Assembly (NCBI GenBank): GCA_022560655.1
Contig: JADFSS010000002.1
Coordinates: 19,049 to 83,048, forward strand
DNA: 64,000 bases
Direction: 5' to 3'
Source: Candidatus Neomarinimicrobiota bacterium
GTDB lineage: Bacteria > Fidelibacterota > Marinisomatia > SCGC-AAA003-L08 > TS1B11
Shown here: positions 1 to 64,000 of the stretch, piece by piece
How positions within the stretch are numbered: position 1 is the first letter of the stretch
How the letters are laid out: every line of letters starts with the position of its first letter
Position numbers and translations under genes: made by a program
The notes under the pieces: generated by a model
What the model saw: only the letters and a program-made list of their open reading frames with translations
Told to the model about the DNA's origin: nothing
Databases searched by the model: none

Positions 1-140
1 TGCCCGAAATTCATGCATCGCTGATCAAGATGAGAGCCGCCGCATTCCGCATCGACGAGGTTACCAAGCGCCTTGAGAGCCTTGAATCCACCGACGTAGA
101 AGAGTACATGGAGGGGGTGAAAATGCTTAAGCTGCGCTAG
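1..140 (+). CDS. C-terminal end of an unidentified protein (partial)
   Basis: The last 45 codons of a gene that begins before the window are open from base 3 to a TAG at 138-140. The visible tail is helical and highly charged (KRLESLESTDVEEYMEGV) and ends LKLR. It lies just upstream of the flagellar operon and points the same way, so it may belong to an upstream motility cluster. The fragment is too short to assign to a family, and no domain is recognisable. Confidence 0.5.
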   Translation, partial: PEIHASLIKMRAAAFRIDEVTKRLESLESTDVEEYMEGVKMLKLR

Positions 141-315
141 CCGCAATTTGCCCTTGCGGGAATAATTTCCCATCCCTCGCCCACTTTACCTTTCTATACC
201 CTATTTCAACCCAATTTCCTTTGGCAACAGACCCCCCACTGCGCCCCGTAAATTTTACCCTCTTCGTCGAGAAGACGTGCCATGAGAGGCCGATGCACGC
301 ACGCATTCTGGTCTT

Positions 316-331
316 TGGCACGGCATTTGAA
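316..331 (+). promoter_or_regulatory. Sigma-54 (RpoN) promoter of the flagellar operon
   Basis: The sequence TGGCACGGCATTTGAA matches the sigma-54 -24/-12 consensus TGGCACG-N4-TTGCW, with one mismatch at the C of the -12 GC. The GG at 317-318 and the G at 329 have the required spacing. The predicted start near 341 gives a leader of about 30 nt before the flgF ATG at 372. Sigma-54 control of hook and basal-body operons is common in polar flagellates. The remainder of 141-371 holds no supported gene. Confidence 0.7.
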
Positions 332-371
332 CTAGTTAGTGCCAGCACGCCATGTTTACAAGGGAATAGCC

Positions 372-1085
372 ATGGATTTTGACCTAGCCCGAGTTGCCCG
401 GAATATGACGCGTAATCTGTTCGGGACCGATATTGTGGCTAACAATCTGGCCAACATCGGCACCACGGGCTTCAAGCGCGATGATGCCTTCACCGACTGG
501 TTCATCGAGTCCCTCCACGCCGTGGGTGCGCAGCGCTATACCGACTTTAGTCAGGGCGAATTGCATCAGACTGACAACCCCCTGGATATTGCGCTGACCA
601 CCCGGGGCTTTTTCGTCGTACAGACTTCGTTCGGCCCGGCCTTCACGCGCAATGGCCATTTTAACGTGGATGATGAAGGCTTCATTCAGACACCACAGGG
701 GCACAGGCTGATGGGTGAATCCGGGGTTATTTCGACCCGCTCAGACAACGGCGTTGCCGGGAATATCCAGATTACACGCGATGGTGAGATTTATCTGGAT
801 GGCGTCATCATCGATACGCTGCTGATTGCCAACATACTGGATTTGAAGGGGCTGGAAAAAATTGGGACCAGTCTTTACCGCTCACCAGGGGATGCCGTGG
901 TGACGCAGCTAGAGCCGGGACAGTTCCGTGTGCGGCAGGGGATGCTGGAAGGCTCCAATGTGCAGCCCATAACTGAGATGGTCAGTCTGATAGAGAAACA
1001 GCGAAATTTTGAATCCAGCCAACGGGTTGCCCGCGCCATGGATGAGATACTGGGCCGGGCCACCCAACTAGGGGATTACCGTTAG
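372..1085 (+). CDS. flgF: Flagellar basal-body rod protein FlgF
   Basis: A 237-residue rod/hook-family protein forming part of the proximal rod. The N-terminal rod signature is clear (NNLANIGTTGFKRDDAF at about residues 22-38), as is the C-terminal helix with EMVSLIEKQRNFESSQR that packs in the axial tube. The start at 372 is preferred to an in-frame ATG at 339 because AAGGGA (360-365) sits correctly before it. It is the first gene of the operon behind the sigma-54 site, and flgG follows after 9 nt. FlgF is preferred to FlgG because the next gene is the canonical FlgG. Confidence 0.93.
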   Translation: MDFDLARVARNMTRNLFGTDIVANNLANIGTTGFKRDDAFTDWFIESLHAVGAQRYTDFSQGELHQTDNPLDIALTTRGFFVVQTSFGPAFTRNGHFNVDDEGFIQTPQGHRLMGESGVISTRSDNGVAGNIQITRDGEIYLDGVIIDTLLIANILDLKGLEKIGTSLYRSPGDAVVTQLEPGQFRVRQGMLEGSNVQPITEMVSLIEKQRNFESSQRVARAMDEILGRATQLGDYR

Positions 1086-1094
1086 GGAGGCATT

Positions 1095-1883
1095 ATGATT
1101 CGGTCATTAAGAACATCGGCCTTGGGCATGGCGGCCCAGCAGCTTACGCTGGACGTCATCGCCAATAACCTTGCCAACGTCAACACGACCGGTTTCAAGC
1201 GCAGCAGCGTCCAGTTCCAGGACATCCTGTACGAAACCATCGTCTCCGGCGCCGGCGAAGGTGGTATTGGGCAGGAGAAACCCACCAACATACAGGTGGG
1301 GCACGGCAACAGGGCCGTGTCGACGTTCCGAACATTTGCACAGGGCGCCTCGGCTGAAACGGGCAACCCCCTTGACCTGGCCATTGAAGGCGACGGCTTT
1401 TTCCAGGTCCTGAAGGCCGATGGCGGATTTGCCTACACCCGTGATGGCACCTTCCGCATCAATGCAGACGGCTTTATCGTTACCACCACGGGGCTGAGAT
1501 TTGGCACCGAGATCAGCCTGCCCCCTGATACCGACAGTATCAATATTGGTCAAGACGGTCTCATCTCCGTCATTCTGGCGGGCGAGTCCGGTCCTGAGGA
1601 GATCGGTCAGATTGAGCTGGCCAGGTTTGTCAATCCTGCCGGCCTGCAGGCCGTGGGAGGGAATCTGTATGAGGAAACGGTGGCTTCAGGCCCGCCCGCG
1701 CTAGGCTTTGCCAGCGATGAAGGGTTTGGTTCCATCATCCAGGGTTTCCTGGAGAAGTCCAACGTGGACGTGGTGCAGGAGATGATCAACATGATCATCG
1801 CCCAGCGGGCCTACGAAATCAATTCCAAGGCCGTAAAAACCGCCGATGAAATGCTGGCGGTGGCCAACAACTTGAAGCGGTAA
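1095..1883 (+). CDS. flgG: Flagellar distal rod protein FlgG
   Basis: At 262 residues it has normal FlgG length. The N-terminus MIRSLRTSALGMAAQQLTLD and the segment VIANNLANVNTTGFKRSSVQ are the diagnostic FlgG rod signature. The C-terminal helix (EMINMIIAQRAYEINSK) is also typical. FlgG polymerises as the distal rod through the P- and L-rings, whose proteins are encoded three and four genes downstream. It lies 9 nt after flgF and 5 nt before flgA, so it is co-transcribed. Confidence 0.97.
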   Translation: MIRSLRTSALGMAAQQLTLDVIANNLANVNTTGFKRSSVQFQDILYETIVSGAGEGGIGQEKPTNIQVGHGNRAVSTFRTFAQGASAETGNPLDLAIEGDGFFQVLKADGGFAYTRDGTFRINADGFIVTTTGLRFGTEISLPPDTDSINIGQDGLISVILAGESGPEEIGQIELARFVNPAGLQAVGGNLYEETVASGPPALGFASDEGFGSIIQGFLEKSNVDVVQEMINMIIAQRAYEINSKAVKTADEMLAVANNLKR

Positions 1884-1888
1884 CAATC

Positions 1889-2629
1889 ATGCGGGCTAAT
1901 CAAATGTGGTCCAAGATACTGCGGGCTCCCAGCTATGTGCTGGGACTTGCCATCCTGGCAGGAGTTGCGCCGCTCGCTGGCGACGCCCAACAGGCTTCGT
2001 TGCACGACCAACTGGAGGAGGTCGTGCGGGAGCATGTGGCCGCCGGGTTCCGGCAGGCTGGGCTGGAGGGCGAGCTGGTGGCCATTCACCTGCCCGCCAA
2101 TGTGGCCCATATGAGCGCCGCCGCGGCCGTCAAGCCGCTGCGGACCTTCACCCCCCGGGAAGCGGCTGGGCGCTACGTCATTCCGTTAGAAATTACCTTG
2201 CCGGGGGGCAAGATAATGAAGCTGAACGCCACGGCAGAGTGTGTGGCCGTTGTGCACGGCTGGGCCGTACGGCTGCCCACCAAGCGAGGCACCCGTCTGG
2301 ATAAAAAAGATTTCGAACGTAAGACTATCCGGGTCACCCGTCGGGAAAAGGAATTCTTCACCGATGGTGAACTGCCCGCGAATTTCCAACTTACGACCCA
2401 TCTGGCCGCGGGGAATTTTCTTCGGATGCACCATTTGGAAATGATTCCGGTGGTACAGCGGGGCGAGCAAGTGGAGATCCACTTCCGGCGCCAATCCATC
2501 ACCCTGATCAGCCCAGGCAAAGCCCGGCGGAAAGGAAACATAGGCGATACCATCCCTGTTGTGGCCTCCGTTACCGGCAAGCGGCTCTATGGCCGCCTGG
2601 TTGCTCCTGGGAAGGTTGTTGTGGAGTAA
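1889..2629 (+). CDS. flgA: Flagellar P-ring assembly chaperone FlgA
   Basis: A 246-residue periplasmic chaperone for P-ring assembly. An N-terminal signal sequence (hydrophobic YVLGLAILAGVAPLAG) is followed by a SAF-like segment with the FlgA C-terminal signature: GNFLRMHHLEMIPVVQRG, then IGDTIPVVASVTGKRLYGRL near the end. It sits between flgG and flgH, as in many bacteria. The start could be 1889 or the in-frame ATG at 1904; neither has a good ribosome-binding site, which suggests coupling to flgG (5 nt gap). Confidence 0.88.
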   Translation: MRANQMWSKILRAPSYVLGLAILAGVAPLAGDAQQASLHDQLEEVVREHVAAGFRQAGLEGELVAIHLPANVAHMSAAAAVKPLRTFTPREAAGRYVIPLEITLPGGKIMKLNATAECVAVVHGWAVRLPTKRGTRLDKKDFERKTIRVTRREKEFFTDGELPANFQLTTHLAAGNFLRMHHLEMIPVVQRGEQVEIHFRRQSITLISPGKARRKGNIGDTIPVVASVTGKRLYGRLVAPGKVVVE

Positions 2630-2633
2630 GTCG

Positions 2634-3296
2634 ATGAACCATGCCGCGTCAAATCGTACCCCTGGATTGATTGCCGCCTGCATCGTATTATCTGCGGGCA
2701 TCAGTTTCGGTCAGGAGGCACCACCGTCCCTTTTTGCCGACAGAAAAGCCCGCTCGGTAGGTGATGTAGTGACCGTACTGATCTCAGAAGTCGCCAGCGC
2801 TACCCGGCAGTCCCAGGTACAAAAAGCTGACAACAATTCCGTGGACGCCTCTGGAAGTATCGAGGGCAACCTGCTGCAATTCCTACCCGTTTTCGGTCTG
2901 GGATCCCGCCTGAAAACCGACGCTAGTTCCAAGGAGGCGACGGCCCAGAAAGATCTGCTCACGGGCCGCATCTCAGCAGTGATTACCGAAGTGACCCCCA
3001 ACGGCAACTTCAAGATTTCTGGTTCGAAAGTTATCAATATAAACGGCGCCCGTAATCTCATGACCATCCGGGGGATTGTACGGCCCCGGGACATAAGAGC
3101 GAACAATACGGTTTTATCGTACCAACTGGCCAATTCAAGGATTTATTACAGCAAAGCCGGTATATCCGGCAGGCTGTTCCAGCGGGGCGCATTTCCACGC
3201 CTGGCCAACCTGATCATGGGCGGAATCGGCCTGGCCGTCATCGGCTATGTGGGCGGCATCAGCGCACTCACCCTCATCCAGACTCTGACGCAGTGA
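2634..3296 (+). CDS. flgH: Flagellar L-ring protein FlgH
   Basis: A 220-residue protein forming the outer-membrane L-ring. Family hallmarks are LFADRKARSVGDVVTVLISE near residue 38, a low-complexity serine/asparagine stretch, and the block GNFKISGSKVININGARNLM followed by GIVRPRDI. The start is the ATG at 2634, 4 nt after flgA ends; the frame is open further upstream only in overlap with flgA. Enterobacterial FlgH is a lipoprotein. Here the only early Cys (LIAAC) lies inside the hydrophobic core and a conventional cleavage site follows (SFG/QE), so lipidation is doubtful. The stop overlaps the flgI start (TGATG). Confidence 0.92.
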   Translation: MNHAASNRTPGLIAACIVLSAGISFGQEAPPSLFADRKARSVGDVVTVLISEVASATRQSQVQKADNNSVDASGSIEGNLLQFLPVFGLGSRLKTDASSKEATAQKDLLTGRISAVITEVTPNGNFKISGSKVININGARNLMTIRGIVRPRDIRANNTVLSYQLANSRIYYSKAGISGRLFQRGAFPRLANLIMGGIGLAVIGYVGGISALTLIQTLTQ

Positions 3297-4423
3297 TGAA
3301 GCGCGTAATCGAGTTGAGTTTCGCCATCCTGCTGGCCATTCAGGTGCTGTCGGGCCAGGCAGTGAGCCGCATCAAGGATGTGACCACCTACGGCAATATC
3401 CGCCAGGTGAGTCTGGTGGGCTACGGCCTCGTGGTGGGCCTGAACGGCACGGGCGACCGAGCCGTAGGCAGCCGCGGCGCCATCTTTACCGTGCAAAGCA
3501 TTGCCAACATGTTGGAGGAATTCGGTCTGACCATCAACAGTCAGCATCTGCGCACGCGCAACGCGGCCGCCGTCATGGTGACGGCCAGCACCCCGCCGTT
3601 CGCTAAGCTGGGGACACAATTCGATGTAAATGTTTCATCCCTGGGAGACGCCACCAGCCTGGAAAACGGCGTTCTACTCATGTCCTCGCTACGGAGCGCC
3701 CGGGGTGAGCATTATGCCCTGGTCCAGGGCCCCGTATCGGTGGGTGGGTTCAATGTCACCACACTGGGCGGTGAGCGCTTGCGGCAAAATTATGCCCTGG
3801 TGGGCCGGGTTCCCGATGGCGCCCGGCTGGAACGAGCGCTGGACGAAGTTGCCCTCCAGGCCGGCCAGCCGCTGGAATTGCTCTTGAAGGAGCCCAACTA
3901 TACCACCGCCTACCGCATCGCCGACGCCATCAATTTATTCGTACCAGCAGTACAACCGCTGGCACAGGCACAGGATGCCGGCGTGGTACACATAGCCTTT
4001 CCGCCCGGACTGAGCGCCAACTGGGAACTGGTCCAGTTCGTGGCCAGTATCGAAACATTACAGGTTGTGCTGGACGTGGAGGCCCGAGTCGTCATCAACG
4101 AGCGCACGGGCACCGTCGTGGCAGGGGGGAACGTTACCATCGGAGCCGTAATGGTCTCCCATGGTTCGCTTCAGATTCATACCACTACCCGACCCTTTGT
4201 AGCCCAGCCTACGCCTTTCAGTGTTGGGCAGACGATCACCATTCCCATTACCCAGACCACGGTGATCGAACAGCCGGGCGAAGCGTCCGTGTTCTCGGCG
4301 GCTACGGTGGCCGAGTTGGCGACGGCTTTGAACGACATGGGCTTCAAGCCCCGGGATATTATCGCCGTCTTCCAGGCCATCAAGGAGGCCGGTGCCTTGA
4401 ACGCAAGACTCATCATCATGTGA
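3296..4423 (+). CDS. flgI: Flagellar P-ring protein FlgI
   Basis: A 375-residue periplasmic P-ring subunit. A signal peptide (AILLAIQVLSGQA) is followed by the conserved start SRIKDVTTYGNIRQVSLVGY, then GLVVGLNGTGD. VVINERTGTVVAGGNVTIGA and the C-terminal AVFQAIKEAGALNARLIIM are further signatures of the family. It overlaps flgH by one base (TGATG), a coupling arrangement. Length is normal and nothing is missing. Confidence 0.97.
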   Translation: MKRVIELSFAILLAIQVLSGQAVSRIKDVTTYGNIRQVSLVGYGLVVGLNGTGDRAVGSRGAIFTVQSIANMLEEFGLTINSQHLRTRNAAAVMVTASTPPFAKLGTQFDVNVSSLGDATSLENGVLLMSSLRSARGEHYALVQGPVSVGGFNVTTLGGERLRQNYALVGRVPDGARLERALDEVALQAGQPLELLLKEPNYTTAYRIADAINLFVPAVQPLAQAQDAGVVHIAFPPGLSANWELVQFVASIETLQVVLDVEARVVINERTGTVVAGGNVTIGAVMVSHGSLQIHTTTRPFVAQPTPFSVGQTITIPITQTTVIEQPGEASVFSAATVAELATALNDMGFKPRDIIAVFQAIKEAGALNARLIIM

Positions 4424-4433
4424 TGGTTCAGCT

Positions 4434-4832
4434 ATGAAGATTGACGCCACGGCAAACACTTTAAATGCACCCGTAGCACGGGATCGTGCGGCCGCCGGCA
4501 GCGGCCCTGACCATGCTGGACGGAACGGCGACCTGTGGAAGGCCTGCCAGGGTTTTGAGGCCCTCTTCATGGGCCATCTGGTCAAGACCATGGAAAAATC
4601 GCTGCCCGAGGGCAGCCTGTCAGGTGGCGGATTGCCCGATCTCATGTTCCATCAGGTGATGGGCACCGCTTTGAGTGAGGGTGGCGGCATTGGCCTGGCG
4701 GATCTGCTGTACCGCAACCTGCAATCTCATGTTCCTGAGAACGCCGACGAGACCAAGCAGGGTGCCGCACCACAGGATCTGCTGACTCCCAGAATAATGA
4801 AGGTTATCGATGACCAAGCAACCGGTCGCTGA
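4434..4832 (+). CDS. flgJ: FlgJ rod-binding domain protein without muramidase domain
   Basis: A 132-residue protein matching only the N-terminal rod-scaffolding domain of FlgJ, with the signature ACQGFEALFMGHLVKTME and GIGLADLLYRNL. The C-terminal glucosaminidase domain of enterobacterial FlgJ is absent, so another enzyme must open the peptidoglycan for the rod. A lysozyme-like secreted protein at 37.5 kb is a candidate. The final 23 nt overlap the flgN start. Single-domain FlgJ is known in several phyla and is not a truncation. Confidence 0.87.
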   Translation: MKIDATANTLNAPVARDRAAAGSGPDHAGRNGDLWKACQGFEALFMGHLVKTMEKSLPEGSLSGGGLPDLMFHQVMGTALSEGGGIGLADLLYRNLQSHVPENADETKQGAAPQDLLTPRIMKVIDDQATGR

Positions 4833-5328
4833 ACGCCTGCTTGCCAGGCTCATTACGGTCCTGTCCCAGGAGATGCGGATGTACAACGAGCTGCTGCTCG
4901 TGCTCCGCAAGAAACAGTCCAGCATCATCGAAGGGCAGTTGGAGGATCTCAGGGAGGCGATGAGCCAGGAACAAACCCTTCTGCAACAATCCGAAGAGGT
5001 AGCCAAGACCAGAGCATCTTCGCTTAAGGCGGTGGGCGAGGCGCTGGGCAGTGAGGACGAGATTCAGAGCGTGAGCCAGCTGATTGCGGTGGTTGAGTCA
5101 ACCTATTCCGAGCGCCTGTCAGATATTCACCGCAGCCTCCAGCAAATCCTCAAGGAAGTGATGTTGACCAACGAGGAAAACAGTTACTTGCTGGATTACT
5201 CCATCAAGTTCGTGCGTGACGCTGCCCGCGAGCTCATCAAATCATCCGAGCGCTTTCCGGTCTATTCGGCCGAAGGCAAGGATGATCAGGGTACGCAGGG
5301 CTCCAGTCTGATCGAAGGGAGAATCTGA
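4810..5328 (+). CDS. flgN: FlgN-family export chaperone
   Basis: A 172-residue, strongly helical and charged protein of FlgN type. The N-terminal half has the FlgN pattern (LSQEMRMYNELLLVLRKKQSSII, shown here as a description of residues 15-37) and a long coiled coil follows. FlgN holds hook-filament junction proteins FlgK and FlgL before export, and both genes lie immediately downstream (flgK after 1 nt). Sequence conservation in this family is low, so the call rests on pattern plus position. It overlaps flgJ by 23 nt. Confidence 0.75.
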   Translation: MTKQPVAERLLARLITVLSQEMRMYNELLLVLRKKQSSIIEGQLEDLREAMSQEQTLLQQSEEVAKTRASSLKAVGEALGSEDEIQSVSQLIAVVESTYSERLSDIHRSLQQILKEVMLTNEENSYLLDYSIKFVRDAARELIKSSERFPVYSAEGKDDQGTQGSSLIEGRI

Positions 5329-5329
5329 G

Positions 5330-6688
5330 ATGGGTGGTTTAAGTTTATTGTCCGAAATCGGGAAGCAGGGCATGCTGCTCTCCCAATTCAAGATACAGAT
5401 TACCGGAAAGAATGTATCCAATGTGAATACGGACGGGTACAGCCGGCAGCGCGTTGACGTCAATCCCATTCTGCCGGAACTGCTGTCCGGCTTTAGCCTT
5501 GCCAGCGCCATTAACGGGGATACCCTTAGGCGCATTCGAGAAAATTTTGTGGATCGCCAATTGTGGAACCAAAACTCCCTGCTGTCCCGCTACACATCGG
5601 AAAACACCCTGCTGAGGCAGATCGAAGGGGTATTGCCGGCCAGCAATGAAACCGGCCTAGGTGTCATGCTTGACGACTTCTGGAGCGCCTGGAACGGCCT
5701 GGCCAACGATCCCGAAAGCAGCGTTGCTAGAACCGTGGTGCGTGACAGGGGGCAAACCCTTGCGCTCAGCTTTAATCGGGTATTCGAGGAGTTTTCTGAT
5801 TTACAAGGCGTAATCAGCGGCGAGATTAAAGCACGCGTGTCGTCATTGAATGAGCTCGCCTCCCAGCTGGCCCAATTGAACGAACTAAATCCCACCGGCA
5901 ACCCGGATCTGGAAGATCAGCGCGACCGCATTATTGGGCGTATGGCCGAGCTCGCCAACATTGACGTCCAGCGCGGTGAATCCGGGGAGTCCGTCTTTGT
6001 CTCGGGACTATTGCTGGTCGCGGGTACCATATCATTTGAACTGACGGTGCAGGAATCGGTGGGCGCCGATGGGATTAGCCAAATTATCACCACCATCGGC
6101 GGAACCGAGCGGCAGATCGAGATAACCGCTGGGGAAATAAGCGGCCTAATCGCAGTGCATAATGAGGACATACCCACGATTCTGAATAATCTCGATACCC
6201 TGGCCGTTACGATTGCTCAAGAGGTCAATTCCCGCCACAGCGCCGGCTTTAATTTGGATGGGGTGACCGGTCTGAATTTTTTCACCGATTCGGTGGAAGG
6301 GGCTGCCTCGCTGGCGCTTAACAATGCGATTTTGGACAACGTCGACCTGATTGCCAGCGCCGATGCTGCAGGCGAACCCGGCAATAGTAATGTCGCCAAA
6401 TCGCTGTCTGACCTGGTGGATATTGACACAATTGGTAATCAGACCATGGGACAGTTTTACCGCTCTCTGGTGGGCACCCTGGGGAACAGGATCCAGGCGG
6501 TAGATTTCCTGCAAAACAACCAGCAGCGCATCGTTGATCACCTTCGGGCCCAGCAGCAATCTGTCGCCGGTGTCAGCATAGAAGAGGAAATGACGCGCTT
6601 GATGCAACTTGAGCAGGCCTTTGTTGCTGCCTCTAGGTTGGTTAGGACCGCTGACGAATTGACGCGCACACTGTTGAACATGACCTAA
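5330..6688 (+). CDS. flgK: Flagellar hook-associated protein FlgK
   Basis: A 452-residue hook-filament junction protein. The N-terminus has the rod/hook signature (GKNVSNVNTDGYSRQRVDVN), and residues 105-130 carry the HAP1 pattern LDDFWSAWNGLANDPESSVAR. The C-terminal helix contains SIEEEMTRLMQLEQAFVAAS. It is shorter than enterobacterial FlgK (about 547), mainly in the variable surface-exposed middle. It follows flgN directly and precedes flgL, the usual order. Confidence 0.95.
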   Translation: MGGLSLLSEIGKQGMLLSQFKIQITGKNVSNVNTDGYSRQRVDVNPILPELLSGFSLASAINGDTLRRIRENFVDRQLWNQNSLLSRYTSENTLLRQIEGVLPASNETGLGVMLDDFWSAWNGLANDPESSVARTVVRDRGQTLALSFNRVFEEFSDLQGVISGEIKARVSSLNELASQLAQLNELNPTGNPDLEDQRDRIIGRMAELANIDVQRGESGESVFVSGLLLVAGTISFELTVQESVGADGISQIITTIGGTERQIEITAGEISGLIAVHNEDIPTILNNLDTLAVTIAQEVNSRHSAGFNLDGVTGLNFFTDSVEGAASLALNNAILDNVDLIASADAAGEPGNSNVAKSLSDLVDIDTIGNQTMGQFYRSLVGTLGNRIQAVDFLQNNQQRIVDHLRAQQQSVAGVSIEEEMTRLMQLEQAFVAASRLVRTADELTRTLLNMT

Positions 6689-6708
6689 ATAGGATTTAGA
6701 GGTTTCCC

Positions 6709-7581
6709 ATGCGAATTACTAACGCCCAACTTCAGGATCAGATCATCAGTTTTCTGGCGGGTAATCAGGAACGGCTGGCCAGTGTCCAGCGGCAGATCAG
6801 TACCAGCAAGGAGGTCGCGACCTCATCCGATGATCCCGTAAAATTCAATCGGGCGGGGAGGTTCAAGAGCCTGCTCAAGCGGACCGAACAGCACCTGGAC
6901 AATATTGATTCCGGGTTGGCGTGGATCAGGGTGGGAGCGGAATCGCTGAATATCGTTTATGATGCCCTGCAGCAAATCCGGCAGCTGGGGATGCAGTCGC
7001 GCAGCGACGCCGATCCAGGCGCCCGCGCTACAACCGCGATCTATGTTGAAGCGGCGATAAAGGAAATGGTTCAAATGGGCAATACCCGCTTCGCAGGCAG
7101 GTTCCTTTTTGGCGGTACGATCACCAAGGGCGCCGATCCGTTCACCTTCGACGGCATTTCCGTGACATATGCAGGCAATGACGGCGAGATTAGCCGCAAG
7201 GTGGGTGAGGGCACCTACCTGCGGATTAACATAGTGGGCTCGGAATTCGATAACATTTTCGACGCCGGCATCGCCATGCGCGATGCCATGGTCGCCAATG
7301 ACGGACTGGCGATGGATGCAGCCCTTGCCGCGATCGATACGGTCAGTGAAGAGCTGCTTACCACCATAACAGGTTCAGGCTCCATTCAGCGTCGGCTGGA
7401 GCTCACGCGGGATAATCTGGAAATCTCACGCATCAATCTTCAGGCCACCATTTCTCAGTCCGAAGATGTAGACTTGACCGAAGCTATTATGCGGTTTAAT
7501 GCCCGAGAGCTCGGTTTCAGAGCTGCTTTGGAGTCCAGCACGCGCATCATGAACATCAGCATTCTAAATCATCTCCGCTAA
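6709..7581 (+). CDS. flgL: Flagellar hook-associated protein FlgL
   Basis: A 290-residue flagellin-like junction protein (HAP3). The N-terminal helix has QRQISTSKEVATSSDDPVKF, followed by a flagellin-type heptad region. GNTRFAGRFLFGGTITKGADP is the FlgL-specific block at about residue 123-143, and the C-terminus (LEISRINLQATISQSEDVD) is flagellin-like. FlgL rather than flagellin is supported by the FGG motif and by position after flgK. The stop overlaps the fliW start (TAATG). Confidence 0.93.
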   Translation: MRITNAQLQDQIISFLAGNQERLASVQRQISTSKEVATSSDDPVKFNRAGRFKSLLKRTEQHLDNIDSGLAWIRVGAESLNIVYDALQQIRQLGMQSRSDADPGARATTAIYVEAAIKEMVQMGNTRFAGRFLFGGTITKGADPFTFDGISVTYAGNDGEISRKVGEGTYLRINIVGSEFDNIFDAGIAMRDAMVANDGLAMDAALAAIDTVSEELLTTITGSGSIQRRLELTRDNLEISRINLQATISQSEDVDLTEAIMRFNARELGFRAALESSTRIMNISILNHLR

Positions 7582-8033
7582 TGGCTCGCGCAGCCGTACG
7601 CCCGTCGAGGCAGCCGGAGTGGCAGCGGGACTCAGGGCCACTGCAGTTTCCCGCCGGATTGCCCGGCTTCGAGGAGCACAAAATATATGTGCTGGAGAGC
7701 AGGGAAGATCTCAGGCCGTTCTTGTGGCTCCGGTCCACCGTAGATCCCGAGGTCGCCCTCCCTATCCTCAGCAGTTTTCTCCTGAAAAGAGACGTGCTCC
7801 CGAATCTCAGCAAAGAACACCTGAGCTTGATTGGAAATCCTTCGATGGATAGCGTGGCGTCCTACTACGTCCTGCGCGTGAATTCGGAGACCAATTCCAT
7901 TACCGTGAACACCAAGGCGCCGATTATCATTAGCACCCTCACTGGCCGGGGGCACCAGATTATTCTAGATGCGAACGGCCTCAAGTTTGACGAACCACTC
8001 GCGTCCCTGGTACCCTCCATGGGGGGAGATTAA
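7581..8033 (+). CDS. fliW: Flagellar assembly factor FliW
   Basis: A 150-residue FliW protein. The N-terminal motif LQFPAGLPGFEEHKIYVLES is diagnostic, and the C-terminal third includes NTKAPIIISTLTGRGHQIIL. FliW binds either flagellin or CsrA, and free FliW relieves CsrA repression of flagellin mRNA. The csrA gene lies 5 nt downstream, so the switch partners are co-encoded. The ATG overlaps the flgL stop by one base. Confidence 0.95.
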   Translation: MARAAVRPSRQPEWQRDSGPLQFPAGLPGFEEHKIYVLESREDLRPFLWLRSTVDPEVALPILSSFLLKRDVLPNLSKEHLSLIGNPSMDSVASYYVLRVNSETNSITVNTKAPIIISTLTGRGHQIILDANGLKFDEPLASLVPSMGGD

Positions 8034-8038
8034 CTGTC

Positions 8039-8311
8039 ATGCTGGTCCTTACGCGGAAGTCGGGTGAAAGTATCAGGGTGTCCGATGGCATTATTTTCAC
8101 CATATTGGAATGTGCCGGCGGCCAGGTGAAAGTTGGGATAACTGCCCCTGCGGAAGTGTCCATTCACCGGGAAGAAGTCTACCTTCGAATCCGTGCCGAG
8201 AATCAGGCTGCTGCTCTGTCCGGCAGCGCCGTGGACGCGCTGGCGAAGAGTGTGCCGGATGAGCTGAAAAAGTTGGGCCAGGGCAAGGCCCCCGGCTCAA
8301 AAGCGAAATGA
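8039..8311 (+). CDS. csrA: Carbon storage regulator CsrA
   Basis: A 90-residue CsrA. The beta-strand core MLVLTRKSGESIRVSDGI and the RNA-binding segment VSIHREEVYLRI are intact. CsrA binds GGA motifs in leaders and represses translation of flagellin and other targets; FliW, encoded just upstream, antagonises it. The last 25 residues are a lysine-rich extension beyond the usual 60-70-residue core. It ends the conserved flagellar block, and the next gene follows only 6 nt later in the same direction. Confidence 0.96.
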   Translation: MLVLTRKSGESIRVSDGIIFTILECAGGQVKVGITAPAEVSIHREEVYLRIRAENQAAALSGSAVDALAKSVPDELKKLGQGKAPGSKAK

Positions 8312-8317
8312 CGCCTC

Positions 8318-8866
8318 ATGTTCAAGGGCGTTCTACAGCCGTTAGATGAAATTGAGCAGTGGTACGACAAGCCAGACCCCTGGAACTATGAGAGCAACCG
8401 TTCCGACCTAGTTCGCCGGGCGAACCTGTTGTCTGTACTACCCAGAAAGCGGTACCGACGCATTCTGGACATTGGCAGTGGTGACGGCTTCATTACCAGG
8501 CGATTACCGGGTGACGAAGTCATTGGTGTCGATATATCGAACCGGGCAATCCAGCTCGCCAAAGACAAATTCCGGGACCAGTCACACCTGAGTTTTTATC
8601 CCCTTTCGCTATTTGAGCTACCCGACGCGGGGTGGGGGCAGTCGTTTGACCTCATTGTTATCGCGGGTGTACTTTATCCCCAATACATCGCGGAGGGGGA
8701 TCAACTGGCGTTCAGTATCCTGGACGATTTGTTGGTTCCAGGTGGGCATCTTGTAAGCGTCCACATCGACGAGTGGTACAGGTTCCGTTTTCCCTACCTG
8801 ACTCTCCACCGGGAATATTATTCCTACCGCGAGTATTCTCACCATCTGGAAGTCTACCTGAAATGA
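8318..8866 (+). CDS. SAM-dependent methyltransferase, NodS-like
   Basis: A 182-residue class I methyltransferase. Motif I is ILDIGSGDGFITRRL (about residues 47-61), motif II is VIGVDISNRAI, and motif IV is SFDLIVIAGVLY. The N-terminal PDPWNYESN resembles NodS-type methyltransferases, which act on aminosugars. It overlaps the following deacetylase/glycosyltransferase gene by 4 nt (ATGA), and that partner handles glycans, so a sugar substrate is plausible. The actual substrate cannot be read from sequence. Confidence 0.8.
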   Translation: MFKGVLQPLDEIEQWYDKPDPWNYESNRSDLVRRANLLSVLPRKRYRRILDIGSGDGFITRRLPGDEVIGVDISNRAIQLAKDKFRDQSHLSFYPLSLFELPDAGWGQSFDLIVIAGVLYPQYIAEGDQLAFSILDDLLVPGGHLVSVHIDEWYRFRFPYLTLHREYYSYREYSHHLEVYLK

Positions 8867-10806
8867 TCCTGCTGTACCACAAAGTGTTCCTGGAGTCGCC
8901 CACCCCGTGGTGGGTCAACTGCAATCAGTTCTGGCGCCAGATGGCCGAACTCGCCCACCGGACCGTGGTCCATCTTGATGACTATGACCCCCACGATCCC
9001 GACCACGTGGTCATCACCTTCGATGGTGTCTACGAAAACGTCTATCAGTACGCGCTACCGATACTCAAGTCGTTCGGTTACCCGTTTGAACTCTTCGTGG
9101 TGGGTGATTCGATTGGGCAGGACAACTCATTTGACCAGCAGGTGGAACCCCCTGCGCGGTTTGCGGATCGCGATACGCTGGCAAAGTTGATCCAGGGCGG
9201 GGGCCGCCTGCAGTGGCATGGCAAGACGCATAGCGACCTGGTGAAAGAGGGTGACCCGGACAAGCTGCTCAGAGAGCTGCAGGTCCCCGATGAACTTCGG
9301 GCGCTGGACCCAGATGGATTTGGCTGGTTCGGCTACCCCTACGGAAACCATGATGATGAGCTGATTGAACTGACCCGCAAGCATTTTACCGGGGCACTGT
9401 CGTGCGTAAATGGCAACAATCATGACCCCTTCCAATTCAACAGGATCATCGCTGTCAACGATACTTCGTTTAAGACTTCCACCGTCTCGCTCATCATTGC
9501 TAACTACAATTACGGCTCGTTTGCCGCAGAGGCCATTGAATCGGCCCTGGCGCAGTCGATACAACCGGATGAAATTGTGTTCATGGATGACTGCTCCACC
9601 GATAACTCCATGGATATCGCGGAACGCTACAAGGATCGCATCAGAATCGTTCGGAACGAGGAGAACCTTGGCATTATTGGGAATTTCAATAAGGCCGTAG
9701 CCCTTACTACAGGCGATTACATTTGCTTCCTGGGCGCGGACAATCGATTTCGCAGCGATTATGTCCAGCGCTGCAGGCTGGCCTTGGATCGCCACCCCAA
9801 GGCAGCCATCGCGTACACCAACACGGTCCTCTTTGGGCCTCGGGCCGAGCTCATTGCGTCGCAGGTGGGCGCCAAGCCTGTGCCGAATGTGGACGACATG
9901 TATCTGTGGGAATTTCCCGAATTCGACCGCGCCCATCTCGATAAGCTGAAGACCGCCAACTACATGCATGGCTCGTCCATGTACCGCCGGAAAGCCTTTG
10001 AGCAGGTGGGGGGCTACGGCGAGTCCGAAGGGCATGAGGACCACGACCTGTTTGTCCGCATGGTCACCGCTGGCTGGGACGCGGTGCTGGTGCCTGAGTT
10101 TGTGCTGGAATACCGGCACCACTCCGGCGAGCAAACCGGTAGCCGGGTCTCCACCGAGATGGAGCTGGTGCATACCCGCAGGATGGTCAAAGAACGAGAT
10201 AAGCGCCTGGAGGCCTATAACCGGGTGGTAGAAGACCGTCTGGGGCACTACCTGAAGCTGGAGAAGACAATGGAAGCCATTCGTGACAAGATGGCCAAGG
10301 GGGACTCCGCAGGCGCAATTGAGCTGACGGAAGATACATTACAGCAATTTGTGGAGCAGGCGCATTTGCTCCGCCTGTATGCACAAAATCTCCTTTATCG
10401 GGACGACACACCCGGCGCGGTCCTGGTGCTGCAATGTGCCTTGCTTTACAGCCCCGATTTTGCTGCGGCCCATAACGATCTGGGCTCTCTATACTATGAA
10501 CAAGGGAAAATGAGTGCTGCCGTTTACCACCTTGAGCAGGCTGCGAGCTTCAAGCCCGACGATAGCACGAGCCTGAAAAACCTTGCCGAACTGTACGAGG
10601 AGACCGGTAGAATAAACGATTCCCTGCTGACCTACAAGAAAATCATCCGGCATCACCCCCAGGATCTCGAGGCGCTCATCGCATTGGGTAAGATTTGTCA
10701 GAAAATGGAACGCGTAAATGACGCCGGATTTTTCTTCGAGCGCGCTCTGGATATCGATCCCGGTAGTTCTATTGTCAAAGAGAGCCTCAAGAATCTGCAT
10801 GCGTGA
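8863..10806 (+). CDS. Polysaccharide deacetylase-like / family 2 glycosyltransferase / TPR fusion
   Basis: A 647-residue three-part protein. Residues 1-200 resemble a NodB-type deacetylase: VVITFDGVYENVYQ stands where TFDDG is usual, WHGKTHSDL supplies the H-x3-H metal pair, and FGYPYGNHDDEL is motif 3. Loss of the second Asp makes activity uncertain. Residues 206-430 are a GT2 domain (SLIIANYNYG, MDDCSTDNS, GADN as the DxD site, GHEDHDLFVRM). Residues 500-640 are tetratricopeptide repeats. The start at 8863 overlaps the methyltransferase stop. It probably modifies flagellin or a surface glycan; the sequence does not show which. Confidence 0.85.
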   Translation: MILLYHKVFLESPTPWWVNCNQFWRQMAELAHRTVVHLDDYDPHDPDHVVITFDGVYENVYQYALPILKSFGYPFELFVVGDSIGQDNSFDQQVEPPARFADRDTLAKLIQGGGRLQWHGKTHSDLVKEGDPDKLLRELQVPDELRALDPDGFGWFGYPYGNHDDELIELTRKHFTGALSCVNGNNHDPFQFNRIIAVNDTSFKTSTVSLIIANYNYGSFAAEAIESALAQSIQPDEIVFMDDCSTDNSMDIAERYKDRIRIVRNEENLGIIGNFNKAVALTTGDYICFLGADNRFRSDYVQRCRLALDRHPKAAIAYTNTVLFGPRAELIASQVGAKPVPNVDDMYLWEFPEFDRAHLDKLKTANYMHGSSMYRRKAFEQVGGYGESEGHEDHDLFVRMVTAGWDAVLVPEFVLEYRHHSGEQTGSRVSTEMELVHTRRMVKERDKRLEAYNRVVEDRLGHYLKLEKTMEAIRDKMAKGDSAGAIELTEDTLQQFVEQAHLLRLYAQNLLYRDDTPGAVLVLQCALLYSPDFAAAHNDLGSLYYEQGKMSAAVYHLEQAASFKPDDSTSLKNLAELYEETGRINDSLLTYKKIIRHHPQDLEALIALGKICQKMERVNDAGFFFERALDIDPGSSIVKESLKNLHA

Positions 10807-10844
10807 CAAGCCGTCAGTGAAATCCAGGACCGATAACAGCCCGT

Positions 10845-10871
10845 TGCCTGGCTCGACAAGGTAGCCAGGCA
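10845..10871 (+). other. Stable hairpin without T-tract between glycan genes
   Basis: TGCCTGGCT (10845-10853) pairs perfectly with AGCCAGGCA (10863-10871) around a 9-nt loop. It lies 38 nt after the fusion gene stops. No T-run follows, so it is more likely a processing or RNA-stability element than an intrinsic terminator. The rest of the gap to 10998 shows no gene. Confidence 0.35.
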
Positions 10872-10997
10872 CCGCAGTACATGCATGCAGTCAGGGTCAG
10901 CATCCGTCGCCCTCAATGTCGGGCACGATGAAGCTTTCCCCGCGGGAGTTACGGTAGATCATTCGGAACGCGTTAGCCTGTGCAGCAGGAGGTAGTT

Positions 10998-11585
10998 GTG
11001 ATTGAGTCAGCAGAACAGAGGACCAGCGAGTTGCAGCGCAAAGCGCTTGCGGCCATCGAGCAGATCAACCAGGGCGACCTGGACGGCGGGGCCGAAATCT
11101 GCCGGGAGGTTTTGGCCCAGGACCCCGCCAGGATCGAAGGTATCTACGGGCTGGGGCTGGTGGCGCACCTCAAGGGCGATCTGCTGGAAGCTAGGAATCA
11201 CTATCACCACGCCGTAAGCTTAAATGAGGACTGGACGCCAGTCCAGCACAGCTTGGCCTTGCTGGATGTGACTGAAGGTAGCATGAGTGCCGCTCAACTT
11301 CGCCTGGTAGAGGTGCTGGAAAAGGATTCTCGCGATCTGGATACCCGGCGCCTACTGGGACAGATACTGGTGGAGGCAGGGCAGTACGACGACGGGGTGG
11401 CCTTGCTGATGAGCATCCTGGAAGAAGATCCCAACGAATGGCAGACCCACTTCATCCTGGCTTCACTCTACGCCGAGGTTGAGCGAACGCCGGAGTCGAA
11501 GCGTCATCTTGAAGCCGTTATCGCGGCAAATCCCGAGCATGAGCAGGCGCGGGAGCTGCTTGACCAACTTAACCGCCAAGGATAG
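10998..11585 (+). CDS. TPR-repeat protein
   Basis: A 195-residue soluble protein made of tandem tetratricopeptide repeats (for example DPARIEGIYGLGLVAHLKGD and RRLLGQILVEAGQYDDG). A GTG start at 10998 is chosen because a perfect AGGAGG (10987-10992) lies 5 nt upstream; an in-frame GTG at 10980 precedes that site. There is no signal peptide or membrane segment. It lies among glycosyltransferases that themselves carry TPRs, so it may be a scaffold or a partner for them. The specific role is unknown. Confidence 0.8.
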   Translation: MIESAEQRTSELQRKALAAIEQINQGDLDGGAEICREVLAQDPARIEGIYGLGLVAHLKGDLLEARNHYHHAVSLNEDWTPVQHSLALLDVTEGSMSAAQLRLVEVLEKDSRDLDTRRLLGQILVEAGQYDDGVALLMSILEEDPNEWQTHFILASLYAEVERTPESKRHLEAVIAANPEHEQARELLDQLNRQG

Positions 11586-11655
11586 GCTCGGCCACGACAG
11601 CCTTGCTTTTGGGGCCCGTTCCGGGCCAGATTACCGCATAGTGAGGTAGGGTAGA

Positions 11656-12651
11656 TTGAGCACTTTGGGAGAGCGCCTAAAAAGGTATTACGCCCCGGGT
11701 GACGTGATCTTCAAGGATGGGGACGCGGGGCAGACCATGTTCATCGTTCTCGAGGGTGAGATCGAGATATCCAAGGTGCTTGGCGATCAGAAGACGGTAT
11801 TGGAACTGCTGAAGGCGGGCTCAATTTTCGGGGAGATGTGCCTGATCGATAATCAGCCCCGCTCTGCGGCGGCAACGGCTGTTTCCAAGGTGGTTCTCTT
11901 GGAAATCAGCCGTGAGATGTTTCGCAGCCGCATGGAAGAAGTGCCTAAGTGGCTGCGAGGGTTTTTTGCCATTCTTGTGGAACGACTGCGGTCGGCGACA
12001 AAGAATCAGAGTATTCTGCTCGCACGGGGTGCTGGCCGACAGGTGATAAACATCGTCGCACTTATGGCTCGGCAGACTGAGCCCGATACTCATGACAAGA
12101 TTATTCTGGAATGGGCCACGGCGGTGAGCACCACCTCTTTCATGCTGGGATTTAACGAAGAGCGGGTTAACGACACGATGAACCTGTTGGTTACCGCAAA
12201 GCTGGCCGAATCTGACCGCAGGGAAGGAATGGGCCGAGTTCTTATCATATCAGACACCCCAAGATTTTTCCAGTTTGCCGATTTTTGCCGCGACCGATAC
12301 ATGCTCGAAACGGGCTATGCCAAGTCGATGTCCGAGCAGTTCAAATTTGGTGATGTGCGTGAGCCGGAACTGCTTGAGGCCATTAAAGAAATCTTATCTG
12401 CCGAGGGTGCACCGGAAGACTTTCCGATCAATGCGCTGGAGAAAGTGCTCAAGGAGAAATTCAATAAACCACTGGAAAAATATAAGTCTTTGCTCGATCA
12501 GTACAGCAACGAGGGCCTATTGGATACTTTTAAGCCGGGGGGGAGTGAACCGGCTTTGCGTGTCAACAATCGGGAACTCTTCGAAAAGAAAATGGCCAAG
12601 ATGCGATTGTTGTTGGAGTTTGGGGAGGTCGAAAAAAAGATTATGGCATGA
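11656..12651 (+). CDS. Cyclic-nucleotide-binding (Crp-type sensor) protein
   Basis: A 331-residue protein. Residues 10-120 are a cNMP-binding domain with an intact phosphate-binding cassette: FGEMCLIDNQPRSAAATA carries the Glu and Arg that contact the cyclic phosphate. Residues 130-200 look like a degenerate Crp-type winged helix. The remaining 130 residues are charged and helical and match nothing I recognise. The start is TTG at 11656 behind GAGGT; the stop overlaps the next gene (ATGA). A class III adenylate cyclase at 33-35.8 kb could supply the ligand. Both a regulator and a non-DNA-binding effector are possible. Confidence 0.78.
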   Translation: MSTLGERLKRYYAPGDVIFKDGDAGQTMFIVLEGEIEISKVLGDQKTVLELLKAGSIFGEMCLIDNQPRSAAATAVSKVVLLEISREMFRSRMEEVPKWLRGFFAILVERLRSATKNQSILLARGAGRQVINIVALMARQTEPDTHDKIILEWATAVSTTSFMLGFNEERVNDTMNLLVTAKLAESDRREGMGRVLIISDTPRFFQFADFCRDRYMLETGYAKSMSEQFKFGDVREPELLEAIKEILSAEGAPEDFPINALEKVLKEKFNKPLEKYKSLLDQYSNEGLLDTFKPGGSEPALRVNNRELFEKKMAKMRLLLEFGEVEKKIMA

Positions 12652-13847
12652 GTGGCGCGGGTGAGGCTGCAGTCAACCTTATCACTCTTTGCATGGTGAT
12701 TCAGTCACGGAGCGGAAATCTAGCCAATGCGTTGCACTCAGTCAACAAAGTAGCCGGTCAGATTGTGATCGTCCATACCGGTGGGGCGGGCGAACAGATG
12801 GTGCAGCATCTCGCCTCGGAATATGACGCCCAGTATCTGCCCGTGCCTGACGATCCAAACGAGAGTGCCCTGCTCAACACTGCCCTGGATCAGGTGCGAT
12901 CTCCCTGGGCGCTGTTCCTGCATCAGGAGGAAGTCCTCCATGTGGCTGATCCCCCGGCCCTCACCGACTGGCTCAAGGATGTGGAGGCCGTTGCCATAGA
13001 ATTCCCCATCCTTAGCTTTGAGGAGCCCCGCAACTACTATTTCGATGCCCGGCTCGTACGCACAGGCAGTTCCCTGCGCTGGGAACATGAGATCTACCCT
13101 ACACTGCAGGACAGCCTTGAAGACGCCTCGGCCGCTGGGGCCGGGCGGGAACAAGTTACCGAATTCATGCCTCACGCTGCCATTATCAGCTTGGGCACCC
13201 CGGCACCAGAGGAGTGGGAGCTGCGTGACGCTATTGTCAGAATTGAGAAAGAGCTCGACAGGGCCCCGGAATCCGTGCGGTCCTGGTTTTATCTAGCCGA
13301 AGCCGCCAGGGCCCTGAAGGAATGGGACCGCGCCAGTGCGGCCGTGGAGGAGGGCCTCAATGTCGTCAGCAGAGACCCGGATGTGCCCCGTCGGGAGCCC
13401 ATGGCCGTGAGCGGGCTTATCGGCATGCTGTGTAATTCTTTACTGGCCGGCAAGCACTACCCCGAAAAGACGGTTGAATCGCTTTGGATCATTCACCAAA
13501 ACATGGAGGCCAACGGGCGCTTCAGCGAGCCTCTTGGGCGTTTGCTTCTGGCTGCAGACCGGAAGGCGGACGCCATTGCGGCCCAGCACCGGGCGGTGGA
13601 AAGTTACTTTGGCGAAAGGCGCTACTACCTGGGCATGGAGGAGGGACTATATCAGCCGATTCAGCTGGCCTGGGAAATGGAACAGCAGCTGTCCCATGAT
13701 GAGTTGCTCAACTCTATTATGAAGATTCAAGCCCTGTTCAACAAACATCAAATAAAAATTCAAGCGTTGCTCCAATATATCTCCGGCCGAAACCAACCCC
13801 TTTTCATTGCCATCCGGGATGCGCTTCAAACGGGTCTGGCTGGATAG
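12648..13847 (+). CDS. Family 2 glycosyltransferase-like protein with TPR region
   Basis: A 399-residue protein. Residues 10-180 follow the GT2 fold (LITLCMVIQSRSGNLANAL; later WALFLHQEEVL), but the usual DGSTD and DxD motifs are eroded (VHTGGAGE and HQEE), so catalysis is doubtful. The C-terminal half has TPR-like helices (SWFYLAEAARALKEWDRASA). It overlaps the cNMP-binding gene by 4 nt and is followed after 8 nt by a better-conserved relative, which suggests duplication and divergence. Confidence 0.72.
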   Translation: MSGAGEAAVNLITLCMVIQSRSGNLANALHSVNKVAGQIVIVHTGGAGEQMVQHLASEYDAQYLPVPDDPNESALLNTALDQVRSPWALFLHQEEVLHVADPPALTDWLKDVEAVAIEFPILSFEEPRNYYFDARLVRTGSSLRWEHEIYPTLQDSLEDASAAGAGREQVTEFMPHAAIISLGTPAPEEWELRDAIVRIEKELDRAPESVRSWFYLAEAARALKEWDRASAAVEEGLNVVSRDPDVPRREPMAVSGLIGMLCNSLLAGKHYPEKTVESLWIIHQNMEANGRFSEPLGRLLLAADRKADAIAAQHRAVESYFGERRYYLGMEEGLYQPIQLAWEMEQQLSHDELLNSIMKIQALFNKHQIKIQALLQYISGRNQPLFIAIRDALQTGLAG

Positions 13848-13855
13848 GCCCCGCC

Positions 13856-15211
13856 ATGGGCCGGACCACCCTTTCAGTCTGCTTGATCGTGCGTGACGAG
13901 GCCCGGATGCTTCCGGGCTGCCTGGAAAGTGTCGCGGGGGTCGCCGATCAACTGGTGGTAGTGGACACAGGCTCCACGGATGACACCACGAGCATCGCCC
14001 GCTCCTTCGGTGCGGAGGTGCATCACTTTGCGTGGATCGACGACTTTTCAGCCGCCCGCAACGAGTCCATTCGCCACGCCACCGAAACCTGGATTCTGTG
14101 GATCGACGCGGATGAGCGGTTGCTTGAGCACTCGGTAGAGCCACTTCGGAGCCTGCTGGTTGTGCCGGCTAGACCCACGATTTATCAGGTCCAGATCAGG
14201 AACCTGCAGGCTGACAGGCACAGCTACACCCTCTCCATGTCGCACCGGCTGTTCTCCCGTCATCCGAAAATCCAGTTTTCTGGTCGCATTCACGAGCAGG
14301 TTCATCCCAGTCTCAAGGCTGCGGGTGGGGAAGAAAAGAGTTCCCAGGTTATCCTGGAGCACGAGGGGTACGCCCTGGACAAGGCCGGGCTGAAAGCCAA
14401 GTTTAGGCGCAACCAGCCCCTGCTGGAAGCCCAGGTCGCCGAGGAGCCGGACTCAGGCTACGCTCACTACACCCTCGGACAAAATTATGCCCTTATGGGT
14501 GACCCTCAAGCGGCGCTGCACGAATACGTGCGGGCCATGGACCTCAAGGAATTTTCCGGCGCATCGTTGGCAACGGTGCTCAATGCGGCCGCTGAGGCCT
14601 GCTGGCAACTGGATCGTTTGGCTGAGGCCGAGAATTATGCCGCGGAATCGATTCAACTGGTCCCCCGGCAATCCAGTGGAAACTTCATTATGTATCGGGT
14701 AATGCGGTCGCGGGAAGACCCTGCCGGCCAAATCCGGTACCTTTCGGCAGTACTCTCCCAGCCGCAGGAGGGAGCGGTCACGGGGGGGAGCGATTTGCCG
14801 AAGGACGTCCTTATTCCCCGGCAGCACTTGCTCTACAGCTTGGGAGAACTTCAGCTGGCCAACGAGGACCCAGCTTCTGCTGAGCGGGTCCTCCGCGAGT
14901 GCCTCACTCTGAAACCTGACAGTCAACAAGCCATGACCCTACTGACCAAGGCACTTGCCCAGCAGGGGAAGTGGGAGGGAATTCTTCAGGCTCTGGCGGA
15001 TTTGCCGCAGCCGCCATCAAGCGAATCACGGGGTATCATCGGTACGGCGCTGATCAAGCTCCAGCGGTTTCCAGAAGCCGTCGACCACTACCGCGCGTGG
15101 CTTGATGATGAGCCCGACTATGAAGGCTTAAGGGAACGCCTCGCAGGCCTGTATGCTAAAGTGGGCGATCGGGCGGCAGCGGAAAGCCTTCTTCGGGGTG
15201 GTTCGCCCTAA
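13856..15211 (+). CDS. Family 2 glycosyltransferase with TPR region
   Basis: A 451-residue protein. The N-terminal GT2 domain is complete: SVCLIVRDEARMLPGCLESV, VVVDTGSTDDT, FSAARNESI and the DxD site WIDADERL. SH2-like or transmembrane features are absent. Residues 195-445 are TPR units (GYAHYTLGQNYALMGDPQAA). This is the family of SunS-like and flagellin- or peptide-modifying glycosyltransferases with TPR tails. It is the last gene of the run from flgF; no terminator is evident afterwards. Confidence 0.85.
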   Translation: MGRTTLSVCLIVRDEARMLPGCLESVAGVADQLVVVDTGSTDDTTSIARSFGAEVHHFAWIDDFSAARNESIRHATETWILWIDADERLLEHSVEPLRSLLVVPARPTIYQVQIRNLQADRHSYTLSMSHRLFSRHPKIQFSGRIHEQVHPSLKAAGGEEKSSQVILEHEGYALDKAGLKAKFRRNQPLLEAQVAEEPDSGYAHYTLGQNYALMGDPQAALHEYVRAMDLKEFSGASLATVLNAAAEACWQLDRLAEAENYAAESIQLVPRQSSGNFIMYRVMRSREDPAGQIRYLSAVLSQPQEGAVTGGSDLPKDVLIPRQHLLYSLGELQLANEDPASAERVLRECLTLKPDSQQAMTLLTKALAQQGKWEGILQALADLPQPPSSESRGIIGTALIKLQRFPEAVDHYRAWLDDEPDYEGLRERLAGLYAKVGDRAAAESLLRGGSP

Positions 15212-15591
15212 GACCGCGATATCGCGAGGAGCCCGGCCCCGCCTGCGCCTGCAACAGCTCACCGCGCCGATAAAAGCTGCGCCTCTCCGGACGCTAGCTG
15301 CTCGGCGCCGGCAGCTCCCAGAACACCAGGATCAGCTGTGGCGGATCGGTGCCGGCGACGCGCGTTGCAGACAATTCAACTGAGACCTTAGCAGTGCCCT
15401 TTGATCGGCAAACAGTCCTTGCGGAGTAGAGGGCTGCCTGAGCTTATTTGGCTCAGTGGATGTTGATTATTCAGTCAGTCGGTCGTCATCCAGAACCTCG
15501 CTCCTCACGGAAAATCAACTGGGCCCGGAACAATAAGGTTTTTTCAAACTGGAGGTGATGCGCTTAAGATAAATCGGAGGAGGCTATTCGG
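15212..15591. other. 380-base gap, possible gene remnant on minus strand
   Basis: No convincing gene is present. On the minus strand a 53-codon open stretch ends at about 15298 and reads sensibly at its end (GTDPPQLILVFWELPAPSS), but it has no usable start codon and runs back to a TAA. It could be a decayed gene or chance. A small hairpin (CTGAGC/GCTCAG) lies near 15438-15456. Confidence 0.25.
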
Positions 15592-15771
15592 ATGATACAC
15601 AGGTTCGGCGGTGATCTGAAGCGCTATGATGACTATTTAACCCCATTAAGAAATCATATTATTTTGAATTCGGATGCAACTCTCCCTATATTCCTTTATT
15701 CCTTCGAGGCCGGATCGATCAGAAATACTGTTTCAAATATAAGTAAAATACCAAATACGGACGGAATGTAG
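15592..15771 (+). CDS. Possible 59-residue protein
   Basis: An open frame from ATG 15592 to TAG 15771 follows a very strong ribosome-binding site, GGAGGAGG, about 8 nt upstream. The product is mixed in character (MIHRFGGDLKRYDDYLTPLR at the start) with no signal or membrane segment. Base composition is more AT-rich than its surroundings. It sits 29 nt before the XRE regulator, which may be co-transcribed. No family is recognised; a degenerate or horizontally acquired fragment is possible. Confidence 0.35.
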   Translation: MIHRFGGDLKRYDDYLTPLRNHIILNSDATLPIFLYSFEAGSIRNTVSNISKIPNTDGM

Positions 15772-15800
15772 TTCCGGCCTATACAAAGTGTCAAGAATAA

Positions 15801-16232
15801 ATGGATAAAGCAATGATTAAATTTGCCTGGCAATTCGGTGAGCGGTTCAGATGGATTCGCAAGACCACCAAGCTGACCCAGGAACATTTCGGCCAGATAT
15901 TGGGCGTAAGTCGACAAACGATCAACGCCTACGAGAATGATCGCCAGCGGCCCACCCTTGACATGATGGAGAAGGTATGTCGGGACCTGGATGTGTCTCC
16001 AAGTTGGCTCCTGGTCGGGATTGGTGAGCCCAAAGGGGAGGGTAGTTACCTGGCTGTGAGCGAGGGTGGCCCCGTACCGATGACTTCTGAGGCGAGTCTC
16101 TCGCCCGAGCAGTTGTCATTGGTCCGATTTGTTACTCAGAATCCCGCCCGGGCAAATAATCTGGCGCGCATTCTCTTCGATGAAGGACTTAAGAACCTCT
16201 CAGACCAGACTGATGAAGGTGCCGGGGGCTAA
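15801..16232 (+). CDS. XRE-family helix-turn-helix regulator
   Basis: A 143-residue DNA-binding protein. Residues 10-70 are a Cro/C1-type HTH (FRWIRKTTKLTQEHFGQILG then VSRQTINAYENDRQRPTLD). The tail is acidic and unstructured and ends in a short helical segment. ATG 15801 is followed closely by ATG 15813, and either could be the start. A strong terminator lies 54 nt downstream. Target and ligand are unknown. Confidence 0.85.
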   Translation: MDKAMIKFAWQFGERFRWIRKTTKLTQEHFGQILGVSRQTINAYENDRQRPTLDMMEKVCRDLDVSPSWLLVGIGEPKGEGSYLAVSEGGPVPMTSEASLSPEQLSLVRFVTQNPARANNLARILFDEGLKNLSDQTDEGAGG

Positions 16233-16285
16233 ATCTCCGGTTCCACTCAGGGGGGGTGATGGTGGGTCTGACGTAGTTTCCAACA

Positions 16286-16314
16286 GAAATAGCGCCCACG
16301 CTATTTCCGTTTTT
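16286..16314 (+). terminator. Intrinsic terminator after the XRE regulator
   Basis: GAAATAGCG (16286-16294) and CGCTATTTC (16299-16307) form a perfect 9-bp stem with a CCCA loop, followed by CGTTTTTC. It ends the XRE-regulator transcript. Confidence 0.85.
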
Positions 16315-16437
16315 CTTTCCCCATAATTCTGCATTTTAACGCTCGACACATAACTCCCTGTCCGGGACACTTAGCCGGTTATTATCTGGCAAGCGCCTTT
16401 CTACCGCCGATAAAGGTGAAAGAAAGGAGCCTTGGAT

Positions 16438-16770
16438 ATGGGGTCTCTGGCGGGAATGTTAGTCTTTTTCTCACTCATCGTCGCAGGCGGGAGTGCGTGG
16501 CACGTTGAGGAGTTGCGTAGCCAAGCCACGATCTATGTCGCAACAGGAGAAAAGATCTTCGTTAGTGTGAAAAACTCCGGGGACTATTTCTGCCCCCGGT
16601 ACTGTCGGGTGGACCATCGACACCGCGTGCACGATGTCCGCTGGGTTTGCCGCCAGCAGCAGGCCTGCGGCCACTATCAGGTGCTACACATAGCCGGGTC
16701 CCCGAAAAATCGATCCCCTCAGCCACAGCTCGCCCTTGATGGCACTGTCGATCTCGGCCCGGTCCCCTAG
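16438..16770 (+). CDS. Small Cys-containing exported protein, unknown function
   Basis: A 110-residue protein with an N-terminal signal or anchor (LAGMLVFFSLIVAGGSA). A central segment has four cysteines in two pairs (YFCPRYCRV and WVCRQQQACGHY), suggesting disulfides or a metal site outside the cytoplasm. The start is ATG 16438, placed 8 nt after AAGGAG; an upstream TTG (16432) is too close to that site. No family is recognised. A weak sigma-54-like sequence at 16387-16401 could drive it. Confidence 0.5.
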   Translation: MGSLAGMLVFFSLIVAGGSAWHVEELRSQATIYVATGEKIFVSVKNSGDYFCPRYCRVDHRHRVHDVRWVCRQQQACGHYQVLHIAGSPKNRSPQPQLALDGTVDLGPVP

Positions 16771-16870
16771 CTGCGAACATCATTCGTCAGACTGATAGGT
16801 TGCACAAATCCCGATTGGGTGCGGATGTGCCGAGTTTGCCGGTGTCACACCTTTTCTGGCTCAGCAAGCC

Positions 16871-17638
16871 TCAGGCAAACAGATCAATGACAGCAGGTTC
16901 CGCCCGCGGCGCTGGAGCTTGATCATTTTGCTCGTTTTCTTCCGCATCGGGACCGGATTTCTCAGCTCGTTCCTGGGCCAGTTCCATCCGGGCGTTGAAT
17001 TCCATTTGGGTTGCGGCCGCAGCCACCCGCTGGTCCTGAGACGATGGATTGGAGGGTGCCAGGGCTGCCCTGCGAACCGTCTGGGCCTTCTGAATGGTTG
17101 CTTGCGGGTCATCGGGTACTTCCGAGGTGTCGATCTGGACTTCGCCACCGACGGCGTACAGCTTGCCGTCAGGCCCCAGCACATACTGAAAATTCGCGCC
17201 CCCACGGGCGTAGCGTCCCGCCGCAGCCACATGGGCCTGCTCATGCCGCCGCACTGCGGTATCGCGGCGCTTGAGCTCCTCAACCCGGGCATTTTCCTCG
17301 GGTGAGAGTTCCAGCTTACCGTTACCGCCGAAACTCCCCTCCAGCGCTTTCGCTGAATTCCCACCTTTTGTCGCACTCAGCCCCTGACCGCTCTCAGCAG
17401 GTTCGTCCGTAGCCCCCAATGGGCGCTGCGGGCCACGGGTGGCCCCGAGACTGGATGCTGCTTCGGGCTGGCGAAGGGCGGGCGGCAGATAGGGATTGGC
17501 CTGCGGAGCGGATCCGGGATTACCGGCAGGTTGGTTGGAGCCCGCACCTCGACCAGGGGCATCACCATCCGCTTGCTCGCGCTGGGGCAAGTAAGCGCCC
17601 AGTCGTGGGCTAGCAATGGCTATCGGGGAGATGTTCAT
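16871..17638 (-). CDS. SprA-related putative metalloprotease
   Basis: A 255-residue protein. The N-terminal 110 residues are Pro/Gly/Ala-rich and disordered. Residues 125-190 carry the family core: VRRHEQAHVAAAG contains HExxH, followed by GGANFQYVLGPDGKLYAVGG. This matches the SprA-related or CJM1_0395-type family of putative metalloproteases, whose substrate is unknown. The start at 17638 (MNISPIA) is preferred over an in-frame ATG at 17734 because homologues begin similarly. It is transcribed away from pyk. Confidence 0.8.
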   Translation of the reverse strand: MNISPIAIASPRLGAYLPQREQADGDAPGRGAGSNQPAGNPGSAPQANPYLPPALRQPEAASSLGATRGPQRPLGATDEPAESGQGLSATKGGNSAKALEGSFGGNGKLELSPEENARVEELKRRDTAVRRHEQAHVAAAGRYARGGANFQYVLGPDGKLYAVGGEVQIDTSEVPDDPQATIQKAQTVRRAALAPSNPSSQDQRVAAAATQMEFNARMELAQERAEKSGPDAEENEQNDQAPAPRAEPAVIDLFA

Positions 17639-17924
17639 GACCTCTGGGGTGCCAATAGGTGAGTGTGGGTAATGCGGTGCTTCATTTGCGAGCTTGGCTG
17701 GTGAGTCCAACTTCCCACATCCGTTATCGGCCAAAGCCAGTGATACTTTACTACTTTCTTTTCGCGCAGGCAGTACTCAACCTACCTCGGTCCCCTGAAG
17801 GCGCAGGAGGGCCTTGCGCTTACAAAACCCCGCCCGTAACGTTGGTTCACCTGAACTCAGTGACACAGACACTCATTGGGGGGGCTTCTTCGGCCCACCG
17901 ATCCATTCACGCCATGGCAACCTC

Positions 17925-19364
17925 ATGATTGAGCATAATGACCGGGAAAACGTGCAGCGCAAGACAAAAACGGTTGTAACCATCGGGCCTGCCTCAGCCG
18001 CGTCTGAAACATTGCGACAACTCATGGCGGCAGGTATGGATGTAGCCCGCATCAATAGCTCCCACGCCAGCCTGGAGGAGATGACCGATCTGGTCCCCCG
18101 GCTCCGAGAGGTCGAAAAACAGGCGGGTAGTATGCTTTGTATCCTGCTCGACCTTTCCGGCCCGAAAATACGGGTAGACAATATCCCGCCCGAGGGCACG
18201 ATGTTAACCGACGGTGACGAGTTCACTCTCGGCTCCGATAGTAAGGCGGACGTACGAATCCGCCCCCAGATCGGCTTCCAGGGGGTGGAAGACCGTGCGC
18301 GCGTCATGCTGGATGATGGACGCATTGAATTGCAGGTCCTTACGCGCGAGTCATCCTCCCGTCTCCGCGTTCGGGTGACTTTCGGCGGCAAGTTGCGAGC
18401 CAATAAGGGAGTGAATTTTCCGGGCGTAGCCCTGGCTGTCCCCTCACTTACCTCGGCGGATAAAGATTTTTTGCGCCACGGTCTGGCTCTGGGGGTGGAT
18501 TGGGTGGCGCTGTCGTTTGTCCGCTCCCCCGATGATCGGAAGCCTATAGACGCCATTTTTTCTGCCGCAGGCAAGCAGCTACCCGTCATGGCAAAGATCG
18601 AGAAACCTGAGGCAGTTGCTCGACTGGAGGAGATCGTCCAGGCCTTCGACGGCATCATGGTAGCCAGGGGCGATTTGGGAGTCGAGATGCCCCTGGAAGA
18701 GGTGCCCCACATCCAAAAGAAGATTATCCGCGCATGCAATTCGGTCGGCAAACCCGTGGTGACGGCGACCCAGTTGCTTGACAGTATGATCTCCTCGCCA
18801 GCGCCCACGAGGGCGGAAGTCAACGATGTCGCCAATGCCATCTATGACGGCACTGATGCGCTGATGCTGTCAAATGAGACCGCCGTAGGGTCTTACCCCG
18901 TGAAGGCTGTCCAAACCCTTAGCACGATTGCCCTTGCCACCGAGAGAGAGACGGTGGGTACCATGGGCCGGCGCCGAGTGGACTACAGCCTCCTGGGCGT
19001 GGGAGCATCCATCAGCCACGCGGCGAGCACCATTGCACGGGAACGCGAGATACCTGTTGTGGTCACGATGACTCATTCCGGCAACACTGCCCGGCATGTA
19101 GCCCGGTACCGGCCCAAGTCGCGCATCGTCGCCCTATCACCGCACCTGTCAACCTGCCGCCAGCTGCAGCTCTCCTGGGGTGTAACGCCGGTGCATGTGG
19201 AGAGTTATCGGAGCACGGACGAGATGCTGGCCGAGTCTGAAAAGTTGCTGCTGGCGAAAGGATTCGTGCGGCCGGGCGAATATTTTGTCCTGACTGCCGG
19301 CGTACCCATCGGTCAGTCAGGCACCACCAACCTCCTTAAAGTTCAGAAAGTGGGTGCGGGTTAA
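17925..19364 (+). CDS. pyk: Pyruvate kinase
   Basis: A 479-residue glycolytic enzyme (phosphoenolpyruvate + ADP to pyruvate + ATP), cytosolic. Signatures include KTVVTIGPAS at the N-terminus, MAKIEKPEAVARLEEI at the active site (Lys), ARGDLGVEMPLEEVP, and TATQLLDSMISSPAPTRAEV. Residues 340-479 are the C-terminal allosteric domain. Start candidates are ATG 17925 and GTG 17952; the frame is open to 17814, but that part has no family similarity. No strong ribosome-binding site is seen for either start. Confidence 0.96.
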   Translation: MIEHNDRENVQRKTKTVVTIGPASAASETLRQLMAAGMDVARINSSHASLEEMTDLVPRLREVEKQAGSMLCILLDLSGPKIRVDNIPPEGTMLTDGDEFTLGSDSKADVRIRPQIGFQGVEDRARVMLDDGRIELQVLTRESSSRLRVRVTFGGKLRANKGVNFPGVALAVPSLTSADKDFLRHGLALGVDWVALSFVRSPDDRKPIDAIFSAAGKQLPVMAKIEKPEAVARLEEIVQAFDGIMVARGDLGVEMPLEEVPHIQKKIIRACNSVGKPVVTATQLLDSMISSPAPTRAEVNDVANAIYDGTDALMLSNETAVGSYPVKAVQTLSTIALATERETVGTMGRRRVDYSLLGVGASISHAASTIAREREIPVVVTMTHSGNTARHVARYRPKSRIVALSPHLSTCRQLQLSWGVTPVHVESYRSTDEMLAESEKLLLAKGFVRPGEYFVLTAGVPIGQSGTTNLLKVQKVGAG

Positions 19365-19447
19365 CGTGCAGGGGAGCTCAGCCGGGCGACGAGTTTATAT
19401 TGTCCTGTTCTCTAAAGATTAGGCTGACTAACTTTGACCTTTGAAGT

Positions 19448-19539
19448 GAGCCGTCCATTGAAACCGAGCGGTTGTGACGGGGCTCTCCCACCTTACCAGC
19501 CGCCACTGCTAAGCCTCCAGTCTGGGGGCTTTGTTTTGT
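19448..19539 (+). promoter_or_regulatory. PyrR-type transcription attenuator of the pyr operon
   Basis: Three mutually exclusive structures can be drawn. An upstream hairpin spans 19448-19485 (GAGCC/GGCTC and GTC/GAC arms, with AACCG/CGGTT at its tip). A terminator at 19511-19529 has AAGCCTCCA/TGGGGGCTT and is followed by TTGTTTTGT. The 3' arm GGGGCT (19479-19484) can instead pair with AGCCTC (19512-19517), forming an antiterminator. This is the anti-antiterminator logic used by PyrR with UMP. The tip resembles, but does not exactly match, the known PyrR-binding consensus. Confidence 0.65.
19511..19539 (+). terminator. Leader terminator upstream of pyrR
   Basis: A 9-bp stem with one G-U pair and loop GTC, followed by a T-rich tail (TTGTTTTGT), ends 11 nt before the pyrR GTG. 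Its position inside the leader, rather than after pyk, marks it as a conditional attenuator. Confidence 0.75.
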
Positions 19540-19549
19540 CACCGTAATC

Positions 19550-20101
19550 GTGAGCACAGCCAAGGCCACATCAGTTCTGATGGATGGCGCCGCCATGGCG
19601 CAGGCGCTGGAACGACTGTGCCGACTGATTACGGACCAGCATCCCAATCAGGACACCCTAGCCCTGGTGGGCATCCAACGGCGGGGCGAATTCCTGGCCC
19701 GCCGCATGCAGCAAATTCTGAGCTCAGCAAGCGCTGGCCCCATCAGGTTCGGCACGGTAGACGTAACCTTCCATCGTGACGATTTTCGCACCAGACTCCC
19801 CGCACCCAAGATCGGCCCCACCAACATCTCGTTCGCCGTTGACGATCTGCACATTATCCTGGTAGACGATGTGCTCTACACGGGCCGGACCGCTCGCGCC
19901 GCTATGAACAGCGTCATGGATTTCGGCAGGCCAGCATCCATCCAGTTGGCGGTGCTGATAGACCGTGGGCATCGCGAGCTGCCCATCCAGGCCGACTACG
20001 TGGGCCAATTCCACCAAGCGGAGGCGAACCAGCAGGTGCACGTCCACGTGGAAGAAGTTGATGGGGAGGACCAGGTGTTACTGGTGGATTACGGCGCGTG
20101 A
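19550..20101 (+). CDS. pyrR: Bifunctional pyr operon regulator / uracil phosphoribosyltransferase PyrR
   Basis: A 183-residue protein of phosphoribosyltransferase fold. The PRPP-binding motif IILVDDVLYTGRTARAAM is at residues 102-119, and GIQRRGEFLARR is the PyrR N-terminal signature. PyrR binds leader RNA with UMP and promotes termination; the leader at 19448-19539 is a fitting target. The start is GTG 19550. The stop overlaps pyrB by 4 nt (GTGA). Confidence 0.95.
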   Translation: MSTAKATSVLMDGAAMAQALERLCRLITDQHPNQDTLALVGIQRRGEFLARRMQQILSSASAGPIRFGTVDVTFHRDDFRTRLPAPKIGPTNISFAVDDLHIILVDDVLYTGRTARAAMNSVMDFGRPASIQLAVLIDRGHRELPIQADYVGQFHQAEANQQVHVHVEEVDGEDQVLLVDYGA

Positions 20102-21042
20102 GCGGAACCGCCGTTGCCACCCAGCACCTGTTGGGTCTGGAGGGGGTTTCCCGACCGGATATTCAGCAGTTCCTGGATACGGGCTTCATGTTTCGGGAGG
20201 TGCTCGACAGGCCTATCAAAAAGGTGCCCACGCTCACCGGGATCAACGTGGTCAATCTGTTTTTCGAGCCGTCTACTCGCACCCGCATGTCATTCGAACT
20301 GGCCGAGAAACGGCTCAGCGCGGAAGTGATCAATTTTTCCGCCAGCCAATCCAGTCTCGATAAGGGCGAGAGCCTGAAGGATACCGTCCGGAACATCCAT
20401 GCCATGAAGATGGATGCCGTAGTGATGCGGCACCCCGCTCCCGGTTCGGTGCGGCAGCTGAGCCAGTTTGTCGACGCGGTGGTGATCAACGCCGGCGATG
20501 GAACCCATGAGCACCCGACCCAGGCACTGCTGGACATCATGTCCCTGCACGAAAGGTTTGGCCGGGTGAAGAATCTAAAAATTGGCATCATCGGCGATAT
20601 CGCCCACAGCCGGGTAGCCCTTTCGAACATCTTCGGCCTCATCACCATGGGTGCCAAGGTGACGGTGTGCGGCCCAGGGCACCTGATTCCGCCCTTCATT
20701 GCCGACCTCGGTGTCGCCGTTACCACCGATACCGACGCCGTGTTGGACGACACCGATGCTGTGAACGTCTTGCGCATTCAGCGCGAACGGATGGGGGTCG
20801 GGATGATCCCCTCGGTCCGGGAGTATCGCAGCCGCTTCGGTATCACGAACGAGCGCCTCTCGCGGCATAAAAAGGAGCTGGTCATCCTACACCCCGGGCC
20901 GGTGAACCGTGGCGTGGAGCTGGACAGCGATGTCGTCGACGGTGACCAGGCCATCATTCTGGACCAGGTCATCAACGGCGTGGCCATTCGCATGAGCGTC
21001 CTCTACCATCTGTTGGGGGCCAACCCGCCGGAGGGAACTTGA
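20098..21042 (+). CDS. pyrB: Aspartate carbamoyltransferase catalytic subunit
   Basis: A 314-residue enzyme making carbamoyl-aspartate, the committed pyrimidine step. The carbamoyl-phosphate site is FFEPSTRTRMSFELAEKRL, and HPTQALLDIMS is the second signature. The C-terminal HPGPVNRGVE is also canonical. No pyrI is adjacent, so the enzyme is probably unregulated by nucleotides, as in Gram-positive bacteria with PyrR attenuation. The GTG start overlaps pyrR, and the stop overlaps pyrC (TTGA). Confidence 0.97.
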   Translation: MSGTAVATQHLLGLEGVSRPDIQQFLDTGFMFREVLDRPIKKVPTLTGINVVNLFFEPSTRTRMSFELAEKRLSAEVINFSASQSSLDKGESLKDTVRNIHAMKMDAVVMRHPAPGSVRQLSQFVDAVVINAGDGTHEHPTQALLDIMSLHERFGRVKNLKIGIIGDIAHSRVALSNIFGLITMGAKVTVCGPGHLIPPFIADLGVAVTTDTDAVLDDTDAVNVLRIQRERMGVGMIPSVREYRSRFGITNERLSRHKKELVILHPGPVNRGVELDSDVVDGDQAIILDQVINGVAIRMSVLYHLLGANPPEGT

Positions 21043-22337
21043 AGGGCAGCATCGGCGCCCTGCCCAGCGAGGTTCTCATCCGGGGTGGCACCCTTTACGA
21101 CCCACGCACCGGCCGCAGCCGCAAGCAGGATCTGGCCATCAGAAACGGTCGCTTGGTAGAAGCAGCAGAGCTGCAGGACACGCCCACCGTCATTGAGGCA
21201 ACTGATTGCCTGGTTACCCACGGGTTTATTGACACCCACGTTCATTTTCGTGAACCGGGGCGGGAGGACAAGGAAACGCTGGCTACCGGCAGCAGGGCGG
21301 CCCTGGCCGGCGGATTTACCAGGGTATGCCTCATGCCCAACACCGACCCGCCCATAGATTCCCCCGAAGGAATCCGGTTCATGGTGGAACGCTCGGCGGA
21401 CCTGCCGGTGATCATGTACCCCATCGGGGCCGTGACCCGCGGCCAGCACGGCGAGGCCCTGGCCGAGCTTCTGGAGATGCATGCTTCCGGTGCCGTGGCA
21501 TTCTCCGATGACGGGCTACCGATTCGGGATGGTCAAATGCTTAGGCAGGCCCTTTTGTATGTAAAGGATTTGGGCGTACCGATCATGAACCATGCCGAAG
21601 ACCCTCACCTCCGCGCCGAGGGGGTCATGAACGAAGGCGCCCTTGCCACCCGTCTGGGTCTGCCCGGCAATCCGGTCCAGGCCGAGGCAGCCATGCTTTA
21701 TCGCGATCTCCTGGTGGCCGAGGAGACGGGGGGGCGATTGCACGTACCCCATGTGAGCACGGCTTTGGGAGTCGATCTCCTGCGCCAGTTCAAGGCCCGG
21801 GGTGTAGCCGTGACAGCCGAAGCCACGCCACACCACCTCGGGCTGACGGAACAGGCCATCGCTGACTTTGATACCAATGCCAAGGTGGCTCCACCGCTGC
21901 GTACGGAGGCAGACCGTCAGGCTGTTGTCGAGGGACTGGCCGATGGGACCCTGGACTGCATTGCCACCGATCACGCCCCCCACACGGTTGAGGATAAAGA
22001 ACAGGACATGCTGCGCGCACCGTTCGGAATGATCGGACTGGAATCTGCGTTTGGGTTAGCCCACACGGTATTGCGGAAGGCAGAGCTCTCCACGGAGGCG
22101 GTCATCAACCTGTTCACGTCCGGCCCGGCTCGCGTGGTAGGGATTGAACTTACGCCTCTGGAGCCGGGCCAGGAGGCGGAATTGGTGGTTTTGAAGCCTG
22201 ACGAAGCGTGGGAATTTCGCCGGGATGACATCCATTCACGCTCCCGCAACACCCCGCTGGTGGGCTCCAGATACCGCGGGCGGGTTCAGGCAACCATCGC
22301 ACGCAATACCCTGTTTTCCCGCCCTGAAAAGCCTTGA
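21039..22337 (+). CDS. pyrC: Dihydroorotase
   Basis: A 432-residue type I dihydroorotase, cyclising carbamoyl-aspartate. The metal-binding motif is [28 protein letters not shown] supplies the C-terminal Asp-His. NHAED and HVST carry further ligands. It begins with TTG 21039 overlapping the pyrB stop, so translation is probably coupled. It closes the pyr cluster; a weak promoter (TTGACC, 18 nt, TAACTT at 22334-22363) may serve the following ribosomal genes. Confidence 0.96.
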
Positions 22338-22377
22338 CCTCCTGTCGACCCGGCCGCTAACTTGCCGCGCTATACAA

Positions 22378-22806
22378 ATGCGTACATTTACTCTCAGAGG
22401 GGGCGACATCCATAAGGATTGGTACCTGGTGGATGCCGAAGGGCAGGTCCTTGGGCGACTGGCCTCGGGCATCGCAACGGTGCTTCGTGGAAAGCACAAG
22501 CCCACCTATTCGCCCCATCTGGACATGGGCGACTTTGTCATCGTCACAAATGCAGAGAAGGTGAAGACGACAGGTGCCAAGGAGTCGCAAAAAAAGTATT
22601 GGCGCCATACGGGCTTTCCAGGCGGCCTGAAACTCACCCCTCTGGAAGATGTACGCAGGACCCATCCCGATCGGATTATCAGGCGCGCCGTTAAAGGTAT
22701 GTTGCCTCACAATCGTCTTGGACGACAGCTGCTGAGACACCTGAAAGTGTATGCAGGTGCTGCTCATCCGCACACAGCCCAGCAACCTAAGCTGATGGAA
22801 CTCTAG
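22378..22806 (+). CDS. rplM: 50S ribosomal protein L13
   Basis: A 142-residue uL13 of normal length. [16 protein letters not shown] and [18 protein letters not shown] are signature segments, and [14 protein letters not shown] near residue 105 is the L13 motif. ATG 22378 fits family length; the frame is open upstream only in overlap with pyrC. It is followed after 7 nt by rpsI, the near-universal pairing. Confidence 0.98.
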
Positions 22807-22813
22807 CCGGAGC

Positions 22814-23206
22814 ATGGGCAAGGCCATGGCTACTACCGTTGGGCGGCGCAAGACGTCCGTTGCCATCGTACGGATTGAAAGCGGCAAAGGGCAAATCCTG
22901 ATCAACAAGCGGACCGTTGACAATTACTTTCCCCGTGTGGCCCATAAGCAGATCATAGCGCAGCCTCTTGAGGCGGTGGGTGCTGCGTCGCACTTTGATA
23001 TTACCGTCAGGGTGCGGGGTGGGGGGTCCTCCGGGCAGGCCGGTGCTGTCCGGCTGGGTATTGCTCGTGCCCTCGAAAAAGTTGACAGCAGCAATCGCCA
23101 GCCACTCAAGCAGGCCGGTTTATTGACCCGCGATGCCCGCGAGGTGGAACGTAAGAAGTACGGCCAGCCGGGTGCGCGGAAGAAATTCCAGTTTTCGAAG
23201 CGCTAA
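22814..23206 (+). CDS. rpsI: 30S ribosomal protein S9
   Basis: A 130-residue uS9. The N-terminal VGRRKTSVAIVRI and the signature GGGSSGQAGAVRLGIARAL are present. The C-terminus KKYGQPGARKKFQFSKR is the S9 tail that reaches the P-site tRNA. It follows rplM. Confidence 0.98.
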   Translation: MGKAMATTVGRRKTSVAIVRIESGKGQILINKRTVDNYFPRVAHKQIIAQPLEAVGAASHFDITVRVRGGGSSGQAGAVRLGIARALEKVDSSNRQPLKQAGLLTRDAREVERKKYGQPGARKKFQFSKR

Positions 23207-23232
23207 GCTCCTGATATCCTACTGATATCGCG

Positions 23233-24057
23233 ATGCCTGCCGGCCACCAGCTAACCGTAGAAGATCTTATCAGCACCGGTGCCCATTTCGGGCATCTTAC
23301 CCGGCGGTGGCATCCCAACTACAAGCCATACATTTACATGGAGAAAAACGGAATCCACATCATTGATGTAGAGCAGACCATGATCTGTTTGCAGCGTGCT
23401 GTGGAGGTGGCCTCGCAGATTGTCCGGGATGGCGGTACGATTCTCTTCGTCGGTACCAAGAAGCAGGCCAAGGATGTCTTGCAGCGCGAGGCTGACCGGT
23501 GCGGCATGTATTACGTCGTGGAGCGTTGGCTTGGTGGAACGCTGACCAACTTTGCGACCATTAAGCGCAGCATCAAGCGACTTCAGCAGCTTGAAAAGGA
23601 TGCCGATACTCTATACCAGTCCTTGACCAAGAAGGAGATATTGCGCCTGGAGCGTGAGCGGATACGGCTCTCCGATCAACACCGGGGTATTAAAGACATG
23701 AAGCAGCTCCCCGATGCAGTTTATGTTGTCGATGCCCAGCATGAGGCTACGGCCATCAGGGAGGCCCGTCGCCTGGAGATTCCCGTGATCGCCATCGTTG
23801 ACAGCAACACGGATCCCGAAATGGCCGACTATCCTATTCCTGCCAATGACGATTCCCTGCGCACAATCCAATTAATCACCGCCGAGCTGGCAGACGGCAT
23901 CATTGCCGCTCGCGGCGGCGAGTCCTTTGAAGAGGAAGATGGCGAGGAGGCAGCCAAGCCCGGGCCTGAGGAAACCGAAACGGTGAAAGAAGCTCAGGTC
24001 GAAGCTGTGGTCGCTGGTGAAGGCGAACATCTTCCCAAGGAGGCCAGCGAAGCGTGA
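23233..24057 (+). CDS. rpsB: 30S ribosomal protein S2
   Basis: A 274-residue uS2. Signatures are LISTGAHFGHLTRRWHPNYK and VERWLGGTLTNFATIKRSIK, with PVIAIVDSNTDPEMADYPIP in the C-terminal part. The last 40 residues are an acidic, Glu/Pro-rich extension absent from short S2 proteins. It overlaps tsf by 4 nt (GTGA), so the two elongation-linked genes are coupled. Confidence 0.98.
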   Translation: MPAGHQLTVEDLISTGAHFGHLTRRWHPNYKPYIYMEKNGIHIIDVEQTMICLQRAVEVASQIVRDGGTILFVGTKKQAKDVLQREADRCGMYYVVERWLGGTLTNFATIKRSIKRLQQLEKDADTLYQSLTKKEILRLERERIRLSDQHRGIKDMKQLPDAVYVVDAQHEATAIREARRLEIPVIAIVDSNTDPEMADYPIPANDDSLRTIQLITAELADGIIAARGGESFEEEDGEEAAKPGPEETETVKEAQVEAVVAGEGEHLPKEASEA

Positions 24058-24668
24058 TCCCCGCCAGCCTCGTCAAGGAACTTCGGCAGAGGACGGGGGC
24101 CGGCATGATGGATTGCAAGCGGGCGTTGGAGGCAGCCGGCGGTGATCTTGAAAAGGCCATTGACCATCTGCGAGCCAGTGGCATAGCGAAGGCCGAGAAA
24201 AAGTCGCATCGCGACACCGGCGATGGGGTCGTGCTCTCTTACATCCATCCCGGGTCAAAACTGGGTGTTCTGATTGAGGTCAACTGCGAGACCGATTTCA
24301 TGGCCAAGACGGAAAGTTTTCAGAGCTTTGTCAAAGATATTGCCATGCATATCGCAGCCGCGGCGCCTATGGTGGTTCAGCGTGAAGACATGTCTCCCGA
24401 TGTGCTGGAACATGAAAAAGGCATATTTGCGGAGCAGGCCCGCCAAGCAGGTAAACCCGACCATATCCTTGAGAAAATTATCGCCGGCAAGGTCGACAAG
24501 TTTATTTCTGAAAACGTTCTCCTCGAGCAAGGTTTTGTTAAGGATCCGCAGAGGACGATTGGTGATTACGTGAAAGAGGTCATCGCCAAGATGGGTGAGA
24601 ACATATCCATTGCCCGATTCAGTCGCTTTCAACTTGGCGAGACAGATCCCCTGAATAGCGGCGCCTGA
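24054..24668 (+). CDS. tsf: Elongation factor Ts (short form)
   Basis: A 204-residue guanine-nucleotide exchange factor for EF-Tu. The N-terminal UBA-like domain has LRQRTGAGMMDCKRALEAAG, and the core has VEVNCETDFMAK-type residues (IEVNCETDFMAKTESF). It is about 80 residues shorter than the E. coli protein, as in many bacteria with one core subdomain. The start is GTG 24054 overlapping the rpsB stop. Confidence 0.97.
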   Translation: MIPASLVKELRQRTGAGMMDCKRALEAAGGDLEKAIDHLRASGIAKAEKKSHRDTGDGVVLSYIHPGSKLGVLIEVNCETDFMAKTESFQSFVKDIAMHIAAAAPMVVQREDMSPDVLEHEKGIFAEQARQAGKPDHILEKIIAGKVDKFISENVLLEQGFVKDPQRTIGDYVKEVIAKMGENISIARFSRFQLGETDPLNSGA

Positions 24669-24686
24669 CCCAATCCCTGCATTCAC

Positions 24687-25412
24687 ATGGCTGATTTGCC
24701 GTATCGTCGCGTCCTCCTGAAAATGAGCGGCGAGATTCTTGCTGGCGAACGAGGCTTTGGTATCGAGACTGCCGTTGTCGATAATCTTGCCCGTCAGGTC
24801 AAGACCGTTGCGGAGCGGGGCATCGAAATTGGCATTGTCATCGGCGGGGGCAATTTTTTCCGGGGTGCCTCTGCCGCCGATAATGGCGTAGACCGAGTTT
24901 CCGCAGATTATCTGGGGATGTTGGGCACCGTCATGAATGCGGTTGCCTTTCAGAATGCCCTGGAGAGGCTCGGCCTCGATACGAGGGTTCTTTCGGCCAT
25001 TACCATCACCCAGATGGCGGAACCGTATATCCGCCGCCGCGCTATTCGGCATTTGGAAAAAGGGCGGGTGGTCATCTTCGCCGGTGGCACGGGCAACCCC
25101 TATTTTTCCACCGATACGGCAGCAGTGTTGCGCGGCATTGAAGTTGGAGCAGCGCTGATCTTGAAGGGCACGAAAGTCGATGGAGTGTACAGCGCCGATC
25201 CCATAGTCGACCCCGGGGCGAGGAAGTATGACAAACTTGATTATGAGGAAGTGATTTCGAAAAAACTGCGCGTCATGGATCTGACCGCGGTTACGCTCTG
25301 CATGGAAAACCAGCTGCCCATTCTGGTCTTCAACATGCAGTTAGATGGCAACATGTTAAAGGCTGCCAGCGGTGAGGCAGTGGGCACCATTGTTAGGGGG
25401 GAAGGGTCATGA
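24687..25412 (+). CDS. pyrH: Uridylate kinase
   Basis: A 241-residue UMP kinase of the amino-acid-kinase fold. [18 protein letters not shown] is the N-terminal nucleotide loop; GGGNFFRG and [13 protein letters not shown] are signatures. It phosphorylates UMP, the same metabolite that PyrR senses upstream. The stop overlaps frr by 4 nt (ATGA). Confidence 0.97.
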
Positions 25413-25966
25413 TCAACGAGCTACACGCCCGCACGAAGGAACAGATGGATGCAACTTTGGAGCACACGCGTCAGGAGCTGGCAACATTGCGCACAGGACG
25501 TGCTAATCCCCGCCTGGTCGACCACATTAAGATCGATTACTACGGGAGTCATCAGCCGCTGAAAAACCTGGCCAGCATATCGGCGCCGGAGCCGCGCATG
25601 CTGGTGGTTGAGCCTTTCGACAAGACCCAGATTGGGGCTGTCGAGAAAGCGATTCAACTTGCTGATTTGGGACTCAATCCTACCAATGACGGGCAAGTCA
25701 TCCGTCTGCCCATACCCGAGCTCACTGAGGAACGGCGGCGCGACCTTGTCAAGATAGCGCATGCGACCGTTGAAGAAGGCAAGGTAACGGTTCGCAATGT
25801 TCGCAGGGATGCAAACGCCGAACTTAAACTATTCGCCAAAGAGCACGATTTGTCCGAGGACAATATGCACCGCGAGATGGACAATATTCAGGGCATGACG
25901 GATGCTCGCGTCACTCAGCTGGATGAGATGCTGGCGACGAAGGAGCAGGAGATTCTGCACGACTGA
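25409..25966 (+). CDS. frr: Ribosome recycling factor
   Basis: A 185-residue protein of exact family length that splits post-termination ribosomes with EF-G. Signatures are [20 protein letters not shown] and [19 protein letters not shown]. It is the final gene of the pyr/ribosomal run and is followed by a strong terminator. Confidence 0.98.
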
Positions 25967-25992
25967 CACAAGCGAGCTAGCGATGGCTGGAT

Positions 25993-26027
25993 AAAAAAAG
26001 GGCGGGATGGGATTCCCGCCCTTTTTT
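25993..26027 (+). terminator. Bidirectional intrinsic terminator between frr and nrdJ
   Basis: GGGCGGGA and TCCCGCCC form an 8-bp GC stem with loop TGGGAT, flanked by a run of A on the left and TTTTTT on the right. The A/T symmetry lets it end both the frr transcript (plus) and the nrdJ transcript (minus, stop at 26055). Confidence 0.93.
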
Positions 26028-26054
26028 GCCCGTGTGGTGCGTAGTCAGGGGGGG

Positions 26055-28610
26055 TTAGCACCGGGAGTACCCGCATGCCGGGCAGGTAACGCAGCCGCCC
26101 TCGTGGACGACATTGCCGCCGCAATGCGGGCATGTAATCATGGTCTTGGAACTAGGCTCCTCAGGGGTTGGCCCGCTGGCGGAAGAGTACCCAGGGGCAG
26201 GTTTTGGGCCGTCGGGTCTCAGGCCATTAGCACCGGCCCTGTCTCCAGCGCCGTTTTGAACAAGTTCCCACGGCCGTTTCTGTCGCTCGCCCAGATAGCG
26301 GCCCAGCGCCTGGCCAATGGCGTCCGGCGTCGACAGAATGAGGCGGCCTTGTTCCCAGGTTGGGCTGGGGCCGCTGATGCCTCTGAGCTGCTTCACGATT
26401 TCCCACGGATCCACGCCGGACCGAAGGTTCAGTGATATCAAGCGACTGATGGCTTCGGCCTGGGTGGACGCGGCGCCGCCAGCCTTACCGATCGTGGTGA
26501 AGACCTCGCAGAGCCCACGCTCATCCTCGTTGATGGTGATGTAGAGATTGCCCTCGCCGGTCCGGACCCTGCGCGTGACACCCCCGGTTATCTCCGGTCT
26601 GGGGCGGGGGTGCAGTTGTGGCCGGCCCATGAGGCTCTCAGAAACAGCGACGGAGGGTTGAGCCTGGGCATCAACGGTGCTCTCAGAATCACCGGATTGT
26701 CCGTCACGGTCAGCCTCTGGCTCATGAGGTGGCGGCTCATTTCCCTGTGGCTGGGACTGCTCGTCGGATATCAGGATACCCTCACGCGAACCCTCCCGGT
26801 AGACGGTAATGCCCTTTAGGCCTTCATGATAGGCGGCCATGTAGATCTCCGCCACCGTCTCCGCGGAGATGTCCTGGGGCAGATTCACCGTAGAAGAAAT
26901 GGAGCTGTCGACGAAGCGCTGGATAACACCCTGTAGCTTCACCCGAAAAAAGGGGTCAATCTGGTGTGCGGTTGTGACATACTCGGGCATATCGCCGTCA
27001 GTCCCAAACAGATTCTTGATAATGGGGTGATAGACGGTGTATTCCCGGAAAGTATCGCCCAGCCCCTCATTCCGCTTTACGCGGCGCTTGTAGGAAGTGG
27101 CGAAAATCGGCTCGATGCCAGAGGTCACCTGGGCGACGATCGCCCCCGAGCCGGTAGGTGGCACAGTCAGAATGGTTACGTTGCGAATCCCCTGCTCTCT
27201 GATGTCCGTGCGCAGATTCTCCGGCAGGCTGGGTATGAAGTGGCTCTGGCGATAGCCGTCCCACTCAAAGTTGGGGAAGACGCCCTTTTCAGCTGCAAGA
27301 CTGATGGAAGTTGCGTAGGCCGTGTCCCGCATGGTTCTCATGATCTCCTCTACAGCTTGGAGCGCCTCATCACTGTCGTACCGGATGCTCCGGCGCACCA
27401 GCATGTCGCCCAAACCAAGAATGCCCAGTCCAATGCGGCGATCGTTCTTGGCGTTTTCTTGCTGGATGGGGAGGGCATGGCGGTCAATGTTGTAATCGAT
27501 CACATTATCGAGGAAGCGGGTGGCCACGCTCACCGTCTCATCAAACGCCGCCATCATAAACTGGCCATCGGCATCCACAAAGCGCTCCAGGTTGATGCTG
27601 CCCAGATTGCAACAGCCACCATCGGGCAGCGGCTGCTCGGCGCAGGGGTTGGTGGAAACCAGCGGGCTGCAATACTCCCCGTTATGGTAGTCCCGCATGG
27701 TGTCCCAGAATATGAGCCCCGGTTCGGCGCTGGCATGGGCCGCGGCAATGATCTCATGCCATAATTCCTGGGCGCGGACCGTGCGGTAGACCTCACCGCC
27801 CCACCGCAGTTCGAAGTCCTGATCCTGCTCCACCGCATGCATGAACTCATGGGTGAGCAGGACGGAGATATTCGAGTACATCACCTTGTCCAGATTTTTC
27901 TTGATCGTGATGAAGCTTTCAATATCGGGATGATCAACCCGCAGGGTTTGCATGTTTGCACCCCGGCGCCCGTGCTGTGCGATCGTATTGGTGTTCGTGC
28001 TGAACAGGTCCATGAAGCCGATGGGGCCGCACGACTCCCCGCCCGTGCCGGCGATGGGCGAACCGGACGGCCGCAGGGTCGACAGGTCGTGGCCGCAGCC
28101 GCCGCCATACTTGTAGGTCAACGCCTCGTCAAAAATAGCCTGGTAGATGGCACTGATGGCATCCTCCTTGATGGCCACAACATAGCAGTTATTGAGGGTC
28201 GTCTTGATATCTTCACGCCCCGCGCCGTGCATAATGCGACCGCCAGGAACGAAGCGAAAATCCTCCAGGAGGTACAAGAATCGACCTTCCCACTGGCGCC
28301 TCAACTCCGGGGTGGCTTCCACGCCGGCAATGGCCCTGGCCTGGCGCACCCACAGATCCCACGGGTGGCTCTCTCCCGGCGCCAGATATTTGGCCCGCAA
28401 CACGTCCCTGGCGATTTCGTCATCCTGATAATAGGCGTCCAATTTGTACTTTGGGGGCGACTGTTCGTCGCGGGTCTTGGGGGGCAAGGAGGCCTCGGCC
28501 ATCCTGCCACGCCCGTTTCCAGTCTCGGCAGGCTCTAAGGGAAGCCTTGTTCCTGTGCCAGGGGCCCCGATAATCGTTTCAAAGAAATCAAATTCCATCG
28601 CTTCGGCCAT
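26055..28610 (-). CDS. nrdJ: Adenosylcobalamin-dependent (class II) ribonucleotide reductase
   Basis: An 851-residue enzyme reducing ribonucleotides with a B12-derived thiyl radical. Key segments are GGRIMHGAGREDIKTTLNNC (first redox Cys), STNPCAEQPLPDGGCCNLGS (radical Cys in the NPCxEQPL context), and a C-terminal CPHCGG...CVTCPACGY tail with four paired cysteines. The start at 28610 follows AAGGAGGAG by 8-10 nt; the frame is open upstream to 28760 without family similarity. An NrdR box lies 145 nt upstream. No NrdA/B pair is in the window. Confidence 0.96.
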   Translation of the reverse strand: MAEAMEFDFFETIIGAPGTGTRLPLEPAETGNGRGRMAEASLPPKTRDEQSPPKYKLDAYYQDDEIARDVLRAKYLAPGESHPWDLWVRQARAIAGVEATPELRRQWEGRFLYLLEDFRFVPGGRIMHGAGREDIKTTLNNCYVVAIKEDAISAIYQAIFDEALTYKYGGGCGHDLSTLRPSGSPIAGTGGESCGPIGFMDLFSTNTNTIAQHGRRGANMQTLRVDHPDIESFITIKKNLDKVMYSNISVLLTHEFMHAVEQDQDFELRWGGEVYRTVRAQELWHEIIAAAHASAEPGLIFWDTMRDYHNGEYCSPLVSTNPCAEQPLPDGGCCNLGSINLERFVDADGQFMMAAFDETVSVATRFLDNVIDYNIDRHALPIQQENAKNDRRIGLGILGLGDMLVRRSIRYDSDEALQAVEEIMRTMRDTAYATSISLAAEKGVFPNFEWDGYRQSHFIPSLPENLRTDIREQGIRNVTILTVPPTGSGAIVAQVTSGIEPIFATSYKRRVKRNEGLGDTFREYTVYHPIIKNLFGTDGDMPEYVTTAHQIDPFFRVKLQGVIQRFVDSSISSTVNLPQDISAETVAEIYMAAYHEGLKGITVYREGSREGILISDEQSQPQGNEPPPHEPEADRDGQSGDSESTVDAQAQPSVAVSESLMGRPQLHPRPRPEITGGVTRRVRTGEGNLYITINEDERGLCEVFTTIGKAGGAASTQAEAISRLISLNLRSGVDPWEIVKQLRGISGPSPTWEQGRLILSTPDAIGQALGRYLGERQKRPWELVQNGAGDRAGANGLRPDGPKPAPGYSSASGPTPEEPSSKTMITCPHCGGNVVHEGGCVTCPACGYSRC

Positions 28611-28686
28611 GCGACCATCTCCTCCTTGAGGGTAAAAGACTTCCTCTGCTTCAAGCGGATACCTGGCAACTGTTAGGTATACGGGG

Positions 28687-28703
28687 GCGGCATGAAATGC
28701 CGC
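28687..28703 (-). other. Hairpin in the nrdJ leader
   Basis: A perfect 7-bp stem, GCGGCAT/ATGCCGC with a 3-nt loop, lies 77 nt before the nrdJ start inside the presumed leader. There is no T-run and no recognisable cobalamin-riboswitch box around it, so its role is unknown. Confidence 0.3.
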
Positions 28704-28754
28704 GCAAAATGTAGGCCGCCTAAAATTAGGGTGCAAGTAAAAATGTGGCCTGGA

Positions 28755-28770
28755 CCACAAAATATTGTGG
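28755..28770 (-). promoter_or_regulatory. NrdR box upstream of nrdJ
   Basis: On the minus strand the sequence is CCACAATATTTTGTGG, a 16-bp inverted repeat. It fits the NrdR consensus acaCwAtATaTwGtgt at essentially all core positions. NrdR is the ATP/dATP-sensing repressor of ribonucleotide reductase genes. A second box at the usual spacing of about 31 bp was not found. Confidence 0.6.
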
Positions 28771-28856
28771 AGCAGTTCGAAGTATGAACTAGATGTTGCA
28801 GCGCAGGTTCACCAGGTAGATCGTGGCCCAACCGCGCAAGAACTCATATTGGTGTC

Positions 28857-28886
28857 TTGTGTTGGCAGGATAAGGCCCGGTAAATT
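28857..28886 (+). promoter_or_regulatory. Possible promoter of tRNA-Gly
   Basis: TTGTGT (28857-28862) and TAAATT (28881-28886) are 18 nt apart and place a start about 6 nt before the tRNA. Both boxes are imperfect matches to the sigma-70 consensus. Confidence 0.35.
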
Positions 28887-28898
28887 GGATTGGCCCGT

Positions 28899-28969
28899 GC
28901 GGGTGTAGTTCAATGGCAGAACACCAGCTTCCCAAGCTGGTTACGAGGGTTCGATTCCCTTCACCCGCT
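28899..28969 (+). tRNA. tRNA-Gly (anticodon CCC)
   Basis: A 71-nt cloverleaf. Acceptor arms GCGGGTG and CACCCGC pair fully, and the discriminator is T, as in bacterial tRNA-Gly. The anticodon stem CCAGC/GCTGG holds loop TTCCCAA with CCC at 28931-28933. The T-arm has GGTTCGATT. No CCA is encoded. It reads GGG codons. Confidence 0.96.
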
Positions 28970-29053
28970 CAATCTTCAGGCTGTCGCCGGTCGCGGGCTT
29001 GCGGTAGCCCATGAGCGGAAACATTGGCCTCAATTACCAGAGAGCGTACCGAC

Positions 29054-30196
29054 ATGATCAACAACAGACTCTCGCCGAAACGAATCCTGCCACCGAATCT
29101 GGCCGTAGCCGTGCTCGTGGGACTGGGTGCCATCCTTAGTGCCCAGACACTGACAGTGACCGGTCAGGGGATGGCCATGACCCGCGATGCTGCGTTGTCT
29201 GCCGCCAAGCGTGATGCCGTGGAGAAAGGGGTCGGCGTGGTGGTTGCCAGCGAAACGCTGGTAAAGAATTTTCAGGTGGTGGAGGACCGTATTCTGAGCA
29301 AAGCCAACGGGTTCGTAAAGACCTACGAAGAGCGGTCAGCCAGCCAGGGCCCTGATGGACTGTGGACAGTAACGATTGAGGCCGTCGTAACAGATATCCT
29401 GGACGAGGTGGTGAAGGATCAGTTGGCACTGGACCTCTTGCTATCGTGGGTGCGGCACCCACGGTTCATGATCATGATCGATGAGACCAACATTGATGAT
29501 CCCAACTCCATCGTAGCCGAAACGGAGATTGGGCGGGCGCTGGCGGCCAAGGGGTTCAGTATCGTCAGCCCGAGCCAGAGCGAGGCCTTGCGGCAGAGGA
29601 ATATCAGCCTGGCCTCCATTCAGGGAAATGCGGCCCAGGCCGCTGGCGTGGCAGCCGAGTTTGGCGCCGAGTACATCATTGTGGGCATCGCTAGCTCCAA
29701 AGCCGTAACCCATCCCATGCTGGGCACGCGGCTCTCGGGCCAGGCGAACATCAGCGCTCAGGTGATCCGCGCGGATAATGCCGAAATCATGGCACAGGAG
29801 ACTTTCCACGGCAAGGGCACTCATATTGACGCCCGAACCGCCGGCGTGAGCGCCCTGAAACAGGCCGCCGGAAAAGTGAGCGACTACCTGTTGGCCGAAA
29901 CGGTCAGGCGCTGGAGCCTCGAACAATCCAACGCCCGTCTCGTTACCCTGCGAATTTCCGGGGTGACCTTCCAAAGCCGTCGGCAGATCATCGCCAGTCT
30001 GGGCAGCGAGATCGAGGGCATACAGTCGGTGGACCAGCGCAGCTTTGCCAGTGGGACGGTCACCTTGGCCCTGCGCTATACAGGCAGCAATGAGGACCTG
30101 GGATCGGCCCTGGACGGGAAAGATTTCGGGACCTATGCACTATTCGTTGTGGCCATGACGCCCAGCGGCTTAGATCTCACAGTCCAGGCCAAATGA
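29054..30196 (+). CDS. FlgT-like exported protein (flagellar assembly protein T N-terminal domain)
   Basis: A 380-residue exported protein. After a signal sequence (LAVAVLVGLGAILSA), residues 32-122 match the FlgT N-terminal fold: VTGQGMAMTRDAALSAAKRD, then VKNFQVVEDRIL and TVTIEAVVTDILDEVV. The middle (about 130-280) resembles the TolB-N/CsgG-like FlgT middle domain (FGAEYIIVGIASSK). In Vibrio, FlgT builds the H-ring around the LP-ring. Start ATG 29054 is preferred to TTG 29024. It heads a co-oriented set of five genes. Non-flagellar roles for this domain are known, so function is inferred. Confidence 0.75.
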   Translation: MINNRLSPKRILPPNLAVAVLVGLGAILSAQTLTVTGQGMAMTRDAALSAAKRDAVEKGVGVVVASETLVKNFQVVEDRILSKANGFVKTYEERSASQGPDGLWTVTIEAVVTDILDEVVKDQLALDLLLSWVRHPRFMIMIDETNIDDPNSIVAETEIGRALAAKGFSIVSPSQSEALRQRNISLASIQGNAAQAAGVAAEFGAEYIIVGIASSKAVTHPMLGTRLSGQANISAQVIRADNAEIMAQETFHGKGTHIDARTAGVSALKQAAGKVSDYLLAETVRRWSLEQSNARLVTLRISGVTFQSRRQIIASLGSEIEGIQSVDQRSFASGTVTLALRYTGSNEDLGSALDGKDFGTYALFVVAMTPSGLDLTVQAK

Positions 30197-30249
30197 CTCA
30201 CTGCCGTGGATTTCGAACGGCGTCCACCGTGCTGAAATGCTGACCGTGG

Positions 30250-30264
30250 TGGCAATCCCCTTGC
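30250..30264 (+). promoter_or_regulatory. Sigma-54-like promoter before the TPR/SLH lipoprotein
   Basis: TGGCAATCCCCTTGC has the sigma-54 GG and GC dinucleotides exactly 10 nt apart and a perfect TTGC -12 element; the -24 element matches TGGCA and then diverges. The predicted start near 30276 would leave a 79-nt leader before ATG 30355. Confidence 0.5.
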
Positions 30265-30354
30265 GGATGATGCTATCCATACCTACCTTCATTCCGAGCT
30301 ACTCTTGCGTCCCGCGCCATGTCATTCAGTGCCACCAGCGGAGGAGTTTTCACG

Positions 30355-31494
30355 ATGCGCGCTAAAGTATTGTTATCCCTTGCTTTGATAGGGCTAATGG
30401 GCTTGCCGGGGTGTGCTCCGAAGGTCGTATCACAGTCCGACCTGGACACGCCTGAGTACCACCAGCGGCTCGGTGTCCGCAGCCTTGAGAGCGGCGATTA
30501 TGCCCGGGCCGAGGCCGCCTTTCAGCGGGCGGTGGACCTGGACAAGAATTTTGCCCCCGGTTGGGGTGGGCTGGGCCTGACGCGAGCCTACATGATGGAC
30601 TTTCAGGATCGGGAAAAGGCCGTCAACAAAGCGGTGAAACTGGCCCCCAAGGATCCTACGGTCTGGATATTCCGCGGCCGGTACTGGCTTGCCAAGAGGT
30701 CGCTGGAGAAGAATTGGTTGAAGAAAGCCGAAGGCGATCTTAACCGTGCCGCCAAACTTGACCCCGGTAACGAGGCAGTCGATTACTATCTGGGCGAGGC
30801 CAGCTTCTACGGACTGAATTTTCAACAGGCTGGCGCACAATTTGCCAAGGTGGTTGACCTGAAGGGCGACTTGGCGGGCAAGGCGGATGAGATGTGGACC
30901 CTTTCGCAGAATATTGTCAGGGCCAGACCGGGCACAGACGCGGGCCGGAAGATCGCCATCAAGAGCGAGATCACCCGCTCCGACCTGGCGGTCCTCTTCG
31001 CTGAGGAGCTCAAACTCGCCGCCATATTCGAGCGTATGGCGCCCCCGAGCGCCGGGCAGGTGGGCTTCCGGCCCCCAGGGGCTTCGGAGACCCCAGCCGC
31101 CGCGATGGTTCCCCGGGATGTGGCCGGCCATTGGGCTGAGCCGTGGATCGTGGAGGCGTTGCAACTGGGCGTGTTCCAGGTGGATCCCGCAGGCAATTTT
31201 TCTCCCGACCAAACGGTAACTCGGGTCGACTATGCCATGGCCGTGCAACGCATCCTGGTTACGGCTACGAGGGACGCCTCACTGGACACCCGCTATTTTG
31301 GGGAGAACCCGTCACGCTTCGCCGATGTGCCCAGTAGCCACTTTGCCTACAATGCGATGGCGCTCTGTGCGGAGCGGGGCATCATGAAAGCCGACACATT
31401 CACCGGCCGGTTCGATCCGGGGGGCCACGTAACCGGAGCGGACGCCCTGCTCATCATCAGGGATTTTCAAACTGCGCTACGAACCACCTTTTAG
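30355..31494 (+). CDS. TPR lipoprotein with S-layer-homology region
   Basis: A 379-residue lipoprotein. The signal peptide ends in a lipobox (MGLPGC, Cys20). Residues 28-205 are TPR-like (LESGDYARAEAAFQRAVDL; DPTVWIFRGRYWLAK). Residues 255-375 contain SLH-type units: DVAGHWAEPWIVEALQLGVF and FADVPSSHFAYNAMALCAER, followed by VTGADALLIIRDF. SLH modules bind cell-wall polymers or act structurally at the outer membrane. The start at 30355 follows GGAGGAG by 8 nt. Together with its neighbours it suggests an envelope-spanning complex; the exact role is unknown. Confidence 0.8.
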   Translation: MRAKVLLSLALIGLMGLPGCAPKVVSQSDLDTPEYHQRLGVRSLESGDYARAEAAFQRAVDLDKNFAPGWGGLGLTRAYMMDFQDREKAVNKAVKLAPKDPTVWIFRGRYWLAKRSLEKNWLKKAEGDLNRAAKLDPGNEAVDYYLGEASFYGLNFQQAGAQFAKVVDLKGDLAGKADEMWTLSQNIVRARPGTDAGRKIAIKSEITRSDLAVLFAEELKLAAIFERMAPPSAGQVGFRPPGASETPAAAMVPRDVAGHWAEPWIVEALQLGVFQVDPAGNFSPDQTVTRVDYAMAVQRILVTATRDASLDTRYFGENPSRFADVPSSHFAYNAMALCAERGIMKADTFTGRFDPGGHVTGADALLIIRDFQTALRTTF

Positions 31495-31563
31495 AGCGCA
31501 GTCCATAGAGTTCTTTTGAGCGCCACGCTGTCCCGCACAACGAAATTTCCAGGGAGAAAACCT

Positions 31564-32475
31564 ATGCGACACAACAAACTTATGGTGACCGTGCTGCTTC
31601 TGCTCCTTTCCGTAGGCGCTGCGCGGGGCCAGGGATTGGGCGCCCCCGGGGCCGTCACCGAGCCGAATGAATTCGGTGTAGTGGACTATTCCATGCGGAT
31701 CATTACCGCCACGGGTATCGGCGCCATTCCTACCAATGCGCCCAATGTGGGCATGGCCCGGGCCAATGCGATTCGGGCGGCTAAATTGGACGCCCTGCGT
31801 AACCTCGTGGAGGCGGTGAAGGCGGTGCGAATCACGTCGGAGACCACTGTCATGAACAACATGGTTTCAAGTGATGTCATCCGAACACAGGTGGAAGCCA
31901 TGGTCCGGGGTGCCCGGCAGGTGGGGGACGTGAAATATCTGAGCGACGCGTCGGTGGAGCTCAGCATGACCGTGCCCATGAGCGGCATCATGGACGCCGT
32001 TCTCCCGGCCAGTGCCGCGGTGGCTACCCCCGGTGAAGACCAGCCCATTGCTTTCCTCCCAGGTATTGCTGGTGCTGCCAACCGCGCCCTTGCCCCGGCG
32101 GCTGGAGCTAGCGTTGCCCTCGCCATCGCGGGCCAGCCCATTACGGGTCTGATTATCGATACCCGCGGCTTGGGAGTCAAACCGTCCATGTCGCCCCGCG
32201 TGTTTACCAGCGATGGGTCGGTGATCTACGGCCCGGGCAACTATCCCCGCGACTTTGCTGTTACCCAGGGCGTGGTGGGCTACCACAAGGATATCGCCGC
32301 GGCCAAGCTCGATTCCCGCGTTGCGGGTAACCCGCTCACCATCAAGGGGACTGCAACCCAGGGCACGTTCGGCACCGATGTGGTTATCGCCACCCGCGAT
32401 GCCCAGCAGGCGGCGGGATATGCCGGCTTCGCGGAGGCCCTCAGCAATTGCCGGGTGATGTTCATCCTCGACTGA
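31564..32475 (+). CDS. LPP20/FlgP-type exported protein
   Basis: A 303-residue exported protein. A signal peptide (LMVTVLLLLLSVGAARG) is followed at residues 40-145 by an LPP20-like domain: ITATGIGAIPTNAPNVGMAR, then ANAIRAAKLDALRNLVEAVK and VELSMTVPMSGIMDAVL. LPP20 folds include Vibrio and Campylobacter FlgP, which forms basal disks under the outer membrane. The remaining 150 residues include repeated DTRGLGVKPSMSPRVF-type segments. There is no lipobox Cys. The start at 31564 lies 7 nt after AGGGAG. FlgP identity is inferred from fold and neighbours. Confidence 0.72.
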   Translation: MRHNKLMVTVLLLLLSVGAARGQGLGAPGAVTEPNEFGVVDYSMRIITATGIGAIPTNAPNVGMARANAIRAAKLDALRNLVEAVKAVRITSETTVMNNMVSSDVIRTQVEAMVRGARQVGDVKYLSDASVELSMTVPMSGIMDAVLPASAAVATPGEDQPIAFLPGIAGAANRALAPAAGASVALAIAGQPITGLIIDTRGLGVKPSMSPRVFTSDGSVIYGPGNYPRDFAVTQGVVGYHKDIAAAKLDSRVAGNPLTIKGTATQGTFGTDVVIATRDAQQAAGYAGFAEALSNCRVMFILD

Positions 32476-32590
32476 TGAGAGCGTGCGGTTGGGGCCAAAC
32501 GACACTCGCTCGCGATATTCTCGCCAGCCTACCGCTAGCTGTCTCCTAAGGCGGATCCGATAATCCCTCCGACCGGGCTTGAATGACGGC

Positions 32591-33352
32591 ATGACAGCTC
32601 CTTACCGGTATCTTCCGGTCTTACTGCCCATATTTCTAACTGCTCTATCGGCCCAGGACAAACAACTGTTCGGCCGGGTGACCTTTCCCCTGGGCAACGT
32701 CCAGATCCTGGTTCGGCCCAATCCGGGCTGGGGCAAAGCGATTATGAATCAGGACGTATTTGTGGGCGACAGGATCAGGACGGCACCCAAATCGCGCTGT
32801 GAGATTACCCTCGATGGAGGCGGGAAAGTCCGCATTGCGGAGAAAAGCGAGCTGCAGCTGACCGCTGCAAGTGTAACCCCCCTCCAGAAGGACTTCGGGG
32901 CGACAATTTTTTCGGGCCAGGTGTGGGTGGCGGCCAAGGCGGCTTTTGGTGAGACCAGGAACGTCGCTATCCGGGCGCCGACGGCAGTGGCCGCCATACG
33001 CGGCACCAAGTTCAGGACCATCGCCGACACGGCTGAGAGCTCGGTACTGGTGTACGAGGGCAATGTGGACGTTATCTGGGCGCAGGCCGGCGATGGTGGC
33101 CAGCAGGGCGATGGTGGCACCGGTGCACCGGACCCCATCAGGATTGGGCCGCCCCAGGAAGTAGCCCCGCCTGAGGAGGTGCCAGGCCCCTACGAGGTGT
33201 CACTGGAAGACTGGATCACCCTGGTTGAAGGCATGCAGATCAACGTCCGCTCGGACGGCCGCTACAATCTGTTCGAGTTTGATCAGGCGACCGATGATCA
33301 GTTGGAGTTTGTCCGCTGGAACAAAGACCTCGATCAACAACAGGGAGAATAG
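32591..33352 (+). CDS. FecR-domain exported protein
   Basis: A 253-residue exported protein. A short signal peptide ends near TALSAQ, and residues 30-165 form a FecR fold with the diagnostic IRAPTAVAAIRGTKFRT. The tail is Gly/Pro-rich (GDGGQQGDGGTGAPDP) and ends in an acidic helix. Unlike classical FecR there is no cytoplasmic helix or adjacent sigma factor; this free-standing type often neighbours CHASE2 cyclases. Start ATG 32591 is preferred to TTG 32579. The cyclase gene starts 32 nt downstream. Confidence 0.8.
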   Translation: MTAPYRYLPVLLPIFLTALSAQDKQLFGRVTFPLGNVQILVRPNPGWGKAIMNQDVFVGDRIRTAPKSRCEITLDGGGKVRIAEKSELQLTAASVTPLQKDFGATIFSGQVWVAAKAAFGETRNVAIRAPTAVAAIRGTKFRTIADTAESSVLVYEGNVDVIWAQAGDGGQQGDGGTGAPDPIRIGPPQEVAPPEEVPGPYEVSLEDWITLVEGMQINVRSDGRYNLFEFDQATDDQLEFVRWNKDLDQQQGE

Positions 33353-33384
33353 GGGTAAAACCGTGGCATCGCTTCGTCGGCTAA

Positions 33385-35757
33385 GTGGCCAGGGTGTCTG
33401 ACAAACTCAGGCAGCTGCTCATTGGCTCCGGGCTGGGTGTGGTCTCAGCCCTTTTTATATGGACGGTCACCACGGCACCGTGGTCATTTCTGACGGAAGT
33501 CGTGGGCGGCTATGAAAACCGGTCCTATGACAGCAGGTTCCGGGCTAGAACATCGAACTTCCGCGAAGAATCCATTGATACCGTGCTGATCGTCGATATT
33601 GATCAACAAAGTATCGACGAATTGGGGAACTATTTTCGATGGTTTCACGATCGCCATGGCGTGCTCATCAACTATCTCAGCAGTGGTCAAGCCAGGGCGA
33701 TCATATTCGATGTCCTGTTTGATCCCGAGCCCGAGCTCCACCATGACACGGCGTTTGTTAATGCCACCTACCGCGCGGGCAATGTCTATCACGCCATTTC
33801 ACTCTCCCAGGCAGACACTCTGAATTTCCAATATCCCATGACCGAGCCGCCTGAGGGTGTGCACCTGCATACGGTTCGGGAGGGCGAGTCCATGGCCGAC
33901 ATTGCCGGTGCCTATTTTGGCGACACCGCTGCCGCCGATTATCTCAGCGGGCTGAACACCGACCTGCTGCCGCCAGTTGGCCTTGAGGCGGGGATGGTTA
34001 TCCGCATTCCATCCCTGCTGGATGCCGCTGCAAAGACGATTCGGGTGCCCGCTGATGTCGCTGCCCGCTTTCCCGCCGGTGAGCGTTTCGACCTCAAATT
34101 TATAGATCTGCTCAACGCCAGCAAGGGCATCGGCAGCGCCAACTTCCCCCAGGACGCCGACGGCATCATCCGCCGCGGTCCCACCGCCGTGCACTTTTCC
34201 AGCGCGGGCCAAGTCTACCCCAGCCTCACGATGGCTGCGGTCATGGACATACTCGACATTCCTGCGGACGGCCTCGAGTATGATATGGACCGGCAGCGAC
34301 TCAAATTGAGGGACCGCAGCGGCAAGGTTGTACGCGAGGTCCCCACCGATGCCAGCGGCCGCATATGGGTGAACTATTTTGGCACCCATCGCACCTTTCG
34401 GTACATCCCCTATGCCTGGGCCTCGCCTGATATGCTGCCGGCGGAATATTTCCAGGGCAAGATTGTACTGGTAGGGTCCACACTGCCGGGCTTGATGGAT
34501 CTGAGAAGCACGCCCGTGCAGGAGGCCTTCCCCGGCGTGGAGATCCACGCCAACATGATCATGAGTTTCCTCGCGAACGAGTTTGTCCACCCCGTACCGC
34601 AGGCCGCCATGTTCTGGATTGTAGCTTTGCTGGGGGCGTTGGCAGGCGCTGCACTGACCCGGGTCAAGGGCATCTGGTCATTACTCGTCGCGGGGGTATT
34701 CGCTGCGGGCTGGATGCTGTTCGCCTTCAACCGGTTTATCGAGGTGTTGCAGGTGTTCGAAATCGTACGACCCATCATGGGCATCGGAGGGTCCTTCCTC
34801 AGTGTGAATCTCTATCAGTACGTGGTTCTTGAAAAGGACAAACGGTTCCTCCGCAAGACCTTCAGCACCTACATATCGCCAGAGCTCATCGACGAGCTGG
34901 TTGAGACCAACCAACAGCCCGAGTTGGGGGGTGATTCTGGGGTGCGCACCGCTTACTTTACCGATATTCAGTCGTTTTCAAGCTTTTCGGAGATCCTTAC
35001 GGCCACGCAGCTGGTGGAGTTGCTCAACGAATACCTTACGGCAATGACCGACACCCTGCTGGCCGCGGGCGGCACGCTCGACAAATACGAGGGGGATGCC
35101 ATTGTGGCATTTTTCGGGGCACCGTTGCGTATGGACGATCACGCTGCCCGAGCACTGAGAACGGCCCTTGGGATGCAGGCGAATCTTACCGAACTCCGGG
35201 AAAAGTGGCATTCGGAGGGCGATAAGTGGCCTGAGCTGATCCACGAAATGCGCATGCGTATCGGCGTGCACTCAGGTGATTTTGTCACCGGCAATATGGG
35301 AACCCCGACGCGGATGAACTACACCATGATGGGCGATGTGGTCAATACGGCCGCCCGGCTGGAGGCCTCCGCGAAACAGTATGGCATCTACATCCAGTGC
35401 ACGAACGAGACCCTCGATCTCGCCGGGCCCGACAACTTCGAGTGGCGAGAGATCGACAAGGTTCGCGTCATGGGCAAGTCAGAGGCCGTCTCGACAGTCG
35501 AAATCATGGCCACAGCAGGGCAGCTGACGCCCCCACTGGTTGAAATGCGGGCTATCTACCGCGCGGGCATGGCGCTGTACGGAGAGCAGGTGTGGGATGA
35601 GGCCATGGAGAAGTTTCTTGCCAGTGAACCGCTGGAGGAGACCTTCACGAAGCGCCCCACCACCCCCAGCCAGGTTTACGCCCTGCGCTGCGACCATTTC
35701 AAGGCCCACCCCCCCGGCGATGACTGGGACGGCAGCTGGACCCTCACCTCCAAGTGA
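33385..35757 (+). CDS. CHASE2 adenylate cyclase with a LysM domain inside the sensor
   Basis: A 790-residue membrane receptor. One N-terminal helix (12-30) leads to an extracytoplasmic CHASE2 domain (about 35-400) with DTVLIVDIDQQSIDELG and GKIVLVGSTLPGLMDLR. Residues 159-211 inside it form a LysM-like unit (HTVREGESMADIAGAYFG; GLEAGMVIRIPSL). Three helices follow (405-478), then a class III cyclase domain with metal-binding Asp527 (FTDIQSFSSFSE) and Asp571 (KYEGDAIVAFFG), and MGDVVNTAARLE. All catalytic positions look intact, so cAMP synthesis is likely. The start is GTG 33385 or 33394. Confidence 0.88.
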   Translation: MARVSDKLRQLLIGSGLGVVSALFIWTVTTAPWSFLTEVVGGYENRSYDSRFRARTSNFREESIDTVLIVDIDQQSIDELGNYFRWFHDRHGVLINYLSSGQARAIIFDVLFDPEPELHHDTAFVNATYRAGNVYHAISLSQADTLNFQYPMTEPPEGVHLHTVREGESMADIAGAYFGDTAAADYLSGLNTDLLPPVGLEAGMVIRIPSLLDAAAKTIRVPADVAARFPAGERFDLKFIDLLNASKGIGSANFPQDADGIIRRGPTAVHFSSAGQVYPSLTMAAVMDILDIPADGLEYDMDRQRLKLRDRSGKVVREVPTDASGRIWVNYFGTHRTFRYIPYAWASPDMLPAEYFQGKIVLVGSTLPGLMDLRSTPVQEAFPGVEIHANMIMSFLANEFVHPVPQAAMFWIVALLGALAGAALTRVKGIWSLLVAGVFAAGWMLFAFNRFIEVLQVFEIVRPIMGIGGSFLSVNLYQYVVLEKDKRFLRKTFSTYISPELIDELVETNQQPELGGDSGVRTAYFTDIQSFSSFSEILTATQLVELLNEYLTAMTDTLLAAGGTLDKYEGDAIVAFFGAPLRMDDHAARALRTALGMQANLTELREKWHSEGDKWPELIHEMRMRIGVHSGDFVTGNMGTPTRMNYTMMGDVVNTAARLEASAKQYGIYIQCTNETLDLAGPDNFEWREIDKVRVMGKSEAVSTVEIMATAGQLTPPLVEMRAIYRAGMALYGEQVWDEAMEKFLASEPLEETFTKRPTTPSQVYALRCDHFKAHPPGDDWDGSWTLTSK

Positions 35758-35975
35758 GCGTTAGCGGCTAGCTACCCGCTTTCAAGGGCGGCCGATTTTT
35801 CGGATGCTCTCAGCGGCGGCAGAGCGGTCAATATCAGTCCTGTCGCCAGCAGTTTGGACAGGGCTCTGCAGAGGCGGGCCCTAGGTAGTGGGGACCTCAT
35901 GTGCCTGGCGCTCGTGGCGACCTCCAGCGGATAGAATTGAGGGTGAAGCAGCAAACCCGACCGGGGCACCTCCGG

Positions 35976-36986
35976 TCAGATCTGCTCCTTGAGTTTCTCC
36001 GCATTTTCCTTCTCGTCCTTGGCCCTCACGATGGTTTTCTGGATGCGCCTTGACTTTGGATTCAGGCTCAGGGCGGTCTTGAGGTGTTTCAGCGCCGAGT
36101 CAAATTCCTGCGTATAAATCTCTGCCAGACCCAAATTGTAGTAGACCTTGGACTGAACCTCACTGTCCAGTCCCAGCTTGCCCACGGCGTCCCTGAGCAA
36201 GGTTATGCCGTCCTCCCATTCACCGATACGGAAAAATGCGATGGCCTGGTCTGTTTCCGGCAGCAGATCATCCGTGAGAAACGCCGCCCGAACCTGAACC
36301 TCGTAGGGGGCCACCATCCGCATGAACTGCCCGGAGATATTCTTGATGCAGCTGCGGAACAGCGCGTCGCGGTCTATCCTGCCCGGGTCCTTGAGGTCGG
36401 CGGTTTTGCGGGCTGATCTGTTGGCGGTGAGGGTCCTGGCAGCCAGCACTTTAGCTGTTTGGATATCTATAATCTGCAAGTTTGCCGTCACGCGGTAGGT
36501 CCCTATTCTCGTATGCGTCTGATGGACTTTGCCTTTTTTATCTTTGTACGATGCCCCAGTGCTCAAGTCTTCCTCGTATTGGTCGGTCTGAATGCGTCCG
36601 AATATCAGTGCCGCTGTTCCGATGAGCTTGCCGAGTTCCGGCGCTGTCGATTCATCAATGATTCCGGTTTCACTCAGGTCATGCTCAGTCATGATCCGTG
36701 CGAGATTCTTGCGGTTGAGGACCTCAAATTGATTCGAAGCAACCAGGGCAGAGGTGAGTTCATCCGACAGATCCTTGGCGTGCTTCCCCTTGCGTTCATC
36801 CTGGCCAATGATATCTCCGATGGCGATCTTGCGATAATCCTTCAGATTGATTTCGGCTGGCCTGGTAACTGTGATGGCGACGGACGCGGTGCCACAGCCT
36901 GCCGCAAGTAATGTCACCAGGAACAGGGCAGCCGCCGTGTGTTTGGCTCGTTGCTGAATGACTTGGGCAAGTAGGCCGTGTCCCAT
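35976..36986 (-). CDS. CsgG-like lipoprotein with TPR tail
   Basis: A 336-residue lipoprotein. The lipobox is TLLAAGC (Cys near residue 31). Residues 45-210 match the CsgG/FlgO-type fold (KIAIGDIIGQDER; LTSALVASNQFEVLNRKNLA; LIGTAALIFGRIQTDQY). Residues 235-325 form TPR-like helices (VYYNLGLAEIYTQEFDSALK). CsgG proteins are outer-membrane pores or pore-associated, while FlgO is a flagellar outer-membrane relative. It is convergent with the cyclase gene and preceded by AAGGGGA. Which role applies is unknown. Confidence 0.8.
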   Translation of the reverse strand: MGHGLLAQVIQQRAKHTAAALFLVTLLAAGCGTASVAITVTRPAEINLKDYRKIAIGDIIGQDERKGKHAKDLSDELTSALVASNQFEVLNRKNLARIMTEHDLSETGIIDESTAPELGKLIGTAALIFGRIQTDQYEEDLSTGASYKDKKGKVHQTHTRIGTYRVTANLQIIDIQTAKVLAARTLTANRSARKTADLKDPGRIDRDALFRSCIKNISGQFMRMVAPYEVQVRAAFLTDDLLPETDQAIAFFRIGEWEDGITLLRDAVGKLGLDSEVQSKVYYNLGLAEIYTQEFDSALKHLKTALSLNPKSRRIQKTIVRAKDEKENAEKLKEQI

Positions 36987-37520
36987 ATTATCCCCTTCGC
37001 CTGTGGCGCCATGACTCCATTGCCATGTTGTTCTTAATTTAACCCCGTAGCGCGCCCCATTTGGCAGCCGTCAGCATTGACTGGCCGAGGAGCGCCCACC
37101 TCGGTCAGGGATTTCGTTAACCGCACCGGCGAGCCGGCAGGATGCGCCCTGATTGTGCTTTGTTCAGCCACATTTCCCGTCATCCAGGCACACTCTACAC
37201 CAGGTTCAATTATTTGGTAATCAATGATTTAATCTACTGGAGGTATGCCAGGACGGCAGAACTGGACATTATGGCACGGATGTTGCCAATTATACGCTAG
37301 CGAATGATGCGTTGTGCAGCTATGAATGAATGCCACGATCATATGAACCCCGCGGGAAGCCTGGGAGCAGCACGGGCCGTGCCGGTGCCAACATCGTTGC
37401 TATGCAATGCTGGCCGACACCTGAACAGTGCCCTCCTGAGCCTGCTGGGGTGCCTTACCAGTGCGCCTTCAATGCTCCCAACACCTGTCTGCTAAGCCAA
37501 CCAACACCACCATACGAGCC
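36987..37520. other. 534-base intergenic region with a sigma-54 promoter
   Basis: It separates the divergent CsgG-like and lysozyme-like genes. Apart from the promoter at 37272-37287 there is no credible gene; short open frames after 37304 lack ribosome-binding sites. About 220 nt would be transcribed before the next start, so a small RNA or structured leader is possible but not demonstrated. Confidence 0.4.
37272..37287 (+). promoter_or_regulatory. Sigma-54 promoter before the lysozyme-like gene
   Basis: TGGCACGGATGTTGCC matches TGGCACG-N4-TTGC at every core position, with GG (37273-37274) and GC (37285-37286) 10 nt apart. The predicted start near 37298 gives a leader of about 220 nt before ATG 37521. 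It is the best sigma-54 match in the window. Confidence 0.7.
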
Positions 37521-38084
37521 ATGCGATTCATTCTCATACTTCTGAGTGTACCCGTCATATTGGGTAGCGGTGTCCGGACCCACACCCCGATCGGGATTCA
37601 CTATCCCGACTATCGACTGCTGGCAAGGCTGGTGCTCCAAGGCCTGGATATGTGGTCGCCGGACGTGGAAGAGCTGGTGCTCAGGACCGGCGCGGTGGAA
37701 AGCCTGTACCAATTTCGGCAGGGCATCAGCAATGGACCCGAACTGGGCTACTGGCAGATTCACCCGCGTACGGCAAAGGATATCCTGTTCCGTTACCTGC
37801 AGCGTTCGCGCAAGGAGGAATGGCGCCGTCGGCTCGAGCGGGTGCTGGGGTATAAGCTGACCTGGCTGCTGGAGGAGCCGGGGCGTTTTGATGAGGAGCT
37901 CCGCAACAACGATATCCTGGGGATCGCTCTCTGCAGGCTGTGGTATATGATGGCGCCCTATCCCATACCGCAGGCGCGCAACCTCCCTGCGCAGGCCTGG
38001 CTGTGGAAAAAGTGGTTCAATACCGGGCGTGGTACGGGCACCACCAGCCGATTTATCCGCGTGGCACGACAGGTCAACGTGTGA
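37521..38084 (+). CDS. Exported lysozyme/transglycosylase-like protein
   Basis: A 187-residue exported protein. After a signal peptide (FILILLSVPVILGSG), the core reads LRTGAVESLYQFRQG with a Glu in the catalytic position of lysozyme-fold enzymes, then GPELGYWQIHPRTAKDI, echoing the GxWQ block of transglycosylases. Similar sequences occur in phages. The frame is open to 37461, but ATG 37521 gives a clean signal peptide. A strong sigma-54 promoter lies upstream, and FlgJ in this genome lacks its wall-cutting domain, so a flagellar role is conceivable. Confidence 0.6.
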   Translation: MRFILILLSVPVILGSGVRTHTPIGIHYPDYRLLARLVLQGLDMWSPDVEELVLRTGAVESLYQFRQGISNGPELGYWQIHPRTAKDILFRYLQRSRKEEWRRRLERVLGYKLTWLLEEPGRFDEELRNNDILGIALCRLWYMMAPYPIPQARNLPAQAWLWKKWFNTGRGTGTTSRFIRVARQVNV

Positions 38085-38249
38085 GGGCCATGGCCCCCTG
38101 ATGTGCCGGTCAACAGCTGTCGACACGCCCCCCATCGTCAACCCCTGAACGCGCCCTCCACTCCAATTTCAGGGGTAAGGGCCAAAACACAACGCCCCGC
38201 GGAGTCGCAGGGCCATCATGCTGTCGCCTTTTGAGATGTGTGCGAGCTG

Positions 38250-39608
38250 CTACGGCCAGCGGGCCTCGTTGCAGCTAACATGGTCGTTGTTGTCCGACTC
38301 GTCGTCGGGGATGGGGAGATAGTAGGGCAGCGGCTGCACTCCCGGAACCTGCCCACCCGTATAGTTCACCTCGGTTACTCCGTAGCGGATCAGGTCTGAC
38401 AAACGGCGTCCCTCGAAAAAGAACTCGTACTTACGCTCTCGCCGCAGAATTGTTGTTACCTCGGCAATCGTGGCGCCCGTGGCAGCGGCCAGGCCCGCCT
38501 CCACACGCACGCTGTTGATCCAGCCCAGGGCTGCCGTCACGTCCCCGTTGACTGTCAGCTCTGCCTCGGCCGCAATAAGGGCGCTCTCCTGCCAGCTGGC
38601 GATACGGAGCGGCCGATCCCTGGCATCATACTTGTCGGGTACCCACAGCGCATCGGACTGATTCAATGCCAGTTGGCCGGAATTGGTGACCGCCACACGC
38701 GGATCACCCGTATTGCGAAATTCTGGTGCCACGGTCTGACCACCTCTCTGTGTAATCCAGACATAGATGAAGTTCTCATCCAGATTGCTGTAGGGGGCCA
38801 TATAATTCCAGCGTCCAGTGGCTGAAGCAGCCGCATGTGGCAGGGCAGCAGCCAGGTCACCCAGCAACAGATAGGCCCGTGCCAGGCCGCTGCGGGCATA
38901 GCTCTCCAACTCAGGCGACGCCGCGGCCTCTGCTACGGCTTGAGCTTCGGTGAAGCTATCCACGGCCCGGTTAAGTATAGCCGTCTGCTGTTCCATGGGA
39001 CCGGGAACGTATTGGACGCCATCAAATTTCGCAAAGGGCATCTCCCACCACGTCTCGGCGGCCACCAGATAGCCCGATCCCAGGACGCACAGGGTCTCAG
39101 CGAGGCGGATATCCTTAGCGGCACTGTCAGCTGCTGTGCCTCCCGCAGCTGGCGGCGGCAGCACCCGCTTCATACGACGCGCTAGGTCTGCTCCCAAAAA
39201 AAGGGCAATGGACAGCGAGGCGTACAGCCCGTCGAGGCTTCCGTCGCTGCACTGGACATCGCGCGTCACCAAGGCCTGAAAATAGGTGAAGGTGTCGGCA
39301 TTATACGTCTCGCCCGCCAGCAGGGCTTGGGTAAGGACGATCATGGGGAGACTGTTGAAATTACCGGCAAAGAGCTCGGCTTTGAACCCCGTCAGAAGGG
39401 GATCGATCGCCGTGTCCGTTTCCAAATCCTGCTCGAGGATCGAGCCGGGGTTTTCAACGTTGAGCAGGGCGTCGCAGCCCGGAAAGGCGATGGTGGCCGC
39501 GAGCAGGGCTACCAGGGCTGTTTCCATGGGCCCGGGTAGCTTCCTGCGAACTTCACCGGACACTGGGTGGCGCCTGACTCTTAATAGCTTGGCAAGGACT
39601 GATCCCAT
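38250..39608 (-). CDS. SusD/RagB-family outer-membrane nutrient-binding lipoprotein
   Basis: A 452-residue lipoprotein partner of the SusC channel. The lipobox is IAFPGC; the body is TPR-like, and the family C-terminal block REKYEFFFEGRRLSDLIRYG-type is present (RRERKYEFFFEGRRLSDL). The C-terminus ends with the usual GG..P....YLPIPDDE. It starts 14 nt after susC; an alternative start at 39527 would give a shorter signal peptide. The substrate is not indicated: no glycoside hydrolase is adjacent. Confidence 0.88.
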   Translation of the reverse strand: MGSVLAKLLRVRRHPVSGEVRRKLPGPMETALVALLAATIAFPGCDALLNVENPGSILEQDLETDTAIDPLLTGFKAELFAGNFNSLPMIVLTQALLAGETYNADTFTYFQALVTRDVQCSDGSLDGLYASLSIALFLGADLARRMKRVLPPPAAGGTAADSAAKDIRLAETLCVLGSGYLVAAETWWEMPFAKFDGVQYVPGPMEQQTAILNRAVDSFTEAQAVAEAAASPELESYARSGLARAYLLLGDLAAALPHAAASATGRWNYMAPYSNLDENFIYVWITQRGGQTVAPEFRNTGDPRVAVTNSGQLALNQSDALWVPDKYDARDRPLRIASWQESALIAAEAELTVNGDVTAALGWINSVRVEAGLAAATGATIAEVTTILRRERKYEFFFEGRRLSDLIRYGVTEVNYTGGQVPGVQPLPYYLPIPDDESDNNDHVSCNEARWP

Positions 39609-39622
39609 CACTTTGCCCCCGC

Positions 39623-42600
39623 TTAGAAACTTGCCCTGAGCATGAGGGTGAACCTGCGGGGCGAGGGGGTTGTGAGGAAGTCAACACCGTTGGACTGGGT
39701 ACTGCTGGCGCCGGACCAGTTGACTTCCGGATCCGGGCCGTTGTAGGGCGAAGCGGTCCAGAGATTCCGGCCCGCTGCCACCAGGGTGAGGCTCTCCAGA
39801 CCCGGGACGTTGCGGAAGGTGTACGACGCCGATATCTCCCTCAATTTGATGAAATTGGCGGGTGACATCATGTTGTAGGCCTCTCGGTCGTCCAGGCGGG
39901 CCAGCTCGATGAGCCGCTCCTTCTCGTCCGGCTCCAACCCGCCAAAGCCCACCGTGGCCAGCTTGTTCGTATAGTACTGAACCTCATAAGGGGTGAGTTC
40001 CGGCTTCTTCAAATTGCCGAACTCAAACTGGAACTCACGCGTACTGTTATACATCCAGTGCCCATCAGTCCAGTCCACAAGAAATGAGAACCGGAAATTT
40101 CCAAACAGCGTGATGTCATTGCGCAGGTACCCAGTTTCTAACGGCAACGATGGACCGATGTAGACATTGCCCGCCGTCACCACTCGCTTGCCGTCCAGGA
40201 TCCCGATGCCGTCCAGGGCGGGATCTCCGGCGTCCACTGCCGGCACCGGCACCGCCCGCACGCCGCCACTGACGATCGCCACCGTATCGCTCCGCAGGCC
40301 CCGTGCCCAGAGCGAGGCGACGGGATAGCCCTCCTCATTTCGGTTGACGCCGCCCAGGTTACCCACTGGGACGGCCGCATCTCCCAGACTGACGACATTA
40401 TTTTTGCTTGCGGAGTAGGAAAATCGAAGGTCCCACTTCAGGGTCGCGGTATGGATAATGAGGCCACGGAGGAACAGTTCCAAACCGTTGTTGCTCACCT
40501 CTCCAATATTGCTCTGCTGGAAACCGGCAAAACCTGTAGACGGAGCAATCTGCTTGAGCACCAGTGCATCGATTGTGCGCTGATTGTACAGCGTGAATTC
40601 AAGCCCCCAGCGCTCGTTCAGAAAACTGAGATCAAACCCGACCTCCAGCTCTGTGCTGACTTCGGGCTTAAGCTCCTTGTCACCAACGTTAGAGGACGTT
40701 AAACCGGGAGCGCTCGCCAGGGAGTTAGGCTCGAAGGTCCGGTCCTTGTCGAAGACTCCCGGTTGACTTCCCGAGCTGCCCTGGGCTACCCGCAATTTTA
40801 GGCTGCCACTACCGAGCAGAGGCAGGCTGAAATTATCCAGTACGTAGGACACCCCCAGCTTAGGATAGGTCTGCGATTGAAATTCATCTCCGAAGGCACT
40901 GTTACCATCCGTGCGCACGGCGCCTGTAATATAGAGGGCGTTGCTGAGGTCAATCACCTCCTGTATGTAAAATCCGGCATTGACCGACCGGAAACGACTC
41001 TCCCATGCGCGTGAGAATCCCGTACCGGCGATGGTGGAGAGGCCCGTGAAAGGGAAATCTTCTCCGCCGGCGGAGACGAGTTTGGTGTCCTCCAGGAAGC
41101 CCTGTGCGCCCACCGACGTGGCAAAACCGATGTTGCCCAACCGGGCTCGGTAGACGGAGCTGGCGTCTAGGGTCAGCGACCAGAACTTGCGGCCGTCAAT
41201 CAGGCGTTCGCCCAGAGGTACCAGCATGATCCCCGCTCCGAAGGGGATGAAGTCACCCAGCTCAGCCGAGGTCAGGTCCAGCCCAAACAGAAGCCGATTG
41301 CTCCAATTCTTGTCGGGTCGGTACTTGAACTGGACGGACCCTGTATAGCGGAAAGTCTCGTTGAGGTTCTGGATCTTGTCGATCTTGTCAAGATCATAGA
41401 GGGCTTCTCCCCGGGGTGCGGCGGCGGATGTATCGCCGACGGATAGCAGGGCCTGCGCCATGTAGCCAAACACGTGATTGTCATTGTTCACGGCCCGTTG
41501 CCGGTTGTAGCTGATGGAGTTGGTTGTATACAGGGACAACTTGTCGGAAACATGCAGCTCCACATTTGCCTTCCCGCTGTAGAACTGGTTGGTGTTGGTG
41601 CCCGGCATGAAGGCGCCCGCTTCACGAGATGACCGGCCGGCGACATAGTAGGTAACGGCTTCGCCGCCACCACGCACACTCAGACTATAGCTTTCGATGG
41701 CCCCCTGGCCGATCATGCTCTCCCGAAGCAGCTTGCCACCGAAACTGGTCACATCAATAATCTCATTCTGGGTTGCGGAAAACGGGGCTGTATAGCTGAA
41801 ACTTTCCTCCGGGTAGGTGAAGATTTCCGGATCGTAGTTCGAATAGCCCTGTTCGGTTTCGAAGGTCCAGCGTGCCTTGGAATTGAGGGCGCCGCGCTTG
41901 GTAAAGATCTGGATCACGCCGTTGGCCGCGGTAGTACCATAGAGTGTAGCCGCTGCCGAGCCCTTGACGATCTCAATCCGGTCGATGTCGTCGGGATTGA
42001 TATCGCCCAGGCGCGACTGCTCCTGTCCGCCAAGGTAATTGAACCCGAAACCGGATGGGTCGAAGGCAGCGTTGTCTACTTGGATGCCATCGACGTAGAC
42101 AATAGGCTCATTGCTGACGCTCAAACTGGTCATGCCACGGACGCGAATCCGGATGGCTCCACCCGCTGTGCCCGTGGTGCTCATGGCCATGACGCCGGCC
42201 GTGCGGCCCGTCAGCATTTCACCCAAGCTTTGGATAGGCATGTTCTCGGTGTCGGCCGCGCGCACCGTGCTGATCGTCGTCGCAAGTGACCGCTTGGTCA
42301 CCTCCTGGCCGGTACCGGTGATCACCACCTCATCCAGCGACAAGGCTGACACGCCCAGGCCGAAGTTGAGCGTCACGCTCTGTCCCGCGACCACGGCGAT
42401 CTCTTGCTCGGATGATTTGTAGCCGATGTAATGGGCAGCCACGGTGATACTCCCCACGGACGCGTTCCCGATTCGATAGTTGCCGTCCGCATCGGTGGCT
42501 GCACCCCGTACTGTCCCCACTATCAGCACGTTGGCGCCCACCAGGCGGACCCCCGTCCTGGCGTCCGTCACCGTTCCGGAAATTTCCGCTGCCTGCTGGC

Positions 42601-42667
42601 CTACTTGAGCAAATGCGACCAGCGGCAAGATAATGATTCCCAGCGCAGTCGCAAATTTCCTTCTCAT
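39623..42667 (-). CDS. SusC/RagA-family TonB-dependent outer-membrane transporter
   Basis: A 1014-residue beta-barrel transporter. A signal peptide (LGIIILPLVAFAQ) is followed by a carboxypeptidase-like domain (ISGTVTDARTGVRLVGANVL) and a plug with SLDEVVITGTGQEVTKRS and RIRVRGMTSLS...YVDGIQVDN. The C-terminus ends in an aromatic residue (TLMLRASF), as required for barrel assembly. The start at 42667 fits the signal peptide; the frame is open to 42775. It is the first gene of the pair with susD. Confidence 0.93.
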   Translation of the reverse strand: MRRKFATALGIIILPLVAFAQVGQQAAEISGTVTDARTGVRLVGANVLIVGTVRGAATDADGNYRIGNASVGSITVAAHYIGYKSSEQEIAVVAGQSVTLNFGLGVSALSLDEVVITGTGQEVTKRSLATTISTVRAADTENMPIQSLGEMLTGRTAGVMAMSTTGTAGGAIRIRVRGMTSLSVSNEPIVYVDGIQVDNAAFDPSGFGFNYLGGQEQSRLGDINPDDIDRIEIVKGSAAATLYGTTAANGVIQIFTKRGALNSKARWTFETEQGYSNYDPEIFTYPEESFSYTAPFSATQNEIIDVTSFGGKLLRESMIGQGAIESYSLSVRGGGEAVTYYVAGRSSREAGAFMPGTNTNQFYSGKANVELHVSDKLSLYTTNSISYNRQRAVNNDNHVFGYMAQALLSVGDTSAAAPRGEALYDLDKIDKIQNLNETFRYTGSVQFKYRPDKNWSNRLLFGLDLTSAELGDFIPFGAGIMLVPLGERLIDGRKFWSLTLDASSVYRARLGNIGFATSVGAQGFLEDTKLVSAGGEDFPFTGLSTIAGTGFSRAWESRFRSVNAGFYIQEVIDLSNALYITGAVRTDGNSAFGDEFQSQTYPKLGVSYVLDNFSLPLLGSGSLKLRVAQGSSGSQPGVFDKDRTFEPNSLASAPGLTSSNVGDKELKPEVSTELEVGFDLSFLNERWGLEFTLYNQRTIDALVLKQIAPSTGFAGFQQSNIGEVSNNGLELFLRGLIIHTATLKWDLRFSYSASKNNVVSLGDAAVPVGNLGGVNRNEEGYPVASLWARGLRSDTVAIVSGGVRAVPVPAVDAGDPALDGIGILDGKRVVTAGNVYIGPSLPLETGYLRNDITLFGNFRFSFLVDWTDGHWMYNSTREFQFEFGNLKKPELTPYEVQYYTNKLATVGFGGLEPDEKERLIELARLDDREAYNMMSPANFIKLREISASYTFRNVPGLESLTLVAAGRNLWTASPYNGPDPEVNWSGASSTQSNGVDFLTTPSPRRFTLMLRASF

Positions 42668-43255
42668 GGCCTGCCCCTCACGTTCGCTTCGGTTCCGGGC
42701 CGGCCATCGGGCTGGGTAAAAACGAGGGCCACTGCCTTCCCCATAATCAAAAAAGGAGTCCCGCATTAACTGCACCGACTCCCCGAACTGAAGAAAGGTC
42801 GTATGGTCTGGCTGAGGATTCCACGGCTCTGCCTATATTCTTCGCGAGCATTTCTTTGGCACGGCCCCCCACGCTTCGTAATGTTGCACAAGGTGTTTGA
42901 TCCGCGCCGAACGATACCTCCGCCGCCCTGAGTATCGAGTATACAGCTTAAAATATGAATGAGAAAGGAGTAATTATTCCGCTTGATCCAGCGACCCGGG
43001 GCGCACTGAATTTCCGGGCAGTAATGGTCGCGGAATGACCTGTTTAAAGCCACGGCCAACCCTATTCGCCCTGGGCCATCTTGGGCCCGACAGATCTCCA
43101 TGTTGGTCACGACATTTTCGCCCGTTTTGATTTTCAGGGCCTGCCGGGGTAACTAAACTAGCAGCTGCTTAGGCCAGCTGGCAGGCAGACCGGAACAATG
43201 TACGCATGCGCAGATAATCATGCCCCCATCAGGGGCGACTGAGTTTGGAGAGGAG
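42668..43255. other. 588-base intergenic region without a supported gene
   Basis: This is the divergent spacer between susC and the DUF3179 gene. It is locally AT-rich near 42940-42980. Short open frames on the minus strand have no ribosome-binding site or family similarity. I see no convincing promoter or riboswitch. Confidence 0.4.
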
Positions 43256-44290
43256 TTGAGCCGCCCCCGCGGTCTGCTGGTCCCATGGGCTGAATTCCTG
43301 CTCTATGGTATGTTGATCTCCGTCGCCTCACCCGCCAGTCTCCAGGCGCAGATAATTGATGGCGATCCGGTCTACGATGTGCTGCCCCGTGACGCCATCC
43401 CGGCTATCGTTGATCCCGAGTTTGTCACCGGCAAAAAGGCCCGCCGTATCATGGCTGATTGGGAACAGGTAATCGGAATCGTGGGGCCGGAAGGCACGGC
43501 CGTGGCCTATTCCACTTGGCACCTGGATCACCATGAGATCGTCGATGACGTGGTGGACGGCCTCCCACTGGCTGTCACTTGGTGACCGCTCTGCTTCACG
43601 GGCATCGTGTATGTCCGCACCGTGAATGACCAGACGCTGACCTTCGGCGTCTCCGGCAAGCTCTGGAGAGACGCCATGGTGATGTACGACCGCGAAACCA
43701 ATTCCACCTGGGCCCATGTCACAGGCAGGGCGATCACTGGCCCGTTGCTGGATGCCCAGCTGGAAACGTATCCGGCCCTGCAGACCACCTGGAAGGCCTG
43801 GCTGGCCGCCTATCCCGAGACCAAGGTGTTGAAGAAGCCGGTGCTCTACGGTTCCTCCTATGCGCGCTATAACGCCGATCCCCGGCGCCAGGGCATTCAC
43901 GGCCGCCGAATGGGCAGATCGTTGCTGCCCGCCAAATCCAAGGTCATCGGCTTCCAACTTGAGGAAAGCCCCTACGCGGTTCCCGTGCAGGCGTTGCTGC
44001 CCGGCAGCCTGACCGAACTCTCTGTCGCCGACGTACCCTTGTTGATCTTCACCGATGTGGCGGGCGAGGGGGTCACCCTCTGGCAGCGGGAATATGAGCA
44101 GGAAGTCCTCGACTTTACGCTGGTCGACAAGGATCAGCCCCGCGCTCGCACCGGTGATGGCCGGTCGTTCGATCTGGTCACCGGGGAGGAGGCCGGCGGT
44201 GGTCCACCACTTACCCGCATCCAGACCACAAAAGCCTACTGGTTCGGCTGGCACAATTTCTACCCGGAGACGCAGGTCGTATCCCCCTGA
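43256..44290 (+). CDS. DUF3179 protein with in-frame TGA, candidate selenoprotein
   Basis: A 344-residue exported protein of the DUF3179 family if the TGA at 43583-43585 is read through. The frame is identical on both sides. The family motif is TWCPLC; here it reads TW-TGA-PLC, so TGA replaces the first Cys of a CxxC pair. Downstream segments are intact (LTFGVSGKLWRDAMVMYDRE; WAHVTGRAITGPL), arguing against a decayed gene. A hairpin starts 11 nt after the TGA. The start is TTG 43256 with GGAG upstream; ATG 43220 is the alternative. The family's function is unknown, probably redox or metal-linked. Confidence 0.7.
43597..43624 (+). promoter_or_regulatory. Candidate bacterial SECIS hairpin
   Basis: GGGCAT (43600-43605) pairs with ATGTCC (43611-43616) with one G-U, around loop CGTGT. 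CAC (43597-43599) can add three pairs with GTG (43622-43624) across a bulge. The loop G at 43607 is 22 nt after the TGA, within the roughly 16-37 nt window of bacterial SECIS elements. Short hairpins are common by chance, so this is supportive only. Confidence 0.35.
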
Positions 44291-44445
44291 TCACGGGCTG
44301 AGCGTCGTAAAACCCGGCGCATCCAATCACGCGCGTACGTCTTGGCGATGCATCAATTAACGTTGCTTGATTGGGTGCCAATCCTTTCTGACAGCCATAA
44401 ATTAACACTGGTAGTTCTACAAATATATTCTTGGAGGTGAACCCT

Positions 44446-45852
44446 ATGCGTGGCGCGTATCGGTCTGCTTTAGTTTTGGCTGCGGTGCTGGCACTTCAGT
44501 CGATGCCAGTCCGGGCCCAGTCGGTTTTCCCCTATCCCGTGAAGAAGGTGACGCTGGACAACGGATTGGACGTCCTGCTCGTATCCATGCCCGAGTTCAA
44601 AGACGTACTCAGCCTGAATGTGCTAGTTCTGGCCGGTGCCGGAAACGAAACCGAAAAGGGAAAAACTGGCTTTGCCCACCTGTTTGAGCACATCATGTTT
44701 CGCCACGAGTTTAGGGGCCAGAGCGACGGCTACCGCAAAGCCATGAACAAACTGGGCGCCTTCAACAACGCCTGGACGTGGTTTGACGTCACTTTCTATC
44801 ACCCCCTGACATTTAGCTCCAACCTTGATGCGGTGACCCTCGCATCGGGCGAAGTGGTGCCCGGCCTCCTGGAGCTGGAGGCGTCCCGCTTTACGGCCCT
44901 GGAATTCGACGAAAAGATATTCCAGACCGAGACGGGCGCGGTGCTGGGGGAATACCGCAAGAACGCCACCAGTCCTGGCCTGGCCATGACCGAGAAGCAG
45001 CTGGAACTGGCCTATCCGCAGCACCCCTACGGACACACCACCATCGGATTCTTTCAGGATGTGGTGAATATGTCCCAGCACTACGAGTACGCCCGCTGGT
45101 TTTATGACAGCTATTACCGCCCCAATAACTGCGTGCTGGTGATTGCCGGCGACATCGATGTTGCCACGCTCAGCGCTAAGATCAACACTGCATTCGGTGG
45201 CTGGGAGTACCAGGAAACGCCGGTCATCGACGTGCAGGACCCGCCTCAGCAGGCGGAGCGCCGCGGCCACGTTGCCTGGGATGCTGACGTGCCGCCACGA
45301 GTCAATGTTGCCTACCTGGGGCCGAAGTTTGTCACGGGCAGCAAGGGCACGGCAGTGGGACAAATTCTCGGCGAACTGCTGACCTCCCGATCGGCGCCGC
45401 TGTTCCGCAAACTGCGCTTTGAGGATAAAGCCGTCAGCCAGCTGAATCTGAGCGCCACTGAGGGCTTCCACCGTCGGCTGGTGGAAATCAACGGGCAGCT
45501 GTACACTGATCAATATGCGGAAGGCGGCGAGAGCTACCAGGAGCGTGTCATTCAGGATATCATTGCGGGCTTTGGCGATCTGGAGAATTTTTCCTCCACT
45601 GAAAATGCAAACCGGATTCTTGAGATGGTAAAGAGCAAATACACGTACGATTTTTTGGCTCAGCTGAACAGTCCGGCCAATGTGGCCCTGCAGCTGGCCT
45701 ACTACTACCGTTTCGAGCGCGACCCGCAGGTCATCGACAAGCTGGTCCAGTCGGTGCAAGACCTGACCCCTGCCGACATTGATCATTACGCGCGGAAATA
45801 TTTTGTGGACAACAGCCGGGTGATCGTCACGATGGCCCCCAGGGAGGGCTAA
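44446..45852 (+). CDS. M16 family zinc peptidase (catalytic subunit type)
   Basis: A 468-residue exported peptidase. The signal peptide ends near SMPVRAQ. The inverted zinc motif is HLFEH (GFAHLFEHIMF), with the distal Glu in TETGAVLGEYRK, so catalysis is expected. The C-terminal half is the second M16 domain (RVIQDIIAGFG, TPADIDHYARKYF). The start at 44446 follows TTGGAGGTGA by 7 nt. It pairs with the next gene, an M16 without zinc ligands, as in heterodimeric periplasmic M16 proteases. Confidence 0.92.
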   Translation: MRGAYRSALVLAAVLALQSMPVRAQSVFPYPVKKVTLDNGLDVLLVSMPEFKDVLSLNVLVLAGAGNETEKGKTGFAHLFEHIMFRHEFRGQSDGYRKAMNKLGAFNNAWTWFDVTFYHPLTFSSNLDAVTLASGEVVPGLLELEASRFTALEFDEKIFQTETGAVLGEYRKNATSPGLAMTEKQLELAYPQHPYGHTTIGFFQDVVNMSQHYEYARWFYDSYYRPNNCVLVIAGDIDVATLSAKINTAFGGWEYQETPVIDVQDPPQQAERRGHVAWDADVPPRVNVAYLGPKFVTGSKGTAVGQILGELLTSRSAPLFRKLRFEDKAVSQLNLSATEGFHRRLVEINGQLYTDQYAEGGESYQERVIQDIIAGFGDLENFSSTENANRILEMVKSKYTYDFLAQLNSPANVALQLAYYYRFERDPQVIDKLVQSVQDLTPADIDHYARKYFVDNSRVIVTMAPREG

Positions 45853-45855
45853 GCC

Positions 45856-47517
45856 ATGGTTGCAAGCAAGTATCATGACCCCCATTTTGTCCTGCGATTC
45901 AGAGGTGCAGGCGCCAGGGGAGCCTGGCAACTGACCGCAGTCGTGCTACTGACGGTCGCATTGGGCTGGGCCAAACCGGTGAAGATCGTTGTTCTGAACT
46001 CCCCCTCGGAGCTAGTGCAGGTAAAAGTGATGGTGCGGGCCGGCTCGGCAAGCGACCCCGCTGGCCGTGAAGGCCTGGCAGCGCTTACTGGGCGCATGCT
46101 TTTGGATGGCAGCTTCGGCGACCCTTCCGCCCCGGTTACCAAGGACATGCTGGCCGATATTGTTCGGCCCTGGGGAGAGCAGGCAAGCCCCTCAGTGGTA
46201 GTCGAGAAGGAAACTTCCACCTTCAGTTTCACGGTACCGAAGGGCGTGTTTTCTGAGTACGCCGTCAAAGTGTTGCAGCCGCTTTTCACCCAACCCCTGT
46301 TTGCTGGCGACGAGCTTGAGCGCATCAGCAAGGAGACCAAAGTCTATATCTCAGCGACTCTTAGGCTGGAGAACACGGAGCTGCTGGGCCTCTATGCGCT
46401 GGACAACTACATCCACGAGGGGACGCCCTATGGGCACCTGCCCGCAGGCACCATCAGCGGTCTCAAAGCCATTACCGTTGAAGATGTGCGCCGCTTTTAC
46501 AAGACCTACTACACGGCGGGCAATATCACCGTGGGGGTCTCGAGCGGCGATGCCGATATCCAGCGCCTCATCCAGTCTTCGCTCAGTGGCCTTGGCCGGT
46601 CGGTGAGGGCGAAAAAGCTACGCAGGGTGCCGCCCAAACGGGCACCAGCCATCAAGGGCCGTGAGTTGCTTGTCATCACCCAGCCCACTACCATCGCCAC
46701 CGGTATCCATCTTGGCTATCCCATCAACGTTGACCGCCGTCACCGCGACTACTGGGCGCTCTATGTGGCCAATGTCGCGCTGGGTACGCATCGTGACAGC
46801 TTCGGCAGACTCTATAATGAAATCCGCCAGGCCCGCGGCTATAACTACGGAGACTACTCCTACATCGAGTGGTTTCAGAACCGGCCATTTGCACTGTTTC
46901 CCCCCACTAACACGCCCCGTAAAAATCAATACTTCAGCATGTGGGTGCGCCCCGCCGGCCACGAATATGCCCACCATCTACTCAAGGCAATCGGTTGGGA
47001 GCTGGAGAATTTTGTGCGGGATGGCCTCACTGGGGAGGAGGTGGAGTTGGCCAAGAACAAGGCCAGGGTGCTTTACCTGAATCTGGCGGAGACCTCCGAG
47101 CGGCTGCTGGCCTACAAGCTGGATGACAACTTCTACGATCAGCGTGGCAACGGCTTCCTTGATGGGTACCTGGCGGCCATCGATGCACTGACCCCTGCGC
47201 AGGTAAATGCCGCCATCCGACGCCACCTGCAGGTGGAAAACTTGAAGATTGTGATCGTGACCAACGAGGAGTGGGGTGCCCGCCTGGCCACCGATATTGC
47301 CGCCGGACAAAACGCGGGCGGCAAGGACGCCGCAGCCTATGACTTCCCCTCAAGAGAGGTGGATGATGAGCTGGTGTATGACATACCCGAGGACAAGCGC
47401 GCCGTTGTGGAAAAAGACCGGTTATGGGAAGCCTACCCCCTGAATCTTTCCGCGGGGCGGATACGGGTGGTCAGCTCCACCCAGCTGTTCGAAAGCGCCA
47501 GGCTGATAGGCCGCTGA
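45856..47517 (+). CDS. M16 family protein lacking the zinc site
   Basis: A 553-residue exported protein with the M16 fold (VKVMVRAGSASDPAGREGLA; TVEDVRRFYKTYYTAGNITV). Where HxxEH should stand the sequence is LAALTGRMLLDG, so it is catalytically dead and probably the substrate-binding partner of the preceding peptidase. An N-terminal hydrophobic segment (LTAVVLLTVALGWA) serves as the signal. It starts 3 nt after its partner's stop and is followed by a terminator. Confidence 0.9.
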   Translation: MVASKYHDPHFVLRFRGAGARGAWQLTAVVLLTVALGWAKPVKIVVLNSPSELVQVKVMVRAGSASDPAGREGLAALTGRMLLDGSFGDPSAPVTKDMLADIVRPWGEQASPSVVVEKETSTFSFTVPKGVFSEYAVKVLQPLFTQPLFAGDELERISKETKVYISATLRLENTELLGLYALDNYIHEGTPYGHLPAGTISGLKAITVEDVRRFYKTYYTAGNITVGVSSGDADIQRLIQSSLSGLGRSVRAKKLRRVPPKRAPAIKGRELLVITQPTTIATGIHLGYPINVDRRHRDYWALYVANVALGTHRDSFGRLYNEIRQARGYNYGDYSYIEWFQNRPFALFPPTNTPRKNQYFSMWVRPAGHEYAHHLLKAIGWELENFVRDGLTGEEVELAKNKARVLYLNLAETSERLLAYKLDDNFYDQRGNGFLDGYLAAIDALTPAQVNAAIRRHLQVENLKIVIVTNEEWGARLATDIAAGQNAGGKDAAAYDFPSREVDDELVYDIPEDKRAVVEKDRLWEAYPLNLSAGRIRVVSSTQLFESARLIGR

Positions 47518-47541
47518 GCCCATTGGGAGTTGCAGCAGAAG

Positions 47542-47574
47542 GGCCGATCACCGTCTCGCGGGGTCGGCCTTTTT
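47542..47574 (+). terminator. Intrinsic terminator after the M16 pair
   Basis: GGCCGA (47542-47547) pairs with TCGGCC (47564-47569), then TTTTT. The loop is 16 nt and GC-rich. It ends the M16 operon 24 nt after the stop. Confidence 0.75.
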
Positions 47575-47689
47575 CATGGGGCCCGTGGTTGGTCGGTCAG
47601 GCAGCTGATCTACAGGTAGGGCAGTTCAGGCTCGGGGAAGTGACGACTGCCAGCACTAAGCGCCTCGTGGTAGTTGCCCTGAGGAAACC

Positions 47690-48433
47690 TTGACCGTCAT
47701 CCACGAAAAATCGTACCGTGGCCTTGGCCTGGCCCAACTTGTTCACCGCTCAAGGCTCCGGCGGATCCTAAGACTTGTTGACGATCTTGACCTGCCCGCT
47801 AGAGGCAGTTTGGCTGATGTAGGCTGTTCCAACGGCTTTGTCCTTTCCCAACTGAAAGAGCACGTTCTCAGCGGCAAGGATTACGCCCTGTTTGGATTTG
47901 ATCATTCTGACGAATTGCTGAGGGGAGCCCGCAACAAGAATATTGACGGCGCAAGTTTTCATCGGCTGGATCTAAATGAGATCAATACAAGCTGGCGTAG
48001 CCGCTTTGATGTCATCACCTGTTTTGAAACGCTGGAGCACGTGGGGAACTATCGGCACGCCATGCAAAATATTGTTGCCATGTGTCGGCCCCACGGTATG
48101 ATCGTACTCTCAATTCCCAACGAGAGAGGTGTGCCGGGTCTCCTGAAATACGTGGCGCGCAAGCTGTTGCGAAAGGAGGCCTATGGGGAGTTTTTTGCCA
48201 GGCAGAGTGAGTGGGACTACGTCCGGCGCCTGCTATTTAATCTACCTATTGACTCCTTCCGCAATGAGGGTGCTTCGGGTTGGGGCCCGCACCTGGGCTT
48301 TGACTGGAAGGTATTCAGGGAGCACCTTGAGAGGGACTATTTCCAGCCGCAAAAATTACGACTGATATCCGAGCAGAGCTCGTTCATGAATTTCAATCTC
48401 TTCTATGTCATGACCAAATTGGACGCAGATTAG
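47690..48433 (+). CDS. Class I SAM-dependent methyltransferase
   Basis: A 247-residue methyltransferase. Motif I is LADVGCSNGFVLSQL, motif II is LFGFDHSDELL, and motif IV is FDVITCFETLEHVGN, the UbiE/methyltransferase-11 pattern. The C-terminal 100 residues are aromatic-rich. The start is TTG 47690 after GAGGA. It is not closely linked to a pathway here; the substrate is unknown. Confidence 0.82.
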   Translation: MTVIHEKSYRGLGLAQLVHRSRLRRILRLVDDLDLPARGSLADVGCSNGFVLSQLKEHVLSGKDYALFGFDHSDELLRGARNKNIDGASFHRLDLNEINTSWRSRFDVITCFETLEHVGNYRHAMQNIVAMCRPHGMIVLSIPNERGVPGLLKYVARKLLRKEAYGEFFARQSEWDYVRRLLFNLPIDSFRNEGASGWGPHLGFDWKVFREHLERDYFQPQKLRLISEQSSFMNFNLFYVMTKLDAD

Positions 48434-48517
48434 GATCTGCGGGTGGCGCCCGAAGTGTGGGGAGCAGTAGCCCAGAAACAGATTGTGGGCGAGCAGAAAA
48501 GAATCGTAAATTGCTAT

Positions 48518-48532
48518 TGAGAATGAGTCTCA
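48518..48532 (+). promoter_or_regulatory. Fur box upstream of fur
   Basis: TGAGAATGAGTCTCA is a 15-bp inverted repeat matching 12 of 15 positions of the Fur consensus TGATAATNATTATCA. It is extended to a 17-bp perfect TTGAGA-N5-TCTCAA palindrome. It lies 12 nt before the fur start, so it would block transcription or initiation of fur and FTR1. Confidence 0.6.
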
Positions 48533-48544
48533 ACAAGGCAAGGC

Positions 48545-49009
48545 ATGAGCATCACAGCTGATCAGCTGGAACACTTCCGGAAGGCACTTAAGGGTGAAGC
48601 CCTGCGTCTCACTACTCAGCGGCGGGCTATCCTGGAGGACATTCTTGAGAGCACCGAGCATCGAGAGATCGACGATATTTACTTCTCATTGAAGTCCAGA
48701 GGTATTCCCGTCTCCCGGGCGACGATATACCGCACGCTGGATGTTTTGGAGCAGGTAGACTTTGTCCACAAGATGGATATCGGCGACGGCCGCTACCGGT
48801 ATGAGAACAATCTCGCGAGTAGCCGGACGGGGGCCCCCAGAGCCCACCACGACCACATGATATGTGAGGGCTGTGGCAAGATTATTGAGTTTGTCGACCA
48901 CCAAATCGAGCGGCGGCAAGAGAAAATTGCTGCGGAACACAATTTCAAGTTGCTGCGGCACAGCCATCAACTCTACGGTCTCTGCAGTGACTGTGCCGAG
49001 AGTCAGTGA
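48545..49009 (+). CDS. fur: Fur-family metalloregulator
   Basis: A 154-residue dimeric repressor. The winged helix includes LTTQRRAILEDILES and VSRATIYRTLDVLEQ. The regulatory site has HHDHMICEGCGKIIEF, and a second CxxC (LCSDCAE) near the end gives the structural zinc Cys4 site. Its iron partner gene, FTR1, follows by 61 nt, and a Fur-type palindrome precedes it, supporting iron rather than zinc or peroxide sensing. Confidence 0.9.
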   Translation: MSITADQLEHFRKALKGEALRLTTQRRAILEDILESTEHREIDDIYFSLKSRGIPVSRATIYRTLDVLEQVDFVHKMDIGDGRYRYENNLASSRTGAPRAHHDHMICEGCGKIIEFVDHQIERRQEKIAAEHNFKLLRHSHQLYGLCSDCAESQ

Positions 49010-49070
49010 AACGCTGGGCTTGCCTAGGGAACCCCACAACCTAAAAAATTCCCCTTGAGGTGAGTAGACC

Positions 49071-49892
49071 TTGGCTGAATTCCTGATCACATTTCGCGAA
49101 ACCCTGGAGGCGGCTCTCATCGTTGGAATCCTGTTCACGTTTCTCGTGAAGTCGGAACGTAACGACCTGACGCGCAGGGTTTGGAGTGGGGTTGTGGTGG
49201 CAGTGGCGGCCAGCCTGCTGGTAGCCGTTCTCTTTCAGCTGCTGGCAGGTGGTTTTTCTGGCCGCCTGGAGAAAATATTTGAAGGCGCGGTGATGATCCT
49301 GGCTGCCGCTGTGCTCTCAACGATGATCGTCTGGATGGCCCGAAACCGGGATATTGCCAGTGGGTTGGAGGGCCGGGCCGAATCCGTATTGACGGAGGGT
49401 AGCCGCGTCGGGGTAGGCATTTTCGCGCTCGCGTTCGTGGCCGTATTCCGGGAGGGTGTGGAGACAGTGCTTTTCCTTTACGGCGTGCTGTCAAACCAGG
49501 GTGGAATATCCTTCGGCGCCTCGCTGGCCGGAGGCGCGGCTGCGGTGGCCATCGGCTACCTGATTTTTGTCCAGGGCCGCCGCGTGCCATTGAAGACGTT
49601 CTTCAACGTAAGTTCGATTCTGCTGATTCTCTTTGCGGCGGGACTCATTGCGCATGGTATCCACGAATTTCATGAGGCCGGTATCCTCCCCTTCGGCACG
49701 GCGGTGTGGGACATAAATCCGCCCGTCCGGTCCGATGGCAGTTACCCGCTGCTGCACGAGAAGGGTGGCGTGGGTGCCCTCGCTGCAGGTCTGTTCGGCT
49801 GGAACGGGAATCCCAGTCTGCCGGAGGTCCTGGCATGGCTGCTTTCAGTTGCGGGTATCGGGTGGCTGTGGCGGCGAGCCATAGCTGCTTAG
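49071..49892 (+). CDS. FTR1-family iron permease
   Basis: A 273-residue integral membrane protein with about seven helices. Two RExxE iron-binding motifs are present: RETLEAAL at residues 9-16 and REGVETVLF near 126. HGIHEFHEAGILP lies in the second half. FTR1 (EfeU-like) transports iron across the inner membrane. The start is TTG 49071 behind GAGGTGAG. It is co-oriented with fur. Confidence 0.93.
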   Translation: MAEFLITFRETLEAALIVGILFTFLVKSERNDLTRRVWSGVVVAVAASLLVAVLFQLLAGGFSGRLEKIFEGAVMILAAAVLSTMIVWMARNRDIASGLEGRAESVLTEGSRVGVGIFALAFVAVFREGVETVLFLYGVLSNQGGISFGASLAGGAAAVAIGYLIFVQGRRVPLKTFFNVSSILLILFAAGLIAHGIHEFHEAGILPFGTAVWDINPPVRSDGSYPLLHEKGGVGALAAGLFGWNGNPSLPEVLAWLLSVAGIGWLWRRAIAA

Positions 49893-50032
49893 GTCAGTCT
49901 GATCGGTGCCCAATCTGCCGGGGAATTGGAGCCTGATAAGGTGCAGTGAGCAGCTCCCCCCAACCTGCTGCCACCCTGCCAACCCCGATCGTCGATGGTC
50001 CCTTCACCGTGGCGAACAGCTCGTCCGCCACA

Positions 50033-50401
50033 TCACCCTTCTCCCGAAGGCTCCTGCACTGTTTTATCGATGAGGGCCAGCAGAGTCTCGGCCTCGGCTG
50101 GCTTGTGCACGACACCAACCGCTCCTGCGGCCAGGCAACGTTCACGTACGCTCTCTTGTAGGTTTGCCGTGACAATAATGACGGGAATCGTAACCTCTTT
50201 CAGGCTGAGCGCCTCCAGCAGTTCCAACCCCCCCATCCGGGGCATGAGCAGGTCTGACAGGATGCAGTCGGGCCGTCGACCCCTCAGCTTGGCCAGTCCG
50301 TCAGCTCCATCAATGGCTTCAACAGTTTCATACCCCCCTGTCAGGACGATCTGCCGTAGCAGGCCGCGCTGAAACGCTGAATCATCGATAATAAGGATCA
50401 A
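50033..50401 (-). CDS. Single-domain response regulator (CheY-like)
   Basis: A 122-residue receiver domain with no output domain. The acidic pair is in LIIDDSAFQ, the phospho-acceptor Asp in CILSDLLMPRMGG, the conserved Thr in IIVTANL, and the Lys in VVHKPAE. It is likely a phosphorylation relay or motor-type effector; no kinase is adjacent. The start is TTG 50401 following GGAGGTGAG by 9-10 nt. Confidence 0.9.
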   Translation of the reverse strand: MILIIDDSAFQRGLLRQIVLTGGYETVEAIDGADGLAKLRGRRPDCILSDLLMPRMGGLELLEALSLKEVTIPVIIVTANLQESVRERCLAAGAVGVVHKPAEAETLLALIDKTVQEPSGEG

Positions 50402-50779
50402 AGGTATGGACTCACCTCCGAATGGCGGTGTGCATTGATCACGTTAGGTGCTGGGCGATTTGGCCCTAGTCACAACCGCCTTTGACATACTTAGCGTGCA
50501 GGGGTGGGGGATATTGCCGCCGTGGAGCCCGGTCGCCCAGACTGTCATTATCCAGGGCGGGACAAGCAACATCACAACAGCCCCAACCGGATTCACGTCG
50601 TGTGATTTCTTCCCCCCAGGGCGTCTCGACTCAGTAGAGTCGAAACAGGCGCGAACGCGGGCTCTAGCAGCGGTAACAGCCTCTTGCTTGGCTGACGACC
50701 AAAAATAATCTACAGGGATGATGTCTCCTACTCCAGTGCGGGATTGCGATTTCGTCAGGGGCGCAGATCGTCACTGGCG
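50402..50779. other. 378-base gap without a supported gene
   Basis: An 86-codon open frame (50448-50708, plus) lacks a ribosome-binding site and family similarity and is probably chance. No promoter or repeat stands out. Confidence 0.4.
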
Positions 50780-50911
50780 CTAAGGAGTGGAATGCCGATC
50801 ATTGCTGCGCCGCTTGCGCCGGGACCGTAGAACCCTGAATACCAGCGCGGCGACCATGATGCCGGCTACATAATAAAGGGCCACCTGCCTCGAAATATCG
50901 TGCATTTCCAT
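50780..50911 (-). CDS. Possible 43-residue single-pass membrane protein
   Basis: A short open frame from ATG 50911 (or 50905) to TAG 50780. It encodes a polar N-terminus, one hydrophobic helix (VALYYVAGIMVAALVF) and an Arg/Lys-rich tail (RSRRKRRSND). This is the ideal N-out/C-in small membrane protein layout. AGGTAG lies upstream. No family is recognised, and length alone gives weak support. Confidence 0.4.
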   Translation of the reverse strand: MEMHDISRQVALYYVAGIMVAALVFRVLRSRRKRRSNDRHSTP

Positions 50912-51082
50912 CTACCTAAGCATACAAAACTGTCCGCTGACAGGCAAGCCTTTGTATTCCCCCGCTTCTCTGCCGGCATTACGGTTGACTCACTCTCGGC
51001 GCGGTCATAACATCTTGCGGCTGCCCGGCCACTGTGCAGGTTTGGGTAGCCCTGTGACCACCCGCCAATTTCGGGGAAACGC

Positions 51083-51565
51083 ATGCATCGCCGGATCGTC
51101 GTCATGTTTAGCCTGTTGCCACTGCTGCTCACGGCCCAGACTGATTTGGGTCCCTTCAGGTTTCTGGACAGAAGTAAGGCGGCCAACTATACCGCCAGTG
51201 CGGTGCTGGGGGGACCCGGTCTCCTGGCCATGGGACTCTCCACGGAACGGCCAGCCCCGAATGCAGTGAATTTTCTGGACTTTATTCCCGGCTACGCGGT
51301 GAAATACAGTCTCATTGTGAGGGATGCGGTATTCATCCAGGGTGCCTTCATTTCCAGGGCCCGCTACCGGCCTAACCGCAAGCTGGTAGGCAGCCTGGGG
51401 CTGGGATTGGGCCTCAGCCTGCGCAGCGGCAAACCCAGTTTTCATCTCGACCTGGTCATGGGAATCGATTACCTTTACAACGAGAAATATGTGCTATCCA
51501 TTGCACTGGTGGGGCAAGGCCAGCTGGCCATCGGACTTGGCTTGCACCGGGGCTATGGCTGGTGA
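51083..51565 (+). CDS. Small exported, probably outer-membrane beta-type protein
   Basis: A 160-residue protein. The signal peptide is short (VVMFSLLPLLLTAQ). The remainder alternates hydrophobic and glycine-rich strands (LVGSLGLGLGLSLRSGK; LALVGQGQLAIGLGL-like end), suggesting an 8-strand barrel. No family is recognised. No terminator follows, and the 261 bases before the M6 protease hold nothing obvious. Confidence 0.6.
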   Translation: MHRRIVVMFSLLPLLLTAQTDLGPFRFLDRSKAANYTASAVLGGPGLLAMGLSTERPAPNAVNFLDFIPGYAVKYSLIVRDAVFIQGAFISRARYRPNRKLVGSLGLGLGLSLRSGKPSFHLDLVMGIDYLYNEKYVLSIALVGQGQLAIGLGLHRGYGW

Positions 51566-51826
51566 TGGGTTGACCGGTGGACTGTTTGTGCTTGAAATCT
51601 GCCGATGATCTGACACCGAGGTCACGATTGTCTGCCGTTGCCGTCATGTGAGCGCTATCACACGCTTCAACTTTGAGACCTTTTTGGCTTGATGATATTT
51701 CGGCTGAAGCCTAGATTCACACGCAAATAATCTCCATTTCCCTTAGATTTGACTGAACGGCGCCATACACCTGGAGCTGTGTTGTAGGTTGGAGCGCGAG
51801 CAAACCTGTCTGGGAGGGCACCGTAC

Positions 51827-54800
51827 GTGAAATATTCTTATCGCCTGATCATCCTCTGCGCTCTATTGGTTTTTGCCGGGCAGACGGCCCGGGCTTCTAT
51901 CCCTCCCCATCCTGACCTCAAGGCCCGGATTGCCGCCGGCAAGCTGGCCCGTCCCTACTACCTTGAGCACCAGCGGGAGCTCCTCGCCCGGGGTGTGAAT
52001 GCGCCCTGGGCAGCCCCGTCGCTTGGCCTGCAAAAGGGGCTCGCGCCGGGCGCTCCATTGCGGTCCCTGGGACCCGCCCAAGCGCCTGTCGGCCCGTTTA
52101 ACGCACTGCTGATCCTGGTGGACTTTTCCGACAACGTCCAGCAGGTCCAGGCAACCAAGTTTGATACCCTGGTCTTCAATACTTCTCCCGGTACGGTATC
52201 CGATTACTTCAGCGAGGTGAGCTACGGCAATCTTACCATCGTTACGGTGGACCTGCCGAGTCAGATTGGCTGGACACGGGTGGATTCGACCTACGCCTAT
52301 TACGTAGATGGTCAAAACGGGTTTGGCGACTATCCAAAAAATGCCCAGAAACTGGTTGAAGATGTGGTGACCGCAGTGAACGGGGTCGTGGACTTTTCCC
52401 TGTACGACAATGACGCTGACAACGAGGTGGACGCACTGTTCATCGCCCACGCTGGGCCGGGCGCAGAGTTCACCGGCAATGACAACGACATCTGGTCTCA
52501 CGCCTGGGTTACCTACAACCCCCCCATTCTGGATGGCGTCTCCATCTGGCGCTACTCCATGGAGCCGGAATTCTGGGCCTCTCCCGGCGACATGACCATC
52601 GGCGTCTATGCCCACGAGATGGGGCACAGCGTTTTCGGTCTGCCGGACCTGTACGACCGCGACGGCTCCTCGTCGGGTCTGGGCCGCTGGAGCCTGATGG
52701 CCGGCGGCAGCTGGAACGGCAACCTGGGCGATACCCCCGCCTATCCTGACGCCTGGAGCCACATCGAAATGGGCTACCTCAACACCGTAGATTTGCTCTC
52801 CAATGTGCCCGGGCAGGTGATCAGCCACGTCGAAGCAACCTCAATGGCCTACCGCGTCTGGCCTGGAGGGAATTTTGGCGACGAATACTTTATTTTGGAA
52901 AACCGGCAGCTGGTCGGTTACGACGCGGCCCTGCCGGGCGGTGGGTTGCACATCTACCACATCGACGAGACGGTGGGCACCCAAAACGATAACCAGTGGT
53001 ATCCGACCTTCACCGACTCCGGGCACTACCTGGTGGCTTTGGAGCAGGCGGATGGGGATTGGGACCTTGAGCATGATATTGGAGTCGGCAATTCGGGGGA
53101 CGATGGCGACCCCTTCCCGGGTGTCACCAACAACACCGCCTTCAATGATGCCACCATCCCGGACAGCCGGTACTACACCTTAGGCAGTACGGACATCGCC
53201 ATACAGAACATATCCGCCTCCGCCAACGACATGACGGTGGACGTATTCATTGACATTCCCCTGGCCGTAACTCCTGACTCGCTCAGTGCCGAGCTGGTCA
53301 TCGGCGATTCTGTGACTCAGGCCATCAGCATCCGCAATGCTGGCGTTGATACCCTGACCTTCGACCTCCTGATCGCGGCAAGGTCCCTGGCTGCAGCCGT
53401 GCCTCCGGGTCCGTTTGCTTCGCTGCGCGTTTCCGCGCCTGCGTTTGATGCCTTCCCTGGTGGCAAGGCCCTGCGGCTGGCCGAGTCAGCGAGTCTTTCA
53501 CAGACGGCCTCCTCCAACGCCGCTACGGCACCTTCGATCAGCTCAAGTACGGCAGCGGTCTCCGATCACGGGACCGTGTTGGTGCTCTCCACCGTCTCCA
53601 TCTCAGCGTCGGTCCTGCTGGCCCTGACCAACCTTGGCGTGACCTACGACCATATCGCGACGACGGTGTTCACCGGAATTGACTTTTCACCCTATCAGAC
53701 GGTGATCGTGGCCCTGGATGGGGGGCTGGTGGAAACCGCCAGCGTTCAGGCCCTGGCGGATGCCGCCGGCGCCGGGCGCAAATTGATCATCGTTGGCGGC
53801 ACCAACTACGGTCCTTACTATATTGGGATGGAGAGCTACCTCCTGTCCCATACCAATCAGCAGGGCTGGGTCATATCCGCGCCGCCCCACCTGACGGTTA
53901 CCGATACAGGCCACCCGCTGGTAGCCGGCGTGCCAGCCAGCTACAATTTTGTCAACAGCAGTGCTGCCAACTATATGCTGCGGGTCTCAGACCCGGTGGC
54001 TGCGGTTGCGGCTGTAAACGGCGACGGCCACCCCATTCTACTGGACAAGCCCATCGGGACTGGCCACCTCGTCGCCTTCCTGAATTCCGCCCTGGATAGC
54101 TACTGGCTGAATGCCGCCGACTTTGCCGTACTGGAAACCGTCCTCGACAACGCCTTGACGGGTGGCGTAAGCTGGCTCTCCGCAAATCCCACCTCGGCTA
54201 CTCTGGCACCCGGAGATTCGGTGGCGATCGACATCACCTTCAACGCGACGGGCCTGCTGGGCGGCGACTATGAGGCCTACATTGTGCTTGCCGACCGTGA
54301 CAGCACGAGTCCCGATGTCCGGGTCCCCGCCCATCTGCGCGCCATTGGTATTCCTGACATTGCTCTGGCGCCGGACACGCTGGAGTTTGGGTCCGTGTTT
54401 GTGGGCCATCCATCGACTCAGATCTTGACGGTGACCAGCCGGGGGACCGATTCCCTGAGGGTGAGCGCTATAGCGGCTGATCACGGCGCCTTTTCCGTGG
54501 ACCCGTCAGTCTTTGTGCTGGGTCCCGGAGACAGCCTTAACGTAAGTGTGACCTTTACAGCCGCCACCGCGGGGGTCATATCGGCCACCATCACGGTGAC
54601 CAGCAACGCCCCCGCCGCAATGGTCGGGCTGAACGCCACGGCAACGCAACCGGCTGAGATCGTCCTCAGTCCCGATTCATTGAGCGCCGACCTGTTCCCG
54701 GACGACACTACGACGCAGGTGCTCACCGTCCACAATCTCGGTGCCGGGGAGCTCGTCTGGAGCGTGGCGGCCAACGATGGCCAGCGACCTCCGGCTGCGC

Positions 54801-56797
54801 CCGCCTTCCCCGCTGAGTATTACCAGTATATTCCCAAGGGCAGCGTCGACTCTCGTGTCGGCCCGCCGGTTGAGCGGGGGCAGGGCGGCCCCGATGTATT
54901 CGGCTACACCTGGATCGACAGCGATGGGCCTGGAGGGCCGGTCTTCAATTGGCTTGACATCTCCGGCACGGGGCTCAACTCCGGCATCACCCTCGATGAT
55001 GATACCGCCTGGGTCAACCTTGGCTTCAGCTTCAGTTTTTACGGGCGTGACTATGACCAGGTGCTCATCGGCGAGAACGGGACGTTGTCTTTTATCAACT
55101 ATGGGTTCAGTGACTTTTCAAATGATCCCATACCGTCAACAAATTCGCCCAATGCGTTGATCGCGGTCTTTTGGGATGATCACTACACCCCTGATGGGGG
55201 CGCGATATACTACGAGACGCGCGGCTCCGAACCCAGCCGCACCTTCATCGTCCAGTGGCACCAGGTACCCCACATCAGTGACATCAATTCCGTATTCACC
55301 TATCAGGTCATCCTGTCAGAGGCGGCCGGCTCCATCGTTTTCCAATACGAAACGATGACGGGTTCCTACGGCGATGGCAGCTATGCGACGGTGGGAATTG
55401 AAGACTCGCTGGGTGTGGATGGCCTGCAGGTTTCGTTCAACACCGGCTACGTCCACAACGGCCTGGCCATCCGGTTGAGTACTACCCCTCCTTGGCTCAC
55501 AGTAGCCCCCGGGTCGGGGACGGTTGCGCCGGGCGGGTCTCAGGACGTTGTGGTTACCTTCAACTCAACCGGGTTGGTGCCGGGAATCCTTCAGGGCCAT
55601 CTGACCTTTGACAGCAACGATCCCGGTAATGCCAGCACGTCCTTGCCCGTGAGCCTGCGGATCCCACTCATCGGCCCGCCGCTGATAACCGGGATCGCTG
55701 ACGTGCCCGCTGATCAGGGTGGCTGGGTGATGGCCAGCTGGCTGGCCTCGCCCGATGACAGCCATCAGAGTCCGCATCCGGTGCTGTTCTACAGCGTGTG
55801 GCTTTATGGCCCCGGCGCTGCAACCTTGCCGGCTGTGCCCGTCCTTGCCGCGGCGGAATCGTCCCTGACTGCGGGCAGGAGTCCGCTCGCCGGGCCTTGG
55901 CTAAGCCGTGACACCGACGGAGTAGCCGGCAGCGCCGGAGCAGCCCCCAGTAGTCCGGGAGCGGCGCGGGACGACTATCCGGTCTTCAGCGGAGCGCAGC
56001 TGGGTGCGCCGGGTTGGATCGGCGTGGGCTCCATCGGGGCTACGCTGGACTCAGCTTACACTTTCCTGGTGCCCACTTGGCAGGACTCTAACGCAGCCGG
56101 CACTCACTGGTCCCGGATCCGGGTCTCCGCTCACACGTCTGTTGTTGTGGCTGGCTTTGCCTTCTCCGCGCCCGACAGTGGATATTCGGTGGACAACATC
56201 GCCCCAGCAGTGCCTGCTGGCCTGGTAGCCGTGCCCACGGAGCTGGGCGTCTCGCTCAGCTGGACATATGACACTGCTGCGGAAGCGGACTTTCAGTACT
56301 TCGCGGTATACCGTGGTACGGAGACCGGATTTACGCCCGTCCACCCGGACAGCTCTATTGCCACCACCACCGACCCGGCTTATGCCGATGAGCAGGTGGA
56401 TCCGGGGGTCACCTACTTTTACCGCGTGGCGGCGGTGGATTATAACGGGAACGTGAGCGATCTGAGCGCAGAAGTAGCGGGCTTCGTCTTGGCTTTGACC
56501 GATGGTCTCGGCATACCTGACGCCTATGCGCTGCGGCAGAACTATCCCAACCCCTTCAACCCCAGCACGACCATCCGGTTTGAGCTGCCCGAAGCGACGC
56601 CGCTGACCTTGGCGATATTCGATATCCTGGGACGCGAGGTGGTTCGGTTAAGTGCGGGTACACTGGAGGCTGGCTACCACCAGGTGGTGTGGAATGGCAG
56701 GACCGCCGCCGGGCGCGAAGTTACCACGGGTCTGTATATCGTGCGCCTGGTCTCGCCGGCCTTCACGGATCAGTTCAAAATGGTGCTTATGAAGTAG
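51827..56797 (+). CDS. Large secreted M6 metalloprotease with sorting domain
   Basis: A 1656-residue exported protein. After a signal peptide (LIILCALLVFAGQTARA), an M6 (immune inhibitor A-like) peptidase has the full zinc motif HEMGHSVFGLPDLYD, with the first His at residue 263. A DJ-1/GATase-like segment spans about 580-780, then Hydin/ASPM-SPD-2 beta repeats (782-985), a nidogen-like region (1025-1221) and a fibronectin type III unit (1445-1555). The last 90 residues are the FlgD-like, type IX sorting module (LRQNYPNPFNPSTTIRFEL). The start is GTG 51827 after GGGAGG. Confidence 0.92.
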   Translation: MKYSYRLIILCALLVFAGQTARASIPPHPDLKARIAAGKLARPYYLEHQRELLARGVNAPWAAPSLGLQKGLAPGAPLRSLGPAQAPVGPFNALLILVDFSDNVQQVQATKFDTLVFNTSPGTVSDYFSEVSYGNLTIVTVDLPSQIGWTRVDSTYAYYVDGQNGFGDYPKNAQKLVEDVVTAVNGVVDFSLYDNDADNEVDALFIAHAGPGAEFTGNDNDIWSHAWVTYNPPILDGVSIWRYSMEPEFWASPGDMTIGVYAHEMGHSVFGLPDLYDRDGSSSGLGRWSLMAGGSWNGNLGDTPAYPDAWSHIEMGYLNTVDLLSNVPGQVISHVEATSMAYRVWPGGNFGDEYFILENRQLVGYDAALPGGGLHIYHIDETVGTQNDNQWYPTFTDSGHYLVALEQADGDWDLEHDIGVGNSGDDGDPFPGVTNNTAFNDATIPDSRYYTLGSTDIAIQNISASANDMTVDVFIDIPLAVTPDSLSAELVIGDSVTQAISIRNAGVDTLTFDLLIAARSLAAAVPPGPFASLRVSAPAFDAFPGGKALRLAESASLSQTASSNAATAPSISSSTAAVSDHGTVLVLSTVSISASVLLALTNLGVTYDHIATTVFTGIDFSPYQTVIVALDGGLVETASVQALADAAGAGRKLIIVGGTNYGPYYIGMESYLLSHTNQQGWVISAPPHLTVTDTGHPLVAGVPASYNFVNSSAANYMLRVSDPVAAVAAVNGDGHPILLDKPIGTGHLVAFLNSALDSYWLNAADFAVLETVLDNALTGGVSWLSANPTSATLAPGDSVAIDITFNATGLLGGDYEAYIVLADRDSTSPDVRVPAHLRAIGIPDIALAPDTLEFGSVFVGHPSTQILTVTSRGTDSLRVSAIAADHGAFSVDPSVFVLGPGDSLNVSVTFTAATAGVISATITVTSNAPAAMVGLNATATQPAEIVLSPDSLSADLFPDDTTTQVLTVHNLGAGELVWSVAANDGQRPPAAPAFPAEYYQYIPKGSVDSRVGPPVERGQGGPDVFGYTWIDSDGPGGPVFNWLDISGTGLNSGITLDDDTAWVNLGFSFSFYGRDYDQVLIGENGTLSFINYGFSDFSNDPIPSTNSPNALIAVFWDDHYTPDGGAIYYETRGSEPSRTFIVQWHQVPHISDINSVFTYQVILSEAAGSIVFQYETMTGSYGDGSYATVGIEDSLGVDGLQVSFNTGYVHNGLAIRLSTTPPWLTVAPGSGTVAPGGSQDVVVTFNSTGLVPGILQGHLTFDSNDPGNASTSLPVSLRIPLIGPPLITGIADVPADQGGWVMASWLASPDDSHQSPHPVLFYSVWLYGPGAATLPAVPVLAAAESSLTAGRSPLAGPWLSRDTDGVAGSAGAAPSSPGAARDDYPVFSGAQLGAPGWIGVGSIGATLDSAYTFLVPTWQDSNAAGTHWSRIRVSAHTSVVVAGFAFSAPDSGYSVDNIAPAVPAGLVAVPTELGVSLSWTYDTAAEADFQYFAVYRGTETGFTPVHPDSSIATTTDPAYADEQVDPGVTYFYRVAAVDYNGNVSDLSAEVAGFVLALTDGLGIPDAYALRQNYPNPFNPSTTIRFELPEATPLTLAIFDILGREVVRLSAGTLEAGYHQVVWNGRTAAGREVTTGLYIVRLVSPAFTDQFKMVLMK

Positions 56798-56827
56798 CCG
56801 CCCGCACCATCGGTATCGGGCGCAATA

Positions 56828-56860
56828 GACCCCAATTGCACTCTTGGCGCAGTTGGGGTC
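56828..56860 (+). terminator. Probable terminator after the M6 protease
   Basis: GACCCCAA (56828-56835) pairs fully with TTGGGGTC (56853-56860) across a 17-nt loop, 31 nt after the stop. The following TTGC is a poor T-run, so efficiency is uncertain. Confidence 0.45.
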
Positions 56861-57061
56861 TTGCATGGCTGATAGGTTTGGCGCCGCTGGTATTCGGGAT
56901 GGTCTCAGCCGCACTGAGGATTGTGCTACCATCAGCCGGGTCGCACAAGCTAGTTGCTGGAGAGTGTTAGGGTAAGAGGTGCCGGTCAGGGTTCCTAATC
57001 CGGTTGTCATCTCCTGCAGTTGCGCTGTAGATTTGACTAACTCGTCCCTGGGAGATGTATT

Positions 57062-57934
57062 TTGAAGCATGAGCGACCGGCATATCTAGTGGTGCTCATT
57101 GGTGCCCTGTGGCTGCTAACAGCGGGGTGTAGCCAAAACAGGGTCGCAAACAGCGCCTGGCTGGCGAGCCTGCCCAAACCGTGGGTGCTCAGCGCAGAGC
57201 AGGTGACCCAGCTGTTGCCCGAGTTCCGGAAGCACTACCCCGATTTTCACCAGCGGTTGAAGGCTGTGGCGTTGTGGCGGGTCGGGACCCCTTACGAACT
57301 CTACCGGTTGGGCGAGGAGGTAGAGCCGGACCCCGATCCCATTTTTCGCCTGGACGTATCCGACTGTACAGCTCACATCCTGACCTCCTTGTGCCTCGCG
57401 CAGAGCAGCTCCTGGTCGGAGGCCCGGCACAACATGATCGCCATTCACTACAAGCCGGATGCGGCCGGCAACATGACGCCCAGCTACCGTTCCCGCTGGC
57501 ACTACACCACTGACAGGATCACCGCCAACCCATCCACAGTGGACATCACGCCCAGTCTGCTGCCGCCAGAGGAGCTGGCCACCGTTGACATTACCCTCAA
57601 CCGCAAGGCGGACGGCAGCGAGTTCCTCGATTTGGATTGGTCGCGGGAGCTGACGGCGCGGTACATCCCCAGCGCTAAAATTAGCGCCGAGCTGCTCGCC
57701 AGACTGCCCGCGGTCTGCGGGGTTACCTTCGTAAAGAAATCCTATTTCAAACTGGGACTGGTGGTGGCCCATGAAGGGATGATTATTGATCGCCAGGACC
57801 TCATCCACGCCGGGCTAGCGGCTGGCGAAACCGAGCGTACCGACTTTCTGAAGTACTACTTCGCTGAGCAGGGCCCACTCTTCGACGGTATCATGGTATT
57901 TGCGTTTGTGCCGCTTGCCGAGCAGGCGGGGTAG
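57062..57934 (+). CDS. DUF1460-type lipoprotein, amidase-like fold
   Basis: A 290-residue lipoprotein with lipobox LLTAGC (Cys near residue 23). The core resembles DUF1460/NlpC-P60-like proteins: WRVGTPYELYRLGEE and DVSDCTAHILTSLCLA with an Asp-Cys pair at the expected catalytic position, and a His in GLVVAHEGMIID. Some members are N-acetylmuramoyl-alanine amidases, so peptidoglycan hydrolysis is possible. The start is TTG 57062 after GGGAGA. It has no operon partner. Confidence 0.65.
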   Translation: MKHERPAYLVVLIGALWLLTAGCSQNRVANSAWLASLPKPWVLSAEQVTQLLPEFRKHYPDFHQRLKAVALWRVGTPYELYRLGEEVEPDPDPIFRLDVSDCTAHILTSLCLAQSSSWSEARHNMIAIHYKPDAAGNMTPSYRSRWHYTTDRITANPSTVDITPSLLPPEELATVDITLNRKADGSEFLDLDWSRELTARYIPSAKISAELLARLPAVCGVTFVKKSYFKLGLVVAHEGMIIDRQDLIHAGLAAGETERTDFLKYYFAEQGPLFDGIMVFAFVPLAEQAG

Positions 57935-58014
57935 CCCCCAACCCCTCTAGCCCACCCGTTTTGGCAGGTGCGGTCCGGCATCGAAAGTATTCGGGCACCG
58001 CTGAATGAATGGGA

Positions 58015-58305
58015 TCACCCCGTGGGCTCGTAATCCTCGAACAGCTGCACCACCGCCGGCGAGGTGGCCATCGCGGCGATGGCGGGCATCAGCTTGGGGG
58101 CGACGACCTGGGAGGCGGCATCGGCATCTTCCTTGGCGGCCCACTCGATGATGAGACCAAAGTCATCGCCGCCTTCCTCCATGATCAGCCTAACTGCTTG
58201 GCAGCCGTGCTGCGCCCTGATTAAGGGGATAATCATGTCGGCCAATTCCTTCGCGGCGGGCCGGTTCCCTGGTTCCAGAGTAAATCTTACCAGTCGAGTA
58301 AACAT
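58015..58305 (-). CDS. Antibiotic-biosynthesis-monooxygenase-like small protein
   Basis: A 96-residue protein of the dimeric alpha/beta barrel type (ABM-like). The pattern FTLEPGNRPAAKELADMIIP at the start and GLIIEWAAKEDADAASQVV in the middle fit the fold. Catalytic residues are not conserved in this superfamily, so function is not predictable. A spacer of about 240 bases to uvrD shows nothing else. Confidence 0.6.
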   Translation of the reverse strand: MFTRLVRFTLEPGNRPAAKELADMIIPLIRAQHGCQAVRLIMEEGGDDFGLIIEWAAKEDADAASQVVAPKLMPAIAAMATSPAVVQLFEDYEPTG

Positions 58306-58545
58306 GGCCTAAGCCTCCTTTAGTGTAACTGCGGAAGTTCCGATCTTCAGGCCGCTATTTGCCAGCCATCCGGCGCCGGAGGACGACTTTTCCCGGTACA
58401 CAAACCTGCTGGCGCTCTATAGGTCGAGCCGGTAGCTTGTGGGCACCGGTCACTGGCTGGATTTCGGAACTGGATCAAGGGGCCAATAAATCCAGTTCTC
58501 CGGGCTGGGTTCGAGCGCGGCCCTAGGAGCCGCCCACGGGGTCCG

Positions 58546-60867
58546 TCAGAGCCGATTCAGGTTGGCGTACCTGGCCACCAGTTTTTTTCTGTGGCCGCCG
58601 CTAAACTCGACGGTGAGCTTGAGGTTATCGCCCACCCCCTCGCGTTCGGCAATTTTGCCCTTGCCGAATAGCTTGTGCTCCACCCACGTGCCAACGACAA
58701 AATCGTCCAGGATCGACTCGATGGACGGTTGCCGGGCTGGGTGCAATGGTATTCCTGGCCGACTTCTCCCCGCCGCTCCCGGAGCCCCCAGCGTGCGCGG
58801 CTGGCCCCCCTGCTCGCTGTGCCAGGTGACAAGCTCCTGCGGCAACTCGCGGACGAAACGGCTCAGTGTGCCGTTCACTTCGCTACTGCCCCACCGCCGC
58901 CGCTGGAGTGCGTAGCTCAGGTAGACCTTGTCCATCGCGCGGGTCAGGCCCACGTAGAACAGCCTGCGCTCCTCCTCCTCATCCACATCGCGTTCATCCG
59001 ACCGCTGCAAAGGGAACAGACCTTCTTCCAGGCCCGTCAGAAACACGACCGGAAACTCCAGCCCTTTCGCACTGTGCAGGGTCATCAGGGTGACCGCGTT
59101 GGCGTCATCGTTCCAGCGGTCAATGTCGGTGAGCAACGCGACCTCTTCCAGGAAATCCCGGAGAGTTGCGGCGCCATTTTCCGCCTGATACTGATCGATG
59201 CTTCGTACCAGCTCCTGAATATTGTCCAGCCGTTCGCCGGCGTCCATACCTTCCTGCTCGCGGTAGTGTCGGATGATGCCGACTTCCTCAATAAATGCTG
59301 CCACCGTTTCTCCCATTCCGAAGGATTCGCCCCCCTCATTGTCTGGCCGCGCATACTCGCGGGAAACGGGTTGGCCGTTGCTTTTTCCCTGCTCCGCTGG
59401 CGAGCCGGCAAGTGCCTGGTACTTCTCAATAAACGCCTTGAAGGCTTTCATGGCTTGGGCCTGCTTCAGCTGCACGCCCGCTTCTAGGCCGCAGTCCAAA
59501 GCTTCAAATAGCGCCAGCCCTTTCTCCCGCGCATAGACCCGTAGCCGGTTCATGGAGGTCTCTCCTATGGCCCTGGGCGGAAAGTTGATGATCCGCTCCA
59601 GACTCACCGAGTCCGATGAATTGACCAGGATCCGCAAATAGGCCATGACGTCCTTGACTTCCTTGCGATCGTAGAATTTCACCCCGCCCACGATGATGTA
59701 AGCCATGGTCCGGCGTCGCAATGCGTCTTCAATTGCTCGGCTTTGGGCGTTGGTCCGGTACAGAATGACCATGTCCCTGAAGCGCCGTTTTTCAACCAGC
59801 ACCTCATGCTGGATGCGCTGATAAATAATATCTGCCTCGGCCCGCTCATCGGCAGCGGCGAAGATCTGGATGCGTTCGCCCCCCTCACGGTTCGTCCACA
59901 GTTTCTTGGCAACCCGAGCCTTATTCCGCTCCACGATGGCGCTGGCTGCAGTCAGAATGACCGAGGTGGACCGGTAATTTTGTTCCAGTTTGAAGACTTT
60001 GGCGTCCTTAAATACCTCGGAAAAATTGAGAATATTCGTGATGTCGGCGCCACGCCATGTGTAGATAGATTGATCATCATCGCCCACAACACAAATCCGT
60101 CGGTGATCCTGCGCCAGCCGGCGAATAAACTCAAACTGTGGCCGGTTTGTATCCTGATACTCGTCCACAAGTATGTAATGAAATAGTTTGCGGTATCGGT
60201 TCAGTACTTCGGGATGCTCATCGAACAATGTGAGAGGCAACAAGAGCAGGTCATCAAAGTCCAGCGCTTGATTGTTCTTCAGCGCAAGCTGATATCCCCG
60301 GTAGACATTGACCAGAATGTCAGCTTCAGTGCCGTTGGTCTGGGCGGCCAGCTGCTCCGGCGAAAGCATGTGGCTTTTAGCCCAACTGATGCGCTGGTCA
60401 AAGGCATTGGGAGGGTAGAGGGCCAAGTCGTACTCGTTTTGCTCCAAGACCATCTTTAACAACCGTAGCTGATCGTCACGGTCATAAATCACGAAGTCCC
60501 GCGTGTAGTCGAGCCGGTGGATTTCTTTTCGCAGAATACGTGCGCAGGTGGCATGAAATGTCCCGATGTTGACGCCCGCTCCGCCGTTTGGATGTAGGGC
60601 GCCTCTCGGAGCGGGTCCCCTGCCGCGCACCAGCCCCGATTCGCGGAGCAACGCTTCCACCCGGCTGGCCATTTCGCTAGCCGCCTTGTTGGTAAACGTG
60701 ACCGCCAAGATCTGGCTGGGTGAGAGCCCGACTTCTCCGATGAGGTAGGCGATCTTGTGGGTGAGAACGCGGGTCTTGCCGCTGCCCGCGCCGGCGAAGA
60801 TTAGCACCGGCGAATCAACGTACTGCACGGCATCAGCCTGTACAGAGTTAAGCTCGCTCAGGTTCAT
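58546..60867 (-). CDS. pcrA: ATP-dependent DNA helicase PcrA/UvrD
   Basis: A 773-residue SF1A helicase for nucleotide excision repair and replication restart. Walker A is FAGAGSGKTR near residue 25-34, Walker B is DEYQDTN, and further motifs are GDDDQSIYTWRGA, LEQNYRST and TLHSAKGLEFPVVFLTG. The C-terminal tail WVEHKLFGKGKIAEREG with a Tudor-like fold is the PcrA type that binds RNA polymerase. It is 48 nt downstream of mltG. Confidence 0.96.
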   Translation of the reverse strand: MNLSELNSVQADAVQYVDSPVLIFAGAGSGKTRVLTHKIAYLIGEVGLSPSQILAVTFTNKAASEMASRVEALLRESGLVRGRGPAPRGALHPNGGAGVNIGTFHATCARILRKEIHRLDYTRDFVIYDRDDQLRLLKMVLEQNEYDLALYPPNAFDQRISWAKSHMLSPEQLAAQTNGTEADILVNVYRGYQLALKNNQALDFDDLLLLPLTLFDEHPEVLNRYRKLFHYILVDEYQDTNRPQFEFIRRLAQDHRRICVVGDDDQSIYTWRGADITNILNFSEVFKDAKVFKLEQNYRSTSVILTAASAIVERNKARVAKKLWTNREGGERIQIFAAADERAEADIIYQRIQHEVLVEKRRFRDMVILYRTNAQSRAIEDALRRRTMAYIIVGGVKFYDRKEVKDVMAYLRILVNSSDSVSLERIINFPPRAIGETSMNRLRVYAREKGLALFEALDCGLEAGVQLKQAQAMKAFKAFIEKYQALAGSPAEQGKSNGQPVSREYARPDNEGGESFGMGETVAAFIEEVGIIRHYREQEGMDAGERLDNIQELVRSIDQYQAENGAATLRDFLEEVALLTDIDRWNDDANAVTLMTLHSAKGLEFPVVFLTGLEEGLFPLQRSDERDVDEEEERRLFYVGLTRAMDKVYLSYALQRRRWGSSEVNGTLSRFVRELPQELVTWHSEQGGQPRTLGAPGAAGRSRPGIPLHPARQPSIESILDDFVVGTWVEHKLFGKGKIAEREGVGDNLKLTVEFSGGHRKKLVARYANLNRL

Positions 60868-60915
60868 CCTCAGAACACCTGCAACGCCGGGAGTTCAAGG
60901 CCACTCGTAGGCATG

Positions 60916-61926
60916 CTAATCGGATTGGCGAATCTCATTCACCGCCTGGTTGTGTTCAAGCAAGGTATGCGTGAAGACATGCCGTCCCTCATCAGTGGCG
61001 ACAAAATAGAGATATTCTACGTCAGCGGGGGACACGGCCGCTTCAATGGAAGACAATCCGGGATTATTGACCGGACCGGGTGGCAAGCCCGCGTGGAGGT
61101 AAGTGTTGTAAGGCGAGGGGTAGTCGTAGTCCCGGTAAAGCAGGCGGCGGGGCTCGCCGGGTATGGCATACTGCACGGTGGGATCGGCCTGGAGGTGCAT
61201 GTTCTTGCGCAGCCGGTTATGGTAGACTGCCGATATGATCGCCCGCTCCGAATCGATCCTCGCCTCGCCCTCGATAATGGAGGCCATCGTAAGAATTTCA
61301 TGCGTGCTGAAGCCCAGCGATTGGCCCCGCAGCGCAATTTCGTCACTCAGCATTGCACGGGTCTGGTAGACCATCAGCGCGATGATCTCCGCCTCCGTCA
61401 TCCCATTCCGTACTTGGTAGGTCTCCGGATACAGATAGCCCTCCAGTGTGGCCACGTTCAAACCCAGGCTGGCAATGAAGGCCTCGTCATTGGCCAGCGC
61501 GAGGAAACGGGCCACGTCAATGGGATATTTCACCTCAACAAAACGGGCCACCTGTACGTTTGTGATGCCTTCCGGTATGGTGAGCGAAACTGACCGGACG
61601 CGAGGCTTGAGAATCTGGCTCACCAGGTCGCCCATGTGGCGAACGTTGAGTAGTTGGTAATGGCCCGCCTTGATCGTCCGGGTGCCGAAGTTTGTTCGCA
61701 CCGCGTTCACAAACATCCTCTCGTTATCAATCAACCCTCTGTTCTTTAACAGACTTGCAACCTTGTATGTCGAAACACCCTCAGGAATCGTGATGTAGTC
61801 TCTAAAGATGACTGGCACCGGCCAACTTAGCACAAGATAGCGGAATGTCAGAAATGTGGCCACTATAGCTAGCCCGATAGCCGCTCCCCCAATCAACCGG
61901 GCACCTGTCAGTAAAATTCGCAGCAT
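60916..61926 (-). CDS. mltG: Endolytic murein transglycosylase MltG
   Basis: A 336-residue inner-membrane enzyme that cuts nascent peptidoglycan. One N-terminal helix (GGAAIGLAIVATFLTFRYLV) is followed by a LysM-like part (IPEGVSTYKVASLLKNRGLI) and the YceG core with LEGYLYPETYQ, MASIIEGEARIDSERAIISA (catalytic Glu) and LQADPTVQYA. The start at 61926 fits the membrane helix; the frame is open to 62058, overlapping the divergent gene. It probably forms an operon with pcrA. Confidence 0.93.
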   Translation of the reverse strand: MLRILLTGARLIGGAAIGLAIVATFLTFRYLVLSWPVPVIFRDYITIPEGVSTYKVASLLKNRGLIDNERMFVNAVRTNFGTRTIKAGHYQLLNVRHMGDLVSQILKPRVRSVSLTIPEGITNVQVARFVEVKYPIDVARFLALANDEAFIASLGLNVATLEGYLYPETYQVRNGMTEAEIIALMVYQTRAMLSDEIALRGQSLGFSTHEILTMASIIEGEARIDSERAIISAVYHNRLRKNMHLQADPTVQYAIPGEPRRLLYRDYDYPSPYNTYLHAGLPPGPVNNPGLSSIEAAVSPADVEYLYFVATDEGRHVFTHTLLEHNQAVNEIRQSD

Positions 61927-62041
61927 GGAGGCCCATAAATTACTCCAGATTGAGGGGGCAATCCAATAAGGACAATGTGGACTGATTGTATTTGGCCCCA
62001 ACTTGACTGGTCTGCAGGTTCCCCCTAACTTTGTCCCGCGC

Positions 62042-62302
62042 ATGGCAAAGGGTCGCAAACATGAACCTCAGCCCATATTTGGTGACTGGGATTTCACCCG
62101 CACCAACTACCTGATATTTGGCATTGGGATCGTGATAATTACGTCGGCCTATGTTCTCATGGCTTTGGGGTCCACCAACAGTTTCCAGTCTCTCACGCTG
62201 GCACCGATTCTGCTGGTGGTTGGATATCTGGGAATCATGCCCCTGGCAATTTTTTACCGCCCCCGTCAGTCTTCAAATAACCAGTCTTCAAATAAATCGT
62301 AA
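62042..62302 (+). CDS. DUF3098-like small membrane protein
   Basis: An 86-residue protein with two hydrophobic helices (YLIFGIGIVIITSAYVLMAL and LAPILLVVGYLGIMPLAIF), in a DUF3098-like arrangement. Start ATG 62042 (MAKGRKHEP) is chosen; the frame is open to 62003. The C-terminus contains a duplicated QSSN segment. After the TAA the same frame continues 11 codons (LDDDDFDDGLD) to a TAG at 62336-62338, an acidic tail that may once have been part of the protein. It is divergent from mltG. Confidence 0.7.
   Translation: MAKGRKHEPQPIFGDWDFTRTNYLIFGIGIVIITSAYVLMALGSTNSFQSLTLAPILLVVGYLGIMPLAIFYRPRQSSNNQSSNKS
62267..62296 (+). repeat. 15-bp tandem duplication
   Basis: CAGTCTTCAAATAAC (62267-62281) is followed directly by CAGTCTTCAAATAAA (62282-62296), with 14 of 15 bases identical. 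It lies inside the coding region, is in frame, and adds five residues (QSSNN/QSSNK). Confidence 0.9.
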
Positions 62303-62340
62303 CTTGATGATGATGATTTTGACGACGGGCTCGATTAGGT

Positions 62341-63638
<1,298 letters not shown>

Positions 63639-63642
<4 letters not shown>

Positions 63643-63947
63643 GGATCAAGGCGCTCCTGATTAGGGGTAGTTTCAGATTTCTTAGGTGACTTGACTTTTG
63701 CAATTTGATTATGAAGATATTTGTCCATCCAGTATGGGTATGAGGTCAATCCAATTAAAAATATGATCTCGAGAACCAGTGTATATTTGAATTGAAAAAT
63801 GAAGGGAACCCAGGCAGACAATCCCAAGGACACGGCCAAAAGAAGGATTGCGGTTGTGAATAATGTGGCCATTAGAAGCCGAGCCCGGAATACCTTCCCC
63901 ACGGATGATTTAGGTCGGTTATCGTCATCGATTGTCCCTAGCATCAT
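63639..63947 (-). CDS. Two-helix membrane protein of the integrated element, unknown
   Basis: A 102-residue protein with two hydrophobic helices (LLMATLFTTAILLLAVSLGL and YTLVLEIIFLIGLTSYPYWM) and a Lys-rich tail. It is encoded just upstream of, and overlapping (ATGA), the integrase, so the two are translated together. No family is recognised. Codon use is AT-richer than the chromosome. The last 53 bases of the window show nothing. Confidence 0.6.
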
Positions 63948-64000
63948 CCTTTTTATGTTAATCGTACTAATCCAATATCTTTCACGATTTAGTTTTATCC

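Follow-up and report, generated by a model that had tools for sequence, protein, structure and literature searches.

A probable selenoprotein of the DUF3179 family in Candidatus Neomarinimicrobiota with predicted tandem Rieske-like domains

Described DUF3179 selenoproteins and the locus under study

Two reviews include DUF3179, with the motif UxxC/T, among the selenoprotein families (PMC9312934; PMC13188914), in agreement with the statement, in a first-pass annotation of the present locus, that selenocysteine (Sec)-containing members of this family had already been annotated. The two reviews make no mention of Marinimicrobia or of any name beginning with Acidobacteri- (PMC9312934; PMC13188914). 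The gene described here belongs to the same Pfam family as the listed selenoproteins and has its predicted Sec at the position of their UxxC/T motif, whereas the forms UxxA, UxxV, UxxD and UxxS and a lead to the fold are added here. For the DUF3179 selenoproteins both reviews cite the 2007 work of Zhang and Gladyshev on the Olavius algarvensis symbiont. Literature searches for DUF3179 or PF11376 found no published function or fold of the family, and a search combining Rieske with selenocysteine or selenoprotein gave no such protein in titles or abstract starts.

Compared to Rieske ferredoxins, such as the naphthalene dioxygenase ferredoxin (2qpz), DUF3179 lacks the CxH...CxxH ligands and is built of two repeats, and its Sec would lie at a different turn, as judged from alignment ranges. 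NirD (2jo6), the small subunit of nitrite reductase, has a Rieske fold without the cluster and is not known to have a Sec or Cys site comparable to residue 122 of the protein studied here. The UPLC motif of our protein is shared with thioredoxin-like UxxC/CxxC redox proteins, from which DUF3179 differs in its predicted fold and in a second Cys that is not constant. What is new here is the internal duplication together with the Rieske-like structural lead, the family itself being already known as one of selenoproteins.

The gene is located on the plus strand at 43256..44290 of the window, i.e., the whole stretch of 64,000 nucleotides that was analysed (C2:19049-83048), which belongs to a 2.33-Mb genome (128 contigs, 95% complete). 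It has a TTG start and a terminal TGA at 44288-44290; the start was chosen by eye from the sequence, the TTG at 43256 being plausible with a GGAG upstream and the ATG at 43220 being an alternative, and residue numbers (Sec122, His105) are counted from the ATG at 43220. As the first-pass annotation had pointed out, a single in-frame TGA (43583..43585, plus strand; peptide context AVTW-TGA-PLC) occupies the column of the conserved Cys of the family. This TGA is the sole interruption of the plus-strand frame between 43220 and 44290, and the frame translated through it matches PF11376 from end to end (229 bits compared to a cut-off of 27; profile positions 1-292 of 292). Additional disabling mutations, which had been named as a sign against a selenoprotein, were not seen in this copy. 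On the genomic evidence set out below, we consider it very probable that this is a DUF3179 gene in which the TGA is read as Sec, and the insertion of Sec at residue 122 by SelB, taken as a step of its own, is predicted with near certainty. SelB and tRNA-Sec would insert Sec at the TGA during translation, and decoding of 43583-43585 as Sec would give rise to one full-length DUF3179 protein.

A second DUF3179 copy of the same genome, located on C40, has TGC/TGT at the Sec column and Thr three residues later. Downstream of the DUF3179 gene in the window, the same strand carries two genes for M16 peptidases, at 44431 and at 45856 (region 43256-47517). Two neighbour genes in matching order, BLAST-clustered together, were observed in G193 (L201) and G190 (L202), and the one neighbour gene that was checked, L202:3061-4473, is M16. 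When recurrent neighbours were compared over 18 stretches, with antisense ORFs over DUF3179 excluded, no family occurred in more than four of the 18 and no functional lead was obtained. A search of NCBIfam gave no result for the protein, and a sequence search of solved structures gave only chance globin matches.

Predicted fold and the site around residue 122

The structure model of the DUF3179 protein (pLDDT 91) revealed an internal duplication, with an N-terminal repeat (43457..43843, plus strand; residues 80-208) that holds Sec122 and a C-terminal repeat (43931..44287, plus strand; residues 238-356) that contains no Cys, both with a predicted Rieske-like fold. Structural matches to each half were Rieske-fold proteins in 50 of 50 cases among the matches listed, with weak Foldseek and profile scores; no Foldseek match to either half reached E 0.001 or better, and profile comparison with Rieske gave a probability of 6% for the C-terminal half and 0.5% for the N-terminal half. 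None of 96 DUF3179 rows matched the Rieske Pfam models at E 1 or better, and no conserved Cys/His columns corresponding to the CxH / CxxH ligands of the Rieske [2Fe-2S] cluster were found in these rows.

The C-terminal half aligned over 248-341 to positions 1-96 of 2qpz, and a piece of the N-terminal half (48-147, corresponding to residues 92-191) aligned to positions 2-96 of 4p1b. The Rieske ligands of 2qpz are presumably residues 45, 47, 64 and 67. Judged from the alignment ranges, residue 122 would be located near the beta3-beta4 turn and the positions equivalent to the ligands near 134-141 and 157-163, and no conserved Cys or His is found near residues 134-141 and 157-163. In the model, Sec appears to sit in a turn other than the Rieske ligand turns. 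An equivalence of Sec122-PLC to the Rieske CPxH and of His105 to CxH was also considered and rejected, since the alignment ranges as well as the alignment of the two halves to each other put residue 122 in another turn.

The near-constant features of DUF3179 are Sec/Cys122 and His105 (codon 43533..43535, plus strand), the latter being His in 90 of 96 rows. The first-pass annotation had seen the TGA as part of a CxxC redox pair. The TGA does stand at the first Cys, while the pair varies within the family: in 22 of the 68 Sec copies the second Cys gives way to A, T, V, D or S, and in 32 of the 69 Cys copies to T. The position three after Sec was occupied by C in 46 copies, A in 15, T in four and V, D and S in one each, and the position three after Cys by C in 36, T in 32 and A in one, so the second Cys is missing in 33 of the 69 Cys copies.

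According to the model, the protein would consist of tandem Rieske-like domains without iron-sulfur ligands, in which residue 122 lies at the end of a beta-strand, opposite His105. The selenolate would act as a single nucleophile, Sec beside His105 forming the redox-active site, and would be resolved by Cys125 where this residue is present and otherwise by an outside thiol. The full-length protein is predicted to be exported, and the combination of export (a signal-like N-terminus, seen by eye) with a single Sec-His redox site is put forward as a tentative prediction.

Alternatively, Sec may be inserted but coordinate a metal, with His105 and often Cys125 as further ligands, instead of acting as a redox nucleophile of the thiol type. 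Such a role would be in line with the resemblance of the predicted fold to electron-transfer proteins and with the Cys/His-rich columns near the site, i.e., 105 (His in 90 of 96 rows), 122 (96, the rows having been chosen so) and 125 (Cys in 52), and a fourth, 198 (His in 48). However, where position 125 is A, T, V, D or S, two constant ligands only would remain, the Rieske ligand motifs are missing, and no metal-handling gene recurs among the neighbours in the 18 stretches. Hence, we regard a metal site as unlikely and retain Sec122 as a redox nucleophile beside His105 as the preferred reading.

Decoding of the TGA across the family

Relatives were collected in two surveys, the first covering 245 genomes of the window's phylum and the second 396 genomes sampled from the phylum to which G245 (recorded as Acidobacteria bacterium) belongs; a narrow scan with one protein gave six loci. 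DUF3179 was found in 36 of the 245 genomes of the first survey, where one TGA was present in 16 of the 62 match rows (14 genomes) and none of the 62 rows carried any other stop. In the second survey, DUF3179 was found in 133 of 396 genomes, with at least 52 rows carrying one TGA in at least 46 genomes and, among the matches listed, no DUF3179 row with a stop other than TGA. The mixture of Cys and TGA that the first-pass annotation had suggested looking for among DUF3179 homologues was present at precisely this column. In the family profile alignment, TGA was located at the residue-122 column in all 68 distinct TGA copies fetched, which include the window's own and represent every one listed in both surveys, and the 69 distinct non-TGA copies fetched, comprising only those returned as loci or chosen for comparison, all had TGC (45) or TGT (24) at this column. 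The column alignment held 149 rows, of which eight duplicates (seven loci) were removed and four were second-repeat alignments. In the protein database, 93 of the 94 relatives spanning the column among the matches listed have Cys and one has Arg (P0076). A quick tree of 127 rows, restricted to rows with at least 230 domain residues, required six Sec/Cys changes, at least five when starred branches are counted.

Three loci, L065, L066 and L067 (G062, G070 and G071), form a divergent DUF3179 group with the motif SWUP[LV]CQ, and the N-half profile also picks up their second half, where the Sec column is occupied by Tyr or Asn. A distant relative, L068 (G192 C18:58442-59017), reads SF-TGA-GVCNSG with the TGA at the first Cys position, and is accompanied in G192 by an ordinary TGA copy, L059.

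For the codons after the TGA, the three closest pairs gave dN/dS of 0.05/0.19, 0.03/0.36 and 0.01/0.18, and these low values indicate that the region downstream of the TGA is constrained as protein by purifying selection. Under the ordinary code the frame breaks into pieces of 121 aa and 227 aa, as would be expected if a nonsense mutation or a sequencing error had turned a Cys gene into a pseudogene or a pair of fragments. In contrast, all 68 TGA copies fetched from the two surveys share the TGA column, TAA and TAG are lacking among the matches listed, the sequence beyond the TGA is under purifying selection and the genome encodes the Sec machinery, which makes this explanation extremely improbable.

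A predicted bSECIS hairpin is located at 43599..43617 (plus strand), with a stem of 7 bp (CGGGCAT / ATGTCCG) and the loop CGTGT at 43606-43610, whose G at 43607 follows the TGA by 22 nt, confirming the hairpin noticed in the first-pass annotation. The window's hairpin has a folding energy of -7.2 kcal/mol, and 12 of 100 synonymous-codon shuffles fold as well or better (p 0.12); since this hairpin alone is not significant, its significance derives from the comparison within the family. The Sec copies (n = 68) had a mean of -9.23 kcal/mol compared to -5.04 kcal/mol in synonymous shuffles (mean z -1.56; 22 copies with p ≤0.05) and thus beat their shuffles, whereas the Cys copies (n = 69) did not, with -3.33 compared to -3.54 kcal/mol (mean z 0.07; two copies with p ≤0.05). 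The hairpins of L065-L068 were weak. The 47 P-type copies align without gaps and have the majority form CGGGCRUCGUGUAYGYCCG. Of 45 distinct rows, 24 have G-C and 20 have A-U at column pair 22-30; this pair joins the first base of a Val/Ile codon to the third base of a Tyr codon, the two changing jointly. The covariation score of the hairpin was 0.382 compared to a shuffled mean of 0.154, with none of 500 shuffles as high, and 92.4% of hairpin cells pair. Changes on both sides were observed in five of the seven stem pairs, which was equalled by 26 of 500 shuffles and is less extreme than the covariation score. The best loop among the 68 Sec copies was CGUGU in 32 and GGUCU in 18. A search of Rfam near the TGA gave no result. 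The start codon of the truncated 227-aa frame, a GTG (43607-43609), is located inside the predicted SECIS loop, and among the 26 truncated relatives in the database 12 have a length of 227 aa.

The genes that the first-pass annotation had proposed to search for, i.e., selA, selB, selD and the tRNA-Sec gene, are all present in the genome. The tRNA-Sec scores 65.2 bits with anticodon TCA; selA (526 bits) and selB (343 bits) adjoin each other on the same strand of C62, their matched parts being about 20 nt apart; and selD (368 bits) has its own in-frame TGA in the context GAG-U-ACK. The genome thus encodes a complete Sec pathway, in which selD is likely to be a further Sec gene. Two selD loci were recorded in this genome (G000), L026 and L027 (C7 and C14), comprising the full selD with its TGA and another, partial match to selD (profile 165-310) in an open frame of 231 aa. 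Two tmRNA matches over the cut-off, L003 and L004 (G000 C13 and C21), possibly represent two copies or mixed strains.

A reading of the TGA as another amino acid, or plain readthrough without Sec, for which we found no supporting point, is hardly credible given the conserved covarying hairpin downstream of the TGA, the presence of Cys in its place in other copies, the complete Sec pathway and the use of TGA as the normal terminal stop of DUF3179 frames elsewhere, the window's own included.

For the distribution of selA, a match was counted as strong at E below 1e-60. In the first survey, strong selA was found in 14 of 14 TGA genomes, which is weak evidence alone because selA is common in the phylum (over the cut-off in 175 of 245 genomes). 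In the second survey, where the selA list comprised about 250-252 genomes, 43 of 46 TGA genomes had strong selA compared to 68 of 87 other DUF3179 genomes among the matches listed (p 0.027); the TGA genomes without strong selA were G562 and G291, with no match, and G325 (1.6e-15). Within one subfamily, selA was present in 20 of 20 Sec genomes compared to one of 11 Cys genomes (p 2.5e-7), a value that we rejected as overstating the strength of the association, since ten of the Cys copies form a single clade in the tree and the association may be one event. The eleventh Cys copy (G622, with selA) is placed elsewhere. Of the ten genomes of the Cys clade, five had no selA match and five had weak matches (3.3e-6 to 1.9e-5).

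Implications for the DUF3179 family

We speculate, as a possibility that is short of probable, that DUF3179 may represent a new exported selenoenzyme class derived from a Rieske-domain duplication, in which the iron-sulfur ligands were lost, a Sec-His site was placed in a different turn, and Sec and Cys were exchanged at least five times, one of these exchanges being in the Cys clade without Sec machinery.

The expectation that an ordinary annotation would fragment such a gene is borne out by the protein database, where 26 of 120 relatives among the matches listed start downstream of the Sec column, one of these having 98% identity to the window's product where the two overlap. Ordinary annotation thus truncates DUF3179 genes, leaving the Sec form widespread but hidden and the half with the active site missing. 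The lead to the fold, the near-constant His, a site that holds Sec or Cys only and the natural Sec/Cys pairs together make the function of DUF3179 testable.
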